Shown: positions 1 to 62,404 of the stretch, one piece after another | Position numbering within the stretch: position 1 is the first letter of the stretch | How the letters are laid out: each line of letters starts with the position of its first letter | NCBI RefSeq assembly: GCF_028274965.1 | Contig: NZ_JAQCNO010000053.1 | Coordinates: 1-62,404 of the forward strand | From: Natronomonas sp. | GTDB taxonomy: Archaea > Halobacteriota > Halobacteria > Halobacteriales > Haloarculaceae | Length of the DNA stretch: 62,404 nucleotides | Direction of reading: 5' to 3' | Translations under genes and position numbers: made by a program | Notes under the pieces: model-generated | Told to the model about the DNA's origin: nothing | The model's input: the letters and a program-made list of their open reading frames with translations, nothing else | Database searches by the model: none

Positions 1-1076
1 TCCCGGAGCTGTCGGGCGATCCCGAGGGCGACGTCGCGGGTGTCGCCGACGGTCAGCACGTAGTAGTCGGTTTCGACGGACTCCTCGGGCCAGACGCCGG
101 CCCGCCGACAGAGCAACGAGAGCGTCTCGTGGCCGATCCCGACGCCGACGGCCGGGGTTGGCTCGCCGCCGTAGCCCTCGATGAGGTCGTCGTACCGGCC
201 GCCGCCGAAGACCGACCGCGAGACCTCCCCCGCGGTGTCGAAGCACTCGAAGACGACGCCGGTGTAGTAGTCGAGCCCGCGGGCCGTCCGCAGCGAGACC
301 GTACAGTACTCCCGGGCGCCGAAGGCCGCGGTCGCCTCGAGGACGGCCCGGAGGTTCTCGACGGCGGCGGCGATCCGGTCGGTCCCGGCGAACGCGACGA
401 GGTCGTCGAGGTCGTCGGTCCCCAACACCGCGTCGAAGGACTCGGCCTCCGAGCGCGTGAGGCCGGCGTCGACGAGGAGGTCGTAGTACGCCTCGCGGTC
501 GATCTTCTCGCGCTTGTCGACCGCCCGGATCGCCTCGGCGGTGGCGACGTCGCTGTCGAGCGACCCGAGGAGGCCGCCGAGGATGTCCCGGTGGGAGACC
601 CGGAACTCGAAGTCCGAGCCGGTGAGCCCGAGCCCGGTCAACACGTCCGCGGCGGCGGCGAGGACCTCGGCGTCGGCGACGGGGCGATCGGAGCCGAAGA
701 CGTCGACGTTCGTCTGGTAGAACTCCCGAAACCGGCCCTGTTGGACCTGCTCGTAGCGCCAGAAGGGCCGCGTCGAGAACCACTTGATCGGCTTTGCGAG
801 CGCGCTTCCCCGGTCGCCGACCATGCGGGCGACGGTCGGCGTCAGCTCCGGGGTCAACGCCACCTCGCGGCCGCCCTTGTCCTCGAAGGCGTACAGCTCC
901 TCGACGATCTCCTCGCCGGACTTCTCAGTATACAGCCCCGTCCGTTCGAGCGCGGGCGTGCCGATCTCCCGGAACCCGTAGCGCCGCACCCGTTCTTCGA
1001 TCGTGTCCGCCATCGCCCGCCGGGCGGACATCTCGCCGGGGTAGAACTCGCGGAACCCTTTCAGGCCGTCGTACAT
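1..1076 (-). CDS. hisS: Histidyl-tRNA synthetase, C-terminus cut by window edge
   Basis: Class II aminoacyl-tRNA synthetase that charges tRNA-His in the cytoplasm. Reading leftward from the ATG at 1076, the protein begins MYDGLKGFREFYPGEM. It then shows the motif 2 region (FWRYEQVQQGRFREFYQ), the histidine-specific segment ARGLDYYTG and the motif SVFGGGRYDDLI. About 358 codons are present. The remaining anticodon-binding part runs off the left end. The gene is divergent from ppc, with 138 bases between the two starts. Identification is secure from the histidine-specific motifs. Confidence 0.95.
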   Translation of the reverse strand, partial: MYDGLKGFREFYPGEMSARRAMADTIEERVRRYGFREIGTPALERTGLYTEKSGEEIVEELYAFEDKGGREVALTPELTPTVARMVGDRGSALAKPIKWFSTRPFWRYEQVQQGRFREFYQTNVDVFGSDRPVADAEVLAAAADVLTGLGLTGSDFEFRVSHRDILGGLLGSLDSDVATAEAIRAVDKREKIDREAYYDLLVDAGLTRSEAESFDAVLGTDDLDDLVAFAGTDRIAAAVENLRAVLEATAAFGAREYCTVSLRTARGLDYYTGVVFECFDTAGEVSRSVFGGGRYDDLIEGYGGEPTPAVGVGIGHETLSLLCRRAGVWPEESVETDYYVLTVGDTRDVALGIARQLR

Positions 1077-1183
1077 GCCGGAGGGTTCGCGGGCGAACCC
1101 CTAAAAGGTGCGATCCCGCCGCCGATCGGGGGAGGCGCCGACCGCGCCGGGGATCGACCGGAAGCCCTCTGTCGATCGAAAAC

Positions 1184-1197
1184 TGTTATTCGTTACC
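1184..1197 (+). promoter_or_regulatory. Putative TATA region of ppc
   Basis: TGTTATTCGTTACC lies about 27 bases upstream of the ppc start codon, the spacing of a haloarchaeal TATA box feeding a leaderless transcript. A 13/14-identical copy lies before the membrane-protein gene at 4856. Confidence 0.45.
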
Positions 1198-1214
1198 GTG
1201 CCCACGAGCCCGGT

Positions 1215-3890
1215 ATGGAGCTGTACCGCCGCGACATCAGTCAGGACATCCGAGAACTCGGCGCGCTCATCGACGACGTGATCGCCGAACAGGGAGCGCC
1301 CGGCGCGTTGGAGACGGTCGAATCGATCAGGACGGCCGCGGCCGGGTACCGCAACGGGGAGGCGGACAGCCGCGAGGAGCTCCGATCGCTTCTGTCCGGG
1401 CTCGACGACGGCGAAACGCTGACCGTCGCTCGCGCGTTCACGACGTACTTCGAGTTGATCAACCTGGCGGAGGAACGGGAACGGGTCCGGGCGCTCCGCG
1501 AGCAGTCGCAGGCGGCGGCCCCCGACGAGGGGCTCGAGGAGGCCTTCGACGCCCTCTCTGCGGTCGAGAAAAGCACCCGAACCCGGGTCTTGGAGGACGT
1601 CCTGATCCAGCCGACCTTCACCGCACACCCGACGGAGGCGCGCCGGAAGACGGTGAACACGAAGCTGCGGACAGTCGCCGGGCTCCTCGAACGGCTCGAC
1701 GAGCGGCTGGTGACCGACGACGAGGCCGCGCGCCTCGAGCGGGAACTCCGCGCGGAGGTGACGAGCCTCTGGCAGACGCCCCAGATCAGAGAGCGCCGAC
1801 CGGAGCCCAGAGACGAGGTCCAGAACGTCCAGTGGTACCTCGAGCACGTGCTCTTCGACGTGGTCGGGGGCGTCTACGGGAAGCTCACGGACCTCTCGCC
1901 GGAGGGGTCCGCGCCGAAGCTCCTCGAGTTCCGCTCGTGGGCCGGCAGCGACCGCGACGGCAACCCCTACGTCACCCCCGAGGTGACGACGGAGACGCTC
2001 GCCCGCCAGCGCGAGGTCGTCATCGAGAAGTACCGCGACCGGATCACCGCCCTCTCGAACACGCTCACCCAAGACCGGACGGAGATCGACCTCGGCGAGG
2101 GGCTGGCCGCCTCGATCGCCGACGACAAAGAGCGGCTCCCGACGACCGCCGTCGACGCCGAGACGCGCTACCCCAACGAGCCCTACCGCCAGAAGCTGCT
2201 GTTGATGTACGAACGGCTCGATCGGGTCGGCGACGTCCGGCCGGGCGGCTACGACGACGCGGAGTCGTTCCGGGCCGATCTCGCGGCGCTGGCGGCGGAT
2301 CTGCGGGCCAACGACGCCGCCGACATCGCCGAGACGCACCTCGATCCGTTCGTCCGGACCGTCGAGACGTTCCGGTTCAACCTGGCGAGTCTCGACCTCC
2401 GGGACCACCGACAGAACCACACGACGGCCGTGGCCGAGGTGCTCGAACGGCAGGGCGTCGACTACGACGGGATGACGGAGGCCGAACGCGTCGAGTTCCT
2501 CACCGAGGCGACCCTCGAGGCGCCCTCGCTCGTCGGCTTCGACGCGACCGAGGGGCTCTCGGAGACGACAGCGCGGGTGCTCAGGCGCTTCGACGCTCTC
2601 GGCGAGTGGCAGCGGGAGTACGGCGCCGACGCGATCGACACCTACTGCATCAGCATGTGCGAGGAGCCATCGCACGTCCTCGAGGTGCTGTTCTTGGCGA
2701 GCGAGGCGGGCGTCGTCGACCTCCCGGGCCACAGCGGGCTCGACGTCGTGCCGCTGTTAGAAACCGAGTCCGCGCTCTCGGGGGCCCGCCGGATCATGGG
2801 AACGCTGTTCGAGAACGAGGCCTACGCCGCCGCGCTCGAAGCCCGCGGAAACACCCAGGAGATCATGCTGGGTTACTCCGATTCGAACAAGGAGAACGGC
2901 TATCTCGCCGCCCAGTGGTCGCTGTACCGCAACCAGAAGCGCCTCGGCGAGATCACCGACGACTACGGCGTCGAGATGCGGCTGTTTCACGGCCGCGGCG
3001 GGTCGATCTCCCGCGGCGGCGGGCCGATGAACGACGCGCTGCTCGCGCTGCCGCCCGAGACCGTCACCGGCGACGTGAAGTTCACCGAACAGGGTGAGGC
3101 CATCGCCGAGAAGTACGCCAACCCGGCCATCGCCGAGCGCGAGATCGAACAGATGCTCAACGCGCAGGTCCGGGCGCGACTGCGCGCGCTCGACGACGAG
3201 CCCGAGCCCCTCGAGGAGGAGTGGATCGAGGCGATGGACACCGCCGCCGACGCCGCCCGCGCTGAGTACCGCAACCTGCTCTCGACGGAGGGCTTTCTCG
3301 AGTACTTCGGCCGGGCGACGCCGATCTCCGTCATCGAGGACCTCAACCTCGGCTCGCGTCCGGCCTCCCGGAGCGGCGAGCGGACCGTCGAGGACCTGCG
3401 CGCGATCCCGTGGGTGTTCGCCTGGACGCAGACCCGGTGTCCGATCACCGGCTGGTACTCGCTCGCGACGGGGTTCGACGCCTACCTCAAGGGCGGCGGC
3501 GACATCGGGACGCTCGAGCGGATGTACGAGGAGTGGCCCTTCTTCCGGACGATGCTCGACAACGCCGCGTTGGCGCTCGCCCGCACGGAGATGGGGATCG
3601 CCGCCGAGTACGCGGCGCTCGTCGACGGGGACCTCAGGGAGCGGATCTTCGGGCGGATCCGGGCCGAACACGACCGCGCCGTCGAGTTGGTGACGGCGAT
3701 CACCGGCCGGGAGTCGCTCCTCGATCGGGGGTGGCTCGCCGAGAGCATCGACCGGCGGAACCCCTATGTCGACCCGCTGAACCTGCTGCAGATCCGGCTG
3801 CTCGCGAACGAGGACCGCTCCGAACTCGAAGAACGGGCGCTGCGGCTGACGGTGAAAGGAATTGCCGCCGGCGTCAAGAACACGGGCTGA
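1215..3890 (+). CDS. ppc: Phosphoenolpyruvate carboxylase
   Basis: Cytoplasmic anaplerotic enzyme that makes oxaloacetate from PEP and bicarbonate. The 891-residue length fits the bacterial-type family. Visible signatures are FTAHPTEARR with the catalytic His, GSDRDGNP, LGYSDSNKENG, FHGRGGSISRGGG and the FTEQGE loop. The C-terminus ends in a conserved KGIAAGVKNTG tail. The ATG at 1215 is chosen because it starts the conserved N-terminus and has a TATA-like element 27 bases upstream. The open frame extends far upstream, but that part is antisense to hisS. A propionyl-CoA synthase-like gene lies 2.7 kb downstream. Both belong to CO2/C3 metabolism, but they are not in one operon. Confidence 0.96.
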   Translation: MELYRRDISQDIRELGALIDDVIAEQGAPGALETVESIRTAAAGYRNGEADSREELRSLLSGLDDGETLTVARAFTTYFELINLAEERERVRALREQSQAAAPDEGLEEAFDALSAVEKSTRTRVLEDVLIQPTFTAHPTEARRKTVNTKLRTVAGLLERLDERLVTDDEAARLERELRAEVTSLWQTPQIRERRPEPRDEVQNVQWYLEHVLFDVVGGVYGKLTDLSPEGSAPKLLEFRSWAGSDRDGNPYVTPEVTTETLARQREVVIEKYRDRITALSNTLTQDRTEIDLGEGLAASIADDKERLPTTAVDAETRYPNEPYRQKLLLMYERLDRVGDVRPGGYDDAESFRADLAALAADLRANDAADIAETHLDPFVRTVETFRFNLASLDLRDHRQNHTTAVAEVLERQGVDYDGMTEAERVEFLTEATLEAPSLVGFDATEGLSETTARVLRRFDALGEWQREYGADAIDTYCISMCEEPSHVLEVLFLASEAGVVDLPGHSGLDVVPLLETESALSGARRIMGTLFENEAYAAALEARGNTQEIMLGYSDSNKENGYLAAQWSLYRNQKRLGEITDDYGVEMRLFHGRGGSISRGGGPMNDALLALPPETVTGDVKFTEQGEAIAEKYANPAIAEREIEQMLNAQVRARLRALDDEPEPLEEEWIEAMDTAADAARAEYRNLLSTEGFLEYFGRATPISVIEDLNLGSRPASRSGERTVEDLRAIPWVFAWTQTRCPITGWYSLATGFDAYLKGGGDIGTLERMYEEWPFFRTMLDNAALALARTEMGIAAEYAALVDGDLRERIFGRIRAEHDRAVELVTAITGRESLLDRGWLAESIDRRNPYVDPLNLLQIRLLANEDRSELEERALRLTVKGIAAGVKNTG

Positions 3891-3986
3891 GTCGCGAGGC
3901 GGCCGCCGGCCGGCGGCCGACCGCCGACCCCCGGCGCGAGCCGCCGTCACTACGTTTTTGTACGCCGCCGCCGCTACCTCAGTGGT

Positions 3987-4772
3987 ATGACGGGAACGCT
4001 CGATCACACGATGATGCGCGTCGGCGATCTCGAGGGATCGATCGACTGGTACCGGACCCACTTCGGCTACGAGCTGAAAGACCGCTACGACGGCGACGGG
4101 TTCAGCATCGCCTACCTCGGGCCCGAGGGCATGGGCGACGAGGAGGCGATGCTCGAGTTGACGAGCAACGAGGGCGACGACGAGGTCGAGATCGGCGACG
4201 CGTGGGGCCACATCGCGGTCCGGGTTCGGGACCTCGAGTCTGCCTACGAGGCGCTGATCGAGGGCGGCGTCGAGGACTACCGCGACCCCGAGTCCTGCGG
4301 CGGCCGGTACGCCTTCGTGAAGGACCCCGACGGCCACGAGATCGAACTCGTGAGGCGCGAACAGGGGTCGCGCTACAGCATCGATCACACGATGATCCGC
4401 GTCGAGGACGCAGACGAGGCGCTCGGGTTTTGGGCCCGGAAGTTCGAGTACGTCGGCGTCGGGCGCTGGGAGGCCGACACGTTCGCGAACTTCTACGTCG
4501 AGCCCAGGGGGGCCGCCGACGAGGCGATGAGCGTCGAGTTGACCTACAACTACGACGGCCGAAGCTACGGCGACGGCGACGGCTGGGGCCACCTCTGCGT
4601 GCGCGTCGATGACCTCCACGAGGACTACGAGCGGTTGGTGCTGCGGGAGGTGCCGGAGGACCGCGATCCAGCCTCCTGCAACGATCTCTACGCGTTCGTA
4701 ACGGACCCCGACGGCCACGAGATCGAACTCCTGGAGCGGGATCCCGACGCCGACTCGCTGTTTCCGTTCTGA
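3987..4772 (+). CDS. Two-domain VOC (glyoxalase/dioxygenase superfamily) protein
   Basis: 261 residues made of two consecutive vicinal-oxygen-chelate modules, about residues 1-130 and 131-261. Each opens with a DHTMMRV or DHTMIRV motif and closes with a DPDGHEIEL motif. The duplicated His and Glu positions (DHTM, HIAVRV/HLCVRV, EIEL) are the usual metal ligands of the fold. Similarity is closest to lactoylglutathione-lyase-like proteins. Haloarchaea use little glutathione, so the true substrate is unknown. A T-rich TATA-like stretch (ACGTTTTTGTAC, near 3952-3963) precedes the ATG. Single-gene unit between ppc and a membrane-protein gene. Confidence 0.85.
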   Translation: MTGTLDHTMMRVGDLEGSIDWYRTHFGYELKDRYDGDGFSIAYLGPEGMGDEEAMLELTSNEGDDEVEIGDAWGHIAVRVRDLESAYEALIEGGVEDYRDPESCGGRYAFVKDPDGHEIELVRREQGSRYSIDHTMIRVEDADEALGFWARKFEYVGVGRWEADTFANFYVEPRGAADEAMSVELTYNYDGRSYGDGDGWGHLCVRVDDLHEDYERLVLREVPEDRDPASCNDLYAFVTDPDGHEIELLERDPDADSLFPF

Positions 4773-4825
4773 GAAGGTCGGATCCGCTTCAGTTGTCCGA
4801 GGGCGGCCCGCGTCGCCGGCAACAG

Positions 4826-4839
4826 TGTTATTTGTTACC
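4826..4839 (+). promoter_or_regulatory. Putative TATA region, near-copy of the ppc promoter element
   Basis: TGTTATTTGTTACC differs at one base from the element before ppc (1184-1197). It lies about 25 bases before the ATG at 4856. Confidence 0.4.
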
Positions 4840-4855
4840 ATGAGAACAGTGACCA

Positions 4856-5809
4856 ATGGCAGTATATCACCCGCTCCGGTCGGCGAGCGTTCGAGTGACC
4901 GTCGTCGTCCTCTGTCTGCTCGTGGTGAACGGCTTTGCGATCCGGCTCCCGCCCGCGGCGGCGAGGCCGCTTTCGGGCCAGGCCTGGCTCGCCCTCGGCG
5001 GGTCGCTCTCGCCGACCGGCACGGGCCTTCTGGCGGGCGGGGTCTGTGTCACCCGGTACGTGCGCCGGGCGGTCTCCCGCGTCGAGGACGAACGGGCGTC
5101 CGTCGAGGCCGAGCGCGACGCGTTCAGGGAGTTCGCCGACGCCGTCGGGTCCATCGACGCCGACGGTCGGGCGCCGACCGGTCGCCCGGCGGCGACGCTC
5201 GTTTCGCCAGAGGTCCGGGACGCACCGACGGAAACGGTTCGGGACGCGTACCGCCGGACGGTGATGGACACGCCCGACTACGAGCGGGCGTACGGCGAGA
5301 GCATCGGAGAGAACATGACCGCCGAGTTGGGCCCGGAGGTCGCGGGGGCGGTGCTCCGCGGCGAGCGGTTCGGCCCCCAACTCAAACGCGCCCTGCACGA
5401 TCGGGCGGCGGTCGCCGCGACGCAGCGGCGGGCGTTTTTGAACGCGCTCGACGGCGAGCGCGACTCGCTGTCGGAGGCACGGCGGCGGATCGAGTCGACG
5501 GCGGTGCCGTTCGACGACGCCCCCGAGACCGACCTCTCCGGGCAGTCTTTCGGGACGCTCGTCGGGTACGACCGGCAGTTGCGCCGGAGCGAAACGCGGT
5601 GTCGGGAACTCCTCGAGGACCGACAGCGCGAGATCCACCGGGCGGACGGGTGGCTCCCCGGGGCCGACGGGGGCGCGGGGTCCCTACAGGAGTACCTCTA
5701 CCGACAGCTCGACGCCACGTTCCCCGCGCTCCGGGCGGCCGCCGAGCGGATCGAGCGGCTCCGGGACCGCCGCCGCGCCGTGGTTCGGGCGGTCGTTCGC
5801 GCGGAGTGA
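4856..5809 (+). CDS. Haloarchaeal membrane-anchored protein of unknown function
   Basis: 317 residues. Two hydrophobic segments lie at the N-terminus (about residues 10-30 and 40-65), followed by a long charged, helix-rich cytoplasmic part. The tract RAVSRVEDERASVEAERDAF after the second segment looks like a coiled coil, and the C-terminus (ERIERLRDRRRAVVRAVVRAE) is also helical. No catalytic motif is visible. It resembles the haloarchaeal DUF7260-type proteins as I remember them; that assignment is unverified. The ATG at 4856 is preferred over one at 4840 because it puts the TATA-like element about 25 bases upstream and gives a normal signal/TM start. The gene converges on the VOC gene that follows, with only 6 bases between the stops. 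Confidence 0.75.
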   Translation: MAVYHPLRSASVRVTVVVLCLLVVNGFAIRLPPAAARPLSGQAWLALGGSLSPTGTGLLAGGVCVTRYVRRAVSRVEDERASVEAERDAFREFADAVGSIDADGRAPTGRPAATLVSPEVRDAPTETVRDAYRRTVMDTPDYERAYGESIGENMTAELGPEVAGAVLRGERFGPQLKRALHDRAAVAATQRRAFLNALDGERDSLSEARRRIESTAVPFDDAPETDLSGQSFGTLVGYDRQLRRSETRCRELLEDRQREIHRADGWLPGADGGAGSLQEYLYRQLDATFPALRAAAERIERLRDRRRAVVRAVVRAE

Positions 5810-5815
5810 GCGGCC

Positions 5816-6427
5816 CTACCGCCCGCGGCCGGCCGGCGCGTCGCCGATCTCCCGCTCGACGACCTCGATCCCGAGTTCCTCGAGGGCCGCGCGCATGTGC
5901 TCGGAGTCGACGTACTCGGCGCCCCGTTCGACGCGGTGTCGCTGCGCCGTCGCCAACACCTCGCCGCGTCTGTCGTCGGGGACGGCGAACTTGTCGGCGA
6001 CCAACTCGAGGGTCAGCCCGTTGTTGTCCTCCGTGTACAGCGAGTGAAACGCCCCGCGGTCGTACTCGCTGACGGGGTAGCCGGCGTCGTCGAGTTCGCG
6101 CGCGATCTCGTCGATCTCGTCGGGGTCGATGCGGAAGGCGAGGTGATGGACCTGGCCGGGGGCGGCGGCGGTGGCGTCGGCCGAGTCGCGCTCGTCGCTG
6201 ACGAAGACGGTGAGCAGCCGGCCGTCGCCGGTGTCGAAAAACAGGTGCGTCAGCTCCGAGCGATCCAGGTTCGGCTGGCTGAGCACGAGCGGCATCCCGA
6301 GGAGGTCCCGATAGAACTCGATCGTCTCCTCGGTGTTCGTCCCCTCGACGGTGATGTGATCCGTTCCTCGCAGCGAGATCGGGCTGTCCGGCGGCTCCGC
6401 GTCGACGTCCGTCGTCTCCCGTGACAT
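5816..6427 (-). CDS. VOC family protein (glyoxalase/extradiol dioxygenase-like)
   Basis: 203 residues. A VOC module starts at LRGTDHITVEGTNTEETIEF and contains VHHLAFRID and the metal-ligand region LTLELVAD near residue 140. It is followed by a charged C-terminal extension of about 55 residues. The first His (DHITVEG), the HHLAF motif and the Glu in LELV are the expected metal ligands. The substrate is unknown. Related haloarchaeal proteins are annotated as glyoxalase or ring-cleaving dioxygenase. A TATA-like element on this strand (GAATATAC, 6459-6466) lies about 36 bases upstream, leaving a very short leader. Divergent from the large CoA-enzyme fusion. Confidence 0.82.
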   Translation of the reverse strand: MSRETTDVDAEPPDSPISLRGTDHITVEGTNTEETIEFYRDLLGMPLVLSQPNLDRSELTHLFFDTGDGRLLTVFVSDERDSADATAAAPGQVHHLAFRIDPDEIDEIARELDDAGYPVSEYDRGAFHSLYTEDNNGLTLELVADKFAVPDDRRGEVLATAQRHRVERGAEYVDSEHMRAALEELGIEVVEREIGDAPAGRGR

Positions 6428-6506
6428 GTACTCGCCGGTGGTACGGCCGCCGAGTTGAAGTATATTCGCCGTCGGGCGGCCGCGGGTCGCCCGCCGTCCG
6501 TCGACC

Positions 6507-6515
6507 GATTTTTCA
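6507..6515 (+). promoter_or_regulatory. Putative TATA region of the propionyl-CoA synthase-like gene
   Basis: GATTTTTCA at 6507-6515 predicts transcription start near 6537. That lies after the ATG at 6529 but before the ATG at 6547, so it supports 6547 as the translation start. Confidence 0.4.
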
Positions 6516-6546
6516 GTGAGCCCGAATCATGCACGGACGACCGTGT

Positions 6547-9500
6547 ATGTCTGAGCACCCGAAGCCCTCGGAGACACCCCGAGACGCCCGATCGAACCCG
6601 ATCCGCAACGCCGACGACTGGACGTCGATGCGCGAACGGGCCCGGACCGATCCCGGGTCGTTCCACGGCGACATCGCCAAACGGACCGTCCACTGGTACC
6701 ACCCCGACGCCGACGCCTGGGCGACGGTCGCCGACGGCGAGTGGCGCGGGTTCGACACCGACGGGGAGCCGACCGCCCTCGAGCGCCCCGCGTCGGCGGA
6801 CCCCTGGGACATCGCGCTCGATGACTCCGATCCGCCGCTGTACCGCTGGTTCGTCGGCGCGAAGACGAACGCCTGTTTCAACGAGGTCGACAGACACGTC
6901 CTCGGGGGGCACGGCGACGAGATCGCCTTCCGCTTCGAGGGTGACCGCTGGGACCAATCGAAAACGGACGGCCGCGGCGGCGCGGTCGTCTCCGAGGCGG
7001 TCTCGCGGCGCGAACTGCTGTACGAGGTCGTCGTCCGCGCGCGGGTCCTCCGGAACCTCGGGCTCGAAACCGGCGACCGCGTGGCGTTCAATATGCCGAA
7101 CGTCCTCGAGCAGATCTACTACATCGAGGCGTGCAAGCGGCTCGGGATCGTGTACACGCCCGTCTTCGGCGGGTTCAGCGACAAGACGCTCTCCGATCGG
7201 ATCGCCGAACTCGACGCCGAGGTGCTCATCACCGCCGACGGCGGGTACCGAAACGCCGAGGCCGTCCCGTACAAAGAGGAGTACGGCGACCCCGCTCTCG
7301 ACGACTACCTGCCGGTCGAGACCGTCACCGCGGTCGTCGACGACGCCCTCTCGGAGCTCGACGCGACGGCGGCGCGCGCCGAGCGGATCCGGGCGGCCGT
7401 CGACGAGACGATCGAAGGAGAGATCACCGTCGATCGGGCCGACGCGATGCGGGGCGTCGGGCGCGCGCTGTCGGATCTCGCGGTCGATCCGGACCGGGCG
7501 ACCGAGATACGGACCGGGATCGCACAGTCGCTCGTCGACGCCGAGCACATCGTCGACGACGTCGTCGTCGTCGAGCACACCGGCCAGGAGATCCAGCTGT
7601 ACGAGCGGGACCACTGGGCGCACGAACTTCACGAGCGAGCCCGCGAGGAGGTTCTCGAGAACGCCCGGAAGGCCGGCTTCGAACTCGACGACGAGGGGGC
7701 GCTTTTCGAACGCTCGGATCGGGGGTTCGTGCGCGCGCTGTGGGCGACAAACAGGCCCGTCCCCGTCGGGGCGGAGTACCCGCTTTTCGTCATCTTCACG
7801 AGCGGTTCGACGGGCAAGCCGAAGGGCGTCGTCCACGTTCACGGCGGGTACACGGCGGGGATCGCCCACACGATGTCGGTCTCCTTCGACGTCGTTCCGG
7901 GCGAGGACACGATCTTCGTCGTCGCCGACCCGGGGTGGATCACCGGGCAGTCGTACCTGATAAGCGCCGCGCTCTCGACGCGGACGACGAGCGTCGTCGC
8001 CGAGGGGTCGCCGCTGTACCCCGACGCCGGCCGGTTCAGTTCGATCATCGAGCGGTACGACGTCGACGTGTTCAAAGCCGGCGTGACGTTCCTGAAGACG
8101 GTGATGGAGGACGAGGGCAACGTCGAGGAGATGCGCGAGTGGTCGACAGAGAGCCTCCGGGTCGCGACGTTCTGTGCGGAGCCGGTCAACGAGGCCGTCC
8201 AGGAGTTCGGCATGGAGGAGGTCTGTCCGTGGTACATCAACTCCTACTGGGCGACCGAACACGGCGGCATCGTCTGGACGCACTTCTACGACAACGACGA
8301 CTTCGAGTTGCGCCCGGACGCCCACACGTATCCGTGTCCGTGGGTCTTCGGCGACGTCTGGACGAAAACGGAGACGGAGGCGGGCACCGAGTGGGAGTCC
8401 GCCGGGTACGACGAGCGCGGCGAGATAATCATCCGCGAGCCGTACCCGTATCTGATGCGGACCGTCTGGGGCGATGGCGACGCGTTCGACCCGGAGCGGC
8501 CGGCCGAGTGGGACGGCAACCGCGAGCGCTTCGAGGACGTGTACTGGGTGCAGAAAGACGACGAGTACGCGTACCTGCAGGGCGACGTCGCAAAGCGCTA
8601 CGAGGACCGCTCGTTCAGCCTCCACGGGCGCTCCGACGAGGTGATAAACGTCTCCGGCCACCGGATGGGGACCGAGGAGATCGAGGGGGCGATGCTGCGG
8701 GACAAACAGCTTACCCCCGACACGCCGGTCGCGAACGTCGTCGTCGTCGGCGCGCCGCACCACGAGAAGGGTCGGACGCCGGTCGCGTTCGTCCAGACGC
8801 GCTCCGGCGAGTCGCTGACGACGGAGGTCGAAACCCGGCTGTCGGCGCTCGTCCGCGACGAGAAGGGCGTCGTCGCCGTCCCCGACGCGTTCATCGAGGT
8901 CTCGGAGTTCCCCGAAACCCGTTCGGGCAAGTACATGCGCCGGATGCTGACGGCGCTTCTCTCCGGGGACCCGGTCGGCGACACGACGACGCTGAAAAAC
9001 CCCGAGGCGATCGAGGCGATCCGGCCGAAGGCCGAGCGGTGGCGGCGACACCAACGCATCGCCCGCCAGCAGGAACTGCTCGACGAGTACCGCTTCTCGA
9101 CGGTCCAGTACAACCCGGTCCCCGGCGCCGACCGAGACGTCGCGACCGTCACGATCGACAACCCGCCGGTCAACGCCCTCACCGAGCGGGCGCTCGACGA
9201 ACTCAACACCGTCGCACAGCACCTCGAACGCCAGGAGGACGTGGGGGCGGTCGTCCTCGCCAGCGAGGGCGAGCCGTTCGTCGCCGGGGCCGACATCGAG
9301 CAGTTCCTCGAGGAGGTCCACGAGCACGGCGAGGCGCGGACGCTGGCGAAGAAGGCCCACGAGGCCTTCGAGAGCATAGAAACGCTCTCGGTGCCGGTCG
9401 TCGCCGCCGTCGACGGCGCGGCCCTCGGCGGCGGCAACGAACTGCAGTTGGCGGCGCACTACACGGTCGCCGAACCCCACGCGACGTTCGGCCAACCGGA

Positions 9501-11943
9501 GCTCCGGCTCAACCTGATCCCCGGATACGGCGGGACCCAACGGCTGCCGCGGATACTCGCCGACGCCAACGGCCGCGAGGGCCTCGTCGAGGCCGTAACC
9601 GCCATCACGAACGGCCGCGACATCGACGCCGAGGAGGCCCTCGAGGCGGGCCTCGTCGACGAGATCGCGGACGTTCCGGCCCGGATGCGGGCCGCGGAAC
9701 TGGCGCGGGGGTACCTCCGCGGCGAGGACGACACGCTCGGGGACGCCCATCGGGACCGCGAGGCGGCGCGGGCGCGGTGGGCCGACCCCGGGACCTTCGA
9801 CGAGAGCGTCCTCGGGGAGCCGCTCGTGTCGCGCAACCGAGGCCAGTGTGAGGCCGTCTCGACCGGACGAGAGCGCGCCTTCGAGCGGGCGATCGAGGCG
9901 GTCCGGACCGGCTTCGACGAGGGGATCGAGGCCGGCTTCGAGCGGGAGGCCGAGAACTTCGCCTCGGCGGTCGTCGACCCCGACGGCGGCAAGGCGGGGA
10001 TCGAGAAGTTCCTCGAGGGTCGGGCCGAGCCGCTTCCGGTCCGTCCCGACGGGGCGCCGTCGGTCGCCGAGGCCGACGACCTCGCCGAGGCCGGCGAACT
10101 GTTGGAGATCGGCGAGCCGTTCTACCCCGGCGTCGACGAGCTTCCGGAGTGGCAGTACGGCTTCGCGGTCGAGAAGGACCGCGGGACGGCCGAACCAGCC
10201 CACGGCGACCCGATCGACGCCGAAGTCGAGGGCATCTACCCCGTCGAGGAGCCCGGGCCCAACGAGGTGCTGTTGTACATGCTGACGAGCGAGGTGAACT
10301 TCAACGACGTCTGGGCGATCACCGGGATCCCCGTGAGCCAGTTCGACAACCACGATCGGGACTACCACATCACCGGGAGCGGCGGCGCGGCGCTCGTCGT
10401 CGACATGGGCGAGGCCGTCCGCGAGGAGGGTCGGATCGGCCTCGGCGATCTCGTCACCACCTACTCCGGACAGAGCGACCTGCTCTCGCCGCGGATGGGC
10501 CTGGACCCGATGTACGCCGGCTTCTCGATCCAGGGGTACGAGGTGCCGAACGGGAGCCACCAGCAGTTCATGCTCGCGCAGGCGCCGCAGGTCCACCCGA
10601 TCCCCGAGGAGACGAACATCGAGGAGGCCGGGTCCTACGTCCTCGCGCTCGGCACCGTCTACCGGGCGCTTTTCACGACGCTCGACATCCACTCGGGGAC
10701 GTCGATGTTCGTCGAGGGCGGCGCGACCGGCACCGGGTACGAGGCGGTCCGGACCGCCCAGCGCAACGGCGTGTCGGTGACCGGGCTGTGTTCGAGCCCC
10801 GAGCGGGCCGAGCGCATCGAGGGCACCGGCGCGGGGGCGATCAACCGCAAGAGCGAGGAACTCGCGGACATCTGGGGGCCGATCCCGGCCGACCCGGACG
10901 AGTGGGACGCCTGGCGGGCGGCCGGCGAGCCGCTGCTCGAGCGGTTCCGGGCCCAACACGGCGGCGAACTCGCCGACTACGCCGTCAGCCACGCCGGCGA
11001 GCAGTCCTTCCCCCGCTCGTTCCAGCTGCTCGAGGAGGGCGGGATGATAACCTTCTGGGGGGCCTCGACTGGGTACCGGATGACGTTTCTCGGCAAGCCC
11101 GGCGAGAGCACGCCGGGGGAGATGTTCGATCGCGTCGACCTCCAGGCCGGCGACGGTTTGGTCGTCTACTACGGGACCGAAACGGGTCCGGAGGGCGTCC
11201 TCGACCGGACGGGGCTGCGGGCGATCGAGGCCGGCAGAGGCGCCGACGCGGACGTCGTCGTCGTCGCGTACACCGACGAGCAGGCGGAGTTCGTCGAGTC
11301 GCTCGGGTACGGCGACGCGGTCGCGGCCGTCGTCTCGATCGAAGGGCTCGAACGCCGCGAGGAGGAGTTCGAGTGGCCCGAGACGCTGCCGGAGTTCCCG
11401 CACCCCCAGGCCGATCCCGAGGCGTTCAAGCGGGCCGTTCAGGCGTACACCGACGGCGCGTTCAAGCCGCTCGGCAAGGCGGTCGGCGAGCACCTCCGCA
11501 CCCCGGAGAACCCCCGCGGACACCCCGACGTCGTCTTCGATCGCGCCGGCCACGACGCCCTCGGCGTCTCGACGATGCTCGTCCGGCCCCACACCGGCCG
11601 CGTCGTCTACAGCGAGAGCCTCGAGGGACGGCGGTACTCGTTTTACGCGCCGCAGGTGTGGATGCGACAGCGCGGAATCCACATGCCGACGGCGTCGATC
11701 CTGGGCTCGCATCTCTCGAACGCCTACGAGATCCAACAGCTCAACGCGGAGATCGACGCCGGCGCGCTCGACGTGACGCCGCCGCTCGTCGTCGAGTGGG
11801 CGGACCTGCCCGAAGCCCACCAGGCGATGTGGGACAACGAACACGAGGCGGAGGCCTACGTCGTCGATCACGCGCTCCCGGCCGAAGGGCTCCGAAACCG
11901 GAGCGAACTGTACAAGGCCTGGGGCCGTCCCGACCGCGAGTGA
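6547..11943 (+). CDS. pcs: Propionyl-CoA synthase-like trifunctional fusion (acyl-CoA synthetase / enoyl-CoA hydratase / acryloyl-CoA reductase)
   Basis: 1,798 residues with three enzymes in a row. (1) Residues ~1-835: AMP-forming acyl-CoA synthetase, with the ATP loop FTSGSTGKPKG near 418, the hinge GRSDEVINVSGHRMGTEEIE, and the adenylation Lys in FPETRSGKYMRR (Lys795). A helical insertion sits before the ATP loop. (2) Residues ~855-1100: crotonase with both catalytic Glu positions kept (GGGNEL and GQPEL) and the GGTQRLPR signature. (3) Residues ~1200-1798: medium-chain reductase of the crotonyl-CoA reductase/carboxylase type (NDVWAITG, GDLVTTYSG, ATGTGYEAVRTAQ). The order and ~1,800-residue size match Chloroflexus propionyl-CoA synthase, which turns 3-hydroxypropionate plus ATP, CoA and NADPH into propionyl-CoA. 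Function here is inferred. It could serve propionyl-CoA supply (for example PHBV monomer) or 3-hydroxypropionate/acrylate assimilation. Confidence 0.88.
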   Translation: MSEHPKPSETPRDARSNPIRNADDWTSMRERARTDPGSFHGDIAKRTVHWYHPDADAWATVADGEWRGFDTDGEPTALERPASADPWDIALDDSDPPLYRWFVGAKTNACFNEVDRHVLGGHGDEIAFRFEGDRWDQSKTDGRGGAVVSEAVSRRELLYEVVVRARVLRNLGLETGDRVAFNMPNVLEQIYYIEACKRLGIVYTPVFGGFSDKTLSDRIAELDAEVLITADGGYRNAEAVPYKEEYGDPALDDYLPVETVTAVVDDALSELDATAARAERIRAAVDETIEGEITVDRADAMRGVGRALSDLAVDPDRATEIRTGIAQSLVDAEHIVDDVVVVEHTGQEIQLYERDHWAHELHERAREEVLENARKAGFELDDEGALFERSDRGFVRALWATNRPVPVGAEYPLFVIFTSGSTGKPKGVVHVHGGYTAGIAHTMSVSFDVVPGEDTIFVVADPGWITGQSYLISAALSTRTTSVVAEGSPLYPDAGRFSSIIERYDVDVFKAGVTFLKTVMEDEGNVEEMREWSTESLRVATFCAEPVNEAVQEFGMEEVCPWYINSYWATEHGGIVWTHFYDNDDFELRPDAHTYPCPWVFGDVWTKTETEAGTEWESAGYDERGEIIIREPYPYLMRTVWGDGDAFDPERPAEWDGNRERFEDVYWVQKDDEYAYLQGDVAKRYEDRSFSLHGRSDEVINVSGHRMGTEEIEGAMLRDKQLTPDTPVANVVVVGAPHHEKGRTPVAFVQTRSGESLTTEVETRLSALVRDEKGVVAVPDAFIEVSEFPETRSGKYMRRMLTALLSGDPVGDTTTLKNPEAIEAIRPKAERWRRHQRIARQQELLDEYRFSTVQYNPVPGADRDVATVTIDNPPVNALTERALDELNTVAQHLERQEDVGAVVLASEGEPFVAGADIEQFLEEVHEHGEARTLAKKAHEAFESIETLSVPVVAAVDGAALGGGNELQLAAHYTVAEPHATFGQPELRLNLIPGYGGTQRLPRILADANGREGLVEAVTAITNGRDIDAEEALEAGLVDEIADVPARMRAAELARGYLRGEDDTLGDAHRDREAARARWADPGTFDESVLGEPLVSRNRGQCEAVSTGRERAFERAIEAVRTGFDEGIEAGFEREAENFASAVVDPDGGKAGIEKFLEGRAEPLPVRPDGAPSVAEADDLAEAGELLEIGEPFYPGVDELPEWQYGFAVEKDRGTAEPAHGDPIDAEVEGIYPVEEPGPNEVLLYMLTSEVNFNDVWAITGIPVSQFDNHDRDYHITGSGGAALVVDMGEAVREEGRIGLGDLVTTYSGQSDLLSPRMGLDPMYAGFSIQGYEVPNGSHQQFMLAQAPQVHPIPEETNIEEAGSYVLALGTVYRALFTTLDIHSGTSMFVEGGATGTGYEAVRTAQRNGVSVTGLCSSPERAERIEGTGAGAINRKSEELADIWGPIPADPDEWDAWRAAGEPLLERFRAQHGGELADYAVSHAGEQSFPRSFQLLEEGGMITFWGASTGYRMTFLGKPGESTPGEMFDRVDLQAGDGLVVYYGTETGPEGVLDRTGLRAIEAGRGADADVVVVAYTDEQAEFVESLGYGDAVAAVVSIEGLERREEEFEWPETLPEFPHPQADPEAFKRAVQAYTDGAFKPLGKAVGEHLRTPENPRGHPDVVFDRAGHDALGVSTMLVRPHTGRVVYSESLEGRRYSFYAPQVWMRQRGIHMPTASILGSHLSNAYEIQQLNAEIDAGALDVTPPLVVEWADLPEAHQAMWDNEHEAEAYVVDHALPAEGLRNRSELYKAWGRPDRE

Positions 11944-12030
11944 GCCGGCGGGTCGCCGTCGGGCGCGGCGATCCGGCGGGCGGGTCGAGTCGCCGCGTAT
12001 AAACGTTCGGCTCGTTTCGGAGCGTGGAAC

Positions 12031-12040
12031 AGTTTTATTT
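12031..12040 (+). promoter_or_regulatory. TATA box for the small membrane-protein gene
   Basis: AGTTTTATTT is centred about 28 bases before the ATG at 12064, which implies a leaderless transcript. Confidence 0.55.
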
Positions 12041-12063
12041 CATACCGATTCGTAGCCGACCGT

Positions 12064-12534
12064 ATGCGACAGGTACTCACACAGTGTTTCAGGGGGTACG
12101 CCGCCGTCGCGGTGGTCGTCGCGGGGTTCACGGCGCTGTGGGCGCTCGGCATCATCGAGGTCGCGCTGCCGATCGTCGGCTACGCGTGGTTCGCGGTCGC
12201 GGCGGCCGGGGTGTTCGTCTCGGTCGGCATAACGGCGAAGGACGACGAGGTGATCGAGCCGGACGCGGCCGAGGAACGCGTCGAAACGTTCGAGGACGCG
12301 ACGGTGACCGGACGGCCCTTCGAGGGGTACATCCTCGCGCTCGCGGTGTGGGCCGCCGTCTCCTTCGGGTGGGTGCTCGGCGGAATGAGCGCGGCCGGGC
12401 TCGACGTGGTCGGGTACGGCTGGCTCGCGATCGCGGCCTACGGGGTCGTCGTCGGGGTGGGGATCGCGCGGAACCACAGCGAGGACGTCGCAACGGCCGC
12501 CGACCCGACCGAGAGCCTCGAGACAGACGGGTAG
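12064..12534 (+). CDS. Four-helix membrane protein of unknown function
   Basis: 156 residues. Four hydrophobic helices lie at about 10-32, 36-55, 88-110 and 115-138, in two similar pairs: both halves carry a VGYxWxAxAAxG-like segment (IVGYAWFAVAAAG and VVGYGWLAIAAYG). The sequence therefore looks like an internal duplication of a two-helix hairpin joined by an acidic loop (KDDEVIEPDAAEERVETFED). No catalytic motif is visible. The start is supported by the TATA box 28 bases upstream. Confidence 0.75.
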   Translation: MRQVLTQCFRGYAAVAVVVAGFTALWALGIIEVALPIVGYAWFAVAAAGVFVSVGITAKDDEVIEPDAAEERVETFEDATVTGRPFEGYILALAVWAAVSFGWVLGGMSAAGLDVVGYGWLAIAAYGVVVGVGIARNHSEDVATAADPTESLETDG

Positions 12535-12700
12535 ACGCGGCTCGGAGACGCGGAAAACGACCGGTGAGCTTTCGAGTCGTTCTCGCTGTCAGTCCGTCGG
12601 ACACCTCGAGCGGTAGGCGCTCGGGGGTGCGTTACGTTCGGCAATTGTTCTCAAGAATTTATGTACCATGCCGCGCAACCGACGGCAGACGCCTTCGAGT

Positions 12701-15415
12701 ATGAGTTCGGGTCCACACACGGTCCGGGTGCTCCACGTCGACGACGACGCCGAGTTCGCCGAGTTGACCGCCTCGTTTCTCGAACGCGAACACGACCGCC
12801 TCAGCGTCGAAACCGCCACCACCGCCGCCGCCGGCACCCAGCGACTCGCCGACCCCGACGCCGACATCGACTGTGTGGTCTCCGATTACGACATGCCCGA
12901 AACGAACGGCATCGAGTTCCTCGAAACCGTCCGCCAACAGTGTCCCGAACTCCCCTTCGTACTTTTCACCGGCAAGGGCAGCGAGGAAATCGCCAGCGAC
13001 GCCATCTCCGCCGGCGTCACCGACTACCTCCAAAAGAAAACCGGACACAGCCAATACGCCGTCCTCGCAAACCGCATCACAAACGCCGTCGAACAGTACC
13101 GATCGAAGCGCCGGGCGGAGGCGAGCCAACAGCGGCTCTCGTTGCTCTTCGAGCAGTCGCCGCTCGGCGTCGTCGAGTGGAACGAGCGCTTCGAGTTCGC
13201 CCGCATGAACGACGCCGCCGAGGAGATCCTCGGATATGCCGAGTCGGAGCTGATCGGCGAGTCCTGGGAGCGGATCGTCCCCGAGGCCGAACGGGAGTCG
13301 GTCTCGACGGTCGTCGAGAAACTCCTCGAGAACGATGACGGCTACTACAGCCGCAACGAGAACGTCCGCAAGAACGGCGAGCGGATCGTCTGCGAGTGGC
13401 ACAACCGCGTCGTGACCGACGACGACGGCGAGGCGGTGGCGATCTACTCGCAGTTCCGGGACGTCACCGAACGCGAACGGCGCAAGGACGAACTCCGCCG
13501 GAGCGAGCGGCGCTACCGGGCGGTGTTCGACGATCCGAACCTCCTGGCCGGGCTGCTCGACACGGACGGCGGCGTCATCGACATCAACCGGACGGCGATG
13601 GAGTACGCCGACGCCGGGTCCGGGGACCCGATCGGCGACCCGCTCATCGAAACGTCGTGGGTGGGGCGGTCGGGGGCGGACCGGGCGGAGATCGAGGCGT
13701 GGATCGACCGGGCCGCGGACGGCGAGTACGTCGAGTTCGAACTCGAGGGGGTCCGGCCGGACGGCGGGTCCTACGCCGTCGAGGGGGTGTTCCGGCCGGT
13801 CCGAAACGACGACGGGGAGATCGTCTCGCTGTTGGTCACCGGCCGCGACGTCACGCGCCGCCGCGAGCGGGAGGACCGACTGGAGGCGCTGAACCGCGCG
13901 ACCGGGGAACTGCTCGACGTCGAAAACAAGACGGAGGCCGCCGAGGTCGGCGTCGAACTCGCGCGGGACGTCCTCGGCCTGGAGTCGAACGGGGTCTACT
14001 TCCGGGACGGGGGCGACGGCGACAGCGGGTCGGTGCTGCGGCCGGCCGCGGTCACCGAGCGGACCCGCGAACTCCTCGGCGAGCCGCCGACGTTCGACGG
14101 CGGCGACAGCATCGCCTGGCGCGTCTACGAGACGGGCGACGCGCTCGCGCTCGACGACGTCCACGGCGATCGGGACCGCTACGACGCGGAGATGTCCATC
14201 CGGAGCGAACTGTACCTGCCGATCGGCGATCACGGGATCCTCCTTGCGGGATCGACAGCGGCGGCCGCCTTCGACCAGCAGGACGTGCTCCTCGGGGAGA
14301 TACTCGCCAACAACGTCGCGGCGGCGATAGAGCAGATCGAACGGACCGAGCGGCTCCGGGCGCGGACCCGGGAACTCGGCGAGACGAACCGGGAGATGGA
14401 GGCGACCGAGACCCAACTCGAGTCCCAGTACCGGCTCCTGTTCGAGGAGGCACCGATAATGGCCGTCATCGCGCGGGACGTCGAGGGGCGTCCGGTGATC
14501 GAGGACTGCAACGACCGGTTTCTCGACACCCTCGGCGTGGAGCGCAACGACGCGATCGGAAGCGGCCTCGCGGCGTACTACACGCCCGATTCGGCCGCTG
14601 AACTGCTCGAAAGCGGCGGGTTCGAACGCGCGATGTCGGACGTGTCCGGCACCGAACGGCGGGACCTCGTGGCCGCCGACGGCGAGACCGTCGAGACGCT
14701 GCTCCGCGCGGTGCCGTACTACGACGACGGCGAAACGGTCGGCACGGTCGCCATGTACGTCGACATCTCCGAGCGCGAGCGGCTCAAGCGCGCCAACGAG
14801 CGCCTCGAGGAGTTCACCGGGATCGTCAGCCACGACCTCCGGAACCCGCTTCGGGCCGCCGAGGGGCGCTTGGCGCTGGCCCGCGAGGGGGCGAGCGACA
14901 GCGAGCACCTGGCCGCCGTCGATCGGGCCCACGACCGGATGAACGCGCTCATCGAGGACCTGCTCGCGCTCGCACAGGAGGGCGACGCCGTGACCGACGC
15001 CGAAGAGGTCGACATCGCGGAGCTCGTCGAGCGCTGTTGGGCGACCGTCGGGGCGGCCGACACCGACCTCCGCGTGGAGACGGACGGGACGGTCCGGGGC
15101 GATCCGGGGCGGCTCAGGCGGCTCCTCGAGAACCTCTTTGCGAACGCGATCGAACACGGCGGCGAGGGCGTGACCGTCACCGTCGGCGCGTTCGACAGCG
15201 GCCTCTACGTCGAGGACGACGGACCGGGGATCTCCGAAGACGAGCGCGGGGACGTCTTCGAGCCCGGCTACTCGACGGGACGGGACGGCACCGGGTTCGG
15301 GCTCAGCATCGTCGAGCGGATCGTCGACGCCCACGGCTGGGAGATCCGGGCGACAGAGAGCGCCGACGGCGGCGCGCGCTTCGAGATCACCGGCGTCGGT
15401 ATCGACCCCGCCTGA
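12701..15415 (+). CDS. Receiver-PAS-PAS-GAF-PAS hybrid sensor histidine kinase
   Basis: 904 residues, with no membrane segments seen, so cytoplasmic. Domains in order: response-regulator receiver (~8-125; acidic DDD pocket, phospho-Asp in VVSDYDMP, Lys in DYLQKK), PAS (~140-250), PAS (~260-385), GAF (~395-545), PAS (~570-690), HisKA (IVSHDLRNPL) and HATPase (NLFANAIEHG, DDGPGIS, GTGFGLSIVERIV). It should relay a redox or small-ligand signal by phosphotransfer, but no output regulator is adjacent. The ATG at 12701 is preferred over 12668 because the receiver begins there and a TATA-like AATTTATGT (about 12655-12663) leaves a short leader. Codon use in about 12780-13100 (receiver) differs from the rest: GAA, CAA and AAC are common there, while GAG and CGG dominate elsewhere. 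This suggests domain exchange between paralogues. Confidence 0.92.
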   Translation: MSSGPHTVRVLHVDDDAEFAELTASFLEREHDRLSVETATTAAAGTQRLADPDADIDCVVSDYDMPETNGIEFLETVRQQCPELPFVLFTGKGSEEIASDAISAGVTDYLQKKTGHSQYAVLANRITNAVEQYRSKRRAEASQQRLSLLFEQSPLGVVEWNERFEFARMNDAAEEILGYAESELIGESWERIVPEAERESVSTVVEKLLENDDGYYSRNENVRKNGERIVCEWHNRVVTDDDGEAVAIYSQFRDVTERERRKDELRRSERRYRAVFDDPNLLAGLLDTDGGVIDINRTAMEYADAGSGDPIGDPLIETSWVGRSGADRAEIEAWIDRAADGEYVEFELEGVRPDGGSYAVEGVFRPVRNDDGEIVSLLVTGRDVTRRREREDRLEALNRATGELLDVENKTEAAEVGVELARDVLGLESNGVYFRDGGDGDSGSVLRPAAVTERTRELLGEPPTFDGGDSIAWRVYETGDALALDDVHGDRDRYDAEMSIRSELYLPIGDHGILLAGSTAAAAFDQQDVLLGEILANNVAAAIEQIERTERLRARTRELGETNREMEATETQLESQYRLLFEEAPIMAVIARDVEGRPVIEDCNDRFLDTLGVERNDAIGSGLAAYYTPDSAAELLESGGFERAMSDVSGTERRDLVAADGETVETLLRAVPYYDDGETVGTVAMYVDISERERLKRANERLEEFTGIVSHDLRNPLRAAEGRLALAREGASDSEHLAAVDRAHDRMNALIEDLLALAQEGDAVTDAEEVDIAELVERCWATVGAADTDLRVETDGTVRGDPGRLRRLLENLFANAIEHGGEGVTVTVGAFDSGLYVEDDGPGISEDERGDVFEPGYSTGRDGTGFGLSIVERIVDAHGWEIRATESADGGARFEITGVGIDPA

Positions 15416-15440
15416 AACTCGGGGAACGCCCGGTCCGCGC

Positions 15441-16241
15441 TCACCCGTCGATCAGGCGGCCGAGGAGCCCGTCGGGCATCCCGGCGGCGACGAGCGTATC
15501 GAAGACCGACGCCGGGAGGAGCCACTGCAACACCGGGAGGAGCCGCGCTCTGGTCCCGACCGGGTACCGCGGGTCGGGGTCGGGCGCCGTCGCGGCGGTG
15601 ACCGCGGCGTCGGCGACGGCCTGCGAGGACGCGCTCTCGGGGCGGTAGCCCTCGAAGGCGTCGTAGGCCGCCCGGTAGGCGCTGTCCGTGCGTCCCTCGA
15701 GGGCGTCGCTCGCCCGCTCGTTCAGCCCGGTCGCAACCGGCCCGGGTTCGACGAGCGAGACGTCGACGCCGCGGTCGGCGAGTTCGCGCCGGAGCGATCC
15801 GACGTACCCCGCGAGCCCGGCCTTCGAGGCGCTGTAGGCGCCGTGGTACGGCAGCGAGACGCGGCCGACAAGAGAGCCGACAACGACGATCCGTCCGTTG
15901 CGGCGGCGGAGCCGCGACGCCAAAGCGAAGACGACGGTGTGGACCGTCAGCAGGTTCGCCTCGACGTGGCGGCGCAACCGCGCCGGCGAGCACTCCTCGA
16001 GCGCGCCGAGTTCGTACCAGCCGGCGGCGGTGATGAGGGCGTCGGGGTCGACGCCGGCCAGGGCGGTTTCGACGGCCTCGGCGTCCGTGAGATCGACCGC
16101 CTCCGTCTCGACCGCGGCCGGGAGGTCGCCGAGGGCGTCGTCGCGGCGGTCCAACGCGAGGACGTCGTGTCCGGCCGCCGAGAGCCGATCGGCGATCGCT
16201 CGGCCGATCCCGCCCGCGGCGCCGGTGAGTACCGTCTGCAT
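15441..16241 (-). CDS. Short-chain dehydrogenase/reductase
   Basis: 266-residue Rossmann-fold oxidoreductase. The NAD(P) motif TGAAGGIGRAIAD is at the N-terminus, the Ser region is VVVGSLVGRVS, and the catalytic Tyr/Lys pair sits in YHGAYSASKAG. The aspartate at the end of beta-2 (ALDRRDD) suggests NAD preference. The substrate is not predictable. The ATG at 16241 is chosen because it begins directly with MQTVLTGAAGG; longer upstream frames are Arg-rich and look non-coding. It is divergent from the iron-box-controlled flippase gene and converges on the kinase gene, so it may be an independent unit. Confidence 0.88.
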   Translation of the reverse strand: MQTVLTGAAGGIGRAIADRLSAAGHDVLALDRRDDALGDLPAAVETEAVDLTDAEAVETALAGVDPDALITAAGWYELGALEECSPARLRRHVEANLLTVHTVVFALASRLRRRNGRIVVVGSLVGRVSLPYHGAYSASKAGLAGYVGSLRRELADRGVDVSLVEPGPVATGLNERASDALEGRTDSAYRAAYDAFEGYRPESASSQAVADAAVTAATAPDPDPRYPVGTRARLLPVLQWLLPASVFDTLVAAGMPDGLLGRLIDG

Positions 16242-16350
16242 ACGCCAGCCTGGACGACGACGCTCTTGACCGTTCCGGCGGTCGCCCCTCGCCGCCGGCT
16301 CGGACCGCGCCGCCTGTTCGGACCGCCCGAACAACGTCAGAACTAAGTTC

Positions 16351-16366
16351 TTTAGGCGAACCTAAA
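16351..16366. promoter_or_regulatory. Iron-box-like operator 1 (TTTAGG-N4-CCTAAA)
   Basis: TTTAGGCGAACCTAAA is a perfect 6-base inverted repeat around 4 bases. It lies between a TATA-like TAAGTTC (about 16344-16350) and an ATG at 16372. A repressor bound here would block transcription of the 35-residue ORF and the flippase-like gene. The TTAGG/CCTAA arms match the DtxR/IdeR family box. Which haloarchaeal regulator (Idr/SirR type) binds is inferred. Confidence 0.8.
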
Positions 16367-16371
16367 TCGGT

Positions 16372-16479
16372 ATGGACGGCGCAAAGCGCCCCGACGAGAG
16401 CGGCCTGACGGCCGCGCCTCCCGCTCGGGGGTCGAACCGAGCCCGCCCGGCCCTCGGGCCGTCGGATACGGGCGGATGA
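16372..16479 (+). CDS. Small ORF (35 aa) translationally coupled to the flippase-like gene
   Basis: ATG 5 bases after operator 1 and about 25 bases after the TATA-like sequence, so it would be the first codon of a leaderless transcript. It encodes MDGAKRPDESGLTAAPPARG and 15 further residues. Its TGA overlaps the next ATG as ATGA (16476-16479). The composition is low-complexity, with no domain seen. The ORF may be a short protein, or a translated leader that delivers ribosomes to the downstream gene. Supported by geometry only. Confidence 0.45.
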   Translation: MDGAKRPDESGLTAAPPARGSNRARPALGPSDTGG

Positions 16480-17567
16480 GCGGCCGCCTCCCGGCGTGGG
16501 TCCGCCGCTCGTGTTCGAGGGGCCGGCTCGCGGTGCTCGGGACCGTTCTCGTCGTCGTCGCGGTCGGCGCCGTCGCGGTCCGGACCGTCGATCTGAGCGC
16601 GGCGCTCGCACAGCTCCGGCGGGCCGACCCGGCGCTTCTCGGGGTCGGGCTCGCCGTCTACCTGCTCTCGTGGCCGCTCCGCGGGCGGCGCTACGGCGAC
16701 GTGCTCGCGGCGATGGACCGACGGTACGGGACCGCGTTTCTCACGGCCGCCGTTCTCGTGAGCCAGACCGCAAACCTCGTCGTGCCCGCCCGCGCCGGCG
16801 ACGGGGTCCGGGCGTACGTCCTGAAGACCCGCCGCGGGGTGCCGTACCCGACCGGCGTCGCGTCGCTTGCCGTCGAGCGCGTGTTCGATCTGCTGGCCGT
16901 CGCCGCGCTCGGCGGCGTCGCCTTCGCCCTGCTGGCGTTCGGCGGCCGGGACGTCACGCTCGCCGGCGGGTCGACCGGCGCCGCCGTCGCCGTCACAATC
17001 GCCGTCTCGGCGGCGGCGCTGTCGGTTTCGACGGTCGCCGTCGCCCGCAGCGATCGGCCGATCGGGGGCGCCCTCCGGGACCGCGCCGCCGGGACGCGGC
17101 TGTCTTCGGCCGCCGACGCGCTCGTCCGGTTCGGCGCCAGCGTCCGCGTCGTGGCGGCGAACCCGCGGGCGATCGCGACGGTCTACGCCGGGAGCCTCGC
17201 AATCTGGGCGGCGGACGTCCTGACGGCGGTGGCGGTGCTCGGCGCGCTCGTGGGCTTCGACGGCGCGAGCGTGTCGGTGCCGACGCTTCTCGTCGTCGGG
17301 ACGCTCGCCGTCAGCGTCGGGAACCTCGCGAAGGTGTTGCCGCTCTCGCAGGGCGGGATCGGGCTGTACGAGGCGGCGTTTACCGGGATCGTCGTCGGTG
17401 TCGCACCGATCGCGCCCGAGGCGGCGCTGGCCGCGGCCGTGCTCGATCACGCGCTCAAAAACGCCGTGACGCTCGGCGGCGGCGCCGTCGCCGCCGCCGC
17501 TCTTAACGTCTCTCCGCGGGCCGCCCCCGAAGACGCCGACCCGGCGGCGGCATCGTCAGATATTTAG
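16476..17567 (+). CDS. UPF0104/LPG-synthase transmembrane-type flippase-like protein
   Basis: 363 residues with about eight hydrophobic helices. Family hallmarks are RAGDGVRAYVLKTRRGVPYPTG, SLAVERVFDLLAV and the C-terminal PLSQGGIGLYEAAFTGI. The family includes the membrane part of bacterial lysylphosphatidylglycerol synthase and the C-terminal domain of haloarchaeal AglD, so lipid-linked sugar synthesis or flipping is plausible. It is a separate gene here, with GT2 and GT-C-like glycosyltransferase genes nearby. The start overlaps a 35-aa ORF (ATGA). The stop codon TAG lies inside iron-box operator 2. Expression is predicted to be iron-repressed through operator 1. Confidence 0.82.
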   Translation: MSGRLPAWVRRSCSRGRLAVLGTVLVVVAVGAVAVRTVDLSAALAQLRRADPALLGVGLAVYLLSWPLRGRRYGDVLAAMDRRYGTAFLTAAVLVSQTANLVVPARAGDGVRAYVLKTRRGVPYPTGVASLAVERVFDLLAVAALGGVAFALLAFGGRDVTLAGGSTGAAVAVTIAVSAAALSVSTVAVARSDRPIGGALRDRAAGTRLSSAADALVRFGASVRVVAANPRAIATVYAGSLAIWAADVLTAVAVLGALVGFDGASVSVPTLLVVGTLAVSVGNLAKVLPLSQGGIGLYEAAFTGIVVGVAPIAPEAALAAAVLDHALKNAVTLGGGAVAAAALNVSPRAAPEDADPAAASSDI

Positions 17568-17578
17568 GCCAGCCTAAA
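17563..17578. promoter_or_regulatory. Iron-box-like operator 2 (TTTAGG-N4-CCTAAA)
   Basis: TTTAGGCCAGCCTAAA, with arms extendable to 7 bases (TTTAGGC/GCCTAAA). It overlaps the likely TATA (GATATTTA, 17559-17566) about 27 bases before the ATG at 17591, and also the stop codon of the preceding gene. Confidence 0.8.
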
Positions 17579-17590
17579 CCATGGCTAGCA

Positions 17591-18772
17591 ATGAGTCCGA
17601 CCGCCTCGAGACGCGCCGAGCGGGACACCTGCGTGATCGTCCCGACGATCCGGGAGTACGACTGCATCAGGGCCTACGTCGAGAACGCCCGCGAACACGG
17701 CTTCGATACGTCGCGGCTGGAGTTCGTGCTCGTCACGGAGGACTTCTGTGAGACCGACGCGATGCGGGACACCCTCGAGGAGTTGGACGTCTCAGGGGAG
17801 GTCTTCGACGGGACCCGCCGCGAGCGGTGGTACGACGAGCACGGGATCGCCGAGTACGGCCACGTCGTCCCGGCCGCCAGTCACGCCGAGACGAGCTTCG
17901 GGCTGTTGTACATGTGGGAGCACGACCGCTTCGAGTACGGCTTTTTCATCGACGACGACACGCTCCCGCACGACGGGAGCGACTACTTCGGCCGCCACAT
18001 GCGGAACCTCGCGTTCGGCGGCGACGTCGAGTCGGTCCGCTCGGACGAGCGGTGGGTGAACGTCCTGTATCAGCGCGCGGACGAACACAGCCTCTACCCA
18101 CGGGGATACCCCTACTCGGCGATGGACGAGACCGTCGAGACGGACACGAGGACGATCGAGGCCGGCGACGTCGTCGCCTCCCAGGGGCTCTGGACGAACG
18201 TCCCCGATCTCGACGCCGTTCGGATCCTGATGGACGGCGACCTCGAGGGGCAGGCCCAGACCCGGACGAGCGCCGAGGACTTCCCCCGGGACTTCGTTGC
18301 GGCCCCGGGCAACTACCTCACCGTCTGCTCGATGAACCTCGCGTTCCGCCGGGAGGTGATCCCGGCGTTCTATCAGCTTCCGATGGACGACAACGAGTGG
18401 GACGTGGGGCGGTTCGACGACATCTGGAGCGGGGTGTTCCTCAAGCGGGCCTGCGACGTGTTGGGCGCGGAGATCTACAACGGCCGGCCGCTGTGCGAGC
18501 ACAACAAGGCCGCCCGATCGACGTTCGACGACCTCCACAACGAGGTCGCGGGGCTCGAGCTCAACGAGCACCTCTGGCGCATCGTCGAGGACGCCGGCGA
18601 GGGGGCCGACGGGTACGCCGAGATCTACGGCGCGATGGCCGATCGGCTCGCCGAGGGCTCCTTCGACGAGTTCCGGAACGGGGCGTTTTTCAACCACGTC
18701 GGCGAGTGCATGCGCGATTGGCTCGCGTGTCTCGACGCGCTCGACCGCGTTCCGGCGGCGGCGGACGACTGA
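17591..18772 (+). CDS. RGP/UDP-arabinopyranose-mutase-like glycosyltransferase-fold protein
   Basis: 393 residues. The pattern matches the reversibly glycosylated polypeptide family known from plants. It has a GT-A start (CVIVPTIREYDCIRAY), the metal motif FFIDDD (Asp121-123), NVLYQ, the RGYPY box (Arg171; an Arg in this region of plant RGPs is the self-glycosylated residue), QGLWTNVPDLDA, GNYLTVCSMNLAF, GRFDDIWSGVFLK and LCEHNKA. Plant members interconvert UDP-arabinopyranose and UDP-arabinofuranose. Whether this one acts on a pentose is inferred. It would supply an activated sugar to the neighbouring glycan machinery. The start is set 27 bases after the TATA that overlaps operator 2. It is followed 38 bases later by the ferric-iron binding-protein gene with its own operator. 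Confidence 0.8.
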   Translation: MSPTASRRAERDTCVIVPTIREYDCIRAYVENAREHGFDTSRLEFVLVTEDFCETDAMRDTLEELDVSGEVFDGTRRERWYDEHGIAEYGHVVPAASHAETSFGLLYMWEHDRFEYGFFIDDDTLPHDGSDYFGRHMRNLAFGGDVESVRSDERWVNVLYQRADEHSLYPRGYPYSAMDETVETDTRTIEAGDVVASQGLWTNVPDLDAVRILMDGDLEGQAQTRTSAEDFPRDFVAAPGNYLTVCSMNLAFRREVIPAFYQLPMDDNEWDVGRFDDIWSGVFLKRACDVLGAEIYNGRPLCEHNKAARSTFDDLHNEVAGLELNEHLWRIVEDAGEGADGYAEIYGAMADRLAEGSFDEFRNGAFFNHVGECMRDWLACLDALDRVPAAADD

Positions 18773-18791
18773 ACCGACAGGTATAACAATG

Positions 18792-18807
18792 TTTAGGTAG
18801 GCCTAAA
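18792..18807. promoter_or_regulatory. Iron-box-like operator 3 (TTTAGG-N4-CCTAAA)
   Basis: TTTAGGTAGGCCTAAA lies between the TATA (GGTATAACA, about 18780-18788) and the ATG at 18811. The operator would cover the start site of a leaderless transcript. Confidence 0.85.
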
Positions 18808-18810
18808 AAT

Positions 18811-19932
18811 ATGGACAGCGACGAACTCGGAGACGGACTGGATCGGCGCCGCGTGCTCGCGGGGGTCGGCGCGCTCGGCGCGGCCGGCCTCGCCGGGTGC
18901 TTCAGCGGAAACACCGACGAGCCGACTGACTCCCCGGTCGGTCAGATCGGGTCCGGCCGGGAGGGACGCGGCGCGCCGGGCGGCATGCCGATCGCCGACA
19001 TGCCGCCGCTGTCGGGCGAGTTGACCGTCTACTCGGGGCGCGGGGAGTTTCTCGTCGGCGCGCTCGTGCAGTTCATCGAGGACCAGTACGACGACTTCTC
19101 GCTCACGGTCCGGTACAGCGGCTCGACGGACCTCGTCAACCAGATCGTCAACGAGGGCGACGGATCGCCGGCCGACGTGTTTTACTCCGTCAACGCCGGC
19201 GCCCTCGGCGCGCTCGCCGAGGAGGGCCGCACCGCCTCCCTCCCGGAGGACGTCCTCGGGATGGTCCCCTCGGAGTTCCGGACCGACGAGTGGGTCGGAA
19301 CGTCCGGCCGCGCCCGGAGCGTCCCGTACAACACCGACGTCCTCTCCGAGGAGGACATGCCCGATGACATCATGGTCTATCCCGACGAGTTCGACGGCGA
19401 CCTCGGGTGGGCGCCCTCCTACGGCTCCTGTCAGGCCTTTCTCACAGTAATGCGCATTCTCGAGGGCGAGGAGGCGACCCGCGAGTGGATCGACGGCGTC
19501 CTCGAGGCGGGGATCCGGGCGTATCCAGACGAGTTCGCCGCCTGTCAGGCGATCGCCGACGGTGAGATCGACGCCGCGTTCACCAACCACTACTACATCC
19601 AGCGGGTGCTGGACGGGAGCCCCGGCGCGTCGATCGGGACGGCCTTCACCCGCGGCGACGCCGGGGCCGTCTTCAACGTCGCCGGCGCGGCGGTCGTCGA
19701 CACGGCCTCGGACGCCGAACTCGCGGGGAACTTCGTCCGACACCTCCTTTCGGCGGAGGCCCAAGACTACTTCGCGCGATCGACCTTCGAGTACCCGCTC
19801 GTCCCGGACGTCGATCCGATCGGGGGCCTCCCGACGGTCGACGAACTCGACGTCCCCGACATCGACCTGACGCAGCTCTCGGACTTAGAGGCGACCGTTG
19901 ATCTTATGCGGGAGGCCGGCGTCGACATCTGA
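18811..19932 (+). CDS. Ferric-iron ABC transporter substrate-binding lipoprotein (FutA/FbpA type)
   Basis: 373 residues. A Tat-type signal (DRRRVLAGVGALGAAGLAGC) ends in a lipobox Cys at position 30, so the protein is exported folded and lipid-anchored outside the cell. The mature part starts ELTVYSGRGEFLVGALVQ, typical of iron(III)-binding proteins. It keeps a tandem Tyr pair (Tyr261-Tyr262, in NHYYIQRV) like the Fe3+ ligands of FbpA/FutA. It would deliver Fe3+ to the permease encoded at 26501. It is separated from that permease by 6.6 kb of glycan and dehydrogenase genes, but both are next to the same operator type. The GT-C-like gene begins 16 bases downstream, so it is probably co-transcribed. 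Confidence 0.92.
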   Translation: MDSDELGDGLDRRRVLAGVGALGAAGLAGCFSGNTDEPTDSPVGQIGSGREGRGAPGGMPIADMPPLSGELTVYSGRGEFLVGALVQFIEDQYDDFSLTVRYSGSTDLVNQIVNEGDGSPADVFYSVNAGALGALAEEGRTASLPEDVLGMVPSEFRTDEWVGTSGRARSVPYNTDVLSEEDMPDDIMVYPDEFDGDLGWAPSYGSCQAFLTVMRILEGEEATREWIDGVLEAGIRAYPDEFAACQAIADGEIDAAFTNHYYIQRVLDGSPGASIGTAFTRGDAGAVFNVAGAAVVDTASDAELAGNFVRHLLSAEAQDYFARSTFEYPLVPDVDPIGGLPTVDELDVPDIDLTQLSDLEATVDLMREAGVDI

Positions 19933-19947
19933 ACGGCCGCGTCCACC

Positions 19948-22251
19948 GTGTTGCCCCCACCGATCCGCGCGCTCCGTCGACGCCTTTCGTCCGCACGCAG
20001 CCCCGCCCTCGGCCGGGGTCGCGTCGGGCGGGCGCCGCTCGTTGGGCTTTTCGTCGCCGTCGCCGCCGGCGGTGCCGTTTTCGCCGTCGCGGCGACCGTG
20101 TTCGGGTACCACTCGAGCAACCACGACGAGGCCGTCTATCTGCTCCAGGCGGCGATGCTTCTAGAGGGGCAACTGGCGGTACAGGCCGGGGAGTTGGCCG
20201 GGGCGTTCCGGCCGTGGTTCTTCATCGAGGACGGCGGGCGGCTCTACCCGAAGTACACCCCCGTTCCGGCCGCGATGTTCGCGGTCTCGATGGGGCTGTT
20301 CGGGGAGCCGCGGGTGACGCTTGCGGTCGTCGCCGCCGCCAACGCGGCGCTCGTGTACCTCCTCGGGACGATGCTCGCCGGTCGCCGGGTGGGCGCGGTC
20401 GCCGCCGTCGCGTTCGCGGCGTCGCCGATGGCGCTCGTCACGACCGCGGCATTCCTCCCGTACGCGCCGACGACGCTCTGGAACCTCCTGTTCGCCGTCG
20501 CGTATCTGCGGGGGCTTCGCGACGGGTCGGCCCCCGCGGCGGCCGTCGCCGGGGTCGCCATCGGGATCGCCTTCTTCGCCCGGCCGTTCACGGCGGTCCT
20601 GTTCGCGGCTCCGTTCGTCTGTCACGCGCTGTATCGGGTCGTCGCCTCGCTTCACAGAGAGGGGCTCTGGCCGCCGTCGGGGGCCGTCCGCCGACAGGGC
20701 CTCACCGCCGCGATCGGCCTGTGTTTCGTCGGCGTGACGCTCGCGTACAACCTCCGGATGACCGGCTCGCCGCTCGTGTTCCCCTACGAGGCCTTCGCGC
20801 CGCTCGATGGCCCCGGGTTCGGGCGGCGGCGGATCCTCGAGCACTCGATCGTGTACTCGCCCGCCGTGGCGCTCGAGTCGAACGGCTACGCGCTTTGGTA
20901 CCTCCTGACGCGGTGGTTCACCGCGGGCGCGGTCGGCAGCGCGTTCGCCCTCGGCGGGGTCGGGTACGCGCTGTACCGCGCGGTTCGGGGCCGCGGGCCG
21001 GCGCTCGGTCCGGGGACAGGACCCGGGAACGCCATCGACGACGTCGAGGGTCGTGGCTCGGTGCGGCGGCCCGGAACGGCGCTCGTCGGCGGCCTGTTCG
21101 TCACCGTCCCGGTCGGGAACGTCTTCTTTTGGGGCAACCACAACATGCTCGCGACCCGGACCGACCCGACCGACGGGATCGTCTCGCAGTTCGGCCCGAT
21201 ATACCACTTCGATCTGCTCGTTCCGCTGTCGGTGTTCGCCGCGATCGCGGCCGTCGCCTGCTGGCGGGCGCTGCCCGCGCTCCGGTCCGAACTCGGACGG
21301 TGGGTGTCGCCGGCGGCGGCGCGGGGCCTCGTCGTCGCCGTCGTCCTCGCCGCCGTGGTGTTCGCGGGCGCGGTGAACGCCGCGGCCGTCTCCGGACCGC
21401 TCGAGCGGAACGCGGCGCACGGAGACAAGCACGCGACCGCGTACGAACCGATCGAGGAGGCGTCGTTCGACGACGCGCTTGTCTTTCTCCCGACGCCGTA
21501 CGGGGAGTGGCAGAACCACCCGTTTCAGTACCTCCGCAACGACCCCGGCCTCGACGGGGACGTCGTGTACGCGCTCGATCGGGGTCCGGGCGAGGACTTC
21601 GAGGTGATCGACGCCTACCCCGATCGGACGCGGTACCGCTACGCCTACCAGGGCGAGTGGACGCCGGACGCCGCCCGCCGCGTGACGCCGAAACTCGAGG
21701 CGATCGAACCCCGGCGCGGGGAGACCCTGCGCGCGCGGACGACCGTCGGGGTTCCCGACCGCGTCGACCGCGTCCGGGTCCGGTTGGACGCCGGCGGGGA
21801 CGAACGCGCCGGATACACCGTCGAGGACCCGACGGAGTCGTTCGCCGTCGGGTGGTCCCTGCGCGGCGACGGCGCGCGACTCGACGCCCCCGGGGCGGAC
21901 GCGGTCGTCGGACTCGACGGCCCCGAAACCGTCGTGGTGACCGTGACGCTCGTCCAGCCCGGGGGCTCGACGCTCACCTACCGCCAGGAGGCGAGCGTCC
22001 GGACGACAGAGGGCGGCGTCGAGGTCGTCTGGCCGCCGGAGCGGTACGTCTGTCGGCTCGTGACCGAGTGCGGAAACGAGGGGACCTACCTCCCGGACGA
22101 CCCGGACGCACACCTCGATGGGGTGCGCTTCGAGACACGGATCGAGTCCGCGGAGGGCGCAAGCGACAGGCCGGCGACGCGGCAGGCGGCTCCGAACGGA
22201 GAAACGACGGCGGAACGACAATGGCGGACCACGCGAACGGAGAACCAATGA
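19948..22251 (+). CDS. GT-C-type (GT39/ArnT-like) membrane glycosyltransferase with external domain
   Basis: 767 residues with a GTG start 16 bases after the iron-binding protein. A first membrane helix (~30-52) is followed by YHSSNHDEAVYLLQA, which carries the acidic pair Asp60-Glu61 expected in the first loop of lipid-phosphate-sugar-using GT-C enzymes. About nine or ten more helices run to residue ~480. The last ~280 residues look like a soluble outside domain, with a beta-sandwich-like stretch near 590-680 and two Cys in YVCRLVTECGNEG. It probably moves a sugar from a polyprenyl-phosphate donor onto a surface acceptor. The specific donor is unknown. Its stop overlaps a small ORF as ATGA, indicating coupling. 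Confidence 0.75.
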   Translation: MLPPPIRALRRRLSSARSPALGRGRVGRAPLVGLFVAVAAGGAVFAVAATVFGYHSSNHDEAVYLLQAAMLLEGQLAVQAGELAGAFRPWFFIEDGGRLYPKYTPVPAAMFAVSMGLFGEPRVTLAVVAAANAALVYLLGTMLAGRRVGAVAAVAFAASPMALVTTAAFLPYAPTTLWNLLFAVAYLRGLRDGSAPAAAVAGVAIGIAFFARPFTAVLFAAPFVCHALYRVVASLHREGLWPPSGAVRRQGLTAAIGLCFVGVTLAYNLRMTGSPLVFPYEAFAPLDGPGFGRRRILEHSIVYSPAVALESNGYALWYLLTRWFTAGAVGSAFALGGVGYALYRAVRGRGPALGPGTGPGNAIDDVEGRGSVRRPGTALVGGLFVTVPVGNVFFWGNHNMLATRTDPTDGIVSQFGPIYHFDLLVPLSVFAAIAAVACWRALPALRSELGRWVSPAAARGLVVAVVLAAVVFAGAVNAAAVSGPLERNAAHGDKHATAYEPIEEASFDDALVFLPTPYGEWQNHPFQYLRNDPGLDGDVVYALDRGPGEDFEVIDAYPDRTRYRYAYQGEWTPDAARRVTPKLEAIEPRRGETLRARTTVGVPDRVDRVRVRLDAGGDERAGYTVEDPTESFAVGWSLRGDGARLDAPGADAVVGLDGPETVVVTVTLVQPGGSTLTYRQEASVRTTEGGVEVVWPPERYVCRLVTECGNEGTYLPDDPDAHLDGVRFETRIESAEGASDRPATRQAAPNGETTAERQWRTTRTENQ

Positions 22252-22382
22252 ACGAACCGGAGACACCGACGAACGGGAACGGACGGACCGGCGGGACTGT
22301 GATCGAACGAACGGCGGGGGCGGCTCCCGAGGCGGACCCGACGACCGCGACGTCACTCGCGGGCGGGGGGACGGGGCGGTGA
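22248..22382 (+). CDS. Small ORF (44 aa) bridging the GT-C and epimerase genes
   Basis: The ATG overlaps the preceding stop (ATGA at 22248-22251), and the TGA overlaps the next GTG start (GTGA at 22379-22382). The encoded peptide begins MNEPETPTNGNGRTGGTVIE and is rich in Gly, Thr and Pro, with no domain seen. An in-frame ATG at 22221 would add nine residues. The double overlap is the argument for translation. It could equally be a spacer that keeps ribosomes engaged. Confidence 0.45.
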   Translation: MNEPETPTNGNGRTGGTVIERTAGAAPEADPTTATSLAGGGTGR

Positions 22383-23311
22383 CGTCCGGAACGGCACAGC
22401 GGGTGCTCCTCACCGGGGGCGCGGGGTTCATCGGGTCGCGGCTGGCCCGGCGGCTCCGGGAGGAGGGTCGTGAGGTCACCGTCGTCGACGACCTCTCGAA
22501 CGGGGACGAGAGCCGGGTCCCGGAGGGGGTCGAGTTCCTCGAACGGGACCTGACGCGATCGGGGGCGTTGGCCGAGGTCGTCACGCCGGAGTACGGGATC
22601 GTCTACCACCTGGCCTCCCGGAAGGCGGTGAACGACCCCGACCCGCGCGGGCAGTTCCGCGAGAACACCGGGATGGCCTACGCCCTGCTGGAGGCGGTTC
22701 TCGACGCCGACATCCCCGAGGTCGCCTTCACCTCGAGTTCGACCGTCTACGGGGAGGCCCCGCGTCCGACGCCGGAGGACTACGCCCCGCTGGAGCCGAT
22801 AAGCGGCTACGGGGCGAGCAAACTCGCCGCCGAGGCCGTCCTCTCGACTGGGGCCCACGCCCACGGCCTCACCGTCTACAACTACCGCTTTGCGAACATC
22901 GTCGGCCCGGGGCTCCGGGGGGCCGTCGTGCCCGATTTCATCGAGAAGCTCCGCGAGGACCCCGAGACGCTGCGGATCCTCGGGGACGGCCGCCAGGAGA
23001 AGTCCTACATGCACCTCGAGGACTGCATCGACGCGATGCTGTACGTCGAGGAGCACGCCGACGGGCCGATGGCGACCTACAACCTCGGGACCCGGACGAC
23101 GACCTCGGTGAACCGGATCGCCGACATCGTCGCCGAGGAGATGGGGCTCTCGCCGGCGTACGAGTACACCGGCGGGGACCGGGGCTGGACCGGCGACGTC
23201 CCGCGAATGCGACTCTCGATCGAGAAGCTCACCGGGCTCGGCTACGAGCCCTCGATCGGGAGCGACGAGGCGGTCAGGCGGGCGACGCGTGAGCTCCGCG
23301 CGGAGCTGTGA
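22379..23311 (+). CDS. NAD-dependent sugar-nucleotide epimerase/dehydratase
   Basis: 310 residues, extended SDR fold. NAD motif LLTGGAGFIGSRLARRL, SSSTVYGEA with the conserved Ser/Thr region, catalytic pair in YGASKLAAE, and NYRFANIVGPG. Closest in pattern to UDP-glucose 4-epimerases, but the substrate is not certain. The GTG at 22379 is chosen because it overlaps the preceding small ORF and begins just before the Rossmann motif; the longer upstream frame is Arg/Gly-rich and unlike a protein. Probably expressed with the iron-binding protein and GT-C genes. Converges on the GT2 gene. Confidence 0.88.
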   Translation: MTSGTAQRVLLTGGAGFIGSRLARRLREEGREVTVVDDLSNGDESRVPEGVEFLERDLTRSGALAEVVTPEYGIVYHLASRKAVNDPDPRGQFRENTGMAYALLEAVLDADIPEVAFTSSSTVYGEAPRPTPEDYAPLEPISGYGASKLAAEAVLSTGAHAHGLTVYNYRFANIVGPGLRGAVVPDFIEKLREDPETLRILGDGRQEKSYMHLEDCIDAMLYVEEHADGPMATYNLGTRTTTSVNRIADIVAEEMGLSPAYEYTGGDRGWTGDVPRMRLSIEKLTGLGYEPSIGSDEAVRRATRELRAEL

Positions 23312-23365
23312 CGGGACAGAAAGCGCGCGGCGTGCGACCGGAGGCCGTTTCGGGTGCGGCCGGAG

Positions 23366-24172
23366 CTACCGGAACCGCTCTTCGAGACAGACCGAGACGA
23401 TCGATTTGCCGATCGCGAGGCCGCCCTCGATCGGGTCGAGTTTCGTTTCGCCGAGGCGCTCGGCGTACTCGATCGGGTGCTCGCGGACGTCGTAGCCCCG
23501 CATCAGCGGCCTGATGAGCAGTTCCGCCGAGAGCCCGGTGTTTTCGCGCCAGCGGATCGACTCGACGACCTCGCGGCGGTAGGCGCGCATGCCGGTCGTG
23601 GTGTCGTGGACCCGCCGGCCCATCAGGACGCTCGCGACGAGCGCGAAGGCGCGGTTGCCGAAGCGGTTGAACGCCGGCATCGTCTCGGCGCCGTGATACA
23701 GCCGGTCGCCGCTGACCACGTCGTGGCCCTCGTTGATCAACGAGAGGAACTCGGGGAGCTGTTCCATCGGGTACGTGTCGTCGCAGTCGGTCGTGACGAC
23801 GACGGGGCGGTCGGGGGCGAGGAGCGCCTCCCGGACCGCGACGCCGTAGCCCTGTGGCTCCTGTTCGATGACGCGGGCGCCGTGCTCGCGGGCGATCTCC
23901 GGCGTCCGGTCCGAGGAGCCGTCGACGCAGACGACCTCGGCTCGCCCGTCCGTGACCCGATCGATGTCCGTCAGGACGGTCCCGATCGCCGCCTCCTCGT
24001 TGTACGTCCCCATCACGACGCTGAGGTCCTCGAACCCGTAGTCGTCGGCGTCGGCGTCGGTCGACGCTTCGGCTCCGGCGGTCCCGGACGCGGCGTCCGA
24101 TCCCGCGGCTGCGCCGTTTGCGTCCGCGTCGAGGTCCGCCGTAACGTCCGCATCGCGTGCTGTTTCGTTCAT
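23366..24172 (-). CDS. Family 2 glycosyltransferase, polyprenyl-phosphate-sugar synthase-like
   Basis: 268 residues. An acidic, Ala-rich low-complexity N-terminus (~45 residues) precedes the GT-A domain: LSVVMGTYNEEAAIGTVLTD, VVCVDGSSDRT, and the metal motif TTDCDDTYP. The later signature DTTTGMRAYRR and the lack of long C-terminal membrane helices fit the soluble dolichol-phosphate-mannose/glucose synthase type. It would charge a polyprenyl phosphate with a sugar for the nearby GT-C enzyme. The upstream region contains iron-box operator 4, about 34 bases before the ATG. Confidence 0.87.
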   Translation of the reverse strand: MNETARDADVTADLDADANGAAAGSDAASGTAGAEASTDADADDYGFEDLSVVMGTYNEEAAIGTVLTDIDRVTDGRAEVVCVDGSSDRTPEIAREHGARVIEQEPQGYGVAVREALLAPDRPVVVTTDCDDTYPMEQLPEFLSLINEGHDVVSGDRLYHGAETMPAFNRFGNRAFALVASVLMGRRVHDTTTGMRAYRREVVESIRWRENTGLSAELLIRPLMRGYDVREHPIEYAERLGETKLDPIEGGLAIGKSIVSVCLEERFR

Positions 24173-24205
24173 GACCGGAGCGTTTCCGCCGAGCGCACTT
24201 GAGCT

Positions 24206-24221
24206 TTTAGGTTTACCTAAA
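24206..24221. promoter_or_regulatory. Iron-box-like operator 4 (TTTAGG-N4-CCTAAA)
   Basis: TTTAGGTTTACCTAAA is positioned to control the GT2 gene starting at 24172 on the minus strand, where it overlaps the expected TATA region. It lies 2 bases beyond the stop codon of the GMC gene. Confidence 0.8.
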
Positions 24222-24223
24222 AA

Positions 24224-25831
24224 TTAGTGGAGCGCCGCCGCGACGCTGTCGGCCGCCCGCAGCGCCAGCGCGGCGATCGTGAGCGTCGGGTTCATCGCCC
24301 CGGCGGTCGGGAAGACGCTGCTCGAGGCGATCCAGCAGTTCCCGAGGTCGTGGGTTCGCAACTCGGCGTCGACGACGCTTTCCTCGGGGTCCTCGCCCAT
24401 CCGCGTCGTCCCCATGTGGTGGTACGCCGGACCGGTGTTTTCGGGGCCGACCTGCCAGCCGATGTCGACGCCCAGCTCCTCGAGGATCTCGCGTTGGATC
24501 TCGTTGGCCCGCTCGATCGTCCGGAGCGCCCGGTCGCCGACCGTCCAGTTGATCTCCGGGACCGGGTTGCCGCGGTGGTCGGTCCGGTCCGGATCGAGCG
24601 CCACGCGGCTCTCCTCGCGGGGGAGCTGTTCGACGAGCGCCCCCATGCCGATGTGGTTCCCGTAGTCCGCGCGGATCCGCTCGAGCAGCGCGTCGCCCCA
24701 GTCGTCGCCGGTGAGCGCCATCGTGACCGGCGAGGGGCCGTCGTAGTTGAAAAACTCCAGCTTGAACGGTCCGGTCTCCTCGTCGGCCTCGTCGTAGAAC
24801 TGGTCGCACCCGCTCGTGAGAAATCCGACGTGGTTCTGTCGGGTCGGCTCGTCGAGCAGCCCCCCCATCCCCGCGAAGAGGTGGTCCATGAAGAACGACC
24901 CGACCAGCCCCGAGGAGTTCGCCAGCCCCTCTGGGTACTGCGAGGACTCGGACAACAACAGGAGTCGCGGCGTCTCGACGCCGCCGCAGGCGACGACGAA
25001 CGCCTCTGCGGTCTGGCGGTGCTGTGTGCCGTCGGGGGTCGCATAGACCGCCGCCGTCACCCGCTCGGCGTCGTGATCGAGGTACTCAACCGGCGCGCGA
25101 TCGAGGACCGTCGCGCCCTTCCGCTCGGCGCGGTCGACGTGAACCGTCGCGTCGTACTTCGCCCCCGACGGACAGACGGGCTGGCAGGTGCCGTAGCCGA
25201 CGCAGGCCGAGCGGTCGTCGTAGGCCTCCGAGTTGCGCGCGTTCGGGACCGAGTGCATGTCGATCCCGAGTTCCTCGCAGGCCTCCGCGAACAGCGAGTC
25301 GCTGTAGGACGGCGAGAACGCCGGCATCGGGTGGGGCTGTTCCCGCGGCGGCGCGTAGGGGTTGTCGTCGGCGCCGGCGACCCCCAACTCGCGTTCGGCC
25401 GCGGCGTAGTGCGGGCGGAGGTCGGCGTACTCGATCGGCCAGTCGGGCCCGACGCCGCGTTCGGACCCGGAGTTGAAGTCGTCCTCGTGGAGGCGGACGA
25501 CCATCCCCTGCCAGTGCAGCGTCGACCCGCCGATCCCCTTGACGCGGGCGTGGTTCAGCGGGTAGAACCACTCGCCGCCGTTGCTGTGGGCGTCGCGGTC
25601 GCCGCCGACGTCCCAGACGTCGGGGCGGTCGAAGGCGGGCCGGATCGCGCGCTCCTGTCGTTCGATCCGGTCGGCGGGGTCGAACCGCGGGCCGGCCTCA
25701 AGCACGACGACCTCGTGGTCGGCGGCCAGCCGGTCGGCGATCAGCCCCCCGGCCGGCCCGGCCCCGATCACGCAGACGTCGGCGGACTCGACGGGCGTCC
25801 GGTCGGCGCTCGGGCCGACGGAGCGCGTCAT
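24224..25831 (-). CDS. GMC-family FAD dehydrogenase with a 3Fe-4S motif (sugar/gluconate dehydrogenase large subunit type)
   Basis: 535 residues. FAD motif VCVIGAGPAGGLIADRLA and GGSTLHWQGM near the N-terminus; catalytic His region (AYHHMGTTRMG) and Asn (GAMNPTLTIAALA) at the C-terminus. Residues 210-221 read CVGYGTCQPVCP: Cys210, Cys216 and Cys220 have the 6- and 4-residue spacing of the 3Fe-4S ligands in FAD-glucose dehydrogenase. It has no signal peptide of its own. Its ATG overlaps the stop of the Tat small-subunit gene (ATGA), so export as a complex with that subunit is likely. No multihaem cytochrome subunit gene is adjacent. It would oxidise a sugar or sugar acid outside the membrane; the substrate and electron acceptor are unknown. 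Confidence 0.88.
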   Translation of the reverse strand: MTRSVGPSADRTPVESADVCVIGAGPAGGLIADRLAADHEVVVLEAGPRFDPADRIERQERAIRPAFDRPDVWDVGGDRDAHSNGGEWFYPLNHARVKGIGGSTLHWQGMVVRLHEDDFNSGSERGVGPDWPIEYADLRPHYAAAERELGVAGADDNPYAPPREQPHPMPAFSPSYSDSLFAEACEELGIDMHSVPNARNSEAYDDRSACVGYGTCQPVCPSGAKYDATVHVDRAERKGATVLDRAPVEYLDHDAERVTAAVYATPDGTQHRQTAEAFVVACGGVETPRLLLLSESSQYPEGLANSSGLVGSFFMDHLFAGMGGLLDEPTRQNHVGFLTSGCDQFYDEADEETGPFKLEFFNYDGPSPVTMALTGDDWGDALLERIRADYGNHIGMGALVEQLPREESRVALDPDRTDHRGNPVPEINWTVGDRALRTIERANEIQREILEELGVDIGWQVGPENTGPAYHHMGTTRMGEDPEESVVDAELRTHDLGNCWIASSSVFPTAGAMNPTLTIAALALRAADSVAAALH

Positions 25832-26379
25832 CGGGGCCCCCTCGCGTAGCTCTCTGCGCCCCCGGGGTAGCCCTGGGGGTTCTCGATCCCGGCGAGTTCC
25901 CCGCCCGTCGGGGAGGCGTACAGCGCGAGGAGGAGTTCGTTGACGACGTAGTACCGGACCCGCTCGGCGGTCGTCCCGTCGGGGTCCTCCTCGGCGGTGT
26001 CGGCCCCGAGTTCCCGGAGGAGGCGGTCGCGGGTCTCGGCCGACAGCGCCGCGATCGGCGCGTCGTACCACGAGCGGGCGATCCCGTCGACCTCGGCGAC
26101 CGTCTCCCGCAGCGCCCGGGCGTGGGGGTCGCCGGTCAGGCGACCGTCGAGAAAGCCGTTGACGAACGCCTCGACACCCGAGACCTCCTCTGGGTACACG
26201 ACCCGCGCGACCGCGACGAGCGACGCACGCACCTGCTCGTCGGTGATCGGGTCGGCCCCCTCGTCGGAGGCCGACGCCCCGTCGCCGGAGTCGCGGACCC
26301 GGTCGGCCCCCAGCGCGACGCCGCCCGTCGCTCCGATCGCGGCGAGTGCGGCCGCCGCGTCGCGCCTGGTCAGTTCCAT
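25828..26379 (-). CDS. Tat-signal small subunit, gluconate 2-dehydrogenase subunit 3 family
   Basis: 183 residues. The N-terminus MELTRRDAAAALAAIGATGG is a twin-arginine signal. The rest (LVAVARVVYPEEVSGVEAFV, FLDGRL, YYVVNELLLALYASPTGGEL, QGYPGG) fits the subunit 3 family that escorts GMC dehydrogenases through the Tat system. Start at 26379: a TATA (ATATAAGC on this strand, about 26404-26411) lies 27-29 bases upstream, with iron-box operator 5 between the TATA and the ATG. First gene of the GMC operon. Confidence 0.88.
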   Translation of the reverse strand: MELTRRDAAAALAAIGATGGVALGADRVRDSGDGASASDEGADPITDEQVRASLVAVARVVYPEEVSGVEAFVNGFLDGRLTGDPHARALRETVAEVDGIARSWYDAPIAALSAETRDRLLRELGADTAEEDPDGTTAERVRYYVVNELLLALYASPTGGELAGIENPQGYPGGAESYARGPR

Positions 26380-26385
26380 GCGGTG

Positions 26386-26401
26386 TTTAGGCGGACCTAA
26401 A
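26386..26401. promoter_or_regulatory. Iron-box-like operator 5 (TTTAGG-N4-CCTAAA), divergent
   Basis: TTTAGGCGGACCTAAA sits 6 bases upstream of the leftward ATG (26379) and about 100 bases upstream of the rightward permease ATG (26501). A TATATCC/ATATAAG segment at 26404-26411 can serve as TATA on either strand, so one operator could control both the dehydrogenase operon and the iron permease. Confidence 0.82.
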
Positions 26402-26500
26402 CGCTTATATCCGTCGGACCGAACCGGTCCACACATAACCGACGCGCCGGTAGGGAAGACAGACCGCCGTCCCGGCGGCACCCGACACCGACACCGACCG

Positions 26501-28105
26501 ATGGACCTACCCAACAGAATCGCGCTCCGCTCGGCCGACCGGACCGCCTCGACGTGGCTCGTCGTGCTGTCGGGAGCCATCGCGGTCGCGCTCGTCTTCC
26601 CGCTTCTGTGGCTCGTTATCGAGGCCGTCAGGGTCGACCGGGGGCGCGCCTCGGAGCTGCTTTTCAGCGCGGGGACCGCCGACGTGCTGCTCAACAGCCT
26701 GCTTTTGATGGGCGGCGTGACGGCGTGTTCGATCCTGCTCGGCGTGCCGCTTGCGTACCTGACGGTCCGGACCGACCTCCCGTTCCGTCGGTTCTGGTCC
26801 GTTGCCGTTGCGCTCCCGCTCGTCGTCCCCAGCTACATCGGGGCGTTCGCGTTCGTCTCCGCGTTCGGCCCCAACGGCGAGTTCCACGCGCTGTTGTCGC
26901 CGCTCGGCATCGATCGGGTGCCGCAGGTGTACGGCCTCCCCGGCGCGGTGTTCGTGATCACGCTGTACACCTACCCATACGTGTACCTCACGACCCGGGC
27001 CGCGCTGCTCTCGTTCGACACGCGGCTGTTCGACGCGGCCAGGACGCTCAACCAGGGCCGGTGGGCGTCGTTTCGCCGGATCACGCTCCCGCAGGTCCGA
27101 CCGGCGGTGGGGGCCGGCGCGCTGTTGACCGCGCTGTACGCCGTCTCGGATTTCGGAACGCCGGCGATCATGCGGCTGTCGGTGTTCACCCGGCAGATCT
27201 ACGTCGAGTACAACGCCTTCGGGCGCGACTACGCCGCGTTGCTCTCGCTGCAGTTGCTCGGCGTCGTCGTCGTCGTCCTCGCCTTGGAGTGGCTCGTCCG
27301 GACAGACGACACGGTCCAAGGCGACGACGCCGAGCGGGCGGGCAGTCGGGTCCGACTGGGGGCGTGGCGCTGGCCGGCGAGTCTGCTCCCGGCGGGCGTC
27401 TCGACGGTCGCGCTCGCGGTCCCCGTCTGGATACTGCTGTTGTGGCTCCGCCGCGCCGACGCCGGCCGCCGCCCGTCGCTCGCCTTCGAGTGGACGCAGG
27501 TGCTCAACTCCGTCTCGATCTCCGCCGCGACCGCCGCCGTCGCAGCGCTCGTTGCGCTGCCGATCGCGTACTACGCCGCCACGGACGACTCGCGGTTGGC
27601 GCTCGTCTTCGAGCGGATGACCTACGTCGGCTTTGCCGTTCCCGGGGTCGTGTTGGCCCTGGCGCTCGTGTACTTCGGCGCTGGATACCTCCCGTCGGTT
27701 TACCAGACGCTCCCGCTTTTGGTGTTCGCGTACGTCGTTCGGTTTCTCCCGCAGGCCGTCGGCTCCTCGCGGACGTCGATGCTACAGATCGACCCCAAGC
27801 TCGTCGAGGCCGGTCGCACGCTCGGCGAGTCGTCGCTCGGGACGTTCAGGCGGATCACGTTCCCGCTGACGCGCTCGGGGATCGTCGCCGGCGCGGCGCT
27901 GGTGTTCCTGACGACGATGAAGGAACTGCCCGTGACCCTCATTCTCCGGCCCTCGGGGTTCGAGACGATCGTCACGCAGATCTGGCGGGCCCAGGACACC
28001 GCGCTGTACCAGTACGCCGCGATCCCGGCGCTCTTGCTGTTGGGCATCTCCGGGCTGTCGATGGTCGTGTTGCTCTCTCAGGAGGGGACAGACGGGGGGC
28101 TGTGA
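26501..28105 (+). CDS. Ferric-iron ABC transporter permease (FbpB type, two fused halves)
   Basis: 534 residues with about twelve membrane helices in two homologous halves. Each half has an EAA-like loop: FDAARTLNQGRWASFRRITLPQ (~180-200) and VEAGRTLGESSLGTFRRITFPL (~435-455). Such fused permeases import Fe3+ delivered by FutA/FbpA-type binding proteins. The gene encoding the matching binding protein is at 18811. No ABC ATPase gene is found anywhere in the window, so the ATPase must be encoded elsewhere or shared. The ATG at 26501 is followed directly by a short cytoplasmic tail and the first helix. Confidence 0.92.
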   Translation: MDLPNRIALRSADRTASTWLVVLSGAIAVALVFPLLWLVIEAVRVDRGRASELLFSAGTADVLLNSLLLMGGVTACSILLGVPLAYLTVRTDLPFRRFWSVAVALPLVVPSYIGAFAFVSAFGPNGEFHALLSPLGIDRVPQVYGLPGAVFVITLYTYPYVYLTTRAALLSFDTRLFDAARTLNQGRWASFRRITLPQVRPAVGAGALLTALYAVSDFGTPAIMRLSVFTRQIYVEYNAFGRDYAALLSLQLLGVVVVVLALEWLVRTDDTVQGDDAERAGSRVRLGAWRWPASLLPAGVSTVALAVPVWILLLWLRRADAGRRPSLAFEWTQVLNSVSISAATAAVAALVALPIAYYAATDDSRLALVFERMTYVGFAVPGVVLALALVYFGAGYLPSVYQTLPLLVFAYVVRFLPQAVGSSRTSMLQIDPKLVEAGRTLGESSLGTFRRITFPLTRSGIVAGAALVFLTTMKELPVTLILRPSGFETIVTQIWRAQDTALYQYAAIPALLLLGISGLSMVVLLSQEGTDGGL

Positions 28106-28160
28106 GCGGGTCGAACCGGGGGCGGAACCCATCTCGTCCCGTCCCACCCCGCCCCGGGCG

Positions 28161-28670
28161 TCACCCGATAGCGACGGTCGCGTTGGCCGCCGGACGGTCG
28201 TTCAGGCGCGTCCCGACGGTGTACTGGCCGGACTCTGTCGGGTTGTCGACGGCGGGGTACTCGACCACCACGGTGTCGCCCGACGAGAGCGCGTACCCGG
28301 TGTCGAGCGTGACGTCGAAGGAGTACGCGTTGTTGTTGACGCCGCTGATGTTCGTCTCGTTGAACCGGCGTTCGACCTCGCCGTCGCCGTCGCTGTCGAC
28401 ACCGATCCCGATCTGATCGTGTTGGGCCGCCCGGACGGTGAAACGGTCCCGGGGGTACGTGGCCCCGATCGCGCTCAGTTCCTCGCCTTCGGCCGTCTCC
28501 TCGACCTCGATTACGACCGACTGCGTCACGTTCGTCGCTCCCGTGTCGTTGCTCTCGACGTCGACGCCGGGATCGGTGCCGGTCCCGTCGGATCCGGCTC
28601 CGGGAACACCGGAGCAGCCGGCGAGTGCGATCACCGCGACGGCCACGACGGCCAGCGCTGTTCTGTTCAC
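28161..28670 (-). CDS. Secreted lipoprotein of unknown function
   Basis: 169 residues. A signal ends in a lipobox (VAVIALAGCSG, Cys19), so the protein is exported and lipid-anchored. An Asp/Gly/Thr-rich linker is followed by a small all-beta-looking domain (VVIEVEETAEGEELSAIGAT to the C-terminus). Several N-x-S/T sequons (NDT, NVT, NET, NIS, NAT) suggest N-glycosylation. It contains DSDGDGE, a possible Ca2+-binding loop. No iron box precedes it, so it may not belong to the neighbouring regulon. Confidence 0.75.
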   Translation of the reverse strand: MNRTALAVVAVAVIALAGCSGVPGAGSDGTGTDPGVDVESNDTGATNVTQSVVIEVEETAEGEELSAIGATYPRDRFTVRAAQHDQIGIGVDSDGDGEVERRFNETNISGVNNNAYSFDVTLDTGYALSSGDTVVVEYPAVDNPTESGQYTVGTRLNDRPAANATVAIG

Positions 28671-28817
28671 GCCCGGGGGTTACGGGAACCGCGTTGAATG
28701 CGTTACGGTCCGGAGTCGGCCACAAGGGATACAATCCCCGTCGGTCGCCGGCCTCGACGCGTCTCGGGCCGTCGACGAACCGACGAGTGCCCCCGGACGC
28801 GTCGGCTATCCGGGAAC

Positions 28818-28825
28818 TTATAAAA
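28818..28825 (+). promoter_or_regulatory. Strong TATA box
   Basis: TTATAAAA lies 25-29 bases before the ATG at 28847 and implies a leaderless transcript. Confidence 0.65.
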
Positions 28826-28846
28826 GCGTCGGGTGTAGCGACCGGC

Positions 28847-29272
28847 ATGTCAGCGAGTCCGACGATGTGGAAGGTGTACGCGGGCGGATACGCGTTCCTC
28901 GGGGGCGTCGCGGTGATCGTGGCGCTCGCCTCGGCAACGGACGCGGTGACGCAGGCGATCGGCGTCTCGACGGTCTACGCGTCGATCGTCATCGCCTTCC
29001 CAGCGATACTGACGGGGACCATCGCGTGGGGCGTCATCGTCGAGCAGCGCCGGCACTACGCGTACAGCACCGGGGTCTGGTTCGGCGCCGCGACCGCGGT
29101 GCTGACGGTGTTCGTGTGGCTGTTCGTGTTCGTGTTCCTGCGCGGACCCCTGTTTTTGACGCGGGTGACGGTGATCCTCCCCGTGCTCGCGGGCGCCGCA
29201 GTCATTGGCGGCCTCGCGGGCGTGCCGCTCATGTACGCCCGAACTCGCTCGGGCACGCCGGAGGAGGCCTGA
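28847..29272 (+). CDS. Four-helix membrane protein of unknown function
   Basis: 141 residues with four hydrophobic helices (about 10-30, 38-58, 72-96, 103-122) and short charged loops (EQRRHYAYS). It resembles small haloarchaeal membrane proteins with no assigned role. The start is fixed by the TATA box 25 bases upstream. Confidence 0.75.
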   Translation: MSASPTMWKVYAGGYAFLGGVAVIVALASATDAVTQAIGVSTVYASIVIAFPAILTGTIAWGVIVEQRRHYAYSTGVWFGAATAVLTVFVWLFVFVFLRGPLFLTRVTVILPVLAGAAVIGGLAGVPLMYARTRSGTPEEA

Positions 29273-29381
29273 GGCCCCTCCCGAGGCGCCGACGCCGGGA
29301 GCACCGACGCGAGGAGGGTAACAGGGACGGGACCGGGGCCGGGACCGATGGTTTATGTCCGATCGCGGCCAAGACGTTGGT

Positions 29382-29540
29382 ATGATACCCGATACGTTCC
29401 CCGCGGAAGCGGGGACGCCGGTCCGCGCCCCGCGTCGGCCGTCGGCGGTGGAGTGTCGCGCCGGCCCGGAGGCGGCCGACCCCGGCGTCGTCGGGACGGC
29501 GGGCGCCGCGAGCACCGTCGCCCCGGCTGGCACCCGGTAG
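29382..29540 (+). CDS. Small leader ORF (52 aa), in frame with the next gene across one stop codon
   Basis: A TATA-like GGTTTATGTC (29350-29359) lies about 27 bases before the ATG, so this would be the leaderless first ORF. It encodes MIPDTFPAEAGTPVRAPRRP and 32 more Ala/Pro/Arg-rich residues, then TAG. One codon later, in the same frame, comes the ATG of the TauE/SafE-like gene. It may be a translated leader, a degenerate N-terminal extension, or chance. Confidence 0.35.
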   Translation: MIPDTFPAEAGTPVRAPRRPSAVECRAGPEAADPGVVGTAGAASTVAPAGTR

Positions 29541-29543
29541 CCG

Positions 29544-30407
29544 ATGGGGGCTGCACGCGTCGGATCGGGGGCGGCGGGCGCGGCCGGGGACGCGGTCGCG
29601 TGGCTGCTCGCACAGGCGCCCGGCGCCGGCCTGCCGGCGGTGTCGGGCGGCAACGTCGATCTGGTCGTCTTCTCTGTGGTCGGGCTGCTCGCCGGGGCGC
29701 ACTGTCTCGGGATGTGCGGCCCGCTCGTCACCGCCTACGCCGACCAGTTCAACCCCCAACGCGGCGGCAGGCGGACGAACGCGCTGACGCTGTACGAGGT
29801 CAGACAGCACGCGCTTTTCAACCTCGGGCGGGCGGCGAGTTACGCGTTCCTGGGCGGGGTCTTCGGGCTGGTCGGCGGGCTGGCGTTCGCGTCGGTCGAT
29901 ACGGTGACAGCGGTCGGCAACGGCGTCCGAGCGACGGTCGGGATCGCCGTCGGTCTCGCGATCGTCGCAAGCGGCGTGTACTACCTCCGGGGGCAGTCCG
30001 GGGTTCCACACGGGATCCCGGTCGTGTCGCCGGCGTTCAGGTGGGTGTCGAGCCAACTCACCGGACGGATCGGTCGGCTCGCGGACTCGCCGGGGATCGT
30101 CGGCCTGGGGGCCGTCCACGGGCTGCTCCCGTGCCCGATCATCTACCCGGCGTACCTCTACGCGTTCGCCCTCGGCGACCCGGCCCGGGCGGCCCTCTCG
30201 CTCGGCGTTTTGGGTCTCGGGACGATCCCGACGCTTTTCGTGTACGGGACGGCGCTCGGGTCGCTCGCGACGGCGAACCGGGTCCGGTTGCACCGGGTGT
30301 TGGGGGTCGCGTTCGTCGTCCTCGGATACGTCCCGCTGCAGCACGGCCTGATGCTGTACGGCGTCCACCTGCCCCGCCCGCCGATCCCGTTCTACCAGCC
30401 GCTTTGA
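29544..30407 (+). CDS. TauE/SafE-like (DsbD_2/UreH-type) six-helix membrane protein
   Basis: 287 residues. After a short N-terminal segment come the family motifs HCLGMCGPLVTAYAD (first core helix) and HGLLPCPIIYPAYLYA, each with conserved Cys/Pro. Six to seven helices in all. Members of this family work in heavy-metal (copper) handling and cytochrome oxidase assembly as well as being labelled sulfite exporters; the paired Cys motifs favour a metal or thiol role. The ATG at 29544 comes one codon after the in-frame TAG of a 52-aa ORF. No oxidase gene is adjacent, so the partner is unknown. Confidence 0.82.
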   Translation: MGAARVGSGAAGAAGDAVAWLLAQAPGAGLPAVSGGNVDLVVFSVVGLLAGAHCLGMCGPLVTAYADQFNPQRGGRRTNALTLYEVRQHALFNLGRAASYAFLGGVFGLVGGLAFASVDTVTAVGNGVRATVGIAVGLAIVASGVYYLRGQSGVPHGIPVVSPAFRWVSSQLTGRIGRLADSPGIVGLGAVHGLLPCPIIYPAYLYAFALGDPARAALSLGVLGLGTIPTLFVYGTALGSLATANRVRLHRVLGVAFVVLGYVPLQHGLMLYGVHLPRPPIPFYQPL

Positions 30408-30447
30408 GCCGCGCGCTCGACGATCGGAGGCCCCACCGACGGGGGGG

Positions 30448-31206
30448 TTACCGCCCGACGGTGCCCGCTCGCGTGACGGGGGCGTCCGGATCGATCGCGA
30501 AGGCGACGACGGTGGCGTCCTCGGTCGCAGTGACGGACGCGTCCCCGACCACGAGGGCGCTTTCGGTGTACCCGACCGACTCCCCGCCGACCTCGACGCC
30601 GCCCTCGAAGACGTACAGGTAGGTGTGTCGGCCCGGACGGTCGGGGAGTGCGACCGTGGCGCCGGCGGCGAGCCGGCAGTCATAAAACTCGACGCCGTTG
30701 CGGACGGACAGCGGGGCGTCGGTTCCCTCGGGGCCGAACAGGTGCCGCCACTCGCCGGCGACCGGATCGGGGATCGGCTCGTGCTGAATACCGGGTTCGA
30801 GACCGAGGCTGTGCGGGCGGACGAAGATCTGGAGCATCCGCAGCGGCGGGTCCTCCGCGAGCGTCTCCTCGGCGTGCCAGAAGCCGCTGCCGGCGTTCAT
30901 CGCCATCAGGTGCTCGGGGTCGGTGACGAGTTCGTTGCCCCGCCGGTCGTCGTGGCGCATCACGCCATCTGGCACCCACGAGACGATCTCCTCGTTGCGG
31001 TGTTGGTGCATCGGGATCAGCGTCCCCGGGTCCATGAACGACTCGACGACGGTCGCCAAGGGCCCGTAGCCGTGGTCGTCGTGGCCGGGGACGGCCCGGC
31101 CGGGGAAATTGAAGTGGATCCGGAAGGCGCCTTGGTTCTGTGAGACGTCCGTTCGCGGCGCGGTGTGGACCCGCGGTCGGCTCTGTGCGCGCGGTGAGTC
31201 GTCCAT
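30448..31206 (-). CDS. Pirin family protein
   Basis: 252 residues, bicupin fold. The N-terminal cupin carries the metal ligands (IPMHQHRNEEIVSWV and NAGSGFWHAEE). The signature FQ-like start GAFRIHFNFPGRAV and the segment MLQIFVRPHSLGLEP are typical. Some bacterial pirins act as quercetinases; others bind redox-active iron and transcription factors. Which applies here is unknown. The ATG at 31206 is the first Met of the conserved region. Divergent from the Mrr-like nuclease gene. Confidence 0.88.
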   Translation of the reverse strand: MDDSPRAQSRPRVHTAPRTDVSQNQGAFRIHFNFPGRAVPGHDDHGYGPLATVVESFMDPGTLIPMHQHRNEEIVSWVPDGVMRHDDRRGNELVTDPEHLMAMNAGSGFWHAEETLAEDPPLRMLQIFVRPHSLGLEPGIQHEPIPDPVAGEWRHLFGPEGTDAPLSVRNGVEFYDCRLAAGATVALPDRPGRHTYLYVFEGGVEVGGESVGYTESALVVGDASVTATEDATVVAFAIDPDAPVTRAGTVGR

Positions 31207-31295
31207 CGCGTCACCGTACGTCCGGAGGCGGTATACCGGTTCCGCGCCGTCGGCAACGTATTTGACGCTCCGGGCGCACACGTCGTCGTACCGGC

Positions 31296-32654
31296 ATGGC
31301 CGTACTGGACGAGCTCTCTGGGTTCGAGTTCGAGGACGTGATGGAGGACGTCTTTCGGAACCTCGGCTACGAGAACGTCCGGCAGGCCGCCCGGACGGCC
31401 GACGAGGGCCGCGACGTCGTCATGGAGGAGGTCGTCGACGGCACCCGCCGCGCGGTCGTCGTCGAGTGCAAACACACCGAAACGGTCGGACGGCCCGTCG
31501 TCCAGAAGCTCCACTCGGCGATCGCGACGTTCGAGTTCGACGGCCCGAAACGCGGCGTCGTCGTCACGACCGGTCGGTTCACCGGGCCCGCCAAGGAGTA
31601 CGCCGAGAGGCTCCGAGAGCGCGACGATCCGTACCCGATCGAGCTGCTCGACGGCGAGGACCTCCGGGAGATCGCCGACGAGATCGGGCTGGATCTCTAC
31701 AACGGCCGTATCGAGATCCTCTGTGAGGAGACCCTCCGGCCGCACGATCCGACCGCAGGGATCGACGCGCCCGTCCGGGAGGCGTTCCGCGACGTCGAGA
31801 ACATCGGGGCTGCGGAGGTCCCGAGCCCGCGCTCGCGGGTAACGTTCCGTCCGGTGGTCGCGATCACCGCCGACACGGACGCCGTCTTCGAGACCTCGGT
31901 CGGCGTGATCCACCGGATCGACGACCGCACGCGGTTCGTCGTCCACGCCGAGCGCGAGCGTCCGCGGGTCGCCGACGAGGAGGTCGCGACGCTCGTCGCC
32001 GAGAACCGCCACGCGACGGTCGACGTCGGGTCCGAGCGGTTCGGGGAGGCCTTCGACGACGTCGAGAAACGGCGGTTCGGCCGGACACAGACGGGCTACA
32101 AGGAGTGGGCCGTCGAGCGCCTCCGGGAGTACCACACGACGACGGTGACCTACACCGGCGACAACAACGTCACGTACGACAGGGCCTGTGAGCCGAACCG
32201 CTCGGACGTCTCGGTGCAGTCGATCGAGCCGGTCTACCTCCCTGAGGTCCGACAGACGACGGAGCTACTGGAGTACTCCTACCCCTACGAGTACTACGCC
32301 GCCGGCCCCTCGCGGGTCGCAGTCGAGGACGGCATCCATCGGTGCGTCCACTGCGAGACCAGCGGCGCCGACGGGACGTACACCTTCTGTCCGAACTGCG
32401 GGGCGATCGCCTGCGAGAGCCACATCAGGGCCGAACGGCTCGAGGGGGAGCCGGTCTGTACCGGCTGTGCGGTGACCGAGCGGTTCGCGCTGAAGAGGAA
32501 GCACTTCTACGACGAGGAGAACCTCGAGGCGTTCCGCGAGGAGTACGCCGCCATGTCGCTCCGCGAGAAGGCGACGGAGAACCGAGCGTTGCTCGGCGTG
32601 GCCGCGGCGCTGGTCCTCGTCGCGCTTTTCGCCGTCACCGTCGCCGTCGTCTGA
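31296..32654 (+). CDS. Membrane-anchored Mrr-type restriction endonuclease-like protein with zinc ribbon
   Basis: 452 residues. Residues ~5-120 form an Mrr_cat PD-(D/E)xK nuclease: FEFEDVMEDVFRNLGYENV, then Asp40, and Glu57-x-Lys59 in VVVECKH, then HSAIATFEFD. A central region (~165-340) has no recognised motif. Residues ~350-395 hold paired Cys-x2-Cys motifs (CVHC, CPNC, CTGC) typical of a zinc ribbon. The last ~20 residues are one membrane helix. Mrr proteins cut modified foreign DNA, but a C-terminal membrane anchor would place this nuclease at the inner surface of the membrane, perhaps acting on incoming DNA. No methylase is nearby. Confidence 0.82.
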   Translation: MAVLDELSGFEFEDVMEDVFRNLGYENVRQAARTADEGRDVVMEEVVDGTRRAVVVECKHTETVGRPVVQKLHSAIATFEFDGPKRGVVVTTGRFTGPAKEYAERLRERDDPYPIELLDGEDLREIADEIGLDLYNGRIEILCEETLRPHDPTAGIDAPVREAFRDVENIGAAEVPSPRSRVTFRPVVAITADTDAVFETSVGVIHRIDDRTRFVVHAERERPRVADEEVATLVAENRHATVDVGSERFGEAFDDVEKRRFGRTQTGYKEWAVERLREYHTTTVTYTGDNNVTYDRACEPNRSDVSVQSIEPVYLPEVRQTTELLEYSYPYEYYAAGPSRVAVEDGIHRCVHCETSGADGTYTFCPNCGAIACESHIRAERLEGEPVCTGCAVTERFALKRKHFYDEENLEAFREEYAAMSLREKATENRALLGVAAALVLVALFAVTVAVV

Positions 32655-32752
32655 ACTGCGGGTGGGGCCAAGCCGAAGCCTCCGTCCGGCGTCCGATGTC
32701 GGCCCCGGATCGCGGCGTCCGGCCCGCGGTCGCGCCCGAAAGGAGGGGGTGG

Positions 32753-34117
32753 TCAGCGGTAGGCGTCGAACTCCTCGCCGAAGGCGATGAAGTATCCCGT
32801 CCCGACGACGCCGATCGCCGCCGCGACGCCGAAGGCGACCTCGGGGCTGAGAAACTCCCACAGCAGGCCGCCGATCGCCGCGCTGGGGACGACGACGCTG
32901 TTCCGCAGGAGGTAGTACGTGCCGGTGACGCGGCCGGCGGCGCCGGCCTCGGCGGGGCCGACGATCAACGCCTTATGCGAGGGCAACCCGGCGAAGCGCA
33001 GCCCCGAGAACGCGAAGACGAGCACCATCGCCCACTGCAGCGACACCGCCGGGGCGAGGGCCTCCGGGCCGCCGATCAGGACGATCGGAAACAGGGCGTA
33101 CACCGCGAACCCGAGCGCGACGACGGGTTTGAGCCCGACCCGCTCGGCGGCGTTCGCCGCCGGGGCCATCGAGACGAGCGCGACCAGCATCTCGACGCCG
33201 AGCAGGTACCCGAAGAACGCCTCCGGCGGGAGGTCGATCGGATACGAGAGGCCGGCGAGTCGGACCGTCGTCTCGAACCCGACCCGGTAGAACCGCGTGA
33301 CGACCAGCACGAAAAACACGTACACCATCCCGTTTGCGAACCGGACGAGCGTGTCCCCGACCAACAGCGGCCGGAGCGGTCCGGGCATCTCCCGCAGGTC
33401 CCGACGGACCCGATCGAGGCCCGCGAACGAGCCGCCGACGGAGTCCTCGCGGGCCTCATAGAGGAGGTGCTGAGCGAGCGTGCCGGTAGCCCCAAAGACG
33501 ACGGCGACGGCCAGCACGTACCGGAAGCTCACCGTGAACTCGGGGTGAGAGCCGATGAGTCCGGCGGCGAGGACCGGCCCGATGAGGAAGGCGCTCCGAC
33601 GGAACGTCTCGGTGCTGGCGAAGCCGGCGGCCAACCGCGAGGGGTCGGTCGCCTGCTTGACGACCGCGAACGTCGCCCCCAGGCCGAACGACTTCCAGCC
33701 CTGTGCGAGCACCAGACCGACGAAGATCCAGACCCACGGCGGGATCGTCACGCCGCCGACGGCGACCGAACCGAGGGTCGGCGCGATCAGCCAGACCCCG
33801 AAGCCGAGCGTCGAGATCAGCCCGAACAGGGTGAGCGCGTACCGCGAGCCGATGCGGTCCGAGACCGCGCCGCCGGGGTACGGGAACACGGCGGAGATCA
33901 CGTTGCCGGCGGTTCCGAACAGGCCGACGACGACCCCCGAGGCGCCGAGTGCGACGATGTACTCGGGGAGAAACCGGCTGGTCATCTGAAAGCCGAGGCT
34001 GAACGCGAACATCGCCACCGACAGCACCAACACGTCCCGTTCCAGCGCGAAAAAGCGCCGAAACGCGTCCAGCGCGCTCGTCCCCTCGGCACCGGCGGAC
34101 CCCTGTGTTCGACTCAT
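32753..34117 (-). CDS. Major facilitator superfamily transporter
   Basis: 454 residues with about twelve membrane helices. The loop 2-3 signature region (GGAVSDRIGSRYAL) and the duplicated six-helix layout are clear. The substrate cannot be predicted; the pattern is near drug/sugar efflux-like haloarchaeal MFS proteins. The ATG at 34117 begins a cytoplasmic tail of ~30 residues before helix 1 (VLVLSVAMFAFSLGFQ). It converges on the Mrr-like gene and is divergent from the sugar dehydrogenase gene. Confidence 0.85.
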   Translation of the reverse strand: MSRTQGSAGAEGTSALDAFRRFFALERDVLVLSVAMFAFSLGFQMTSRFLPEYIVALGASGVVVGLFGTAGNVISAVFPYPGGAVSDRIGSRYALTLFGLISTLGFGVWLIAPTLGSVAVGGVTIPPWVWIFVGLVLAQGWKSFGLGATFAVVKQATDPSRLAAGFASTETFRRSAFLIGPVLAAGLIGSHPEFTVSFRYVLAVAVVFGATGTLAQHLLYEAREDSVGGSFAGLDRVRRDLREMPGPLRPLLVGDTLVRFANGMVYVFFVLVVTRFYRVGFETTVRLAGLSYPIDLPPEAFFGYLLGVEMLVALVSMAPAANAAERVGLKPVVALGFAVYALFPIVLIGGPEALAPAVSLQWAMVLVFAFSGLRFAGLPSHKALIVGPAEAGAAGRVTGTYYLLRNSVVVPSAAIGGLLWEFLSPEVAFGVAAAIGVVGTGYFIAFGEEFDAYR

Positions 34118-34279
34118 GGGTGGTTCGTACTCGCGCCTCGCCGCTCGTCCCCGGAGTCGGAGCCGCGGTATATAGGTTTTCGCGGGCGGCCCCCGGACCG
34201 GGGCGCACATCGAAGCGATCGCGGCGCCGGCGGCGGCCCCCGGCGATCCTGATTTCAGCGCGGAGGTCCTAGCTCGGAT

Positions 34280-35506
34280 ATGGACCGACGACGCTACCTA
34301 CGGCTCGCCGGCGTCGGCGCACTCGGCGCGCTCGGCGGGTGTCTCGACGCCGCTTCCTCCGGGTCCGACGACGGCTCCGAACCCGCAGACGACCCGCCGG
34401 AGTCGGGCACCGACGCCGACGCCGACGCCGACGCCGACGTCGTGGTGACGGAGGCCGTTTCGGGGCTCTCGAACCCCTGGGGGCTCGCGTTTCTCCCCGA
34501 CGAGTCCGGGATGCTCGTGACCGAACAGGCCGGACGGCTGCTTCTCGTGGACGTCGAAGGCGGCGAGCGGACCGAACTGGCGGGCGTCCCCGAGGTCCGC
34601 GCCCGCGGGCAGGGCGGGCTGTTGGACGTGACGACGCACCCGGAGTTCGACTCCAACCGGCTCGTCTATCTCACCTACTCCGTCTCGGGGGCGGGCGGTT
34701 CGAGCACCGAAGTCGGGCGCGGGCGGTTGGACCGAGACCGAGAGCGACTCGTCGACTTCGAGCCGCTGTACACCGCCCGCCCGTTCGTCGACTCGGACGG
34801 CCACTACGGATCGCGTGCGGTCTTCGACCCCGAGGGCTACCTCTACGTGAGCGTCGGCGACCGGCAGTTCAAGAACTTCGGCCCGGAGCACGTCGGACAG
34901 ACCGTCGACGACGACCTCGGATCGGTCCTCCGGCTGCGCGAGGACGGGTCCGTCCCCGGGTCGAACCCCTTCGTCGACGACCCGGAAGCCTCCGGGGCGG
35001 TGTTCACCTACGGCAACCGAAACCCCCAGGGGCTCGCGGTCCACCCCGAGACGGGCGCGGTGTGGGAGACGGAGTACGGCGAGCGCGACGGCGACGAGAT
35101 AAACGTCCTCGAAGCGGGCGCGAACTACGGCTGGCCGGTCGCCGACAACTCCTGTGAGTACGGCTCCGACGAGGACGTCGGCGTCCCCCACGACGAGCGC
35201 GAGGACGTGCGCGCGCCGGTCTTCGGGTGGCCCTGCGGGAGCGGGGGCTTCCCGCCGAGCGGCGCGAGTTTCTACGACGGCGACGCCGTCCCCGAGTGGC
35301 GCGGCGACCTGTTCGTCGCCGGCACGGCAAAGCGCTCGCTCGCGCACTTCGAGGTCGACGGCGAGGCGGTGACGGCGGTCGAGCCGCTGTTGGCCGACCG
35401 GGGCCAGCGGCTCCGGGACGTGACCGTCTCGCCCGTCTCGGGGCATCTCTACGTGGCGGTCGACGACGACGACGCGCCGGTCTACCGGATCGCGCCCGCG
35501 GAGTGA
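34280..35506 (+). CDS. Exported PQQ-type aldose (glucose/sorbosone) dehydrogenase lipoprotein
   Basis: 408 residues. The Tat-like signal MDRRRYLRLAGVGALGALGGC has a lipobox Cys, followed by an acidic linker with an Asp/Ala repeat (DADADADADA). The beta-propeller starts at SGLSNPWGLAFLPDESG, with GQGGLLDVTTHPEF, HYGSRAVFDPEGYLYVSVGD, GNRNPQGLAVHP and the PQQ/Ca region. Family members oxidise sugars outside the membrane with PQQ. Whether this organism makes PQQ is not visible here. The gene stands alone between two unrelated genes. Confidence 0.88.
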   Translation: MDRRRYLRLAGVGALGALGGCLDAASSGSDDGSEPADDPPESGTDADADADADVVVTEAVSGLSNPWGLAFLPDESGMLVTEQAGRLLLVDVEGGERTELAGVPEVRARGQGGLLDVTTHPEFDSNRLVYLTYSVSGAGGSSTEVGRGRLDRDRERLVDFEPLYTARPFVDSDGHYGSRAVFDPEGYLYVSVGDRQFKNFGPEHVGQTVDDDLGSVLRLREDGSVPGSNPFVDDPEASGAVFTYGNRNPQGLAVHPETGAVWETEYGERDGDEINVLEAGANYGWPVADNSCEYGSDEDVGVPHDEREDVRAPVFGWPCGSGGFPPSGASFYDGDAVPEWRGDLFVAGTAKRSLAHFEVDGEAVTAVEPLLADRGQRLRDVTVSPVSGHLYVAVDDDDAPVYRIAPAE

Positions 35507-35628
35507 TCGCCGGACGCGCTCGCGGCCCCCGCTTCGGTTCGAAAGGCGCCCCGTCGGGGGCGAACGGCGGACCGAGGCGTCGGCGGTCGACCCGGTGGTT
35601 CTAGTAGCGCCGCGGCGTACGTGGGGGC

Positions 35629-36345
35629 ATGACGGAGACGCCGACAGGGGTCGAACTCAAGGCCGACCTGACCGACGAGACCGCCTTGATCACGGGGGCG
35701 ACCCGTGGCATCGGCGCGGAGATCGCCGCGGGGCTCGCCGAGTTGGGGGCGACCGTGTACGCCGGCGCGCGCGACCCGGCGGACGTCGACGCGCCCGACC
35801 AGCGCGCGATCCGGTTGGACGTGACCGAAGACGAGGAGGTGCGCGCGGCCTTCGAGCGCATCGAGCGCGAACGGGGGACGCTCGACGTGCTCGTGAACAA
35901 CGCGGGGGTGTTCCCGCGGTCGGGGCCGCTCGACGGGATGGACGTCGCCGATTTCGACCGGACGATGGCCGTGAACCTCCGGGGGCCCGTCGTGGTGAGC
36001 AAGCACGCGTTGCCGCTGTTGTTGGACGGAGCGGGGGGCCGCGTCGTCACCCTCTCGTCGGGGCTCGGGCGGTTCACCGAGGGCCGAATGGAGGGCGAGT
36101 ACCCGGCCTACCGGCTCTCGAAGGTCGGCGTTGGGGGCCTCACGGCGTACCTCGACGGCGAGTACGGCGACGAGGGGCTCATCGCGAACGCCGTCTCCCC
36201 GGGGTGGGTGCGGACGGACATGGGCGGGGAGACGGCCCCGAGGTCGCCGTCGGAGGGCGCCGAAACGCCGGTCTGGCTCGCGCGGTTCGCGCCGGGGAGT
36301 CCCTCGGGACGGCTCTGGAAGGACCGCGAGCCGATCGCGTGGTAG
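35629..36345 (+). CDS. Short-chain dehydrogenase/reductase (carbonyl reductase-like)
   Basis: 238 residues. TGATRGIGAEIAAGLAELGA is the cofactor motif, the Arg in AGARDPAD favours NADP, LVNNAGVF is the NNAG motif, LSSGLGRF holds the catalytic Ser, and YRLSK holds the Tyr/Lys pair. The extended loop before the Tyr is like carbonyl reductase 1-type SDRs. Substrate unknown. The ATG lies just before the conserved N-terminus. Confidence 0.87.
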   Translation: MTETPTGVELKADLTDETALITGATRGIGAEIAAGLAELGATVYAGARDPADVDAPDQRAIRLDVTEDEEVRAAFERIERERGTLDVLVNNAGVFPRSGPLDGMDVADFDRTMAVNLRGPVVVSKHALPLLLDGAGGRVVTLSSGLGRFTEGRMEGEYPAYRLSKVGVGGLTAYLDGEYGDEGLIANAVSPGWVRTDMGGETAPRSPSEGAETPVWLARFAPGSPSGRLWKDREPIAW

Positions 36346-36399
36346 CGTCCCCGGCCGGGCGGTAGGCGTACACGGTCCCGGCCGACGCGGGGGACGGGC

Positions 36400-37287
36400 T
36401 CAGAGGCCGGCGAGATCCTCATAAAGCGTCATCACGGCGGAGAAGTCGAGATCGCCCCGACCCTGTTCGTCGAGCGATTTGAACAGCTCGTGGTTCGTCG
36501 ACGAGATCAAAAGCGGCGCGCCGTACTCCTCGCCGTCGTCGGTGGCGATCCGGAGGTCCTTGTACATGTAGGAGGCGAAAAAGCCGGGGTCGAACTCCCC
36601 CTCTATCATCCCCTCGGCGCGGTTGTCGAGGGCCCACGTCTGTGCGGCCCCACCGCGGATCGCCTCGACGAGGTTGCGCTGGGAGATGCCCGCCTTCTCG
36701 GCGAAGACGAGCGCCTCGGCGAGGACGCTCACCTCCGCGGCGGCGATCATGTTGTTACAGACCTTCGCGACCTGGCCGGCGCCGGTGTCGCCGACGCGGA
36801 CGACGTTGCCGCCCATCACCTCGAAGAGGTCCCGGTGCTCGGCGACGACGGCCTCGTCGCCGCCGATCATGATGCTCATCGTCGCCTCCCGCGAGCCCGT
36901 CTCCGAGCCGCTGACGGGGGCGTCGACGACCTCGACGCCGCGCTCGGCGAGTTCGGCCTCGACCTCGGCGATCGCGCTCGGACCGATCGTGCTCATGTCG
37001 ATGTACACGAGCTCCTCCTCGGCGGCCTCGACGATGCCGTCCTCGCCGAGGGCGACCTCCCGGACGTGTTTGCCCTCCGGCAGGAACGTGATCACGACGT
37101 CTGCGTCCGCGGTGACCGCCCGCGGCGTGGGCCGCGAGTCCGCGCCGGCGGCTTCGAGCGCCGCGACCGGCTCCTCGCGGACGTCGTTGACGATCAGGTC
37201 GTACCCGGCGTCGACGAGGTTCTTCGCCGCCGGTTCGCCCATGATCCCGAGGCCAATAAAGCCGATCGTTCGGTCAGTGGCGTCCAT
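36400..37287 (-). CDS. 3-hydroxyisobutyrate dehydrogenase/tartronate-semialdehyde reductase family enzyme
   Basis: 295 residues, a beta-hydroxyacid dehydrogenase. NAD(P) motif IGFIGLGIMGEPAAKNL, substrate motif DAPVSGSETGSREATMSIM, catalytic Lys in GQVAKVCNNM, and the C-terminal helical domain. Members reduce or oxidise short 3-hydroxy acids, including tartronate semialdehyde, methylmalonate semialdehyde and in some cases 3-hydroxypropionate. The exact substrate cannot be told from sequence. The ATG at 37287 is preferred to a GTG three codons upstream because it starts directly before the Rossmann strand. Confidence 0.88.
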   Translation of the reverse strand: MDATDRTIGFIGLGIMGEPAAKNLVDAGYDLIVNDVREEPVAALEAAGADSRPTPRAVTADADVVITFLPEGKHVREVALGEDGIVEAAEEELVYIDMSTIGPSAIAEVEAELAERGVEVVDAPVSGSETGSREATMSIMIGGDEAVVAEHRDLFEVMGGNVVRVGDTGAGQVAKVCNNMIAAAEVSVLAEALVFAEKAGISQRNLVEAIRGGAAQTWALDNRAEGMIEGEFDPGFFASYMYKDLRIATDDGEEYGAPLLISSTNHELFKSLDEQGRGDLDFSAVMTLYEDLAGL

Positions 37288-37405
37288 CACCGCCACGTCT
37301 CGGGGGCTCGAATTAAACTTACCGACGGGGCGGGTGTCGTCGCCGCGCGACGCCGGGCGCGCTGCCTGCCGGAACGCTCATGTCGGCTCCCCGCGGGGTC
37401 CCTGC

Positions 37406-37888
37406 ATGGCTCGGGCGTCCGCAACGGGGTACTACGGCCGGTTTCGCGATGAGCTGCGGAAGGCGTTCGAGGAGAAACACACCCCACACGAGGTCGCGGG
37501 GAGCTTCTCGATCGGCGTGTTCGTCACCACGCTTCCCTCCCTGGGGTTGGGGCTGGTGTTCTTTCTGTTTCTCGCGCGGCTCTCCGGTCGGATCAGCCGG
37601 ATCGCGATCTTCTCGTCGGCGCTCGTCATCAACCCGCTCGTGAAAGCGCCGATGTTCATCGCGGCGTACTGGATCGGGGTACAGCTGCTCGGCCCGGCCG
37701 TCGCGGCGGGCGGCAGCCTCACCGACGCGGCCGCCGTGACCCTCCGGATGACGCTCGGGTTGGTCGTCCTCGGGGTGGCGGCCGCGGCGGTCGGGTACGC
37801 GGTCGTGTACGTCCTCGTGACGCAGTACCGAAGGCGCGACGCCGACATCGTCGAGGACGTCATCGACGACGAGTTCCGCCCGGAGTGA
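37406..37888 (+). CDS. DUF2062 membrane protein
   Basis: 160 residues. The family pattern PHEVAGSFSIGVFVTTLPSLGLGLVFFL is followed by NPLVKAPMFIAAYWIG and a last helix (~115-140), then an acidic tail. Three or four membrane helices. DUF2062 proteins are of unknown function; some bacterial members sit beside glycosyltransferase genes. Here it is next to an HIBADH-like gene and converges on the pilus gene pair. Confidence 0.82.
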   Translation: MARASATGYYGRFRDELRKAFEEKHTPHEVAGSFSIGVFVTTLPSLGLGLVFFLFLARLSGRISRIAIFSSALVINPLVKAPMFIAAYWIGVQLLGPAVAAGGSLTDAAAVTLRMTLGLVVLGVAAAAVGYAVVYVLVTQYRRRDADIVEDVIDDEFRPE

Positions 37889-37926
37889 GATCCCTCCGGC
37901 GCGAGCTGCGGGGTGGCGCCGGCGGG

Positions 37927-39795
37927 TCAGATCGCCCCGAAGGCCGCGAAGACGGCATAACAGATCACGACGAGCGCGCCGGAGTGAAACAGCGCCGCGT
38001 AGCGGCCCCGCGACGCGACGCCGGAGAACCACCCGCAGGCGAACGCCGTCGCCTGCGTCAGGACGTAGAGCCGCGGTCCGTCCGAGGCGGCCCCGAACGC
38101 GCCCGACGCGATCGCGGCACCGGCGTCCGGCGTCGTCGAAAAGCGAGCGAGCCACGCGAGCGCGTAGGCGTCGGCGGCGACGACGAGGCCGATCACGAAA
38201 AGCGCCGTCGCCCACCCGATCGCGGCGTACAGGAGCATCCTCGATCGGAACGCCGCGCGCCGGTCGTACAGCGACCCGATCTCCGTTTGCAGCGTCTCGA
38301 AGGTCGTCCCGGCGTCGCTGCCGACCGTCAGCGCCCCGGTGACGAGGCCGACGGTCTGGGTCGCAAGCGGCGTGCCGACGCGGGCGACGAACCGATCGAG
38401 CGCCTCGCGGCGCGCGTCGGCGTCGCCGGTCCCGGTCGTGAGACCGAGCCGGAACGCGAGGTCGTCGATGTCCCTCTGGAGCGCGTCGAATGAGACCTCC
38501 CCGGAGACCGTCTCGACGGCGGACCCGAACGGCTGTCCGAGGCCGACGTAGCCGGCGACCGCGTGGACGAAGTCCCGCATCTCGCGGTCCTTTCGGTCGT
38601 CGAGTCGGCCCCGCCGGATCGCGACGACGCCAACGGGGAGGGCGTGCGCCGCGTACCCGAGCAAAGCGACGTTTGCCGGGGGCTCGCCGACGATCCACAG
38701 ACACCACCCGGCGGCGACGGCGGGAAAGGCGAACACGAACGCCGCGCTTGCGGGGTTCGAAAGCGCCGTCGAGAGCGTCTCGGGGCCGGGCGGCCGCTCG
38801 TAGGTCCGGCCCTGGGTCCGCGGGCGGAGTCGGGCGACCGACGCCGTCGCCGCCGCGCCGACCGCGAGGACCGATCCGAGACACGCGTACAGAAGCGTCG
38901 CGCGAACCGTCGCCCCGCCGGGGGCGAGCGCCGCCCGCCACGGCCCGGCCGAGAGGACGCTCGCCGCGGCGACGGCGACGACGAACAGCGCGGGCGAGGC
39001 GACCGAGGCGACGAACAGTTTCGCGAGGAGCCGCCGGTAGCCGTCGGCGCGCTCGCGGGCGCGGGACTGCCGGTGTGAGAGCATCCGGGACTCCGCGCGG
39101 AGATAGCGGCGAAGCGACGCCGACCCCTGTGTGGCGTGCTCGCGGAACCTCAACAGAAACGGCGACAGGAGCTCTCTCGAGGGCGTCTCGCGGGCGACGT
39201 TCCTGAGCCCGGTGTCGAGGCTCCCGGTGAGCGCCGCCGTTTCGAGCACGCGATCGAGCGCCTCGGCGGTCTCGCCGTAGGCGTCCCGGTCGGCGGTCCG
39301 TCGGAGCATCGCGCGCCGGCCCTCGCTCCCGTCGGCGAGCGCGCGGAGGTACCGGACGGCCCCCGGCAGCGAGCGCTCGATCGCGGCCCGGCGGGCGTTC
39401 GATCGAAACCGGAGGTAGACGCCGCCGAGACCGATGACAGCCAGCCTGAGCGACCCGGCGGCGAACAGCCCGCACGCGGCGAGGAGGGGGCGCGGCGAGA
39501 CGGACCCCGAGCCGTCGCCGGGGACGACCGCGAAGGCGGCCTCGCCGAGCGAGTCCAGGAGGGCCGGATCGAGCGTCGCGCCGAGGGCGACGACCGCGCC
39601 CCCGGCACAGAGCCCGACGGTCCAGGCGAGCGCGTACACCCGGGCGAGGTACGTCTCGAAGCCGACCGACAGCGCCGCGCCCCGGTGTCGGTCGCGGTCG
39701 CGGTCGTGGCGCGGTCGGTCGGCGTGCCGCGAAAAGAGCGCGTACGCGCCGCGATCGAGGCGGGCCCCGAAGGCGCGTCCCCACCCGCTACGCAT
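37927..39795 (-). CDS. pilC: Type II/IV secretion system F family membrane protein (PilC/TadC-like)
   Basis: 622 residues. Two T2SS-F type modules, one around RSLPGAVRYLRALADGSEGRRAML and one around EMRDFVHAVAGYVGLGQPFGSAVE. Each is followed by paired membrane helices, with about eight or nine helices in all. It forms the membrane platform on which a PilB-type ATPase works to build archaeal type IV pili or secrete pilin-like proteins. It overlaps the preceding ATPase gene by 8 bases, so the two are an operon. No pilin or prepilin peptidase gene is close. Confidence 0.85.
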   Translation of the reverse strand: MRSGWGRAFGARLDRGAYALFSRHADRPRHDRDRDRHRGAALSVGFETYLARVYALAWTVGLCAGGAVVALGATLDPALLDSLGEAAFAVVPGDGSGSVSPRPLLAACGLFAAGSLRLAVIGLGGVYLRFRSNARRAAIERSLPGAVRYLRALADGSEGRRAMLRRTADRDAYGETAEALDRVLETAALTGSLDTGLRNVARETPSRELLSPFLLRFREHATQGSASLRRYLRAESRMLSHRQSRARERADGYRRLLAKLFVASVASPALFVVAVAAASVLSAGPWRAALAPGGATVRATLLYACLGSVLAVGAAATASVARLRPRTQGRTYERPPGPETLSTALSNPASAAFVFAFPAVAAGWCLWIVGEPPANVALLGYAAHALPVGVVAIRRGRLDDRKDREMRDFVHAVAGYVGLGQPFGSAVETVSGEVSFDALQRDIDDLAFRLGLTTGTGDADARREALDRFVARVGTPLATQTVGLVTGALTVGSDAGTTFETLQTEIGSLYDRRAAFRSRMLLYAAIGWATALFVIGLVVAADAYALAWLARFSTTPDAGAAIASGAFGAASDGPRLYVLTQATAFACGWFSGVASRGRYAALFHSGALVVICYAVFAAFGAI

Positions 39796-41968
39796 CGTCC
39801 GTTGTGGGTCGCCCTCGGCGCTGGATCCGTTCGATCGTCGCGGCCTCGTTCGTCCGGAGGTCGCTCAGAAAGCCGAACAGCGCGTCGACGTCGGAGACGT
39901 CCTCCTCGACCAGATACTCGACGTAGCCGTGTTTGCGGTGGAACTCGGATTCGACCTCCGCGAGGGGGCGGTTCGTCGCGTCGGCGAGTCGCTCGAGGAC
40001 CCGGAGCCCGTTGCGCGCCGTCGGGTCTCCGAGTTCCGGGTGGCGGTAGGCGAACTCCCACCCGCCGTCCGGCGTCCGTTCGAGTATGCGGTCGTAGTGG
40101 ATCGTCGCCCCGTCGGTCTCGATCGTCCCCGTCTCGCGGTCCGTCCGGTCGGCCTCCCGCTCGGAGAGCAACTCGACGGCCGAGGCGACGTACCGGTCGC
40201 CGTCGACCCGCTTCGGGAACACGACGAGGTCGATCTCGAAGAGCAGATGCGGCGAGAAGCCCTTCTCGACGACCCGGTTGACGAGCTTTTCGATGCCGTC
40301 GGCGTGGGTCGTCCCGAGGACGCCGTGGCCGGTCTGGAGGACCTCGCCGAACGTCTCGAAGGACTCGGCGGTGTTTATTTCGCCGATCACCTCGGTGTCG
40401 GGGTTGAGGTAGTTGATCTCGGTCATCAGGTCGGCCATCGAGACGTTCTTGAACTCGTCGCGGTGCTCTCTCGTCGTCAGCGAAACGCCCGTCTCGTGGG
40501 GCAACAGGACCTCCCTCGACCCCTCGTCGATGCTCACCGGGCGGGCGTCGAACCGGATGAACGGCGTGTGGGCGTTCAGAAGCGTCGTCTTGCCGACCCC
40601 GGTCGGACCCGAAAAGAGGACGACGCCGTGGTGTTCGTACAGCAGCCACAGAAGCGTCACGAGCTCCGTCGGGATCGAGTCCGAGGCGACCAGCTCCGGC
40701 GGCGTGAGGACGCCGGAGGCCTGTTTCCGGATCGAGACGTGCGGGCCGGCCTCCGAGATGGTCGGGAGCGCAACCGCACAGCGGATCGTCTGGTCGATCC
40801 CGGCCGGATCGAGGTTGACCTTCGCCGACGGACGGCTCGAGGAGAGCTCGACCCCGTCTTTCGCGGCGAGTTGGGTGACGACGTCGACGAAGGTCCGCTC
40901 GGAGTCGAACGCGAGGTTCGTCGGTTCGCGGCCCGCGCCGTTCGGCACGACCTTGATGCGCTCGCCGACGCGGTTCGCCTCGATGTCCTCGAGGTTCGGA
41001 TCCCGTATCGGGACCGTGAGCTGGCCGTACCCGACGAGATCGCGGAGCACGTAGTAGAGGAGGTCGTCGATCCGTCCGTCGTCGAAGCGGCGATCGACGG
41101 GCGGGGCGATCAGGCCGCGATCGCCGAGCATCCCCCGCAGGCGATCGGAGAGCGAGCCGAGCCACGCCCGGGAGCTCCGGGCGGTGAGCAGCCGCGAGAG
41201 CAGCGTCTCGCCGCGGTCGCGCACGGCCGCCACCCGGTCGTGAAACGTCGCCTCCCCGTCGACGCCGTCGGTGCCCGCCTCCCAGATCCGGGCCTTACAC
41301 GCGGCGATGAGCCGCTCGTCGGCCGGGAGCCGGTCGGGTTCGAGCACCGCGTACTTCCGCTCGAAGGGGTCGGTCCCGAGCAGGCGCTCGCGGTACCGCA
41401 CCACCGGAATCTCGTAGCCGGCGAACTCGACGGTGTAGCGCTCGATCCGTTCGGCGCTGAACCGACCGAGGAACTCGGGGTCCTCAAGGCCCGTGTTGGC
41501 CGGGGCGTAGTCGGTCAGGTGGACCGAGAGCTCGGAGCCGGTCCGGTCGGCGATCTCAACCTCGTCGTCGAGGGCGTGCGGCGTCAGTTCGTCGAGACAC
41601 GTCAGTTCGGCCAGCGCGTGGTACTCCACGCGGCGGCGCTCGGCCGGCGCGCAGTCCGTCAGGCGGTCGATGACCCGGCCGTACCTCCGGTCGAAGCCCT
41701 CGCGGAACCGTTCGGCGGTGCCCTCCCGGGTCCGGGGGCGTCTCGGCTCCGCCCCGGCGAAGTGCCGCCGGATCGATCGGAGATCGGCGCGCGCGGCCGT
41801 CGACAGCGACGGCGTGCGGGCGTCGTACGCGAAGGCGTCGTCCCCGTCGGCGACGGTCGCGACGACGCCGGGGACGACCTCGTACTGGTCGTGTACCGCC
41901 GGTGCGTACCACGCCCGTCTGCTGTCAGGCGGCTCCGGGTTCGGGACCGTCGGAGCGTCGTGTGGCAT
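39788..41968 (-). CDS. pilB: Type II/IV secretion ATPase (PilB/VirB11-like)
   Basis: 726 residues. A long N-terminal region (~1-300) precedes the CpaF/VirB11-type ATPase domain: Walker A GPTGVGKTTLLNA, Asp box SIDEGSREVLLP, a Walker B-like region EVIGEINTAESFE, and the His box QTGHGVLGTTHADG. It powers assembly or secretion together with the PilC-like protein. On this strand an ATTTAAAT element (41994-42001) lies about 28 bases upstream of the ATG, giving a leaderless operon transcript. Divergent from the M24 peptidase gene. Confidence 0.9.
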   Translation of the reverse strand: MPHDAPTVPNPEPPDSRRAWYAPAVHDQYEVVPGVVATVADGDDAFAYDARTPSLSTAARADLRSIRRHFAGAEPRRPRTREGTAERFREGFDRRYGRVIDRLTDCAPAERRRVEYHALAELTCLDELTPHALDDEVEIADRTGSELSVHLTDYAPANTGLEDPEFLGRFSAERIERYTVEFAGYEIPVVRYRERLLGTDPFERKYAVLEPDRLPADERLIAACKARIWEAGTDGVDGEATFHDRVAAVRDRGETLLSRLLTARSSRAWLGSLSDRLRGMLGDRGLIAPPVDRRFDDGRIDDLLYYVLRDLVGYGQLTVPIRDPNLEDIEANRVGERIKVVPNGAGREPTNLAFDSERTFVDVVTQLAAKDGVELSSSRPSAKVNLDPAGIDQTIRCAVALPTISEAGPHVSIRKQASGVLTPPELVASDSIPTELVTLLWLLYEHHGVVLFSGPTGVGKTTLLNAHTPFIRFDARPVSIDEGSREVLLPHETGVSLTTREHRDEFKNVSMADLMTEINYLNPDTEVIGEINTAESFETFGEVLQTGHGVLGTTHADGIEKLVNRVVEKGFSPHLLFEIDLVVFPKRVDGDRYVASAVELLSEREADRTDRETGTIETDGATIHYDRILERTPDGGWEFAYRHPELGDPTARNGLRVLERLADATNRPLAEVESEFHRKHGYVEYLVEEDVSDVDALFGFLSDLRTNEAATIERIQRRGRPTTDDA

Positions 41969-42042
41969 TCGTTTCGTCTTTTCGAAGTGTTCATTTAAAT
42001 CTCAGAGGAGTGAGACGAACGCCTCGGACCGGCCGATTCGAC

Positions 42043-42053
42043 GCGTATATTTA
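42043..42053 (+). promoter_or_regulatory. Putative TATA for the M24 peptidase gene
   Basis: GTATATTTAAT predicts transcription near 42075. The first plausible start after this is the GTG at 42109. Confidence 0.45.
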
Positions 42054-42108
42054 ATTGCGGGGCGCGGAGGGCCACAGAACTAAGTCCGGACGCCCCGACT
42101 GTCGTCGG

Positions 42109-43320
42109 GTGAGAGACCCACAGCGACGGAAGGCCGAAGGGGTCCCGACGCCGCCGCCCGACGAGGAGTTCGAGCGCCGGATCGGACGCCTCAGAACCGC
42201 GCTCGACGACAGCGGTGCCGACGGCGCGGTGATCTACGGGGCGGGACCGGACCCCGACCCGATCCGGTATCTCACGGGGTACGTCCACGTGTTCGCGCGC
42301 GCGAGGTCGCTTCTGATCCTCCCGCGGCGGGGCGACCCGATACTGCTTCTCGACCGCGAGTGGCACCGCCCCGAGGCCGAGCGGATGACGTGGATCGACG
42401 ACGTGCGCGCGCTCCCGTGGCCCGAGGCGGGGGCCGACCAGGCGGCGCTTCGGGCGCGTCTCGGGGAGGCCTTCGCGGACGCGGGGCTCGAGGGGGGCAC
42501 CGTCGCCGTTCCCGACCTGGAGTTCCCGGCGGCGCTGTTGGGGGCACTGGAGGGCGCCGAGGGCGCGCCGACGGTGAGCGTGCTCGGGTCGCTGTGGCCC
42601 GGTCTGGTGACCGATCCGACGCCGTACGACGCCGCGCGGATCGAGGAGACGGCCGCGATCGCCGACGCCGGCCTCGAGGCGTTCGTCTCGGCGTGTCGCC
42701 CCGGCGTCAGCGAGCGGGCGGCCTGTTTTGCGGCCTTGGAGGCGATGGCCGAGGCGGGCGCGGAGTTCCTCCACGGCAGCGCCGTCTCGACGCACGTCGA
42801 CGTCGGGTCGTTCTCGCGGGGCCGGAGCAACCTCCAGCCGTACCTCCACACCGAGAGCGAACTCGAGGCGGGGGAGCTGTTTTGGGTCGATCTGATCGCC
42901 TGTCACGACGGCTACTACGTCGATTGCGACCGAACGGTCTGCGTCGGCGAGCCGTCGGCCGAACAGCGGGCGCTGTACGAGGTCTGCCGGGAGATGTACG
43001 ACGCGATGCTCGAGGCGATCGCCCCGGGCGTGACGGGCGCCACCGTCTGGCGGGCCGGTCGGGAAGTCGCCGAGCGCGCCGGACACGGCGACCGGCTCAA
43101 CGCCATCTATCTCGGTCACAGCACCGGGATCACGATCTCCTCGTCGCCCGTCGTCCGGGCGGACGAGACGGCCGAGTTGCGGGCCGGGCAGTTCTTGAAC
43201 GTCGAGCCGGGGATATTCCACCCGGAGATCGGGGCCGCCTGCATCGAGAACACGGTCCGGGTCGCCGAGGGCGGCGTCGAACCGATCAACGGGGCGTCGA
43301 TCGACCTCCGGGTCGTCTGA
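42109..43320 (+). CDS. M24 family metallopeptidase (Xaa-Pro peptidase/creatinase-like)
   Basis: 403 residues with a GTG start. An N-terminal creatinase-type domain (~15-170; GAGPDPDPIRYLTGYVHVFA) is followed by the pita-bread domain. Metal ligands are visible: Asp in FWVDLIACHDGYYVDCDRT, His in LGHSTGIT, Glu in NVEPGIF and Glu in ACIENTVR. The family contains proline peptidases, creatinase and ectoine hydrolase, and the sequence does not decide between them. A DUF1989 (urea-carboxylase-associated type) gene follows 48 bases later, which favours small nitrogen-compound catabolism over peptide cleavage. The GTG is chosen from TATA spacing and the domain start. Confidence 0.8.
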   Translation: MRDPQRRKAEGVPTPPPDEEFERRIGRLRTALDDSGADGAVIYGAGPDPDPIRYLTGYVHVFARARSLLILPRRGDPILLLDREWHRPEAERMTWIDDVRALPWPEAGADQAALRARLGEAFADAGLEGGTVAVPDLEFPAALLGALEGAEGAPTVSVLGSLWPGLVTDPTPYDAARIEETAAIADAGLEAFVSACRPGVSERAACFAALEAMAEAGAEFLHGSAVSTHVDVGSFSRGRSNLQPYLHTESELEAGELFWVDLIACHDGYYVDCDRTVCVGEPSAEQRALYEVCREMYDAMLEAIAPGVTGATVWRAGREVAERAGHGDRLNAIYLGHSTGITISSSPVVRADETAELRAGQFLNVEPGIFHPEIGAACIENTVRVAEGGVEPINGASIDLRVV

Positions 43321-43368
43321 GCCCCGCCGCGGGAGAAAACATACGGTCGCGGGGGTCACAGCCACAGC

Positions 43369-43977
43369 ATGGATCACGTTCACGTCGAGGCGAAGCGAGG
43401 CGCCGCGTTCGAACTGCCGGCCGGGGAGTCGGTCGAGATAACCGACACGGAGGGCGGGCAGGCGATCGACGTCACCGCGTTCCCGGCCGCCGACCCCGAG
43501 GAGGCGTTCTCCGCGAAGTACACCTACCGGCGGACCGGGAAGGTCCGTCTCGAGACGGGCGACAGCATGTACACGACCGCCGGCGACCCGATCGCGACGC
43601 TCGTCGCCGACGACTGCGGCGTCAACGACCTCCTGTTGGGCCCCTGCAACGAGTGGATCGTCTCGGAGTACTACGGCCAAGAGGACGAGATCGGCTGTCG
43701 CGGGAACCTCCAGGCGGTGTTGGAGCCCCTCGGCGTCGATCCAGCCCGGATACAGGAGGTGCTCAACCTGTTCACGAGGGTGACCGTGACCGACCACACG
43801 TACATCGACTTCCGGGAACCGCCCTCGGAGCCGGGCGACACCGCCGAGCTGCGGGCCGAGCGGGACGCCCTCGTCGGCGTTGCCCCCTGTACCGGCGATT
43901 CGGTCCTGAGCGAGGGCGGTCCCACGCCGATCGACCTCCGCGTGCCCGACGGCGTCGAGGTCACCACGAACTTCTAA
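43369..43977 (+). CDS. DUF1989 / urea carboxylase-associated family protein
   Basis: 202 residues. Family features: an N-terminal GESVEITDTEGGQAIDVTAF and a Cys-containing middle (DDCGVNDLLLGPCNEW; GCRGNLQAVLEPLG). The Cys and His residues could bind a metal. Relatives accompany urea carboxylase and allophanate hydrolase, and some are carboxyguanidine-type deiminases. No urea carboxylase lies in the window. Its TAA overlaps the opposite-strand stop of the histidine kinase (stops share 43975-43976). Confidence 0.82.
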   Translation: MDHVHVEAKRGAAFELPAGESVEITDTEGGQAIDVTAFPAADPEEAFSAKYTYRRTGKVRLETGDSMYTTAGDPIATLVADDCGVNDLLLGPCNEWIVSEYYGQEDEIGCRGNLQAVLEPLGVDPARIQEVLNLFTRVTVTDHTYIDFREPPSEPGDTAELRAERDALVGVAPCTGDSVLSEGGPTPIDLRVPDGVEVTTNF

Positions 43978-45665
43978 GCGTCCCCGGCGGTCGGCAGCGA
44001 AACGGTGACGACGTTGCCCTCGTCGTAGCCGAACTCGAGGTCCCCGTTGAGCGCGGTGAGACACCACGTGACGATCCACAGCCCGATCCCGGTGCCGTGT
44101 TGCAGCGGCGTCTCGTCGCCGGCCCGGATCGAGGCGATCTCGAGATCGGAGATCGCCGCGTTGTCGTCGCGCACCTCGAATGCGACCGCGTCCGGGTCGG
44201 CCTCGGGGCGGTACGCCCGAACCGCCACCGTCGGGTCGCCCTCCGCGTGGAGGATCGCGTTCTCGATCAAATTCGAGAGGATCAACGAGAGCATCTCGGC
44301 GTCGGATCGGACGCACTCGGCGCCGGCCTCGGTCTCCGCGTCGAGCGTGAACCCCGTCTCGTCGTGGCGCTCGCGTAGCTCCGCCTCGATCGATCCGAGG
44401 AGCCCCCGGAGGTCGATCTCGGTCGGCCTGACCTCGCGCTCCTGAACGCGGTCGAAGCGCTGGGCCTTGTCGCCGATCGAGAGCAGCCGGTCGCCGGCGT
44501 CGGCGATCGCGCCCGCCTGGGCGCTGAGACCCGGATCCGACAGGTCGGCTTCGAGCGAGTTCGCGTGGCCCCTGATGACGGTCATCTCGTTGCGGAGGTT
44601 GTGTCTGAGCACCCGGTTGAACACCGCGAGTTGCTGTTCGCGGCGGCGCTGTTCGGTGACGTCGTAGAGGACCACCATCCCGCCGACCGCCTCGCCGCTC
44701 GGATCACTCAACGACGTGTACGAGACCGCGAACACGCCGCCCGCGATCCCCGGGATGTCCATCTCGCCGGCCGACCGCATCTTCCCGAGGCCGACGCCTG
44801 TCAGCTCCGCGATCGGGAGCGGGAACGACGCGTCGTCGATCCCGAACAGCTCCGCGGCCTCGCGGTTGGCGTTCACGACGCGGGCGTCCGCGTCGACGGT
44901 GAGTATCGGGTCCCGGAGCCCGTTGAACCCGTTGTGCTCGGCGGCCCGCTGGGTCGTCGGGTTCGTCTCGAACATGTGGGTCCCGACGAAGGCGTACGCG
45001 TCGAAGAGGACGTGCGGCAACAGAAGCAGCGGGGCGAGGTTGAGTTCGGGCCAGGGTCCGACGCCCGCGAGCCAAACGATCGCCCCGGCGGCCGGCGGGA
45101 GGGTGCTGAGCGCGACCGCGATCGCCTCGCGCCGGTACAGCGGCCCGTACGAGAGGATCGTCTCGAGCAACAACAGCACGCCGATCGCGGCGGTTCCGAG
45201 CGAGACCGCGATGCTCAGAAACGCCCACGGCTGTATCTCGTACAGCACCGTCGAGAGCTCGAAGACGGGCGCGATCCGGAACTCCCGCCAGAGCAGCCCG
45301 TGAAACGGGTGGGTCAGCGCAAGCGCCGTCGTCCCGAGCGGAACGACGAAAAGCGACCGGAACGGCAGCGACCGGGTGAGGCCGCTCCGGCCGGTGTACG
45401 TGAGGACGAAGCCCAGAAACGTCGGTCCGAGACAGGCGATCCCGATCCAGAGAAACGCCTCCGCGAAGGCCCGCGCGGCCGGATCGAAGACGAGGAGGCC
45501 GACGCCGTAGGCGAACGCCGAGAGGGCCTGCGCCGCGATCGTCACGACGAACCACGCCGCGCCGGCGCGACCGACGTACCGGAGGAGATACCGGAGCAAC
45601 GCGACGCTCCCGACGCCGGCGGCGAGCGTCCCGACCACGATCGCGGTGCCGTACGCTGTGCTCAC
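43974..45665 (-). CDS. 7TM-receptor sensor histidine kinase with PAS domain
   Basis: 563 residues with a GTG start. Residues ~1-225 hold seven hydrophobic helices of the histidine-kinase N-terminal 7TM type. A PAS domain follows (LRDPILTVDADARVVNANRE to VVLYDVTEQRRRE). The phosphoacceptor box is VLRHNLRNEMTVIRGH. The ATPase has NLIENAILHAEG and GTGIGLWIVTWCL. It probably senses a membrane or extracellular cue; no cognate regulator is adjacent. The GTG at 45665 places the first helix at the N-terminus. An upstream frame rich in Arg/Pro is judged untranslated. It converges with the DUF1989 gene with overlapping stops. Confidence 0.87.
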   Translation of the reverse strand: MSTAYGTAIVVGTLAAGVGSVALLRYLLRYVGRAGAAWFVVTIAAQALSAFAYGVGLLVFDPAARAFAEAFLWIGIACLGPTFLGFVLTYTGRSGLTRSLPFRSLFVVPLGTTALALTHPFHGLLWREFRIAPVFELSTVLYEIQPWAFLSIAVSLGTAAIGVLLLLETILSYGPLYRREAIAVALSTLPPAAGAIVWLAGVGPWPELNLAPLLLLPHVLFDAYAFVGTHMFETNPTTQRAAEHNGFNGLRDPILTVDADARVVNANREAAELFGIDDASFPLPIAELTGVGLGKMRSAGEMDIPGIAGGVFAVSYTSLSDPSGEAVGGMVVLYDVTEQRRREQQLAVFNRVLRHNLRNEMTVIRGHANSLEADLSDPGLSAQAGAIADAGDRLLSIGDKAQRFDRVQEREVRPTEIDLRGLLGSIEAELRERHDETGFTLDAETEAGAECVRSDAEMLSLILSNLIENAILHAEGDPTVAVRAYRPEADPDAVAFEVRDDNAAISDLEIASIRAGDETPLQHGTGIGLWIVTWCLTALNGDLEFGYDEGNVVTVSLPTAGDA

Positions 45666-45806
45666 GGTACTCGGATACGTCGGCGAGAACGGTCCTAAGC
45701 CTTTGTGTTCGCGGCGACCGGGCGGGCGATCCCGGTCCCAGTACCGGTCGCGCTCTCGCATGCGTCCCCGTTTGTCCCGCCGACCGCGGACCCCGAAACG
45801 GCGGCG

Positions 45807-47051
45807 TCAGCCGCGAAACACGAGCCGCACGGCGACGAGCGCCGAGAGCGCCGAGAACGACGCCATGGTGGCGAAGACGACGGAGACGGTGCCGTAGGTG
45901 CGGGCCGTGCCGATGATCGCCGCCCCCAGCGCGCCGATCCCGAAGATCGCGAGGTAGGTGTACCCAAAGGAGAGCCCCCGAGAGTCGGGCAGGGAGTACT
46001 TCGCGATGGTCGCCTGCGAGAGCGGCTGGGTCGCAAACAGCACGAAGCCCAAGACGACGCTCGCGGCGAGCAGCCCCCACGTCCCGAGGCGGACGGCCGG
46101 GACGAAGCCGACGGCGATCGCGGTCAGACAACAGAGCGCAACGACGAGCCCGCGGTCGGGCTCGATCCGGTCGGTGAGGCGCCCGCCGAGGTACTGGCCG
46201 CCGATGCCGATCGTCAACAGCCCGGCGTAGAGGTACTGGCCGGCGTCGAACGTCTCCGCGAAGGGGCTGTCGGCGGCGAAGATCCCGGGGGTGACGTCGC
46301 CGATGGTCGAATCGAGGAACTCCCCGAGCAGCTCCGGAAGGAAGGTCACCATCCCGCGGTAGTACAGCCCGTTGAGCGAGACGACGACGAAGACCAGAAG
46401 AAAGGCCGCGGTGAAGAGCCGTCGGGTCTCGGTGGCGAACCCCCCGATCGTCGTCGGTCCGGAGCCGCCGTCGGCCTGGGCGTCGGACCCGAGGGCGGCG
46501 GTCGGGTCGAACTCGACCAACAGGCCCACGACGGCGGCGACGAGCGCCGGCACGGCGAGGATCACGACGACGACCCGCCACTCGAAAAACAACAGTAAAA
46601 CGGCGGTCGCGAGCGGGCCGCCCGCGATCCCGGCGTTGCCGGCCATGCCGTGGTAGGCGAACCCGCGGCCCCGGCGCTTGACGCCGTTGCTGATGAGCGT
46701 CAGCCCGGCGGGGTGATAGACGCTCGCGCTGATCCCCCACAGCGACACCGCGGCGGCGATGCCGGCGATCCCGGAGGCGAAACGCAGCACCACGAACGAC
46801 AGCCCCATGCCGGCGAGACAGAGCGCGATGAGCGCGCGGGACCCGTACCGATCGACGAGCAGGCCCCCGGGCAGCGCGCCGATGCCGAACAGCCCGTAGC
46901 CGACCGCGACCGTCGTCCCGAGCACCGCGGCCGTCACCGAGAACTCGAGCAGCCAGATCGTCATCAGGATCGGGACCGAAAGCTCATAGAGGTGGACCAG
47001 CCCGTGGCCGACCATGACGTACCCGACGATCGAGCGGTCGTTCCGATCCAC
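45807..47051 (-). CDS. Major facilitator superfamily transporter
   Basis: 414 residues, GTG start, twelve hydrophobic helices. The loop signature GGLLVDRYGSRALIAL lies between helices 2 and 3. The sequence YHPAGLTLISNGVKRRGRGFAYHGMAGN in helices 4-5 resembles the fosmidomycin-resistance/nitrate-type subgroup, so efflux or anion exchange is possible but not shown. It is distinct in sequence from the MFS gene at 32753. Confidence 0.85.
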   Translation of the reverse strand: MDRNDRSIVGYVMVGHGLVHLYELSVPILMTIWLLEFSVTAAVLGTTVAVGYGLFGIGALPGGLLVDRYGSRALIALCLAGMGLSFVVLRFASGIAGIAAAVSLWGISASVYHPAGLTLISNGVKRRGRGFAYHGMAGNAGIAGGPLATAVLLLFFEWRVVVVILAVPALVAAVVGLLVEFDPTAALGSDAQADGGSGPTTIGGFATETRRLFTAAFLLVFVVVSLNGLYYRGMVTFLPELLGEFLDSTIGDVTPGIFAADSPFAETFDAGQYLYAGLLTIGIGGQYLGGRLTDRIEPDRGLVVALCCLTAIAVGFVPAVRLGTWGLLAASVVLGFVLFATQPLSQATIAKYSLPDSRGLSFGYTYLAIFGIGALGAAIIGTARTYGTVSVVFATMASFSALSALVAVRLVFRG

Positions 47052-47130
47052 GCCGGCGGTACCGGTCTCGGCGTGTTAGTCGGTTCGGTTCGGCCCGATC
47101 GACAGCCGCCCTCCGGTCTACGAAGGCGAG

Positions 47131-47277
47131 TTACTCGACGTCGTAGGCGACGGCTTCGCCCCGCTCGCAGTGGGGGCACTCCTCGCTGTCGGCCTCGAGC
47201 GTCGCCCCGCAGTGTCGACACTCGTACACTGTGCCGCCGTCGGTGAGCAACTTCCGTACGCGTGCCAGTAGTGCCAT
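47131..47277 (-). CDS. Small zinc-ribbon protein (48 aa)
   Basis: MALLARVRKLLTDGGTVYEC opens the protein. Two Cys-x2-Cys knuckles follow (CRHCG and CPHCE), with a short acidic tail. Such mini zinc ribbons are common in haloarchaea and often act as small regulators or RNA/protein-binding adaptors; the role here is unknown. The ATG at 47277 gives the compact protein; an upstream in-frame ATG at 47343 falls inside the TATA-like sequence GTTTATATG and is rejected. Confidence 0.75.
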   Translation of the reverse strand: MALLARVRKLLTDGGTVYECRHCGATLEADSEECPHCERGEAVAYDVE

Positions 47278-47538
47278 ATCGGATCTCCCCCGGTCGAGAA
47301 CGGCCCGTCCCGACCGTACGCGCCACGTTCGTCGCTCTCGCATATAAACGTTCCAGACGGTTTAATCGCAAGCGGGCGGCCGGGCATGCCGCCGAGACGG
47401 TCCCGCCGCGCGGTCGCTTTTGCGGGGCGGACGGAAGCGGCGACGCCAACGGAAACTCGCGCGGTCGTCCCCCTCGCCCCGTCGCCCGCGGGACCCGGGA
47501 CCGGAACGCTCCTTGTCGCCCGGCCCCGAACCCGACCG

Positions 47539-48549
47539 ATGAGCGACGTGTCCCACGACGGGATCGAACGGCTTTCGGGCCCGCCGTCGGCGTGGCTGTC
47601 GACGCTCGAGGACCTCACGGCGCGCGTCGCGGGCGATTCGCCGGCGGAGACGGCCCTCGCCGAGTGGTTCTCGGGGCGAGGCGGCGGCGACCGCGAGAGC
47701 GCCGTCCGGCGGCTGCGGTGGCTGGCGACCGTCGGCGTCCTCGCACGCGAAGGCGGAGCCTACCGCCTCGGCGACGCGGGGCGTGCGCTCTGCGGTGACG
47801 GTGACGACAGCGCCCCGCTGTCGGCGGCGCTCGAATCGAACGTCGCCGGCTTCCGGACCGTCCTCGACGCGCTCGGGGTCCGCCCGCTGACCGACGTCGA
47901 GGTCGCGGACCTCCTAGAGCAGACGGACGCCGAAGCGGCCGGCAACCGAGCCGCCGAGGGGTGTCTCTCGTGGCTCGACGCGCTCGGCTACCTCGAGCGG
48001 GCCGACGGGCTCAACGAACTCACGGCGGCCGGGCGCGAGCGCTCCGGCGGCCGCGCCGGGCTGGTGGACGCCGGCGGCTCCGGACCGGAAACGGAGGGTA
48101 CAGCGGGGACGCCCGCGAGGGCGGACACGGGAGCAAACGAGGGGACCGGGCCGAGCCGGGAGGCGACGGCGGACGACGGCGGCCCGGCGGAGAGCGATGC
48201 CGGGATCGGGACTCTGAAATCCCGCTACGACCACGCGTGTATGCTCTGTGGGGACCGCCGACGCCGCTCGCCGGCCGAGGCCGACGGGTTCGCCGAAATC
48301 CACTACGCGCTGCCGGTCGCGGAGCCGCACGACGGCCCCGAGACCCCCGAAAACGCGCTCGTCGTCTGTCCGAACCACCGCGCCGACCTCGAACACGGGC
48401 TGGTCCGCATCGACCCCCGGACGCTGACCGTCCGACACGCGTACGAACCGTCGGTGACGGGCCGGACCCTCTCGGTCGCCGACGGCCACCGCCTCGAACG
48501 GGCGTACCTGGCGTACCACAACGACGTCGTGGCCGCCGAGTTCGAGTGA
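47539..48549 (+). CDS. HNH endonuclease-like protein with two winged-helix-like domains
   Basis: 336 residues. The N-terminal half has two helix-turn-helix-like modules (~40-90, LRWLATVGVLAREGGAYRL; ~110-170, LSWLDALGYLERADGLNEL) that look like repeats. A low-complexity linker (~175-225) leads to an HNH-type nuclease: DHACMLCGDRR, then EIHYALPVAEPHDGPETPENALVVCPNHRADLEHG. Cys-x2-Cys and Cys-x2-His could bind zinc. The first His is within EIHYALP, and the Asn in ENALVV is the expected HNH Asn. DNA cleavage is inferred, perhaps in defence or regulation. The ATG at 47539 is chosen over 47386 because the extra N-terminus is Arg/Pro-rich and not protein-like. Confidence 0.72.
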   Translation: MSDVSHDGIERLSGPPSAWLSTLEDLTARVAGDSPAETALAEWFSGRGGGDRESAVRRLRWLATVGVLAREGGAYRLGDAGRALCGDGDDSAPLSAALESNVAGFRTVLDALGVRPLTDVEVADLLEQTDAEAAGNRAAEGCLSWLDALGYLERADGLNELTAAGRERSGGRAGLVDAGGSGPETEGTAGTPARADTGANEGTGPSREATADDGGPAESDAGIGTLKSRYDHACMLCGDRRRRSPAEADGFAEIHYALPVAEPHDGPETPENALVVCPNHRADLEHGLVRIDPRTLTVRHAYEPSVTGRTLSVADGHRLERAYLAYHNDVVAAEFE

Positions 48550-48618
48550 GACGCTCTAAAACGGCTTCGCATAGGGCCGCGACGACAGGCCTATGGGACC
48601 GCGTGGCGAGCGCCCGGT

Positions 48619-49008
48619 ATGGGGTATCACCACGTTCCGATCGCTGACCTCGAACAGCACGACGACCGGGCGGCCGACGTGCGCTCAATCAGCGGCGCCG
48701 TCGGCCTCGATCACGACGGCTCGCCGCTGGGGCTGCGGGTGTACGTCCTCGAACCGGGCGAACAGGCGCCGCTGACGTACCACTACCACGACGAGCAGAC
48801 GGAGGTGTTCTACGTCCTCGAAGGAGAGTTGGCCGTCGAGACGCCGGACGCGACGTTCGCCGTCGGCGCCGACGAGGCCTTCGTCGCCGAACCGGGCAGC
48901 CCCCACCGCGCGCACAACCCCGCGGCGGCCGACGCGCCCGTCCGGACGCTGGCGATGGGCGCGCCGAGCGTCGTCGATCACCACGTCTACGATCCCGACG
49001 AGGAGTGA
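48619..49008 (+). CDS. Cupin domain protein
   Basis: 129 residues, single cupin barrel. The first motif PLTYHYHDEQTEVFYVLEGEL gives two His and a Glu as metal ligands. The second motif GSPHRAHNP gives the last His. Most such proteins bind a metal and a small ligand, and some are enzymes. No substrate can be inferred. ATG 69 bases after the HNH gene. Confidence 0.85.
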   Translation: MGYHHVPIADLEQHDDRAADVRSISGAVGLDHDGSPLGLRVYVLEPGEQAPLTYHYHDEQTEVFYVLEGELAVETPDATFAVGADEAFVAEPGSPHRAHNPAAADAPVRTLAMGAPSVVDHHVYDPDEE

Positions 49009-49032
49009 GCGCGACCCGGCCGCGGGGGCGGC

Positions 49033-50235
49033 TCACTCGACGACGCCGTCCTCCCGGAGCCGGTCGATCTCCGCCCGCGAGTAGCCGTGGGCGGAGAGTA
49101 CGTCGTCGGTGCTCTCGCCGAGCGCCTCCGGGGCGGTCTCGAGGTGCGTTCCGAGGTTGGCGAAGTGGATCGGGTTGTCGATCACCTCGGCCGCCTCGCG
49201 GTCGGGGCGCTCCATCCGGCGGCGCAGCCCGCGGCGCTCGACGTGGTCGTCCTCCCAGACGGAACGCGTGTCGTGGATCGGCCCGGCCGGAACGCCGTGG
49301 TCCCGGAGCGTCTCGAGCCAGGCCGCCGCGGGGCGCGATCCGAGGGCGGCGTCGAGTTCCTCAACAAGCGCCGCCCGGTTGTCGAGTCGGGCCGAGAGGC
49401 TCCCGAAGCGGTCGTCGGTCCCGAGTTCCGGGCGGTCGATCGCCGCACAGAGGTCGGCCCAGAGGCTCTCGGTGCCGGCCGCGATCACGATCCGGTCGTC
49501 GGCGCACTCGAAGGCGCCGAAGGGGGCCAAGGAGGGGTGGCGACGGCCGGCTCGGGGGAACGGCTCGCCCGTCCCGAAGGAGTGGCCGGCCCGCAGGGTG
49601 AGCCAGGAGATCGCGGCGTCGAACATCGGCACCTCGATCCACTCGCCGTCGATCAGGCCCCGCTCGCGGGCGAAAAGCGCCGCGAGGACGCTCTGGACCG
49701 CGTACGTCGCCGCAGCTATGTCGCCGCTTGCGAGCCCGGACCACACCGGCGGGCCGTCGGGCTCGCCGGTCACGCTCATGATCCCGCTCATCGCCTGGAT
49801 GAGCATGTCCCAGGCCGGTACCGCCTCGTAGGGGCTGTCGTGGCCGAACCCGGTGATAGAGCAGTAGACGATCCCCGGGTTCGTCTCCCGGACCGCCTCG
49901 TAGCCCAGCCCGAAGGCCTCCGCGCGGCCGGGCTTTGCGCTCTCGAGGAAGACGTCCGCCTCCGAGAGGAGCCGCATCGCGACCGCCCGCCCCTCGTCGG
50001 TTTTCAGATCGAGCCCGACGCTCCGCTTGTTGCGGTTGACGGTGTCGAAATAGGCCGGTGACGGTTCGACGTTCCGGGAGCGATCGCCGCGGCCGACGGC
50101 CTCGATCTTGATCACCTCGGCGCCCATGTCGCCGAGGGTCATCGAGGCGAAGGGCCCGGCGAGCACCTGCGTCAGATCGATCACGGTCACGCCATCGAGC
50201 GGTAACACGCCGGAGTCGGACTCGACGGGGTGCAT
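49033..50235 (-). CDS. Class III CoA-transferase (CaiB/BaiF family)
   Basis: 400 residues. It starts LDGVTVIDLTQVLAGPFASMTLGDMGAEVIKIE. The catalytic Asp is in AVPAWDMLIQAMSGIMSVTG (about residue 165). It moves CoA between organic acids by a covalent anhydride mechanism; the acids are unknown. Members work in carnitine, oxalate, mesaconate and bile-acid metabolism. The ATG at 50235 is the last Met before the conserved start. Divergent from a crotonase gene, which suggests a shared catabolic module. Confidence 0.9.
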   Translation of the reverse strand: MHPVESDSGVLPLDGVTVIDLTQVLAGPFASMTLGDMGAEVIKIEAVGRGDRSRNVEPSPAYFDTVNRNKRSVGLDLKTDEGRAVAMRLLSEADVFLESAKPGRAEAFGLGYEAVRETNPGIVYCSITGFGHDSPYEAVPAWDMLIQAMSGIMSVTGEPDGPPVWSGLASGDIAAATYAVQSVLAALFARERGLIDGEWIEVPMFDAAISWLTLRAGHSFGTGEPFPRAGRRHPSLAPFGAFECADDRIVIAAGTESLWADLCAAIDRPELGTDDRFGSLSARLDNRAALVEELDAALGSRPAAAWLETLRDHGVPAGPIHDTRSVWEDDHVERRGLRRRMERPDREAAEVIDNPIHFANLGTHLETAPEALGESTDDVLSAHGYSRAEIDRLREDGVVE

Positions 50236-50359
50236 GTCTCCGTTCTCCGGGGCGGTCGTGATAGGCGTTGTGTCGGGCGGGCCCCGAGGCCCGGCGGACG
50301 CACGTTCAAGTTCCCGCCGGACCACGTCCGAGCCGACCGCGGCGGACGCGGATCAGACA

Positions 50360-51139
50360 ATGTACGACGACGTTGCCTACGAGACCGACGACGGTATCGC
50401 CGAGATAACGATCGATCGCCCCGAAGCGTACAACGCCTTCACCCGCGAGACGGTCCTCGAACTCAACGAGGCGATCAGGGCGGCCCGCGAGGACGACGGC
50501 GTCTACGCGATGGTGCTGACCGGCGCCGGCGAGGCCTTCTGTGCCGGCGCGGACGTCACCGGCATGCCAGACTGGGAGGAGATGCGCATGGAGGAGTACG
50601 CGGGGTACCTGTGGGCCGTCCAGAACGTCGTCCGACAGCTGCGGGCGGCGGCCACGCCGAGCGTCGCAGCGGTGAACGGCCCCGCCGTCGGGGCCGGCTG
50701 TGACTTCGCGTTGGCCTGTGACGTCCGGATCGTCGGCACCGACGCCTCGCTCCGGGAGGGGTTCGTCAACGTCGGGTTGGTGCCGGGCGACGGCGGCGCG
50801 TGGCTCCTCCCGCGGCTGGTCGGCGAGGCGAAGGCCAAGGAGTACCTCCTCACGGGGCGGGAGATCACCCCGCGGGAGGCCGTCGATATCGGGCTGGCCG
50901 TCGAGGAGCGCTCCGACCCGGCCGTCGGGGCCCGCGAGTTCGCCGCCGAGATGCGGGACCTCCCGGCGACGGCCGTCCGACACACCAACCGGCTCGTCGA
51001 TCCCGAACAGTCCTTTGAGGCGTACTGCGAGCGGGCGATCGCCTACCAGTGGGAGTGCGTGAACGATCCCGAACACGCCGAGGCGGTCGCGGCCTTCGGC
51101 GAGGACCGCGAGCCGGAGTACGACCGGGAGTACGCGTGA
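50360..51139 (+). CDS. Crotonase/enoyl-CoA isomerase-like protein (PaaG type)
   Basis: 259 residues. Crotonase motifs VLTGAGEAFCAGADVTGM and VNGPAVGAGCDFALACDVRI. In the two positions that are catalytic Glu in enoyl-CoA hydratase, this protein has Asp (GAGCDFAL) and Phe (REGFVNVGL). The later segment GLVPGDGGAWLLPR resembles PaaG isomerases. A plain hydratase function is therefore doubtful; an isomerase or other CoA-thioester reaction is more likely. Divergent from the CoA-transferase gene, 124 bases between starts. Confidence 0.85.
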   Translation: MYDDVAYETDDGIAEITIDRPEAYNAFTRETVLELNEAIRAAREDDGVYAMVLTGAGEAFCAGADVTGMPDWEEMRMEEYAGYLWAVQNVVRQLRAAATPSVAAVNGPAVGAGCDFALACDVRIVGTDASLREGFVNVGLVPGDGGAWLLPRLVGEAKAKEYLLTGREITPREAVDIGLAVEERSDPAVGAREFAAEMRDLPATAVRHTNRLVDPEQSFEAYCERAIAYQWECVNDPEHAEAVAAFGEDREPEYDREYA

Positions 51140-51246
51140 GACCGACGCCGGGCGGGGGCGAAACCGAGACGACCGGATCGGGATCGAGAGCGGAGAGCGG
51201 CGGGCCGAACGTTTAGGTCGTCACCCCCGAAACACGGGGTGAAACG

Positions 51247-51666
51247 ATGGACGACACGTACGTCGAGACGGAGGTGCCCGCCGAGCTCGGCGCGCGCATC
51301 GAGGCGTTCTGCGAGGCGGAGGGGCTCGCCCGCGAGGAAGGCGTTCGGCGGCTCGTGCGGCGGGGACTGGACGAGAACGGAACCGAGGGGGCGGCGGCCG
51401 GTCCGGCGGGGGTTCCCGAAGGCGGCGAGGGGACGGAGCGGGTCGGCGTGCGGTTGTCCGGCGAGCGGGCCGATCGCTTCGACGAGTTCTGTGCCGCCGC
51501 CGGGGCCTCCCGCGAGGCGGGGCTTCGCCGTCTGCTCGCGGCCGCGCTGGAGACGGCGGACTCCGAGTGGAGCCTGCGGTCGAGCATCGAGTCCGTCCTC
51601 GTCGAGGCCGTGCTCGTGGTCCTCGTCGTGTTGGCGTTTCTCGGGCGGGCGGTCGGGTGGTGGTGA
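51247..51666 (+). CDS. Tandem RHH-like protein with C-terminal membrane anchor
   Basis: 139 residues. Two similar ~40-residue units: VETEVPAELGARIEAFCEAE (then LAREEGVRRLVRRGL) and VGVRLSGERADRFDEFCAAA (then ASREAGLRRLLAAAL). Each has the beta-strand plus two-helix look of a ribbon-helix-helix DNA-binding unit. They are joined by a Gly/Ala linker. The last ~25 residues are hydrophobic (VLVEAVLVVLVVLAFLG), a membrane helix. A membrane-tethered DNA- or protein-binding role is inferred. A TATA-like GTTTAGG (51211-51217) precedes it. Confidence 0.65.
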   Translation: MDDTYVETEVPAELGARIEAFCEAEGLAREEGVRRLVRRGLDENGTEGAAAGPAGVPEGGEGTERVGVRLSGERADRFDEFCAAAGASREAGLRRLLAAALETADSEWSLRSSIESVLVEAVLVVLVVLAFLGRAVGWW

Positions 51667-51711
51667 ACGGATAAACGAGAGCGCGGCTTCCCGTTGGCTG
51701 GTTGAAAAAGG

Positions 51712-51734
51712 TCCGCCCTCCCCGATTTGAACGG
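51712..51734 (-). repeat. Truncated tRNA-Tyr 3' end, copy 1
   Basis: 23 bases identical to the T-loop/acceptor 3' part of tRNA-Tyr (compare 51943-51965); the match continues to 26/27. It is followed by a ~100-base sequence similar to that after copy 2. Looks like an attachment-site or recombination scar. Confidence 0.8.
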
Positions 51735-51840
51735 AGGAAGACATTCCTGCTCGCTACGCTGTGCGGGCTGTGACTTCCAGGCTCGGATCGGCTCGGGACT
51801 GACGTGCTGTCCGCTCACCGTTTGGTTCGCGGAACAGCAG

Positions 51841-51863
51841 TCCGCCCTCCCCGATTTGAACGG
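51841..51863 (-). repeat. Truncated tRNA-Tyr 3' end, copy 2
   Basis: Second exact 23-base copy, 129 bases after copy 1 and 102 bases before the intact tRNA gene. The spacers of both units share segments such as TCCAGGCTCG and CGGAGGAAGAC, so the whole stretch 51712-51942 is a degenerate tandem repeat. Confidence 0.8.
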
Positions 51864-51942
51864 AGGAAGACGGTCGCGCTCACTGCGTTCGCGCGCTGCG
51901 ACGTCCAGGCTCGAATCGGGTCGGCCGGATTCACTGCGTTCA

Positions 51943-52016
51943 TCCGCCCTCCCCGATTTGAACGGGGGACAAGTCGATCTACAGTCGACTGCTCTACCAG
52001 TCTGAGCTAAGGGCGG
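51943..52016 (-). tRNA. tRNA-Tyr (anticodon GTA)
   Basis: 74 bases fold as a full cloverleaf. Acceptor CCGCCCT pairs with AGGGCGG plus discriminator A; D-stem GCTC/GAGC; anticodon stem GTCGA/TCGAC with loop CTGTAGA (anticodon GTA); T-stem CCCCG/CGGGG with loop TTCAAAT. The C1-G72 pair is the archaeal tRNA-Tyr identity element. CCA is not encoded and no intron is present. A TATA-like GTTAAG (52045-52050 on this strand) lies about 31 bases before the 5' end. Confidence 0.96.
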
Positions 52017-52141
52017 ACGCACCCGAAACGACACGGCTGTTCGACTTAACGGTTTTGACCTCGCGGCGCCGCGTCTGACGGACGGCTGTCGGACAGCGCG
52101 CGAAGATTGAAATACCGTCACACGCAACTGTTGGACGCGAA

Positions 52142-52702
52142 ATGAGCAAGATCACGTTCCGGGCGGACGACGAACTCGTCCGACAGCTCGAGGAGTTCGA
52201 CGCCTCCAAGAGCGAGGTCATGCGCGAGGCGCTCCGGGAGTACCTCGGCGAGAGCGGGACGTCGTCCGTAAACGCGGGCGAGGCGGGCGTAAACACCGGT
52301 TCTGAGGCCTCCGCGGGCGGCGAGTCCCTCGACGAGATCGTCGTCGAGCGCGTCGACGAGATCATCGCCGACCGCCTTGAGCGCGCGTATACGCCCGCAG
52401 AGCCGCGGGACGTGAACGTGAACATCGCGCTTGATGGGGATTCCGGGGACGTGTCACACGAGTCCGCCGAGGGTCGTAAGACAGAACCCCCGGAGCGCGA
52501 GAACGCGTCCGACACCGGCGAGCACGCGTGTAAACAGTGCGGCGAGGACCTGTCGCAGTCGGACGTGTACTGCCCCAACTGCGGCGAAAAAGCCAGTCAC
52601 AGGGTGTTCTGCGAGTGCGGCGACGAGCTCCGCTCCGACTGGGGGTTCTGCCCGGGATGCGGGCGTCGGACCCCCGCTGCGGACGTTCTCGGCGACTCGT
52701 AA
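52142..52702 (+). CDS. cdrL: RHH regulator with double zinc ribbon (CdrL-like)
   Basis: 186 residues. The N-terminal ribbon-helix-helix (ITFRADDELVRQLEEFDASKSEVMREALREYL) is a DNA-binding dimer unit. A linker contains a helix (LDEIVVERVDEIIADRLERA). Residues ~130-178 are a double zinc ribbon (CKQCG, CPNCG, CECG, CPGCG). Its position directly upstream of cdrS-ftsZ2 matches the longer RHH gene cdrL of haloarchaea, a regulator of that operon; the symbol is given on domain and context. Four GTAAGAC/GTCTTAC half-sites in and after the gene are candidate targets. Confidence 0.78.
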   Translation: MSKITFRADDELVRQLEEFDASKSEVMREALREYLGESGTSSVNAGEAGVNTGSEASAGGESLDEIVVERVDEIIADRLERAYTPAEPRDVNVNIALDGDSGDVSHESAEGRKTEPPERENASDTGEHACKQCGEDLSQSDVYCPNCGEKASHRVFCECGDELRSDWGFCPGCGRRTPAADVLGDS

Positions 52703-52770
52703 ACACCGAAATTCGGTCTCTGAGCCTCGTAAACGTGTGTTTCCGCCGTGTGTCTTACGCCGGACCCAAG

Positions 52771-52778
52771 TTTTAAGT
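52771..52778 (+). promoter_or_regulatory. TATA box of the cdrS-ftsZ2 operon
   Basis: TTTTAAGT predicts a start near 52801, just before the inverted repeat at 52804-52822. This gives cdrS a leader of about 130 bases, unlike the leaderless genes elsewhere in the window. Confidence 0.5.
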
Positions 52779-52803
52779 ACCTTCCTTCGTACCGTACGCT
52801 TGC

Positions 52804-52822
52804 GTAAGACGACGCGTCTTAC
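52804..52822. promoter_or_regulatory. Inverted repeat GTAAGAC-N5-GTCTTAC before cdrS-ftsZ2
   Basis: Perfect 7-base arms around GACGC, placed at the expected transcription start. Further single copies lie at 52752-52758 and 52902-52908 (GTCTTAC) and 52476-52482 (GTAAGAC, inside the preceding gene). Short palindromic sites fit an RHH dimer-of-dimers regulator such as CdrL or CdrS; which one binds is inferred. Confidence 0.65.
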
Positions 52823-52932
52823 ACTCGGCGGGAATCGGGCGGATCGCCCGGTTCCGACTGTCTCGCCGGTGTAAACGCGGAGCGATCGCGTGTGCAACGT
52901 CGTCTTACCTACAACCCAGAGGGGAATCAAAA

Positions 52933-53106
52933 ATGGAGCGTGTGACACTACGAATCCCGAAGCAGCAGATCGAAGAGGTCGAACGCATGGTCGATACGGG
53001 GCAGTTCCCGAACCGGAGCGAGGCGATTCGCTCCGCCGTGCGCGAGATGATAAACGAACAGGAAACGGAGACGGGCGAGAAGACCCGCCCGTGGGCCAAG
53101 GTATAG
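52933..53106 (+). CDS. cdrS: CdrS-type RHH transcription regulator (57 aa)
   Basis: 57 residues. [20 protein letters not shown] is followed by [20 protein letters not shown] and a charged tail. It is almost entirely one ribbon-helix-helix domain. Three bases separate its stop from the ftsZ2 ATG, so the two are co-transcribed. In other haloarchaea the same pair, cdrS-ftsZ2, controls the onset of cell division. Identified by sequence pattern and context. Confidence 0.92.
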
Positions 53107-53109
53107 ACG

Positions 53110-54309
53110 ATGCAGGACATCGTCAACTCCGCGCTGGAGAACGCCGAGGCCGAGCAGCGGGAGCTAGACACCACGGCCGAGGGCGACGAGTTCGGCGACC
53201 CGCGGATCGTCATCATCGGGGCGGGTGGAGCCGGCAACAACACCGTCAACAGGCTGTACAACATCGGTGTCGACGGCGCGGAGACGATCGCGATCAACAC
53301 CGACAAACAGCACCTGAAGATGATCGAGGCCGACACGAAGATCCTCGTCGGCAAGTCCCTGACGAACGGCCTCGGGGCGGGCGGCGACCCCTCGATGGGC
53401 GAGCGCGCCACCGAGATGGCCCAAGGGACGATAAAGGAGGTCCTCGGGGAGGCTGATCTCGTCTTCGTCACGGCGGGCATGGGCGGCGGGACGGGAACCG
53501 GCGCCGCGCCGGTCGTCTCGAAGATCGCCAAAGAGCAGGGCGCGATCGTGGTCGGGATGGTCTCGACGCCGTTCAACGTCGAGCGCGCCCGGACGGTCAA
53601 AGCCGAGGAGGGGCTCGAAAAGCTCCGCAACGAGGCCGACTCGATCATCGTCCTCGACAACAACCGGCTGCTCGATTACGTCCCGAACCTGCCGATCGGT
53701 AAGGCGTTTTCGGTGATGGATCAGATCATCGCGGAGACGGTCAAGGGCATCTCCGAGACGATCACCCAGCCGTCGTTGATCAACCTCGATTACGCCGACA
53801 TGACCTCGATCATGAACCAGGGCGGCGTCGCCGTAATGCTGGTCGGCGAGACCCAGGACAAAAACAAGACGAAGGAGGTCGTCAGCGACGCGATGAACCA
53901 CCCGCTTCTCGACGTCGACTACCGCGGCGCCTCCGGCGGACTCGTCCACATCACCGGCGGCCCGGACCTCACGCTCAAGGAGGCCGAGGGGATCGCACAG
54001 AACATCACCGAGCGCCTCGAGGCGTCGGCGAACGTCATCTGGGGCGCGCGGATCCAAGAGGAGTACAAGGGCAAGGTGCGGGTCATGGCCATCATGACCG
54101 GCGTGCAGTCCGCGCAGATCCTCGGCCCGACGACGCAAAAACAGGTCGACGCCTCCCGGGAGGCGATCGAGGGCCTCGACGACGACGGCGAGTTCAGCTC
54201 GGCCTCGGCGGAGGCATCGGGGACCAACAGGCGGGAGTACGACGTCGGCGAGACCGACGGCGGGCACTCGGGCATCGAACAGAACAACGGTATTGACGTC
54301 GTCCGATAG
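53110..54309 (+). CDS. ftsZ2: Tubulin-like cell-division GTPase FtsZ2
   Basis: 399 residues. GTPase core: [17 protein letters not shown], the tubulin signature [15 protein letters not shown], the [14 protein letters not shown] region, and T7-loop synergy residues in [11 protein letters not shown]. The N-terminal start [16 protein letters not shown] and the short C-terminal tail ([11 protein letters not shown]) fit the FtsZ2 class of haloarchaea, which drives constriction after FtsZ1 scaffolds the ring. Transcribed with cdrS. Just after the stop an AT-rich palindromic region may end transcription. Confidence 0.96.
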
Positions 54310-54326
54310 ATACGAAAATTTATACG

Positions 54327-54352
54327 TTTTACGAAGCCTTCGTATTGCGTTT
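54327..54352 (+). terminator. Putative terminator after ftsZ2
   Basis: The palindrome TACGAAGCCTTCGTA (54329-54343) is followed by a T-rich run (GCGTTTTTC). A second inverted repeat, TATCAACT-N5-AGTTGATA (54362-54382), lies just downstream. Both fall in an AT-rich island that is unusual for this GC-rich DNA. Confidence 0.5.
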
Positions 54353-54522
54353 TTCTTGCTATTATCAACTGTGTTAGTTGATACATCCGGCGTAAACGGC
54401 GTGTATGACGGACGGCTGACCGCTGTCGCCGGACGGCGGAAGCGTCCCCGCGAAGGTCACACCGCCCTGCGGTTCGCGGTCGGGAGGCAACCGTTTTTAC
54501 CGTCGCTGCCCTACCGAGGGCG

Positions 54523-55185
54523 ATGAGCTACAGTCGCGCAACGGCGGTGTCGCGGCTCCGGTCGGTGGTCGAGGCCGTCGAGACCGGGCCGATGCCGGTC
54601 CCCGTGCGGGAGGTGTGGGCCTTCGGCGACGTCGTCCTCGGCGCGGACCCGATCGACCGGCTCCGGGTCTACCTCACGAAGGACCTTCTGTTCAAGGACG
54701 CCCCCGAGCGCGAAGCCGAGTTCGAGGCCGAACTCGGGGTCGGCGGCGTCGGTAAGACGGTCTCGGCCGCGTGGGCCGAGGACTTCCCCGACCGCGTTCG
54801 GGCGAACGCGAACGGGCACGCCGCGCCCGAGCGGTGTCTGGCCGCACACCTCTTCGAGCCGGACGAGCCGGTCCACCTGGAGGTGTGTAACACGGGGTTC
54901 GAGAACAACGTCAGACAGCGGCTAAAGGGCGCGCTCGCCCGGGAGGACTACACGCAGTTGCTCGACCCGCGGGCGGCCTGTCTGTGGGTCGATACCGACG
55001 ACGGCGGACGGACGAGCGAGGAGGCGTTCCGGAAGCTGGCCGGCGGCGAGTTCGTGTTTCCGACGCTTTCGGCGGCCTTCGAGAGCCTCGGGATGGACCC
55101 CGATCAGGCGGCGCGGGCGGCGGAGGCGCTTCGCGCGCACCGAAACGACGAAACCGGCGTCAGCGTTCGCGGCGACGTCGTCTGA
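54523..55185 (+). CDS. Conserved haloarchaeal protein next to ftsZ2, function unknown
   Basis: 220 residues, soluble, acidic. Sequence segments such as VREVWAFGDVVLGADPIDRLRVYLTKDLLF and FENNVRQRLKGALAREDYTQLLDPRAACLW look like a conserved globular domain without a familiar motif. From memory it corresponds to a haloarchaeal DUF7095-type family; this is unverified. Its position between ftsZ2 and a MinD-type gene suggests a cell-division link, but this is only context. A TATA-like GTTTTTAC (about 54491-54498) precedes the ATG by 25-32 bases. Confidence 0.75.
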   Translation: MSYSRATAVSRLRSVVEAVETGPMPVPVREVWAFGDVVLGADPIDRLRVYLTKDLLFKDAPEREAEFEAELGVGGVGKTVSAAWAEDFPDRVRANANGHAAPERCLAAHLFEPDEPVHLEVCNTGFENNVRQRLKGALAREDYTQLLDPRAACLWVDTDDGGRTSEEAFRKLAGGEFVFPTLSAAFESLGMDPDQAARAAEALRAHRNDETGVSVRGDVV

Positions 55186-55260
55186 GACGCGGGCGGCGCT
55201 CGCTACTCGAGACCGCGTCGGCGTCGTCGCGGCGTCGGTGCGGCGCCGCGGGGACCCGAA

Positions 55261-55269
55261 CCCTTATCT
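55261..55269 (+). promoter_or_regulatory. TATA box of the MinD-like gene
   Basis: CCCTTATCT is centred about 29 bases before the ATG at 55295, again implying a leaderless transcript. Confidence 0.5.
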
Positions 55270-55294
55270 TCGAACCCGGCACAATCGGAACAAA

Positions 55295-56059
55295 ATGGTC
55301 GAGGCGTTCGCGGTCGCCTCCGGAAAGGGCGGGACCGGCAAGACGACGAGCACGGTCGCGCTCGGGATGGCGCTGGCCGATCGGTACGACGTGACGATCG
55401 TCGACGCGGACACGGGGATGGCGAATCTCCTGTTTCACGCCGGCCTCGAGGACGTCGAAACAACGCTTCACGACGTCATGACCGCCGGGGACGTTCCGGT
55501 CGAGGCGGCGACGTACGACCGCTTCGGGATGTCCGTCGTCCCGTGTGGGACCTCCCTTGCGGGCTTCGAGGACGCCGACCCCGAGCGCCTCCGGGGCGCG
55601 GTCGCCGACCTCGCGGCCGGGGCCGACGTCCTCCTGCTCGACTCGCCGGCGACGCTCGGCTCGAAAAGCGCCGTGTTACCCATCGTGTTGTCCGACCGGG
55701 TCATCGTTGTGCTCAACCCGACGGTTCCGGCCGTCTCCGACGGGCTGAAAGTACAGGAGTACGCGCTCTCGTACGGCTCCGACATCGCCGGGACGATCTT
55801 CAACCGGACGCGCGGCGACGCCGAGAGCGTGACCGAGAAGGCCGACCGGTACTTCGAGGGGCCGACGCTTGCGACGGTGCCGGAGAGCGACGCCGTGCAG
55901 GCGGCCCGGTCCGACGGGACGCCGCTTTTGAAACACGCGCCGGACAGCCCCGCCGCCGCGGCGTTCCGGAGAGCCGCCGGGGCGCTGTCGGTGGCCGACG
56001 GCGACTCCGAGGCCGTCGCCGAGCGGTTCCGCACCGCGGTCATCCCCGATCCGCCATGA
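55295..56059 (+). CDS. MinD/ParA-type P-loop ATPase
   Basis: 254 residues. Deviant Walker A ASGKGGTGKTTST at the N-terminus, switch I region VDADTGMANLLFHAGLE, and Walker B VLLLDSPATLGSK. MinD/ParA ATPases dimerise on membranes or DNA and position cell-division or surface structures. No clear C-terminal amphipathic membrane-targeting helix is seen; the tail reads VAERFRTAVIPDPP. It overlaps the next gene as ATGA, so that protein is a likely partner. Close to ftsZ2, but with its own promoter. Confidence 0.87.
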   Translation: MVEAFAVASGKGGTGKTTSTVALGMALADRYDVTIVDADTGMANLLFHAGLEDVETTLHDVMTAGDVPVEAATYDRFGMSVVPCGTSLAGFEDADPERLRGAVADLAAGADVLLLDSPATLGSKSAVLPIVLSDRVIVVLNPTVPAVSDGLKVQEYALSYGSDIAGTIFNRTRGDAESVTEKADRYFEGPTLATVPESDAVQAARSDGTPLLKHAPDSPAAAAFRRAAGALSVADGDSEAVAERFRTAVIPDPP

Positions 56060-56583
56060 TCCCCGAGGGGGACCTGCTGCGATCGCGGGTCCTCACGGCG
56101 CTCGCGCCGGCGCTCTCGGCGGTGTTGGAGCGGCGCCTCGACGGCTACGCGCTCGTCGCCTCGCGGGACGGCCTCCTCGGGTCCGACAGCGAACGCGGCG
56201 TCGTCACCTTCGAGGACGGCGTGCCGGTCCTCGCGTACCACTCCCGGACCGACCGGGGCGGGCCGCAGGCGCTCGACGACATCGGGGCGGCGCCGTACCG
56301 GTTCGATCTGTACGCCCTCGATCCCGACGCCCTCGAGTTGCCCCACCGCAACGAGGACCTCCGCGTCGGGCCGGGGACGGTCGCCGAGCGGTTGGCCGGC
56401 GACCCCGCCCTCGCCGACCGGACCCGAGAGCGGGCCGGGACCCTCGACCGGGACCCCGACGACGGCCTCGAGGCGTTCCTCGACGACGAGGCAGCGATCG
56501 AGGGGATCAAACGCTCCGCGCGCGAGGAGGCCACAGAGAAGGCCGACGCGTGGGGCATAGAGGAGGCGATCGAGGAGCGGTAG
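56056..56583 (+). CDS. Protein of unknown function coupled to the MinD-like ATPase
   Basis: 175 residues, acidic. An N-terminal domain (~1-95; LEHRRL-like helix then GLLGSDSERGVVTFEDGVPVLAYHS) is followed by a helical, charged C-terminal part (AAIEGIKRSAREEATEKADAW). No known motif. The ATGA overlap with the ATPase gene implies matched expression and perhaps a regulator or adaptor role. Stop at 56583, 24 bases before the convergent 2H phosphoesterase. Confidence 0.75.
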   Translation: MIPEGDLLRSRVLTALAPALSAVLERRLDGYALVASRDGLLGSDSERGVVTFEDGVPVLAYHSRTDRGGPQALDDIGAAPYRFDLYALDPDALELPHRNEDLRVGPGTVAERLAGDPALADRTRERAGTLDRDPDDGLEAFLDDEAAIEGIKRSAREEATEKADAWGIEEAIEER

Positions 56584-56607
56584 TTCGCTCGCGGGGCCGA
56601 GCGGCGC

Positions 56608-57102
56608 TCAGGCCGGCAGGGAGATCCGCCGGACCGCCTCGGCGTAGGGGGCCGCCCAGACGATGAGCGAGTCGACCGTCCACGTGATCGGGTCGCCGGT
56701 CCTCGCGCCCGCGAGGCGGTCGGCGTCGCCGCCGCGGGCGATCGTGACGTGCGGGACGTACTCCTCGCGCTCGAGGCCCTCGACGGGATCGACGACGGAA
56801 CAGAGGGCGTCGTGGGCCTCCAACAGCGCCGGCGACTCGATGCCCAAATACGCGACCGGTCCCCGGCCGGTCGGCGGGTCGCGGAACAGTTCGATGTCGG
56901 TCGTTCGCGCCTCGAAGGGCCCGACCCCCTCAAGGGCGCGCCGCACGCGTCGGGTGAGCGAGCGGGGGTCCGGGTCGGGGTCGCCGAGCCGTTTGAGGAC
57001 GAGCGTGTGGCGGTCCCGCGGCGTCGCCTCATAGCAGTCGGCCGCGAGCCCGCGTGCGAGTCGGGAGACGTCCGCGGGGACGGGGACGTTACAGCTGTAC
57101 AC
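56608..57102 (-). CDS. 2H phosphoesterase (ThpR/2'-5' RNA ligase family)
   Basis: 164 residues. Two H-x-T/S-x motifs typical of the 2H superfamily: RHTLVLKRL (~30-38) and PHVTIAR (~115-121). They are set in symmetrical halves. Archaeal members hydrolyse 2',3'-cyclic phosphates on RNA ends and can ligate RNA in vitro. The real substrate in the cell is unclear. The ATG at 57102 starts directly with the first strand (MYSCNVPVPAD). Confidence 0.85.
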   Translation of the reverse strand: MYSCNVPVPADVSRLARGLAADCYEATPRDRHTLVLKRLGDPDPDPRSLTRRVRRALEGVGPFEARTTDIELFRDPPTGRGPVAYLGIESPALLEAHDALCSVVDPVEGLEREEYVPHVTIARGGDADRLAGARTGDPITWTVDSLIVWAAPYAEAVRRISLPA

Positions 57103-57258
57103 GGCGTGAGGCCACTCAAGGGTGCGCGATCATAAGCGCGACGATACCGATCGCGGGGGCGCTCTCCGGGCGCTCGCACGCCGGCCGGCGGCGGCGCCAG
57201 AGGAGGACGGTCGCAGCCGACCGGTCGGCTTTTGTCCGCCGGCCGTATCCCTCCGGTG

Positions 57259-57963
57259 ATGACGTCGACGCCGTTCGCGCGGACGCTCGTTGCGGTCTGT
57301 GTCGTCGCGGTAGCGATCGGGCTGTTCGGCGGCGCCGCCGCCGCCGCGGACGCCCCGGCGGACGGTCGGCTGCTCGTCGAACTCGACGACGAGGGGGGCG
57401 CCGACGCCGTCTTCGTCGACGCGTACAACCTGACCGTCGACGGACAGCGCGCGGCGTTCGAGGACATCCGGCGGAACGACGAGCGGAGGGCGGCGGCCGC
57501 GGCCGAGCTCCGCTCGGGGCTCCAGAGCGTCTCCGAGGAGGCGAGTGCGGGCATCGATCGCGAGTTGCGGATCGGCGAGGTGACCGTCGAGACGCGCGTC
57601 AGCGGCGACGCCGGGATCGTCGCCTACCGGTTCCGCTGGGAGAACCTCACGCGCGTCGACGGCGGCCGGGTCGTGCTCACCGAGCCCTTCGCCACGTTCG
57701 ACGCGCTGGACAGGGAACTCGTCGTCGTCGCCCCCGCGGGGTACGAGCTCACGGAGGTCTCCCCGCCGCCGGAACGGCGGATCGAGAACACCGTCGGCTG
57801 GCCGGGGCTGACGTCGTTCGGCGACGACTTCGTGGTCGTTGCGACCGCCGCCGAGGAGCCGACACCGGAGTTCGCCGAGGGGGACGACACCTACGGCGGC
57901 CCGATCGCGCTCGGCGTGTCGGCGCTGCTTTTCGCGGCGCTTTTCATCGGTCGGAAGCGCTGA
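57259..57963 (+). CDS. Membrane-anchored surface protein of unknown function
   Basis: 234 residues. A Sec-type signal (VAVCVVAVAIGLFGGAAAAADA) is followed by a beta-rich outside domain with N-x-T sites (NLT at the YNLTVDG and ENLTRVDG segments), then an acidic spacer and one C-terminal membrane helix (IALGVSALLFAALFIG) ending in RKR. The layout matches haloarchaeal DUF7345-type proteins as I recall them. It faces outward and is held in the membrane at its C-terminus. Role unknown. Confidence 0.75.
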   Translation: MTSTPFARTLVAVCVVAVAIGLFGGAAAAADAPADGRLLVELDDEGGADAVFVDAYNLTVDGQRAAFEDIRRNDERRAAAAAELRSGLQSVSEEASAGIDRELRIGEVTVETRVSGDAGIVAYRFRWENLTRVDGGRVVLTEPFATFDALDRELVVVAPAGYELTEVSPPPERRIENTVGWPGLTSFGDDFVVVATAAEEPTPEFAEGDDTYGGPIALGVSALLFAALFIGRKR

Positions 57964-58004
57964 GTCCGCGACACCGCCTCGCACGGCACCGGCGTTCCGC
58001 AAGC

Positions 58005-58032
58005 GTTTAGTACCGTTCTCCGGATAGAACGG
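58005..58032 (+). promoter_or_regulatory. argG promoter with operator-like inverted repeat
   Basis: TATA-like GTTTAGTA (58005-58012) is followed at once by the inverted repeat CCGTTCT-N6-AGAACGG (58013-58019 and 58026-58032). The predicted start is near 58034-58038. A repressor here would block the arg operon. Similar half-sites (TACCGT and ACGGA) frame the inverted repeat upstream of lysW. Confidence 0.6.
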
Positions 58033-58037
58033 AGTAC

Positions 58038-58130
58038 ATGAGACGGACCTGCCGCGCCGACGCGTCCGATCCGAACGGTGGGTCCCCCCTCTTTTCGCGA
58101 CCGCGGCGACGGGCCGGCAGGCCCGAATAG
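58038..58130 (+). CDS. Arginine-rich leader ORF (30 aa) before argG
   Basis: A leaderless-type ATG about 29 bases after the TATA. It encodes MRRTCRADASDPNGGSPLFS and 10 further residues, with 8 Arg codons among 30 residues, including the rare AGA, AGG and CGA. A hairpin follows at 58175-58193. It could be a translated leader that reads arginyl-tRNA supply. Arg is also common in chance frames of this GC-rich DNA, so confidence is low. Confidence 0.35.
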   Translation: MRRTCRADASDPNGGSPLFSRPRRRAGRPE

Positions 58131-58174
58131 TCACACACTCACACCCCGTCGCGCTCGCTCCGATCCGCAACGAC

Positions 58175-58193
58175 GGCCGTCCGGTCGACGGCC
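58175..58193 (+). promoter_or_regulatory. Hairpin in the argG 5' leader
   Basis: GGCCGTC-CGGTC-GACGGCC, 7-base arms, ending 21 bases before the argG ATG. Flanked by unstructured C/A-rich sequence. Possible RNA-level control element. Confidence 0.4.
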
Positions 58194-58214
58194 ACGCCCA
58201 CACCACCCACACCA

Positions 58215-59420
58215 ATGTCAGACACCGACACCAAACGCGTCGCGCTCGCCTTCTCGGGCGGGCTCGACACGACGGTCTGCGTACCGCTGCTCGAAGAGGA
58301 ATACGGATACGACGGCGTCATCGGCGTCACCGTCGACGTCGGTCAGCCCGCCTCGGAGTTCGCCGAGGCCGAGGAGACCGCCGAGGCGCTCGGTCTCGAA
58401 CACCACGTCGTCGACGCGACCGAGGAGTTCGCCGAGCTGTGTTTCGACGCCGTCCGCGCCAACGCCTCCTACCAGGGCTATCCGCTCGGGACCGCGCTCG
58501 CCCGTCCGGTCATCGCCGAGGCGATCTTGGAGGTCGCACGCGAGGAGGGCTGTACCGGGCTCGCACACGGCTCGACCGGCAAGGGCAACGACCAGCTCCG
58601 GTTCGAGGCGGTCTGGCGCGACTCCGATCTCGAGGTCATCGCGCCGGTGCGGGAGCTCGGGCTGACGCGGGAGTTCGAACAGGAGTACGCCGCCGAGCGC
58701 GGCCTGCCGATCGAGGGCGGCGACGAGGGCAAGTACAGCATCGACACGAACCTCTGGAGCCGCTCGGTCGAGGGCTCGGAGCTCGAGGAGCCGGGCCACG
58801 TGCCAGGCGAGGAGATCTACGAGTGGACGGACGCCCCGGGCGGCGACACGCACGAGGTCGAGGTCGGCTTCGAGGACGGGTACCCCGTTTCGCTTGACGG
58901 CGAGGCGATCGAGCCGGTCGAACTCATCGAGAAGCTCAACGACCTCGCCGGCGGCTACGGCGTGGGCCGCTCGGACATCATGGAGGACCGCATGCTCGGG
59001 TTGAAGGTGCGCGAGAACTACGAACACCCCGCAGCGACGGTGCTTTTGAACGCCCACGAGGCCCTCGAGGACCTCGTCTTGACCAAAGAGGAGCGCGCGT
59101 TCAAAAAGCGGGTCGACCACGAGTGGTCCGAAAAGGGGTATCAGGGCCTCGTCAACGCGCCGCTGGTCGGCGCGCTCGAGGGGTTCATCGAGGAGACCCA
59201 AACGCGGGTCACCGGCACGGTGACGATCCGCTTTGAGGGCGGGCAGGCCCGGCCGGTCGGCCGGGAGTCGACGTACGCCGTCTACTCCGCGGAGGCGGCG
59301 TCGTTCAACACCGAGGACGTCACCGGCGGCATCGAACAGAGCGACGCGACGGGCGTCGCGAAGTACCACGGGTTCCAAGAGCGCCTGGCGAACCGCGTCA
59401 TCGGGGCCAACAGGGAGTGA
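58215..59420 (+). CDS. argG: Argininosuccinate synthase
   Basis: 401 residues. It joins citrulline and aspartate with ATP in the cytoplasm, the second-last step to arginine. The N-type ATP loop ALAFSGGLDTTVCVPLL is at the N-terminus. GSTGKGNDQLRFE, DTNLWSRSVEG and the C-terminal QTRVTGTVTIRFEGGQARPVG are typical. First gene of the arg operon; argH follows after 2 bases. Controlled by the promoter/operator at 58005-58032. Confidence 0.96.
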   Translation: MSDTDTKRVALAFSGGLDTTVCVPLLEEEYGYDGVIGVTVDVGQPASEFAEAEETAEALGLEHHVVDATEEFAELCFDAVRANASYQGYPLGTALARPVIAEAILEVAREEGCTGLAHGSTGKGNDQLRFEAVWRDSDLEVIAPVRELGLTREFEQEYAAERGLPIEGGDEGKYSIDTNLWSRSVEGSELEEPGHVPGEEIYEWTDAPGGDTHEVEVGFEDGYPVSLDGEAIEPVELIEKLNDLAGGYGVGRSDIMEDRMLGLKVRENYEHPAATVLLNAHEALEDLVLTKEERAFKKRVDHEWSEKGYQGLVNAPLVGALEGFIEETQTRVTGTVTIRFEGGQARPVGRESTYAVYSAEAASFNTEDVTGGIEQSDATGVAKYHGFQERLANRVIGANRE

Positions 59421-59422
59421 CG

Positions 59423-60931
59423 ATGCCGGGGAACGGTCGCGGCGGTTCGGGCGGAAACGAGGGCGGGGACGAACGCGGGGAGGGCGGAAAGGACGTCGTC
59501 CGCCGCGACCGCTTCAGCGGCGGGCCGGCGCGGGGGTTTCTGTCGAGTCTCGCCGCCGACGAGCGCATCTTCGGCGCCGACGTCGCCGTCGACCGGGCCC
59601 ACGTCGTGATGCTCGACGAGCAGGGGATCCTCGCGGACGGGGACGCCTCGGCGATCCTCGGGGCGCTCGAGGCGATCGAGACGGCCGGCCACGGCGCGCT
59701 CCCGGCGGGCGAGGACGTCCACGCGGCGATCGAGACGGCCGTGATCGAGCGGGTCGGCGACCGCGGCGGCCGGATGCACACCGCCCGCTCGCGCAACGAC
59801 GAGGTCGCGACCTGTCTCCGCTACCGGCTCCGGACGGACGTCCTCGAGGCCGCCGAGGCGGCGATCGAGGCCCGTAGAGCGCTGCTCGAGGCGGCCGCCG
59901 AACACGCCGAGACGGTGATGCCCGGCTTTACGCACCTCCAGCCGGCCCAGCCGACGACCGTCGGGCACTACCTCTGTTCGTACGCGTCGGCGCTCGCGCG
60001 CGACACAGAGCGGCTGCTCGACGCCTACGGCCGGATCAACCGGTCGCCGCTGGGGGCGGCGGCCTTCGCCGGGACGCCCTTCGAGATCGACCGCGAGCGG
60101 ACGGCGGCGCTCTTGGGGTTCGACGGCGTGATCGAGAACGCGATGGACGCCGCCTCGGCACGGGACTTCCTGCTCGAGGCGACGGCGGCGCTCGCGGCGC
60201 TCTCGACGACGCTGTCCGGGTTGGCCGAGGACGTCGTCGTGTTCTCGAACGCCGGGTACGTCGAGGTGGACGACGCCTACGCCTCGACGTCGTCGATCAT
60301 GCCCCAAAAGAAGAACCCGGACACGATGGAGTTGGTCCGGGCGACGGCGGGCGATGCGGCCGCCGGGGTGAACGCGCTCCTGTCGGTGTTGAAGGGCCTG
60401 CCGCGCGCGTACAACCGCGACCTCCAGCGCGCACACCCCCACGCGTTCGGGACGGTCGATGCGGTGACCGAGGCGACGACGGTCGCGGCCGGCGCGGTTG
60501 CGACCGCCGAGTGGCGCACACAGCGGCTCGAGGCGGCCGCAAGCGAGGGGTTCACGACGGCGACCGGGGTCGCGGACCTGCTCGCCATGGCCGGCGTGCC
60601 CTTCCGGACGGCCCACGAACTCGTCGCGCTGGCCGCCGAGCGAGCGACAGGGCCGGTCGAGGCGGCGGACCTCGACGCGGCGGCTCGGGAAGTCCTCGGG
60701 TCGGGCCTCGAAGCGCATCTCGACCCCGAGGCGGTCGCGGACGCGCTCGATCCGGTGGAGAGCGTCCGCTCGCGGGACTCTCTCGGGGGGCCGGCGCCGG
60801 GGGCACTCGCGGATACGCTCTCGGCGCTCGACGCGGGCGTCGAGGCCGACGCGGAGGCGGTGCGGGACCGACGGGACGCGCTCGAAGACGCCGCCGCCGC
60901 GCTCGAGCGGGAGGTCTCCAGGCGTGTCTGA
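59423..60931 (+). CDS. argH: Argininosuccinate lyase
   Basis: 502 residues, fumarase/aspartase fold. It splits argininosuccinate into arginine and fumarate. GGRMHTARSRNDEVAT carries the substrate motif, TVMPGFTHLQPAQPTTVGHY has the conserved His/Gln, and the signature loop TSSIMPQKKNPDTMEL has the catalytic Ser region. A ~25-residue Gly-rich N-terminal extension is present before RRDRFSGGPARGFL. The start follows the argG stop by two bases, so the two are co-translated. Confidence 0.96.
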   Translation: MPGNGRGGSGGNEGGDERGEGGKDVVRRDRFSGGPARGFLSSLAADERIFGADVAVDRAHVVMLDEQGILADGDASAILGALEAIETAGHGALPAGEDVHAAIETAVIERVGDRGGRMHTARSRNDEVATCLRYRLRTDVLEAAEAAIEARRALLEAAAEHAETVMPGFTHLQPAQPTTVGHYLCSYASALARDTERLLDAYGRINRSPLGAAAFAGTPFEIDRERTAALLGFDGVIENAMDAASARDFLLEATAALAALSTTLSGLAEDVVVFSNAGYVEVDDAYASTSSIMPQKKNPDTMELVRATAGDAAAGVNALLSVLKGLPRAYNRDLQRAHPHAFGTVDAVTEATTVAAGAVATAEWRTQRLEAAASEGFTTATGVADLLAMAGVPFRTAHELVALAAERATGPVEAADLDAAAREVLGSGLEAHLDPEAVADALDPVESVRSRDSLGGPAPGALADTLSALDAGVEADAEAVRDRRDALEDAAAALEREVSRRV

Positions 60932-60960
60932 TCGACCGCGCCGGCGGCGACCGCCATAAG

Positions 60961-61069
60961 TAAAATATATTTGACATTCAGATACCGTACGGCGGTACGG
61001 AAGCTTTGAACGCCTCAATAGCCGCGTATGGGTCATTAACTACATCTGATAAGTTCGAAGCTTTTATGT
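60961..61069 (+). promoter_or_regulatory. AT-rich promoter region of lysW-argX-argC with two inverted repeats
   Basis: Two TATA-like elements: TAAAATATATT (60961-60971) and CTTTTATG (61061-61068), the second about 30 bases before the lysW ATG. Inverted repeat A, CCGTAC-GGCG-GTACGG (60985-61000), lies where transcription from the first TATA should begin. Inverted repeat B pairs AAGCTTTGAAC (61001-61011) with GTTCGAAGCTT (61053-61063), 10 of 11 matching. Suggests separate regulation of the second half of the operon. Confidence 0.55.
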
Positions 61070-61095
61070 GGGTTCGCTACGGAGTAGCGGGTACG

Positions 61096-61278
61096 ATGAC
61101 GAACGATACGATCAGCGCCGAAGACCCGATCACCGGCGACGAAATCCAGATCCCCGCCGACGTCGAGGTCGGCGAGATCATCGACAGCCCCGTCACCGGG
61201 ACCGAACTCGAGGTCGTCGCGGTCGACCCGATCGCCCTCGAGGAGGCCCCGGAACTCGAAGAGGACTGGGGGGAGTAA
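61096..61278 (+). CDS. lysW: LysW/ArgW amino-group carrier protein lacking the zinc cysteines
   Basis: 60 residues. It ends in EEDWGE, the family's C-terminal motif whose last Glu gamma-carboxylate is joined to the amino group of the substrate. Usual LysW proteins form a zinc ribbon with CPxCG-type pairs. Here the matching segments read DPITGDEI and SPVTGTEL with no Cys anywhere. The carrier must fold without that zinc site, perhaps stabilised by salt. It carries glutamate through the ArgX and ArgC steps encoded next. The ATG at 61096 is preferred to an upstream TTG because the TATA lies about 30 bases before it. Confidence 0.9.
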   Translation: MTNDTISAEDPITGDEIQIPADVEVGEIIDSPVTGTELEVVAVDPIALEEAPELEEDWGE

Positions 61279-61356
61279 GGCGATGAACGCCGGCACGGAT
61301 CGCCGCCGAAACGCCCGCCGGGACGTCCGCCCCCCGACAGCGCCGGGTGAGCGCCG

Positions 61357-62220
61357 ATGAACGTCGGCGTCCTCTACTCGCGCATCCGCCGCGACGAGAA
61401 ACTGCTGTTGAGCGAGCTGCGCGACCGGGGCCACGAGGTGACGAAGATCGACGTCCGCAAGGAGCGATTCGGGGTCCACGACGCGCCGGCGGCCTTCGAG
61501 GACGTCGACATCGTCGTCGATCGCTGTCTCGCCACCAGCCGTTCGCGCTACGTCACGCGGTTCGTCGACGCCTACGGCATCCCGGTCGTCAACGACCCGG
61601 AGACGGCGGCGATCTGTGCCGACAAGGCCCGAAACAGCCTCGTGCTCGCCGAGGCCGGCGTTCCGACCCCGGCGACGGAGGTCACGTTCACGAAGGAGTC
61701 GGCGATGGAGTCGATCGAGGAGTTCGGCTACCCCTGCGTGTTGAAGCCCGTCATCGGGTCGTGGGGCCGGCTGATGGCGAAGATCGACTCCCGGGACGCC
61801 GCCGAGGCCATCCTCGAACACAAAGAGACCCTCGGCCACTACGAGCACAAGGTGTTCTACATCCAGGAGTTCGTCGAGAAGCCCGGCCGCGACATCCGCG
61901 TCGTCACCACGGACGGCGAGCCGGTCGCGGCGATGGCGCGGGCCTCGGATCACTGGCTGACGAACGCCGCCCGCGGCGCCGAGACGGAGCAGATCGAGAT
62001 CACAGGCGAGATGGCGGCCCTCGTCGAGCGGGCCTCCGACGCGGTCGGCGGCGGCCTCCTCGGCGTCGACCTCATGGAGACCGGCGACTCCTACACGGTC
62101 CACGAGGTCAACCACACCGTCGAATTCAAGGCGCTCAACGACGTCTCCGACGTCGACGTCCCGGCGACGGTCGTCGACTGGCTCGAGGCCACGGTCCAGG
62201 GCGTCGAGGTGACCGCATGA
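61357..62220 (+). CDS. argX: LysW-glutamate ligase (ArgX/LysX family, ATP-grasp)
   Basis: 287 residues, ATP-grasp fold related to RimK. MNVGVLYSRIRRDEKLLLSE opens the N-domain. ATP/substrate regions: CVLKPVIGSWGRLMAKIDS, QEFVEKPGRDIRVVTTDG, and metal ligands in EVNHTVEFKALNDVSD. It ligates glutamate (or aminoadipate in lysine pathways) to the C-terminus of LysW. With argGH in the same cluster, glutamate for arginine is the likely substrate. It starts 78 bases after lysW and overlaps argC as ATGA. Confidence 0.92.
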   Translation: MNVGVLYSRIRRDEKLLLSELRDRGHEVTKIDVRKERFGVHDAPAAFEDVDIVVDRCLATSRSRYVTRFVDAYGIPVVNDPETAAICADKARNSLVLAEAGVPTPATEVTFTKESAMESIEEFGYPCVLKPVIGSWGRLMAKIDSRDAAEAILEHKETLGHYEHKVFYIQEFVEKPGRDIRVVTTDGEPVAAMARASDHWLTNAARGAETEQIEITGEMAALVERASDAVGGGLLGVDLMETGDSYTVHEVNHTVEFKALNDVSDVDVPATVVDWLEATVQGVEVTA

Positions 62221-62404
62221 GCGGTCCCAACCCCAACCCCGACGCCGACGCCGGGGGCGGCGTCCACACCGCAAGCGTCGTCGGGGCAAGCGGGTTCACC
62301 GGCGGCGAACTGCTCCGGCTGCTCGCCGGACACCCCTGTTTCGAGGTCGTCCAGGCGACGAGCCGGAGCCGCGAGAACAGGACGGTCGGCTCCGTGCACC
62401 CGAA
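62217..62404 (+). CDS. argC: LysW-glutamyl-phosphate reductase (ArgC family), cut by window end
   Basis: The 62 codons present encode an acidic Pro/Asp-rich start, then the Rossmann motif VVGASGFTGGELLRLLAGHP and EVVQATSRSRENRTVGSVHP, the N-terminus of N-acyl-glutamyl-phosphate reductase. The ATG overlaps the argX stop (ATGA). The catalytic Cys and the rest lie beyond the window. Confidence 0.92.
   Translation, partial: MSGPNPNPDADAGGGVHTASVVGASGFTGGELLRLLAGHPCFEVVQATSRSRENRTVGSVHP

Follow-up and report, generated by a model that had tools for sequence, protein, structure and literature searches.

Why should one short inverted repeat stand before the genes of a ferric iron importer and also before genes predicted to act on surface sugars? 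The question is raised by a stretch of haloarchaeal DNA of 62,404 nucleotides (the window, a whole contig), in which the element TTTAGG-N4-CCTAAA occurs exactly five times where 0 copies are expected. A first-pass annotation had placed these copies at 16351, 17563, 18792, 24206 and 26386 and had read them as an iron-box-like regulon. All five coordinates are exact in a motif scan of the window, and the claim that the element lies nowhere else in it held at up to two mismatches, a threshold that gave no extra match. That chance is a poor source of such copies is likewise confirmed by 100 dinucleotide shuffles of the window, which returned 0 perfect matches. The island that the copies mark out contains the following features.

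16351..16366, no strand: operator 1, TTTAGGCGAACCTAAA, upstream of the UPF0104/LPG_synthase_TM gene
16476..17567, + strand: UPF0104 flippase-like membrane protein (FLIP; Pfam PF03706, 1.6e-38; TIGR00374)
17563..17578, no strand: operator 2, over an A/T-rich TATA-like region and the 3' end of the FLIP gene; 12 nt to the RGP start codon
17591..18772, + strand: GT75/RGP-family protein (RGP), predicted NDP-sugar pyranose-furanose mutase (PF03214, 4.8e-17; PDB MtdL 7xpr, 3.8e-22)
18782..18787, + strand: TATA-like box TATAAC of the SBP promoter, read from the sequence
18792..18807, no strand: operator 3, between the TATA-like box and the SBP ATG, with a gap of 3 nt
18811..19932, + strand: ferric iron-binding lipoprotein, an FbpA-type substrate-binding protein (SBP; PDB iron-binding proteins, 1.5e-58; Pfam SBP families)
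19948..22251, + strand: PMT-like membrane glycosyltransferase with DUF7846 (PMT; DUF7846, 1.2e-49; PMT_2, 9.3e-5, below cut-off)
22370..23311, + strand: NAD-dependent sugar epimerase/dehydratase (EPI; PF01370, 5e-47; reading frame open from 22118, start provisional)
23366..24172, - strand: GT2 protein, dolichyl-phosphate hexose transferase (NCBIfam NF041391, 8e-125, above cut-off)
24206..24221, no strand: operator 4, over the A/T-rich GT2 promoter region, 33 nt to the ATG
24224..25831, - strand: GMC/FAD sugar dehydrogenase catalytic subunit (GMC; PDB 6a2u_B, 7.5e-85; Pfam GMC_oxred_C and GMC_oxred_N)
25828..26379, - strand: gluconate 2-dehydrogenase subunit 3 family protein (G2D3) with a Tat-like RR N-terminus, read from the sequence (PF13618, 1.8e-9)
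26386..26401, no strand: operator 5, between a TATA-like box (26402-26412) and the G2D3 ATG, minus strand
26501..28105, + strand: ABC permease of ferric/AEP type with two BPD_transp_1 stretches (PF00528, 3.8e-27; NCBIfam models below their cut-offs)

Operator 5 also lies 99 nt upstream of the divergent permease gene, and the GMC subunit gene is presumably read from the G2D3 promoter. The ferric-iron binding protein and the permease that the annotation had named among the flanked genes are both borne out, the latter by PF00528. The SBP matches 28 PDB sequences, most of them named as iron-binding or iron-transport proteins and the others as YfuA, SfuA or solute-binding proteins, and the paired NHYY tyrosines are aligned. 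In a Pfam scan, sugar or redox families, not transport families, account for seven of the nine island genes, and these seven had been left unnamed. A short-chain dehydrogenase gene divergent from operator 1 (15441-16241) was rejected as a target, with 0 tblastn matches in the 80 named loci described below.

An element confined to gene starts

The genome-wide scan proposed by the first-pass annotation finds only six perfect copies in the assembly (73 contigs, 94% complete, 2,276,379 bases), namely the five in the window and a sixth at C39:76102, against 0 for the reversed control. With five of the six packed into a single stretch of 10 kb, the perfect copies are not scattered. When up to two mismatches are allowed, the genome has 11 copies against 14 of the reversed control, and the two-mismatch copies were therefore dropped as noise. 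Two of the five extra copies at this threshold carry a single mismatch, and both are on contig C41: one lies upstream of an ABC ATPase gene, with 64 nt from site centre to start, and the other follows a Dps/ferritin-like gene and precedes a DUF7547 gene. The sixth perfect copy stands 165 nt before a DUF7260 gene without known iron link. The description of a regulon of about 10 kb is right for the five island sites and too narrow for the genome, which has further sites on C39 and C41.

To follow the element into relatives, 80 named loci, the best among 244 relatives, were fetched with an RGP protein alignment instead of the motif. In the 1,524,605 bases of these loci, which are skewed to Halorubrum and other close kin, the arms occur 259 times at a spacing of 4 and once at a spacing of 11; the remaining spacings from 0 to 12 and the reversed control give 0 copies. 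The half-sites are nearly always paired, with 259 pairs against 307 TTTAGG and 303 CCTAAA. All but five of the 259 copies (254) fall in the start windows of the same island genes, defined as -200 to +40 of the gene start, while a gene-body control gives 0; four of the five exceptions lie at +43 of the GT2 gene.

With one mismatch allowed, a start-window site is present for RGP in 80 of 80 named loci (perfect in 79), for SBP in 68 of 80 (perfect in 64), for GT2 in 54 of 62 (perfect in 53), for G2D3 in 52 of 56 (perfect in 27), for the permease in 40 of 64 (perfect in 27) and, among loci carrying the gene, for UPF0104 in 51 of 57 (perfect in 30). The absence of the perfect site from about half of the relatives at G2D3 and UPF0104 counts against the explanation that we favour below. 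Genes inside presumed operons have no site in their start windows: PMT 0 of 78, EPI 0 of 32, GMC 0 of 56 and ATPase 0 of 11, where 8 of the ATPase matches are true neighbours and 3 are distant minus-strand genes. The SBP gene follows RGP within 500 bp in 79 of the 80 loci.

The perfect element is found in 57 of 57 genomes of the family set, in 1 to 24 copies each, against a single reversed-control copy overall. In a phylum sample of 295 genomes, all 72 members of the window's order have it, with 570 copies in total where the reversed control has 11. Of the 223 remaining genomes 80 have it, none with more than 5 copies. In one genome of the order, G210, the reversed control is commoner than the element (4 against 3). 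RGP itself was found in 53 of 57 family genomes and 115 of 145 sampled class genomes, and Haloferax volcanii has a PF03214 match. The family set also holds counter-examples: for 3 of its 30 RGP loci, all in genus g5, a search out to about 1.5 kb with up to two mismatches allowed gave no site. The RGP match of one genome (G005) shows an in-frame stop in one search, and this stop is absent in another. Overall, the element is conserved across haloarchaeal genera and limited to start regions.

Promoter placement and iron-related neighbours

The first-pass annotation had placed three of the five sites between TATA box and start and two over the TATA region. The two overlapping sites stand (17563 and 24206, over A/T-rich TATA-like regions), as do two of those between TATA-like box and ATG (18792 for SBP and 26386 for the Tat-type subunit). 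The three/two split is only roughly right, however, because the site at 16351 is without a clear TATA box, and the gene start as read is 109 nt downstream of it.

Similar placements recur in the relatives. Counted from the end of the site to the start codon, the distance is 11-13 nt for RGP in 45 of the 62 rows that have an assigned start (range 2-17; 19 of 81 site-bearing rows without an assigned in-frame start are left out), 4 nt for SBP in 43 of 69 rows (range 2-10), 6-8 nt for G2D3 in 50 of 53 rows (range 6-10), and for GT2 32-33 nt in 39 and 11 nt in 11 of 58 rows (range 7-35; 4 of 63 left out). It is variable for UPF0104 (3-110 nt, with peaks at 7 and 24) and for the permease (5-209 nt; 1 of 65 left out). 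For four of the six genes, the site end is 2-35 nt upstream of the start codon, after or over a TATA-like stretch, and for SBP and the small subunit an A/T-rich TATA-like stretch is immediately 5' of the site in the relatives. Archaeal repressors at such positions block TBP/TFB or the polymerase. The placement of the sites thus suggests the geometry of a repressor.

Do the sites precede iron genes, as the annotation had proposed to check? Across species they do, at the SBP and permease loci and, in congeners, before Peripla_BP_2 proteins. The congener sites come from hand-chosen stretches, of which 18 were fetched and 17 annotated. They precede three scanned Peripla_BP_2 substrate-binding proteins, and their other neighbours include a pyridine nucleotide-disulphide oxidoreductase-like gene, a 2Fe-2S ferredoxin, a calcineurin-like phosphoesterase, a small DtxR-family gene with an Amphi-Trp-like gene, an HTH_10 regulator and a DUF7551/7552 gene. 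No gene start could be assigned to two of the congener sites, L200 and L203. Judged by these neighbours, the annotated congener sites appear to form a wider regulon that is in part iron-flavoured.

Published data from Haloferax volcanii point the same way. In its low-iron proteome, according to the available part of PMC11349517, the UPF0104 protein HVO_1859 is up 11.6-fold and a GalE-family protein 12.7-fold, proteins that are likened to the island genes by family only; HVO_1859 is called the typical UPF0104 member in the available part of PMC5898192. A literature search for glycan genes and iron in haloarchaea gave, in the source text available, nothing besides PMC11349517.

The regulator and its signal

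Very probably, a metal-dependent repressor of the DtxR family controls ferric uptake together with a surface-sugar module, and the five elements would be the operators for its dimer. In iron-replete cells the metal-loaded dimer would sit on TTTAGG-N4-CCTAAA, at a position that covers the TATA box or comes just after it, and would block transcription; when iron is scarce it would be released and the five promoters would open together. The predicted output is threefold: an FbpA-type ferric importer (SBP and permease, with the likely ATPase gene on another contig); a lipid-linked surface-glycan module made up of the GT75 mutase, the UPF0104 protein, the dolichyl-phosphate hexose transferase, the PMT-like transferase and the epimerase; and a Tat-type FAD sugar dehydrogenase. 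The iron-box interpretation of the first-pass annotation is supported by the published consensus, the confinement to start regions, the ferric-binding SBP and the occurrence of two DtxR-family proteins in the genome.

These two proteins, L007 and L008, are the clear DtxR-family members among eight matches in a PF01325 search of the genome, six of them above cut-off; the other six proteins are by eye other helix-turn-helix types. L007 has the helix-turn-helix, metal-binding and FeoA domains of the architecture named SirR in PMC11218638. In an alignment of the best 30 homologs of a longer list, all seven SirR-type ligand positions (D, H, E, H, D, E, H) are occupied in 30 of 30. IdeR Pro39 and Thr40 are also kept in all 30, while Ser37 is replaced by Thr in 29 and Gln43 by Ser in 30. 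L008 (145 aa), aligned through 5zr4, has lost most ligand positions.

As the binder, we slightly favour L007 over L008. It is possible, if less likely, that the operators are occupied by L008, with a set of conserved cysteines taking the place of the classical metal site as its iron sensor. The cysteines of its CPDCF...C tail and YCIIERF motif are conserved in 20 of 20 aligned orthologs, and in this genome its start shares bases with the stop codon of another gene, whose 161-aa product is ferritin-like by eye and without Pfam match. The searches for both DtxR types match 57 of 57 family genomes; in G007 the best L008-type match is the SirR-type gene, and the 145-aa type is thus seen in 56. Occurrence was tried as a discriminator between the two proteins and left the matter undecided, both being near-universal in the family set. 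Against L008, the residues at IdeR Pro39 and Thr40 are Ala and Ser, and in all 20 loci scanned the 300 bp before its gene are free of sites, even with three mismatches allowed, so that autoregulation is not seen.

The same operators could also answer to manganese, or to iron and manganese together, with the SirR-type protein acting like MntR, a reading that we consider improbable. All 30 aligned SirR-type homologs have Asp at the IdeR Met10 and Cys102 positions, and because of these replacements Mn or mixed Fe/Mn sensing may be possible. A Mn-dependent GT75 enzyme would fit as well, since the characterized mutase MtdL uses Mn2+ (available part of PMC9937993). However, the uptake genes behind the sites are of ferric-binding and Peripla_BP_2 types, and no NRAMP or Mn-type importer is present in the small hand-chosen set of proteins scanned behind sites.

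Still less credible is an RNA hairpin, acting as attenuator or stability element in place of a DNA operator. The perfect inverted repeat with 6-bp arms and a 4-nt loop would suit such a structure, but many sites directly follow or cover a TATA-like stretch, which predicts them at or before the transcript start; in addition, the half-sites occur almost exclusively as the pair counted above, and the two one-mismatch copies of the genome break a base pair with no compensation. Chance or a dispersed repeat is practically negligible given the lack of any chance expectation, the variable central N4, the confinement to start regions and the conservation across genera.

The target genes and known systems

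If the repressor model is right, its interest lies in an archaeal operator so well delimited that the sequence is enough to recognize it, and in the presumed tie of iron control to surface-sugar chemistry in a conserved gene block. One bolder reading, which we put forward tentatively and hold to be rather doubtful, is that haloarchaea meet iron scarcity by building and oxidizing a surface sugar, a siderophore-independent, glycan-based capture of iron under one DtxR-type operator. The GT75 mutase would make a furanosyl nucleotide sugar, the dolichyl-phosphate transferase would load the sugar, the UPF0104 protein would flip it and the PMT-like enzyme would attach it outside. The Tat-exported FAD sugar dehydrogenase would then oxidize it, and either the product would bind Fe(III) or electrons from the enzyme would reduce Fe(III), beside the ferric-binding protein of the island. 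Should the sugar module serve iron capture, this would be a new iron route in oxic brines, and it would give a function to conserved, uncharacterized haloarchaeal genes (UPF0104, DUF7846 and archaeal GT75).

Two of the gene products can be compared with characterized enzymes. In an alignment of 18 sequences, the equivalents of MtdL Asp109, Asp111, Arg159 and Asp195, and of Ser228, Arg257, Asp260 and His287, do not vary, and the RGP protein thus has the DXD motif, the autoglycosylated Arg, the metal His and the catalytic Asp (residues from the available part of PMC9937993). Unlike MtdL, it has His in place of Asp87 and Met in place of Gln229, and because of these changes another sugar is likely. 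The GMC subunit aligns over its full length with 6a2u, which we take to be the FAD glucose dehydrogenase of Burkholderia cepacia, and keeps Cys212, Cys218 and Cys222, presumably the ligands of a 3Fe-4S cluster; it differs in having Val at the position of Cys213. As in 6a2u and fructose dehydrogenase, the GMC gene follows one of the small-subunit family, whose product has a Tat-like N-terminus. The three-cysteine motif and Tat-like signal expected of FAD sugar dehydrogenases are therefore both present, and none of the ten island-region proteins scanned with Pfam is a cytochrome c.

The importer resembles FbpABC systems in that its SBP belongs to the ferric-binding protein family, and the FbpABC-like order SBP-permease-ATPase-PMT is found in 8 of the 80 named loci. 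Unlike those systems, no ATPase gene was found in the island operon of this genome, where the likely one is on C41 behind its own one-mismatch site.

The closest parallel to the operator is the iron box of Actinobacteria. IdeR/DtxR monomers bind CCTAA repeats; the box has the 19-bp consensus TTAGGTTAGSCTAACCTAA, and its 14-bp half-site TTAGGNNNNCCTAA has been proposed as the consensus for one dimer (available part of PMC8464063). The island element has identical TTAGG/CCTAA arms and the same 4-bp spacing as that published consensus, and it too stands at promoters of iron-uptake genes. The first-pass claim that the arms match the DtxR/IdeR box holds for this TTAGG-N4-CCTAA core and not for the two-dimer 19-bp box: the flanks of 264 sites contain no conserved CCTAA that would make a second overlapping box, and the element corresponds to the half-site for a single dimer, lengthened by one T/A at either end. 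Its archaeal promoters and its other target genes also set it apart from the actinobacterial system. By its letters, then, the operator appears to be of a known kind, a DtxR half-box.

Nearer relatives are to be found among the haloarchaea. Leyn and Rodionov reportedly described a DtxR-family ferR signal of haloarchaea in 2015, and Martinez Pastor is said to have described TroR of Haloferax volcanii in 2024. In Haloferax volcanii the fhu genes have the ferR signal, for which the available part of PMC11349517 credits Leyn and Rodionov 2015. Compared by description only, the ferR/TroR regulons share with the island the group of organisms, the regulator family and a signal placed before iron-uptake ABC genes. 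What is unusual here is the set of operator targets, which joins a ferric importer to a complete-looking surface-sugar path and an exported sugar dehydrogenase.

Operator spacing and the leader of the UPF0104 gene

The first of the TTTAGG-N4-CCTAAA operators, operator 1, is separated from its UPF0104 gene by a leader of about 110 nt that holds a short open reading frame:

Window 16372-16479: 35-codon ORF between operator 1 and the UPF0104 gene

This ORF starts 5 nt past the end of the operator, and at its far end the stop codon and the UPF0104 start codon overlap as ATGA. A similar gap, of 110 nt, is present in one of the seven relatives read (locus L087); the UPF0104 gene starts 6-44 nt past the site in the other six. 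Relatives also carry paired tandem operators (L062, L065, L066, L194, L204 and L205), sometimes with a mismatch in one member, and their separation of 27-36 bp, about three helical turns, suggests that these pairs are bound cooperatively.

Operators and genes beyond the island

Further copies of the operator, and genes of interest, lie elsewhere in the same genome (G000):

L015 712-1263 (contig C41): Dps/ferritin-like gene, upstream of the one-mismatch operator on the next line
L015 1501-1516 (contig C41): one-mismatch operator, preceding a DUF7547 gene
L208 6103-6118 (G000:C39:76102): sixth perfect operator, 165 nt before a DUF7260 gene
Window 34280-35506: glucose/sorbosone dehydrogenase gene, 6 kb beyond the island

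A search of the window for the element placed no operator at the dehydrogenase gene. The DUF7260 leader also holds another short overlapping ORF.

Importer divergence and a DtxR-family protein

The SBP, in the window a ferric iron-binding lipoprotein, is less than 50% identical to that of the window in 17 of the 80 named loci (the best 80 of 244 RGP relatives), L108, L127, L138, L144 and L145 among them, from Natrinema, Halorussus and some others. In the examples read the permease follows the divergent protein, and in such loci the importer portion may have been swapped while the operators stayed. A 145-aa DtxR-family protein was seen in 56 of the 57 family genomes:

L008 1240-1677 (G000:C44:14838-15272), minus strand: 145-aa DtxR-family protein gene

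Its classical metal ligands are mostly gone, and the CPDCF...C and YCIIERF cysteines are kept in all 20 aligned orthologs; judged by these residues, it is possibly a cysteine-based sensor of iron or Fe-S.
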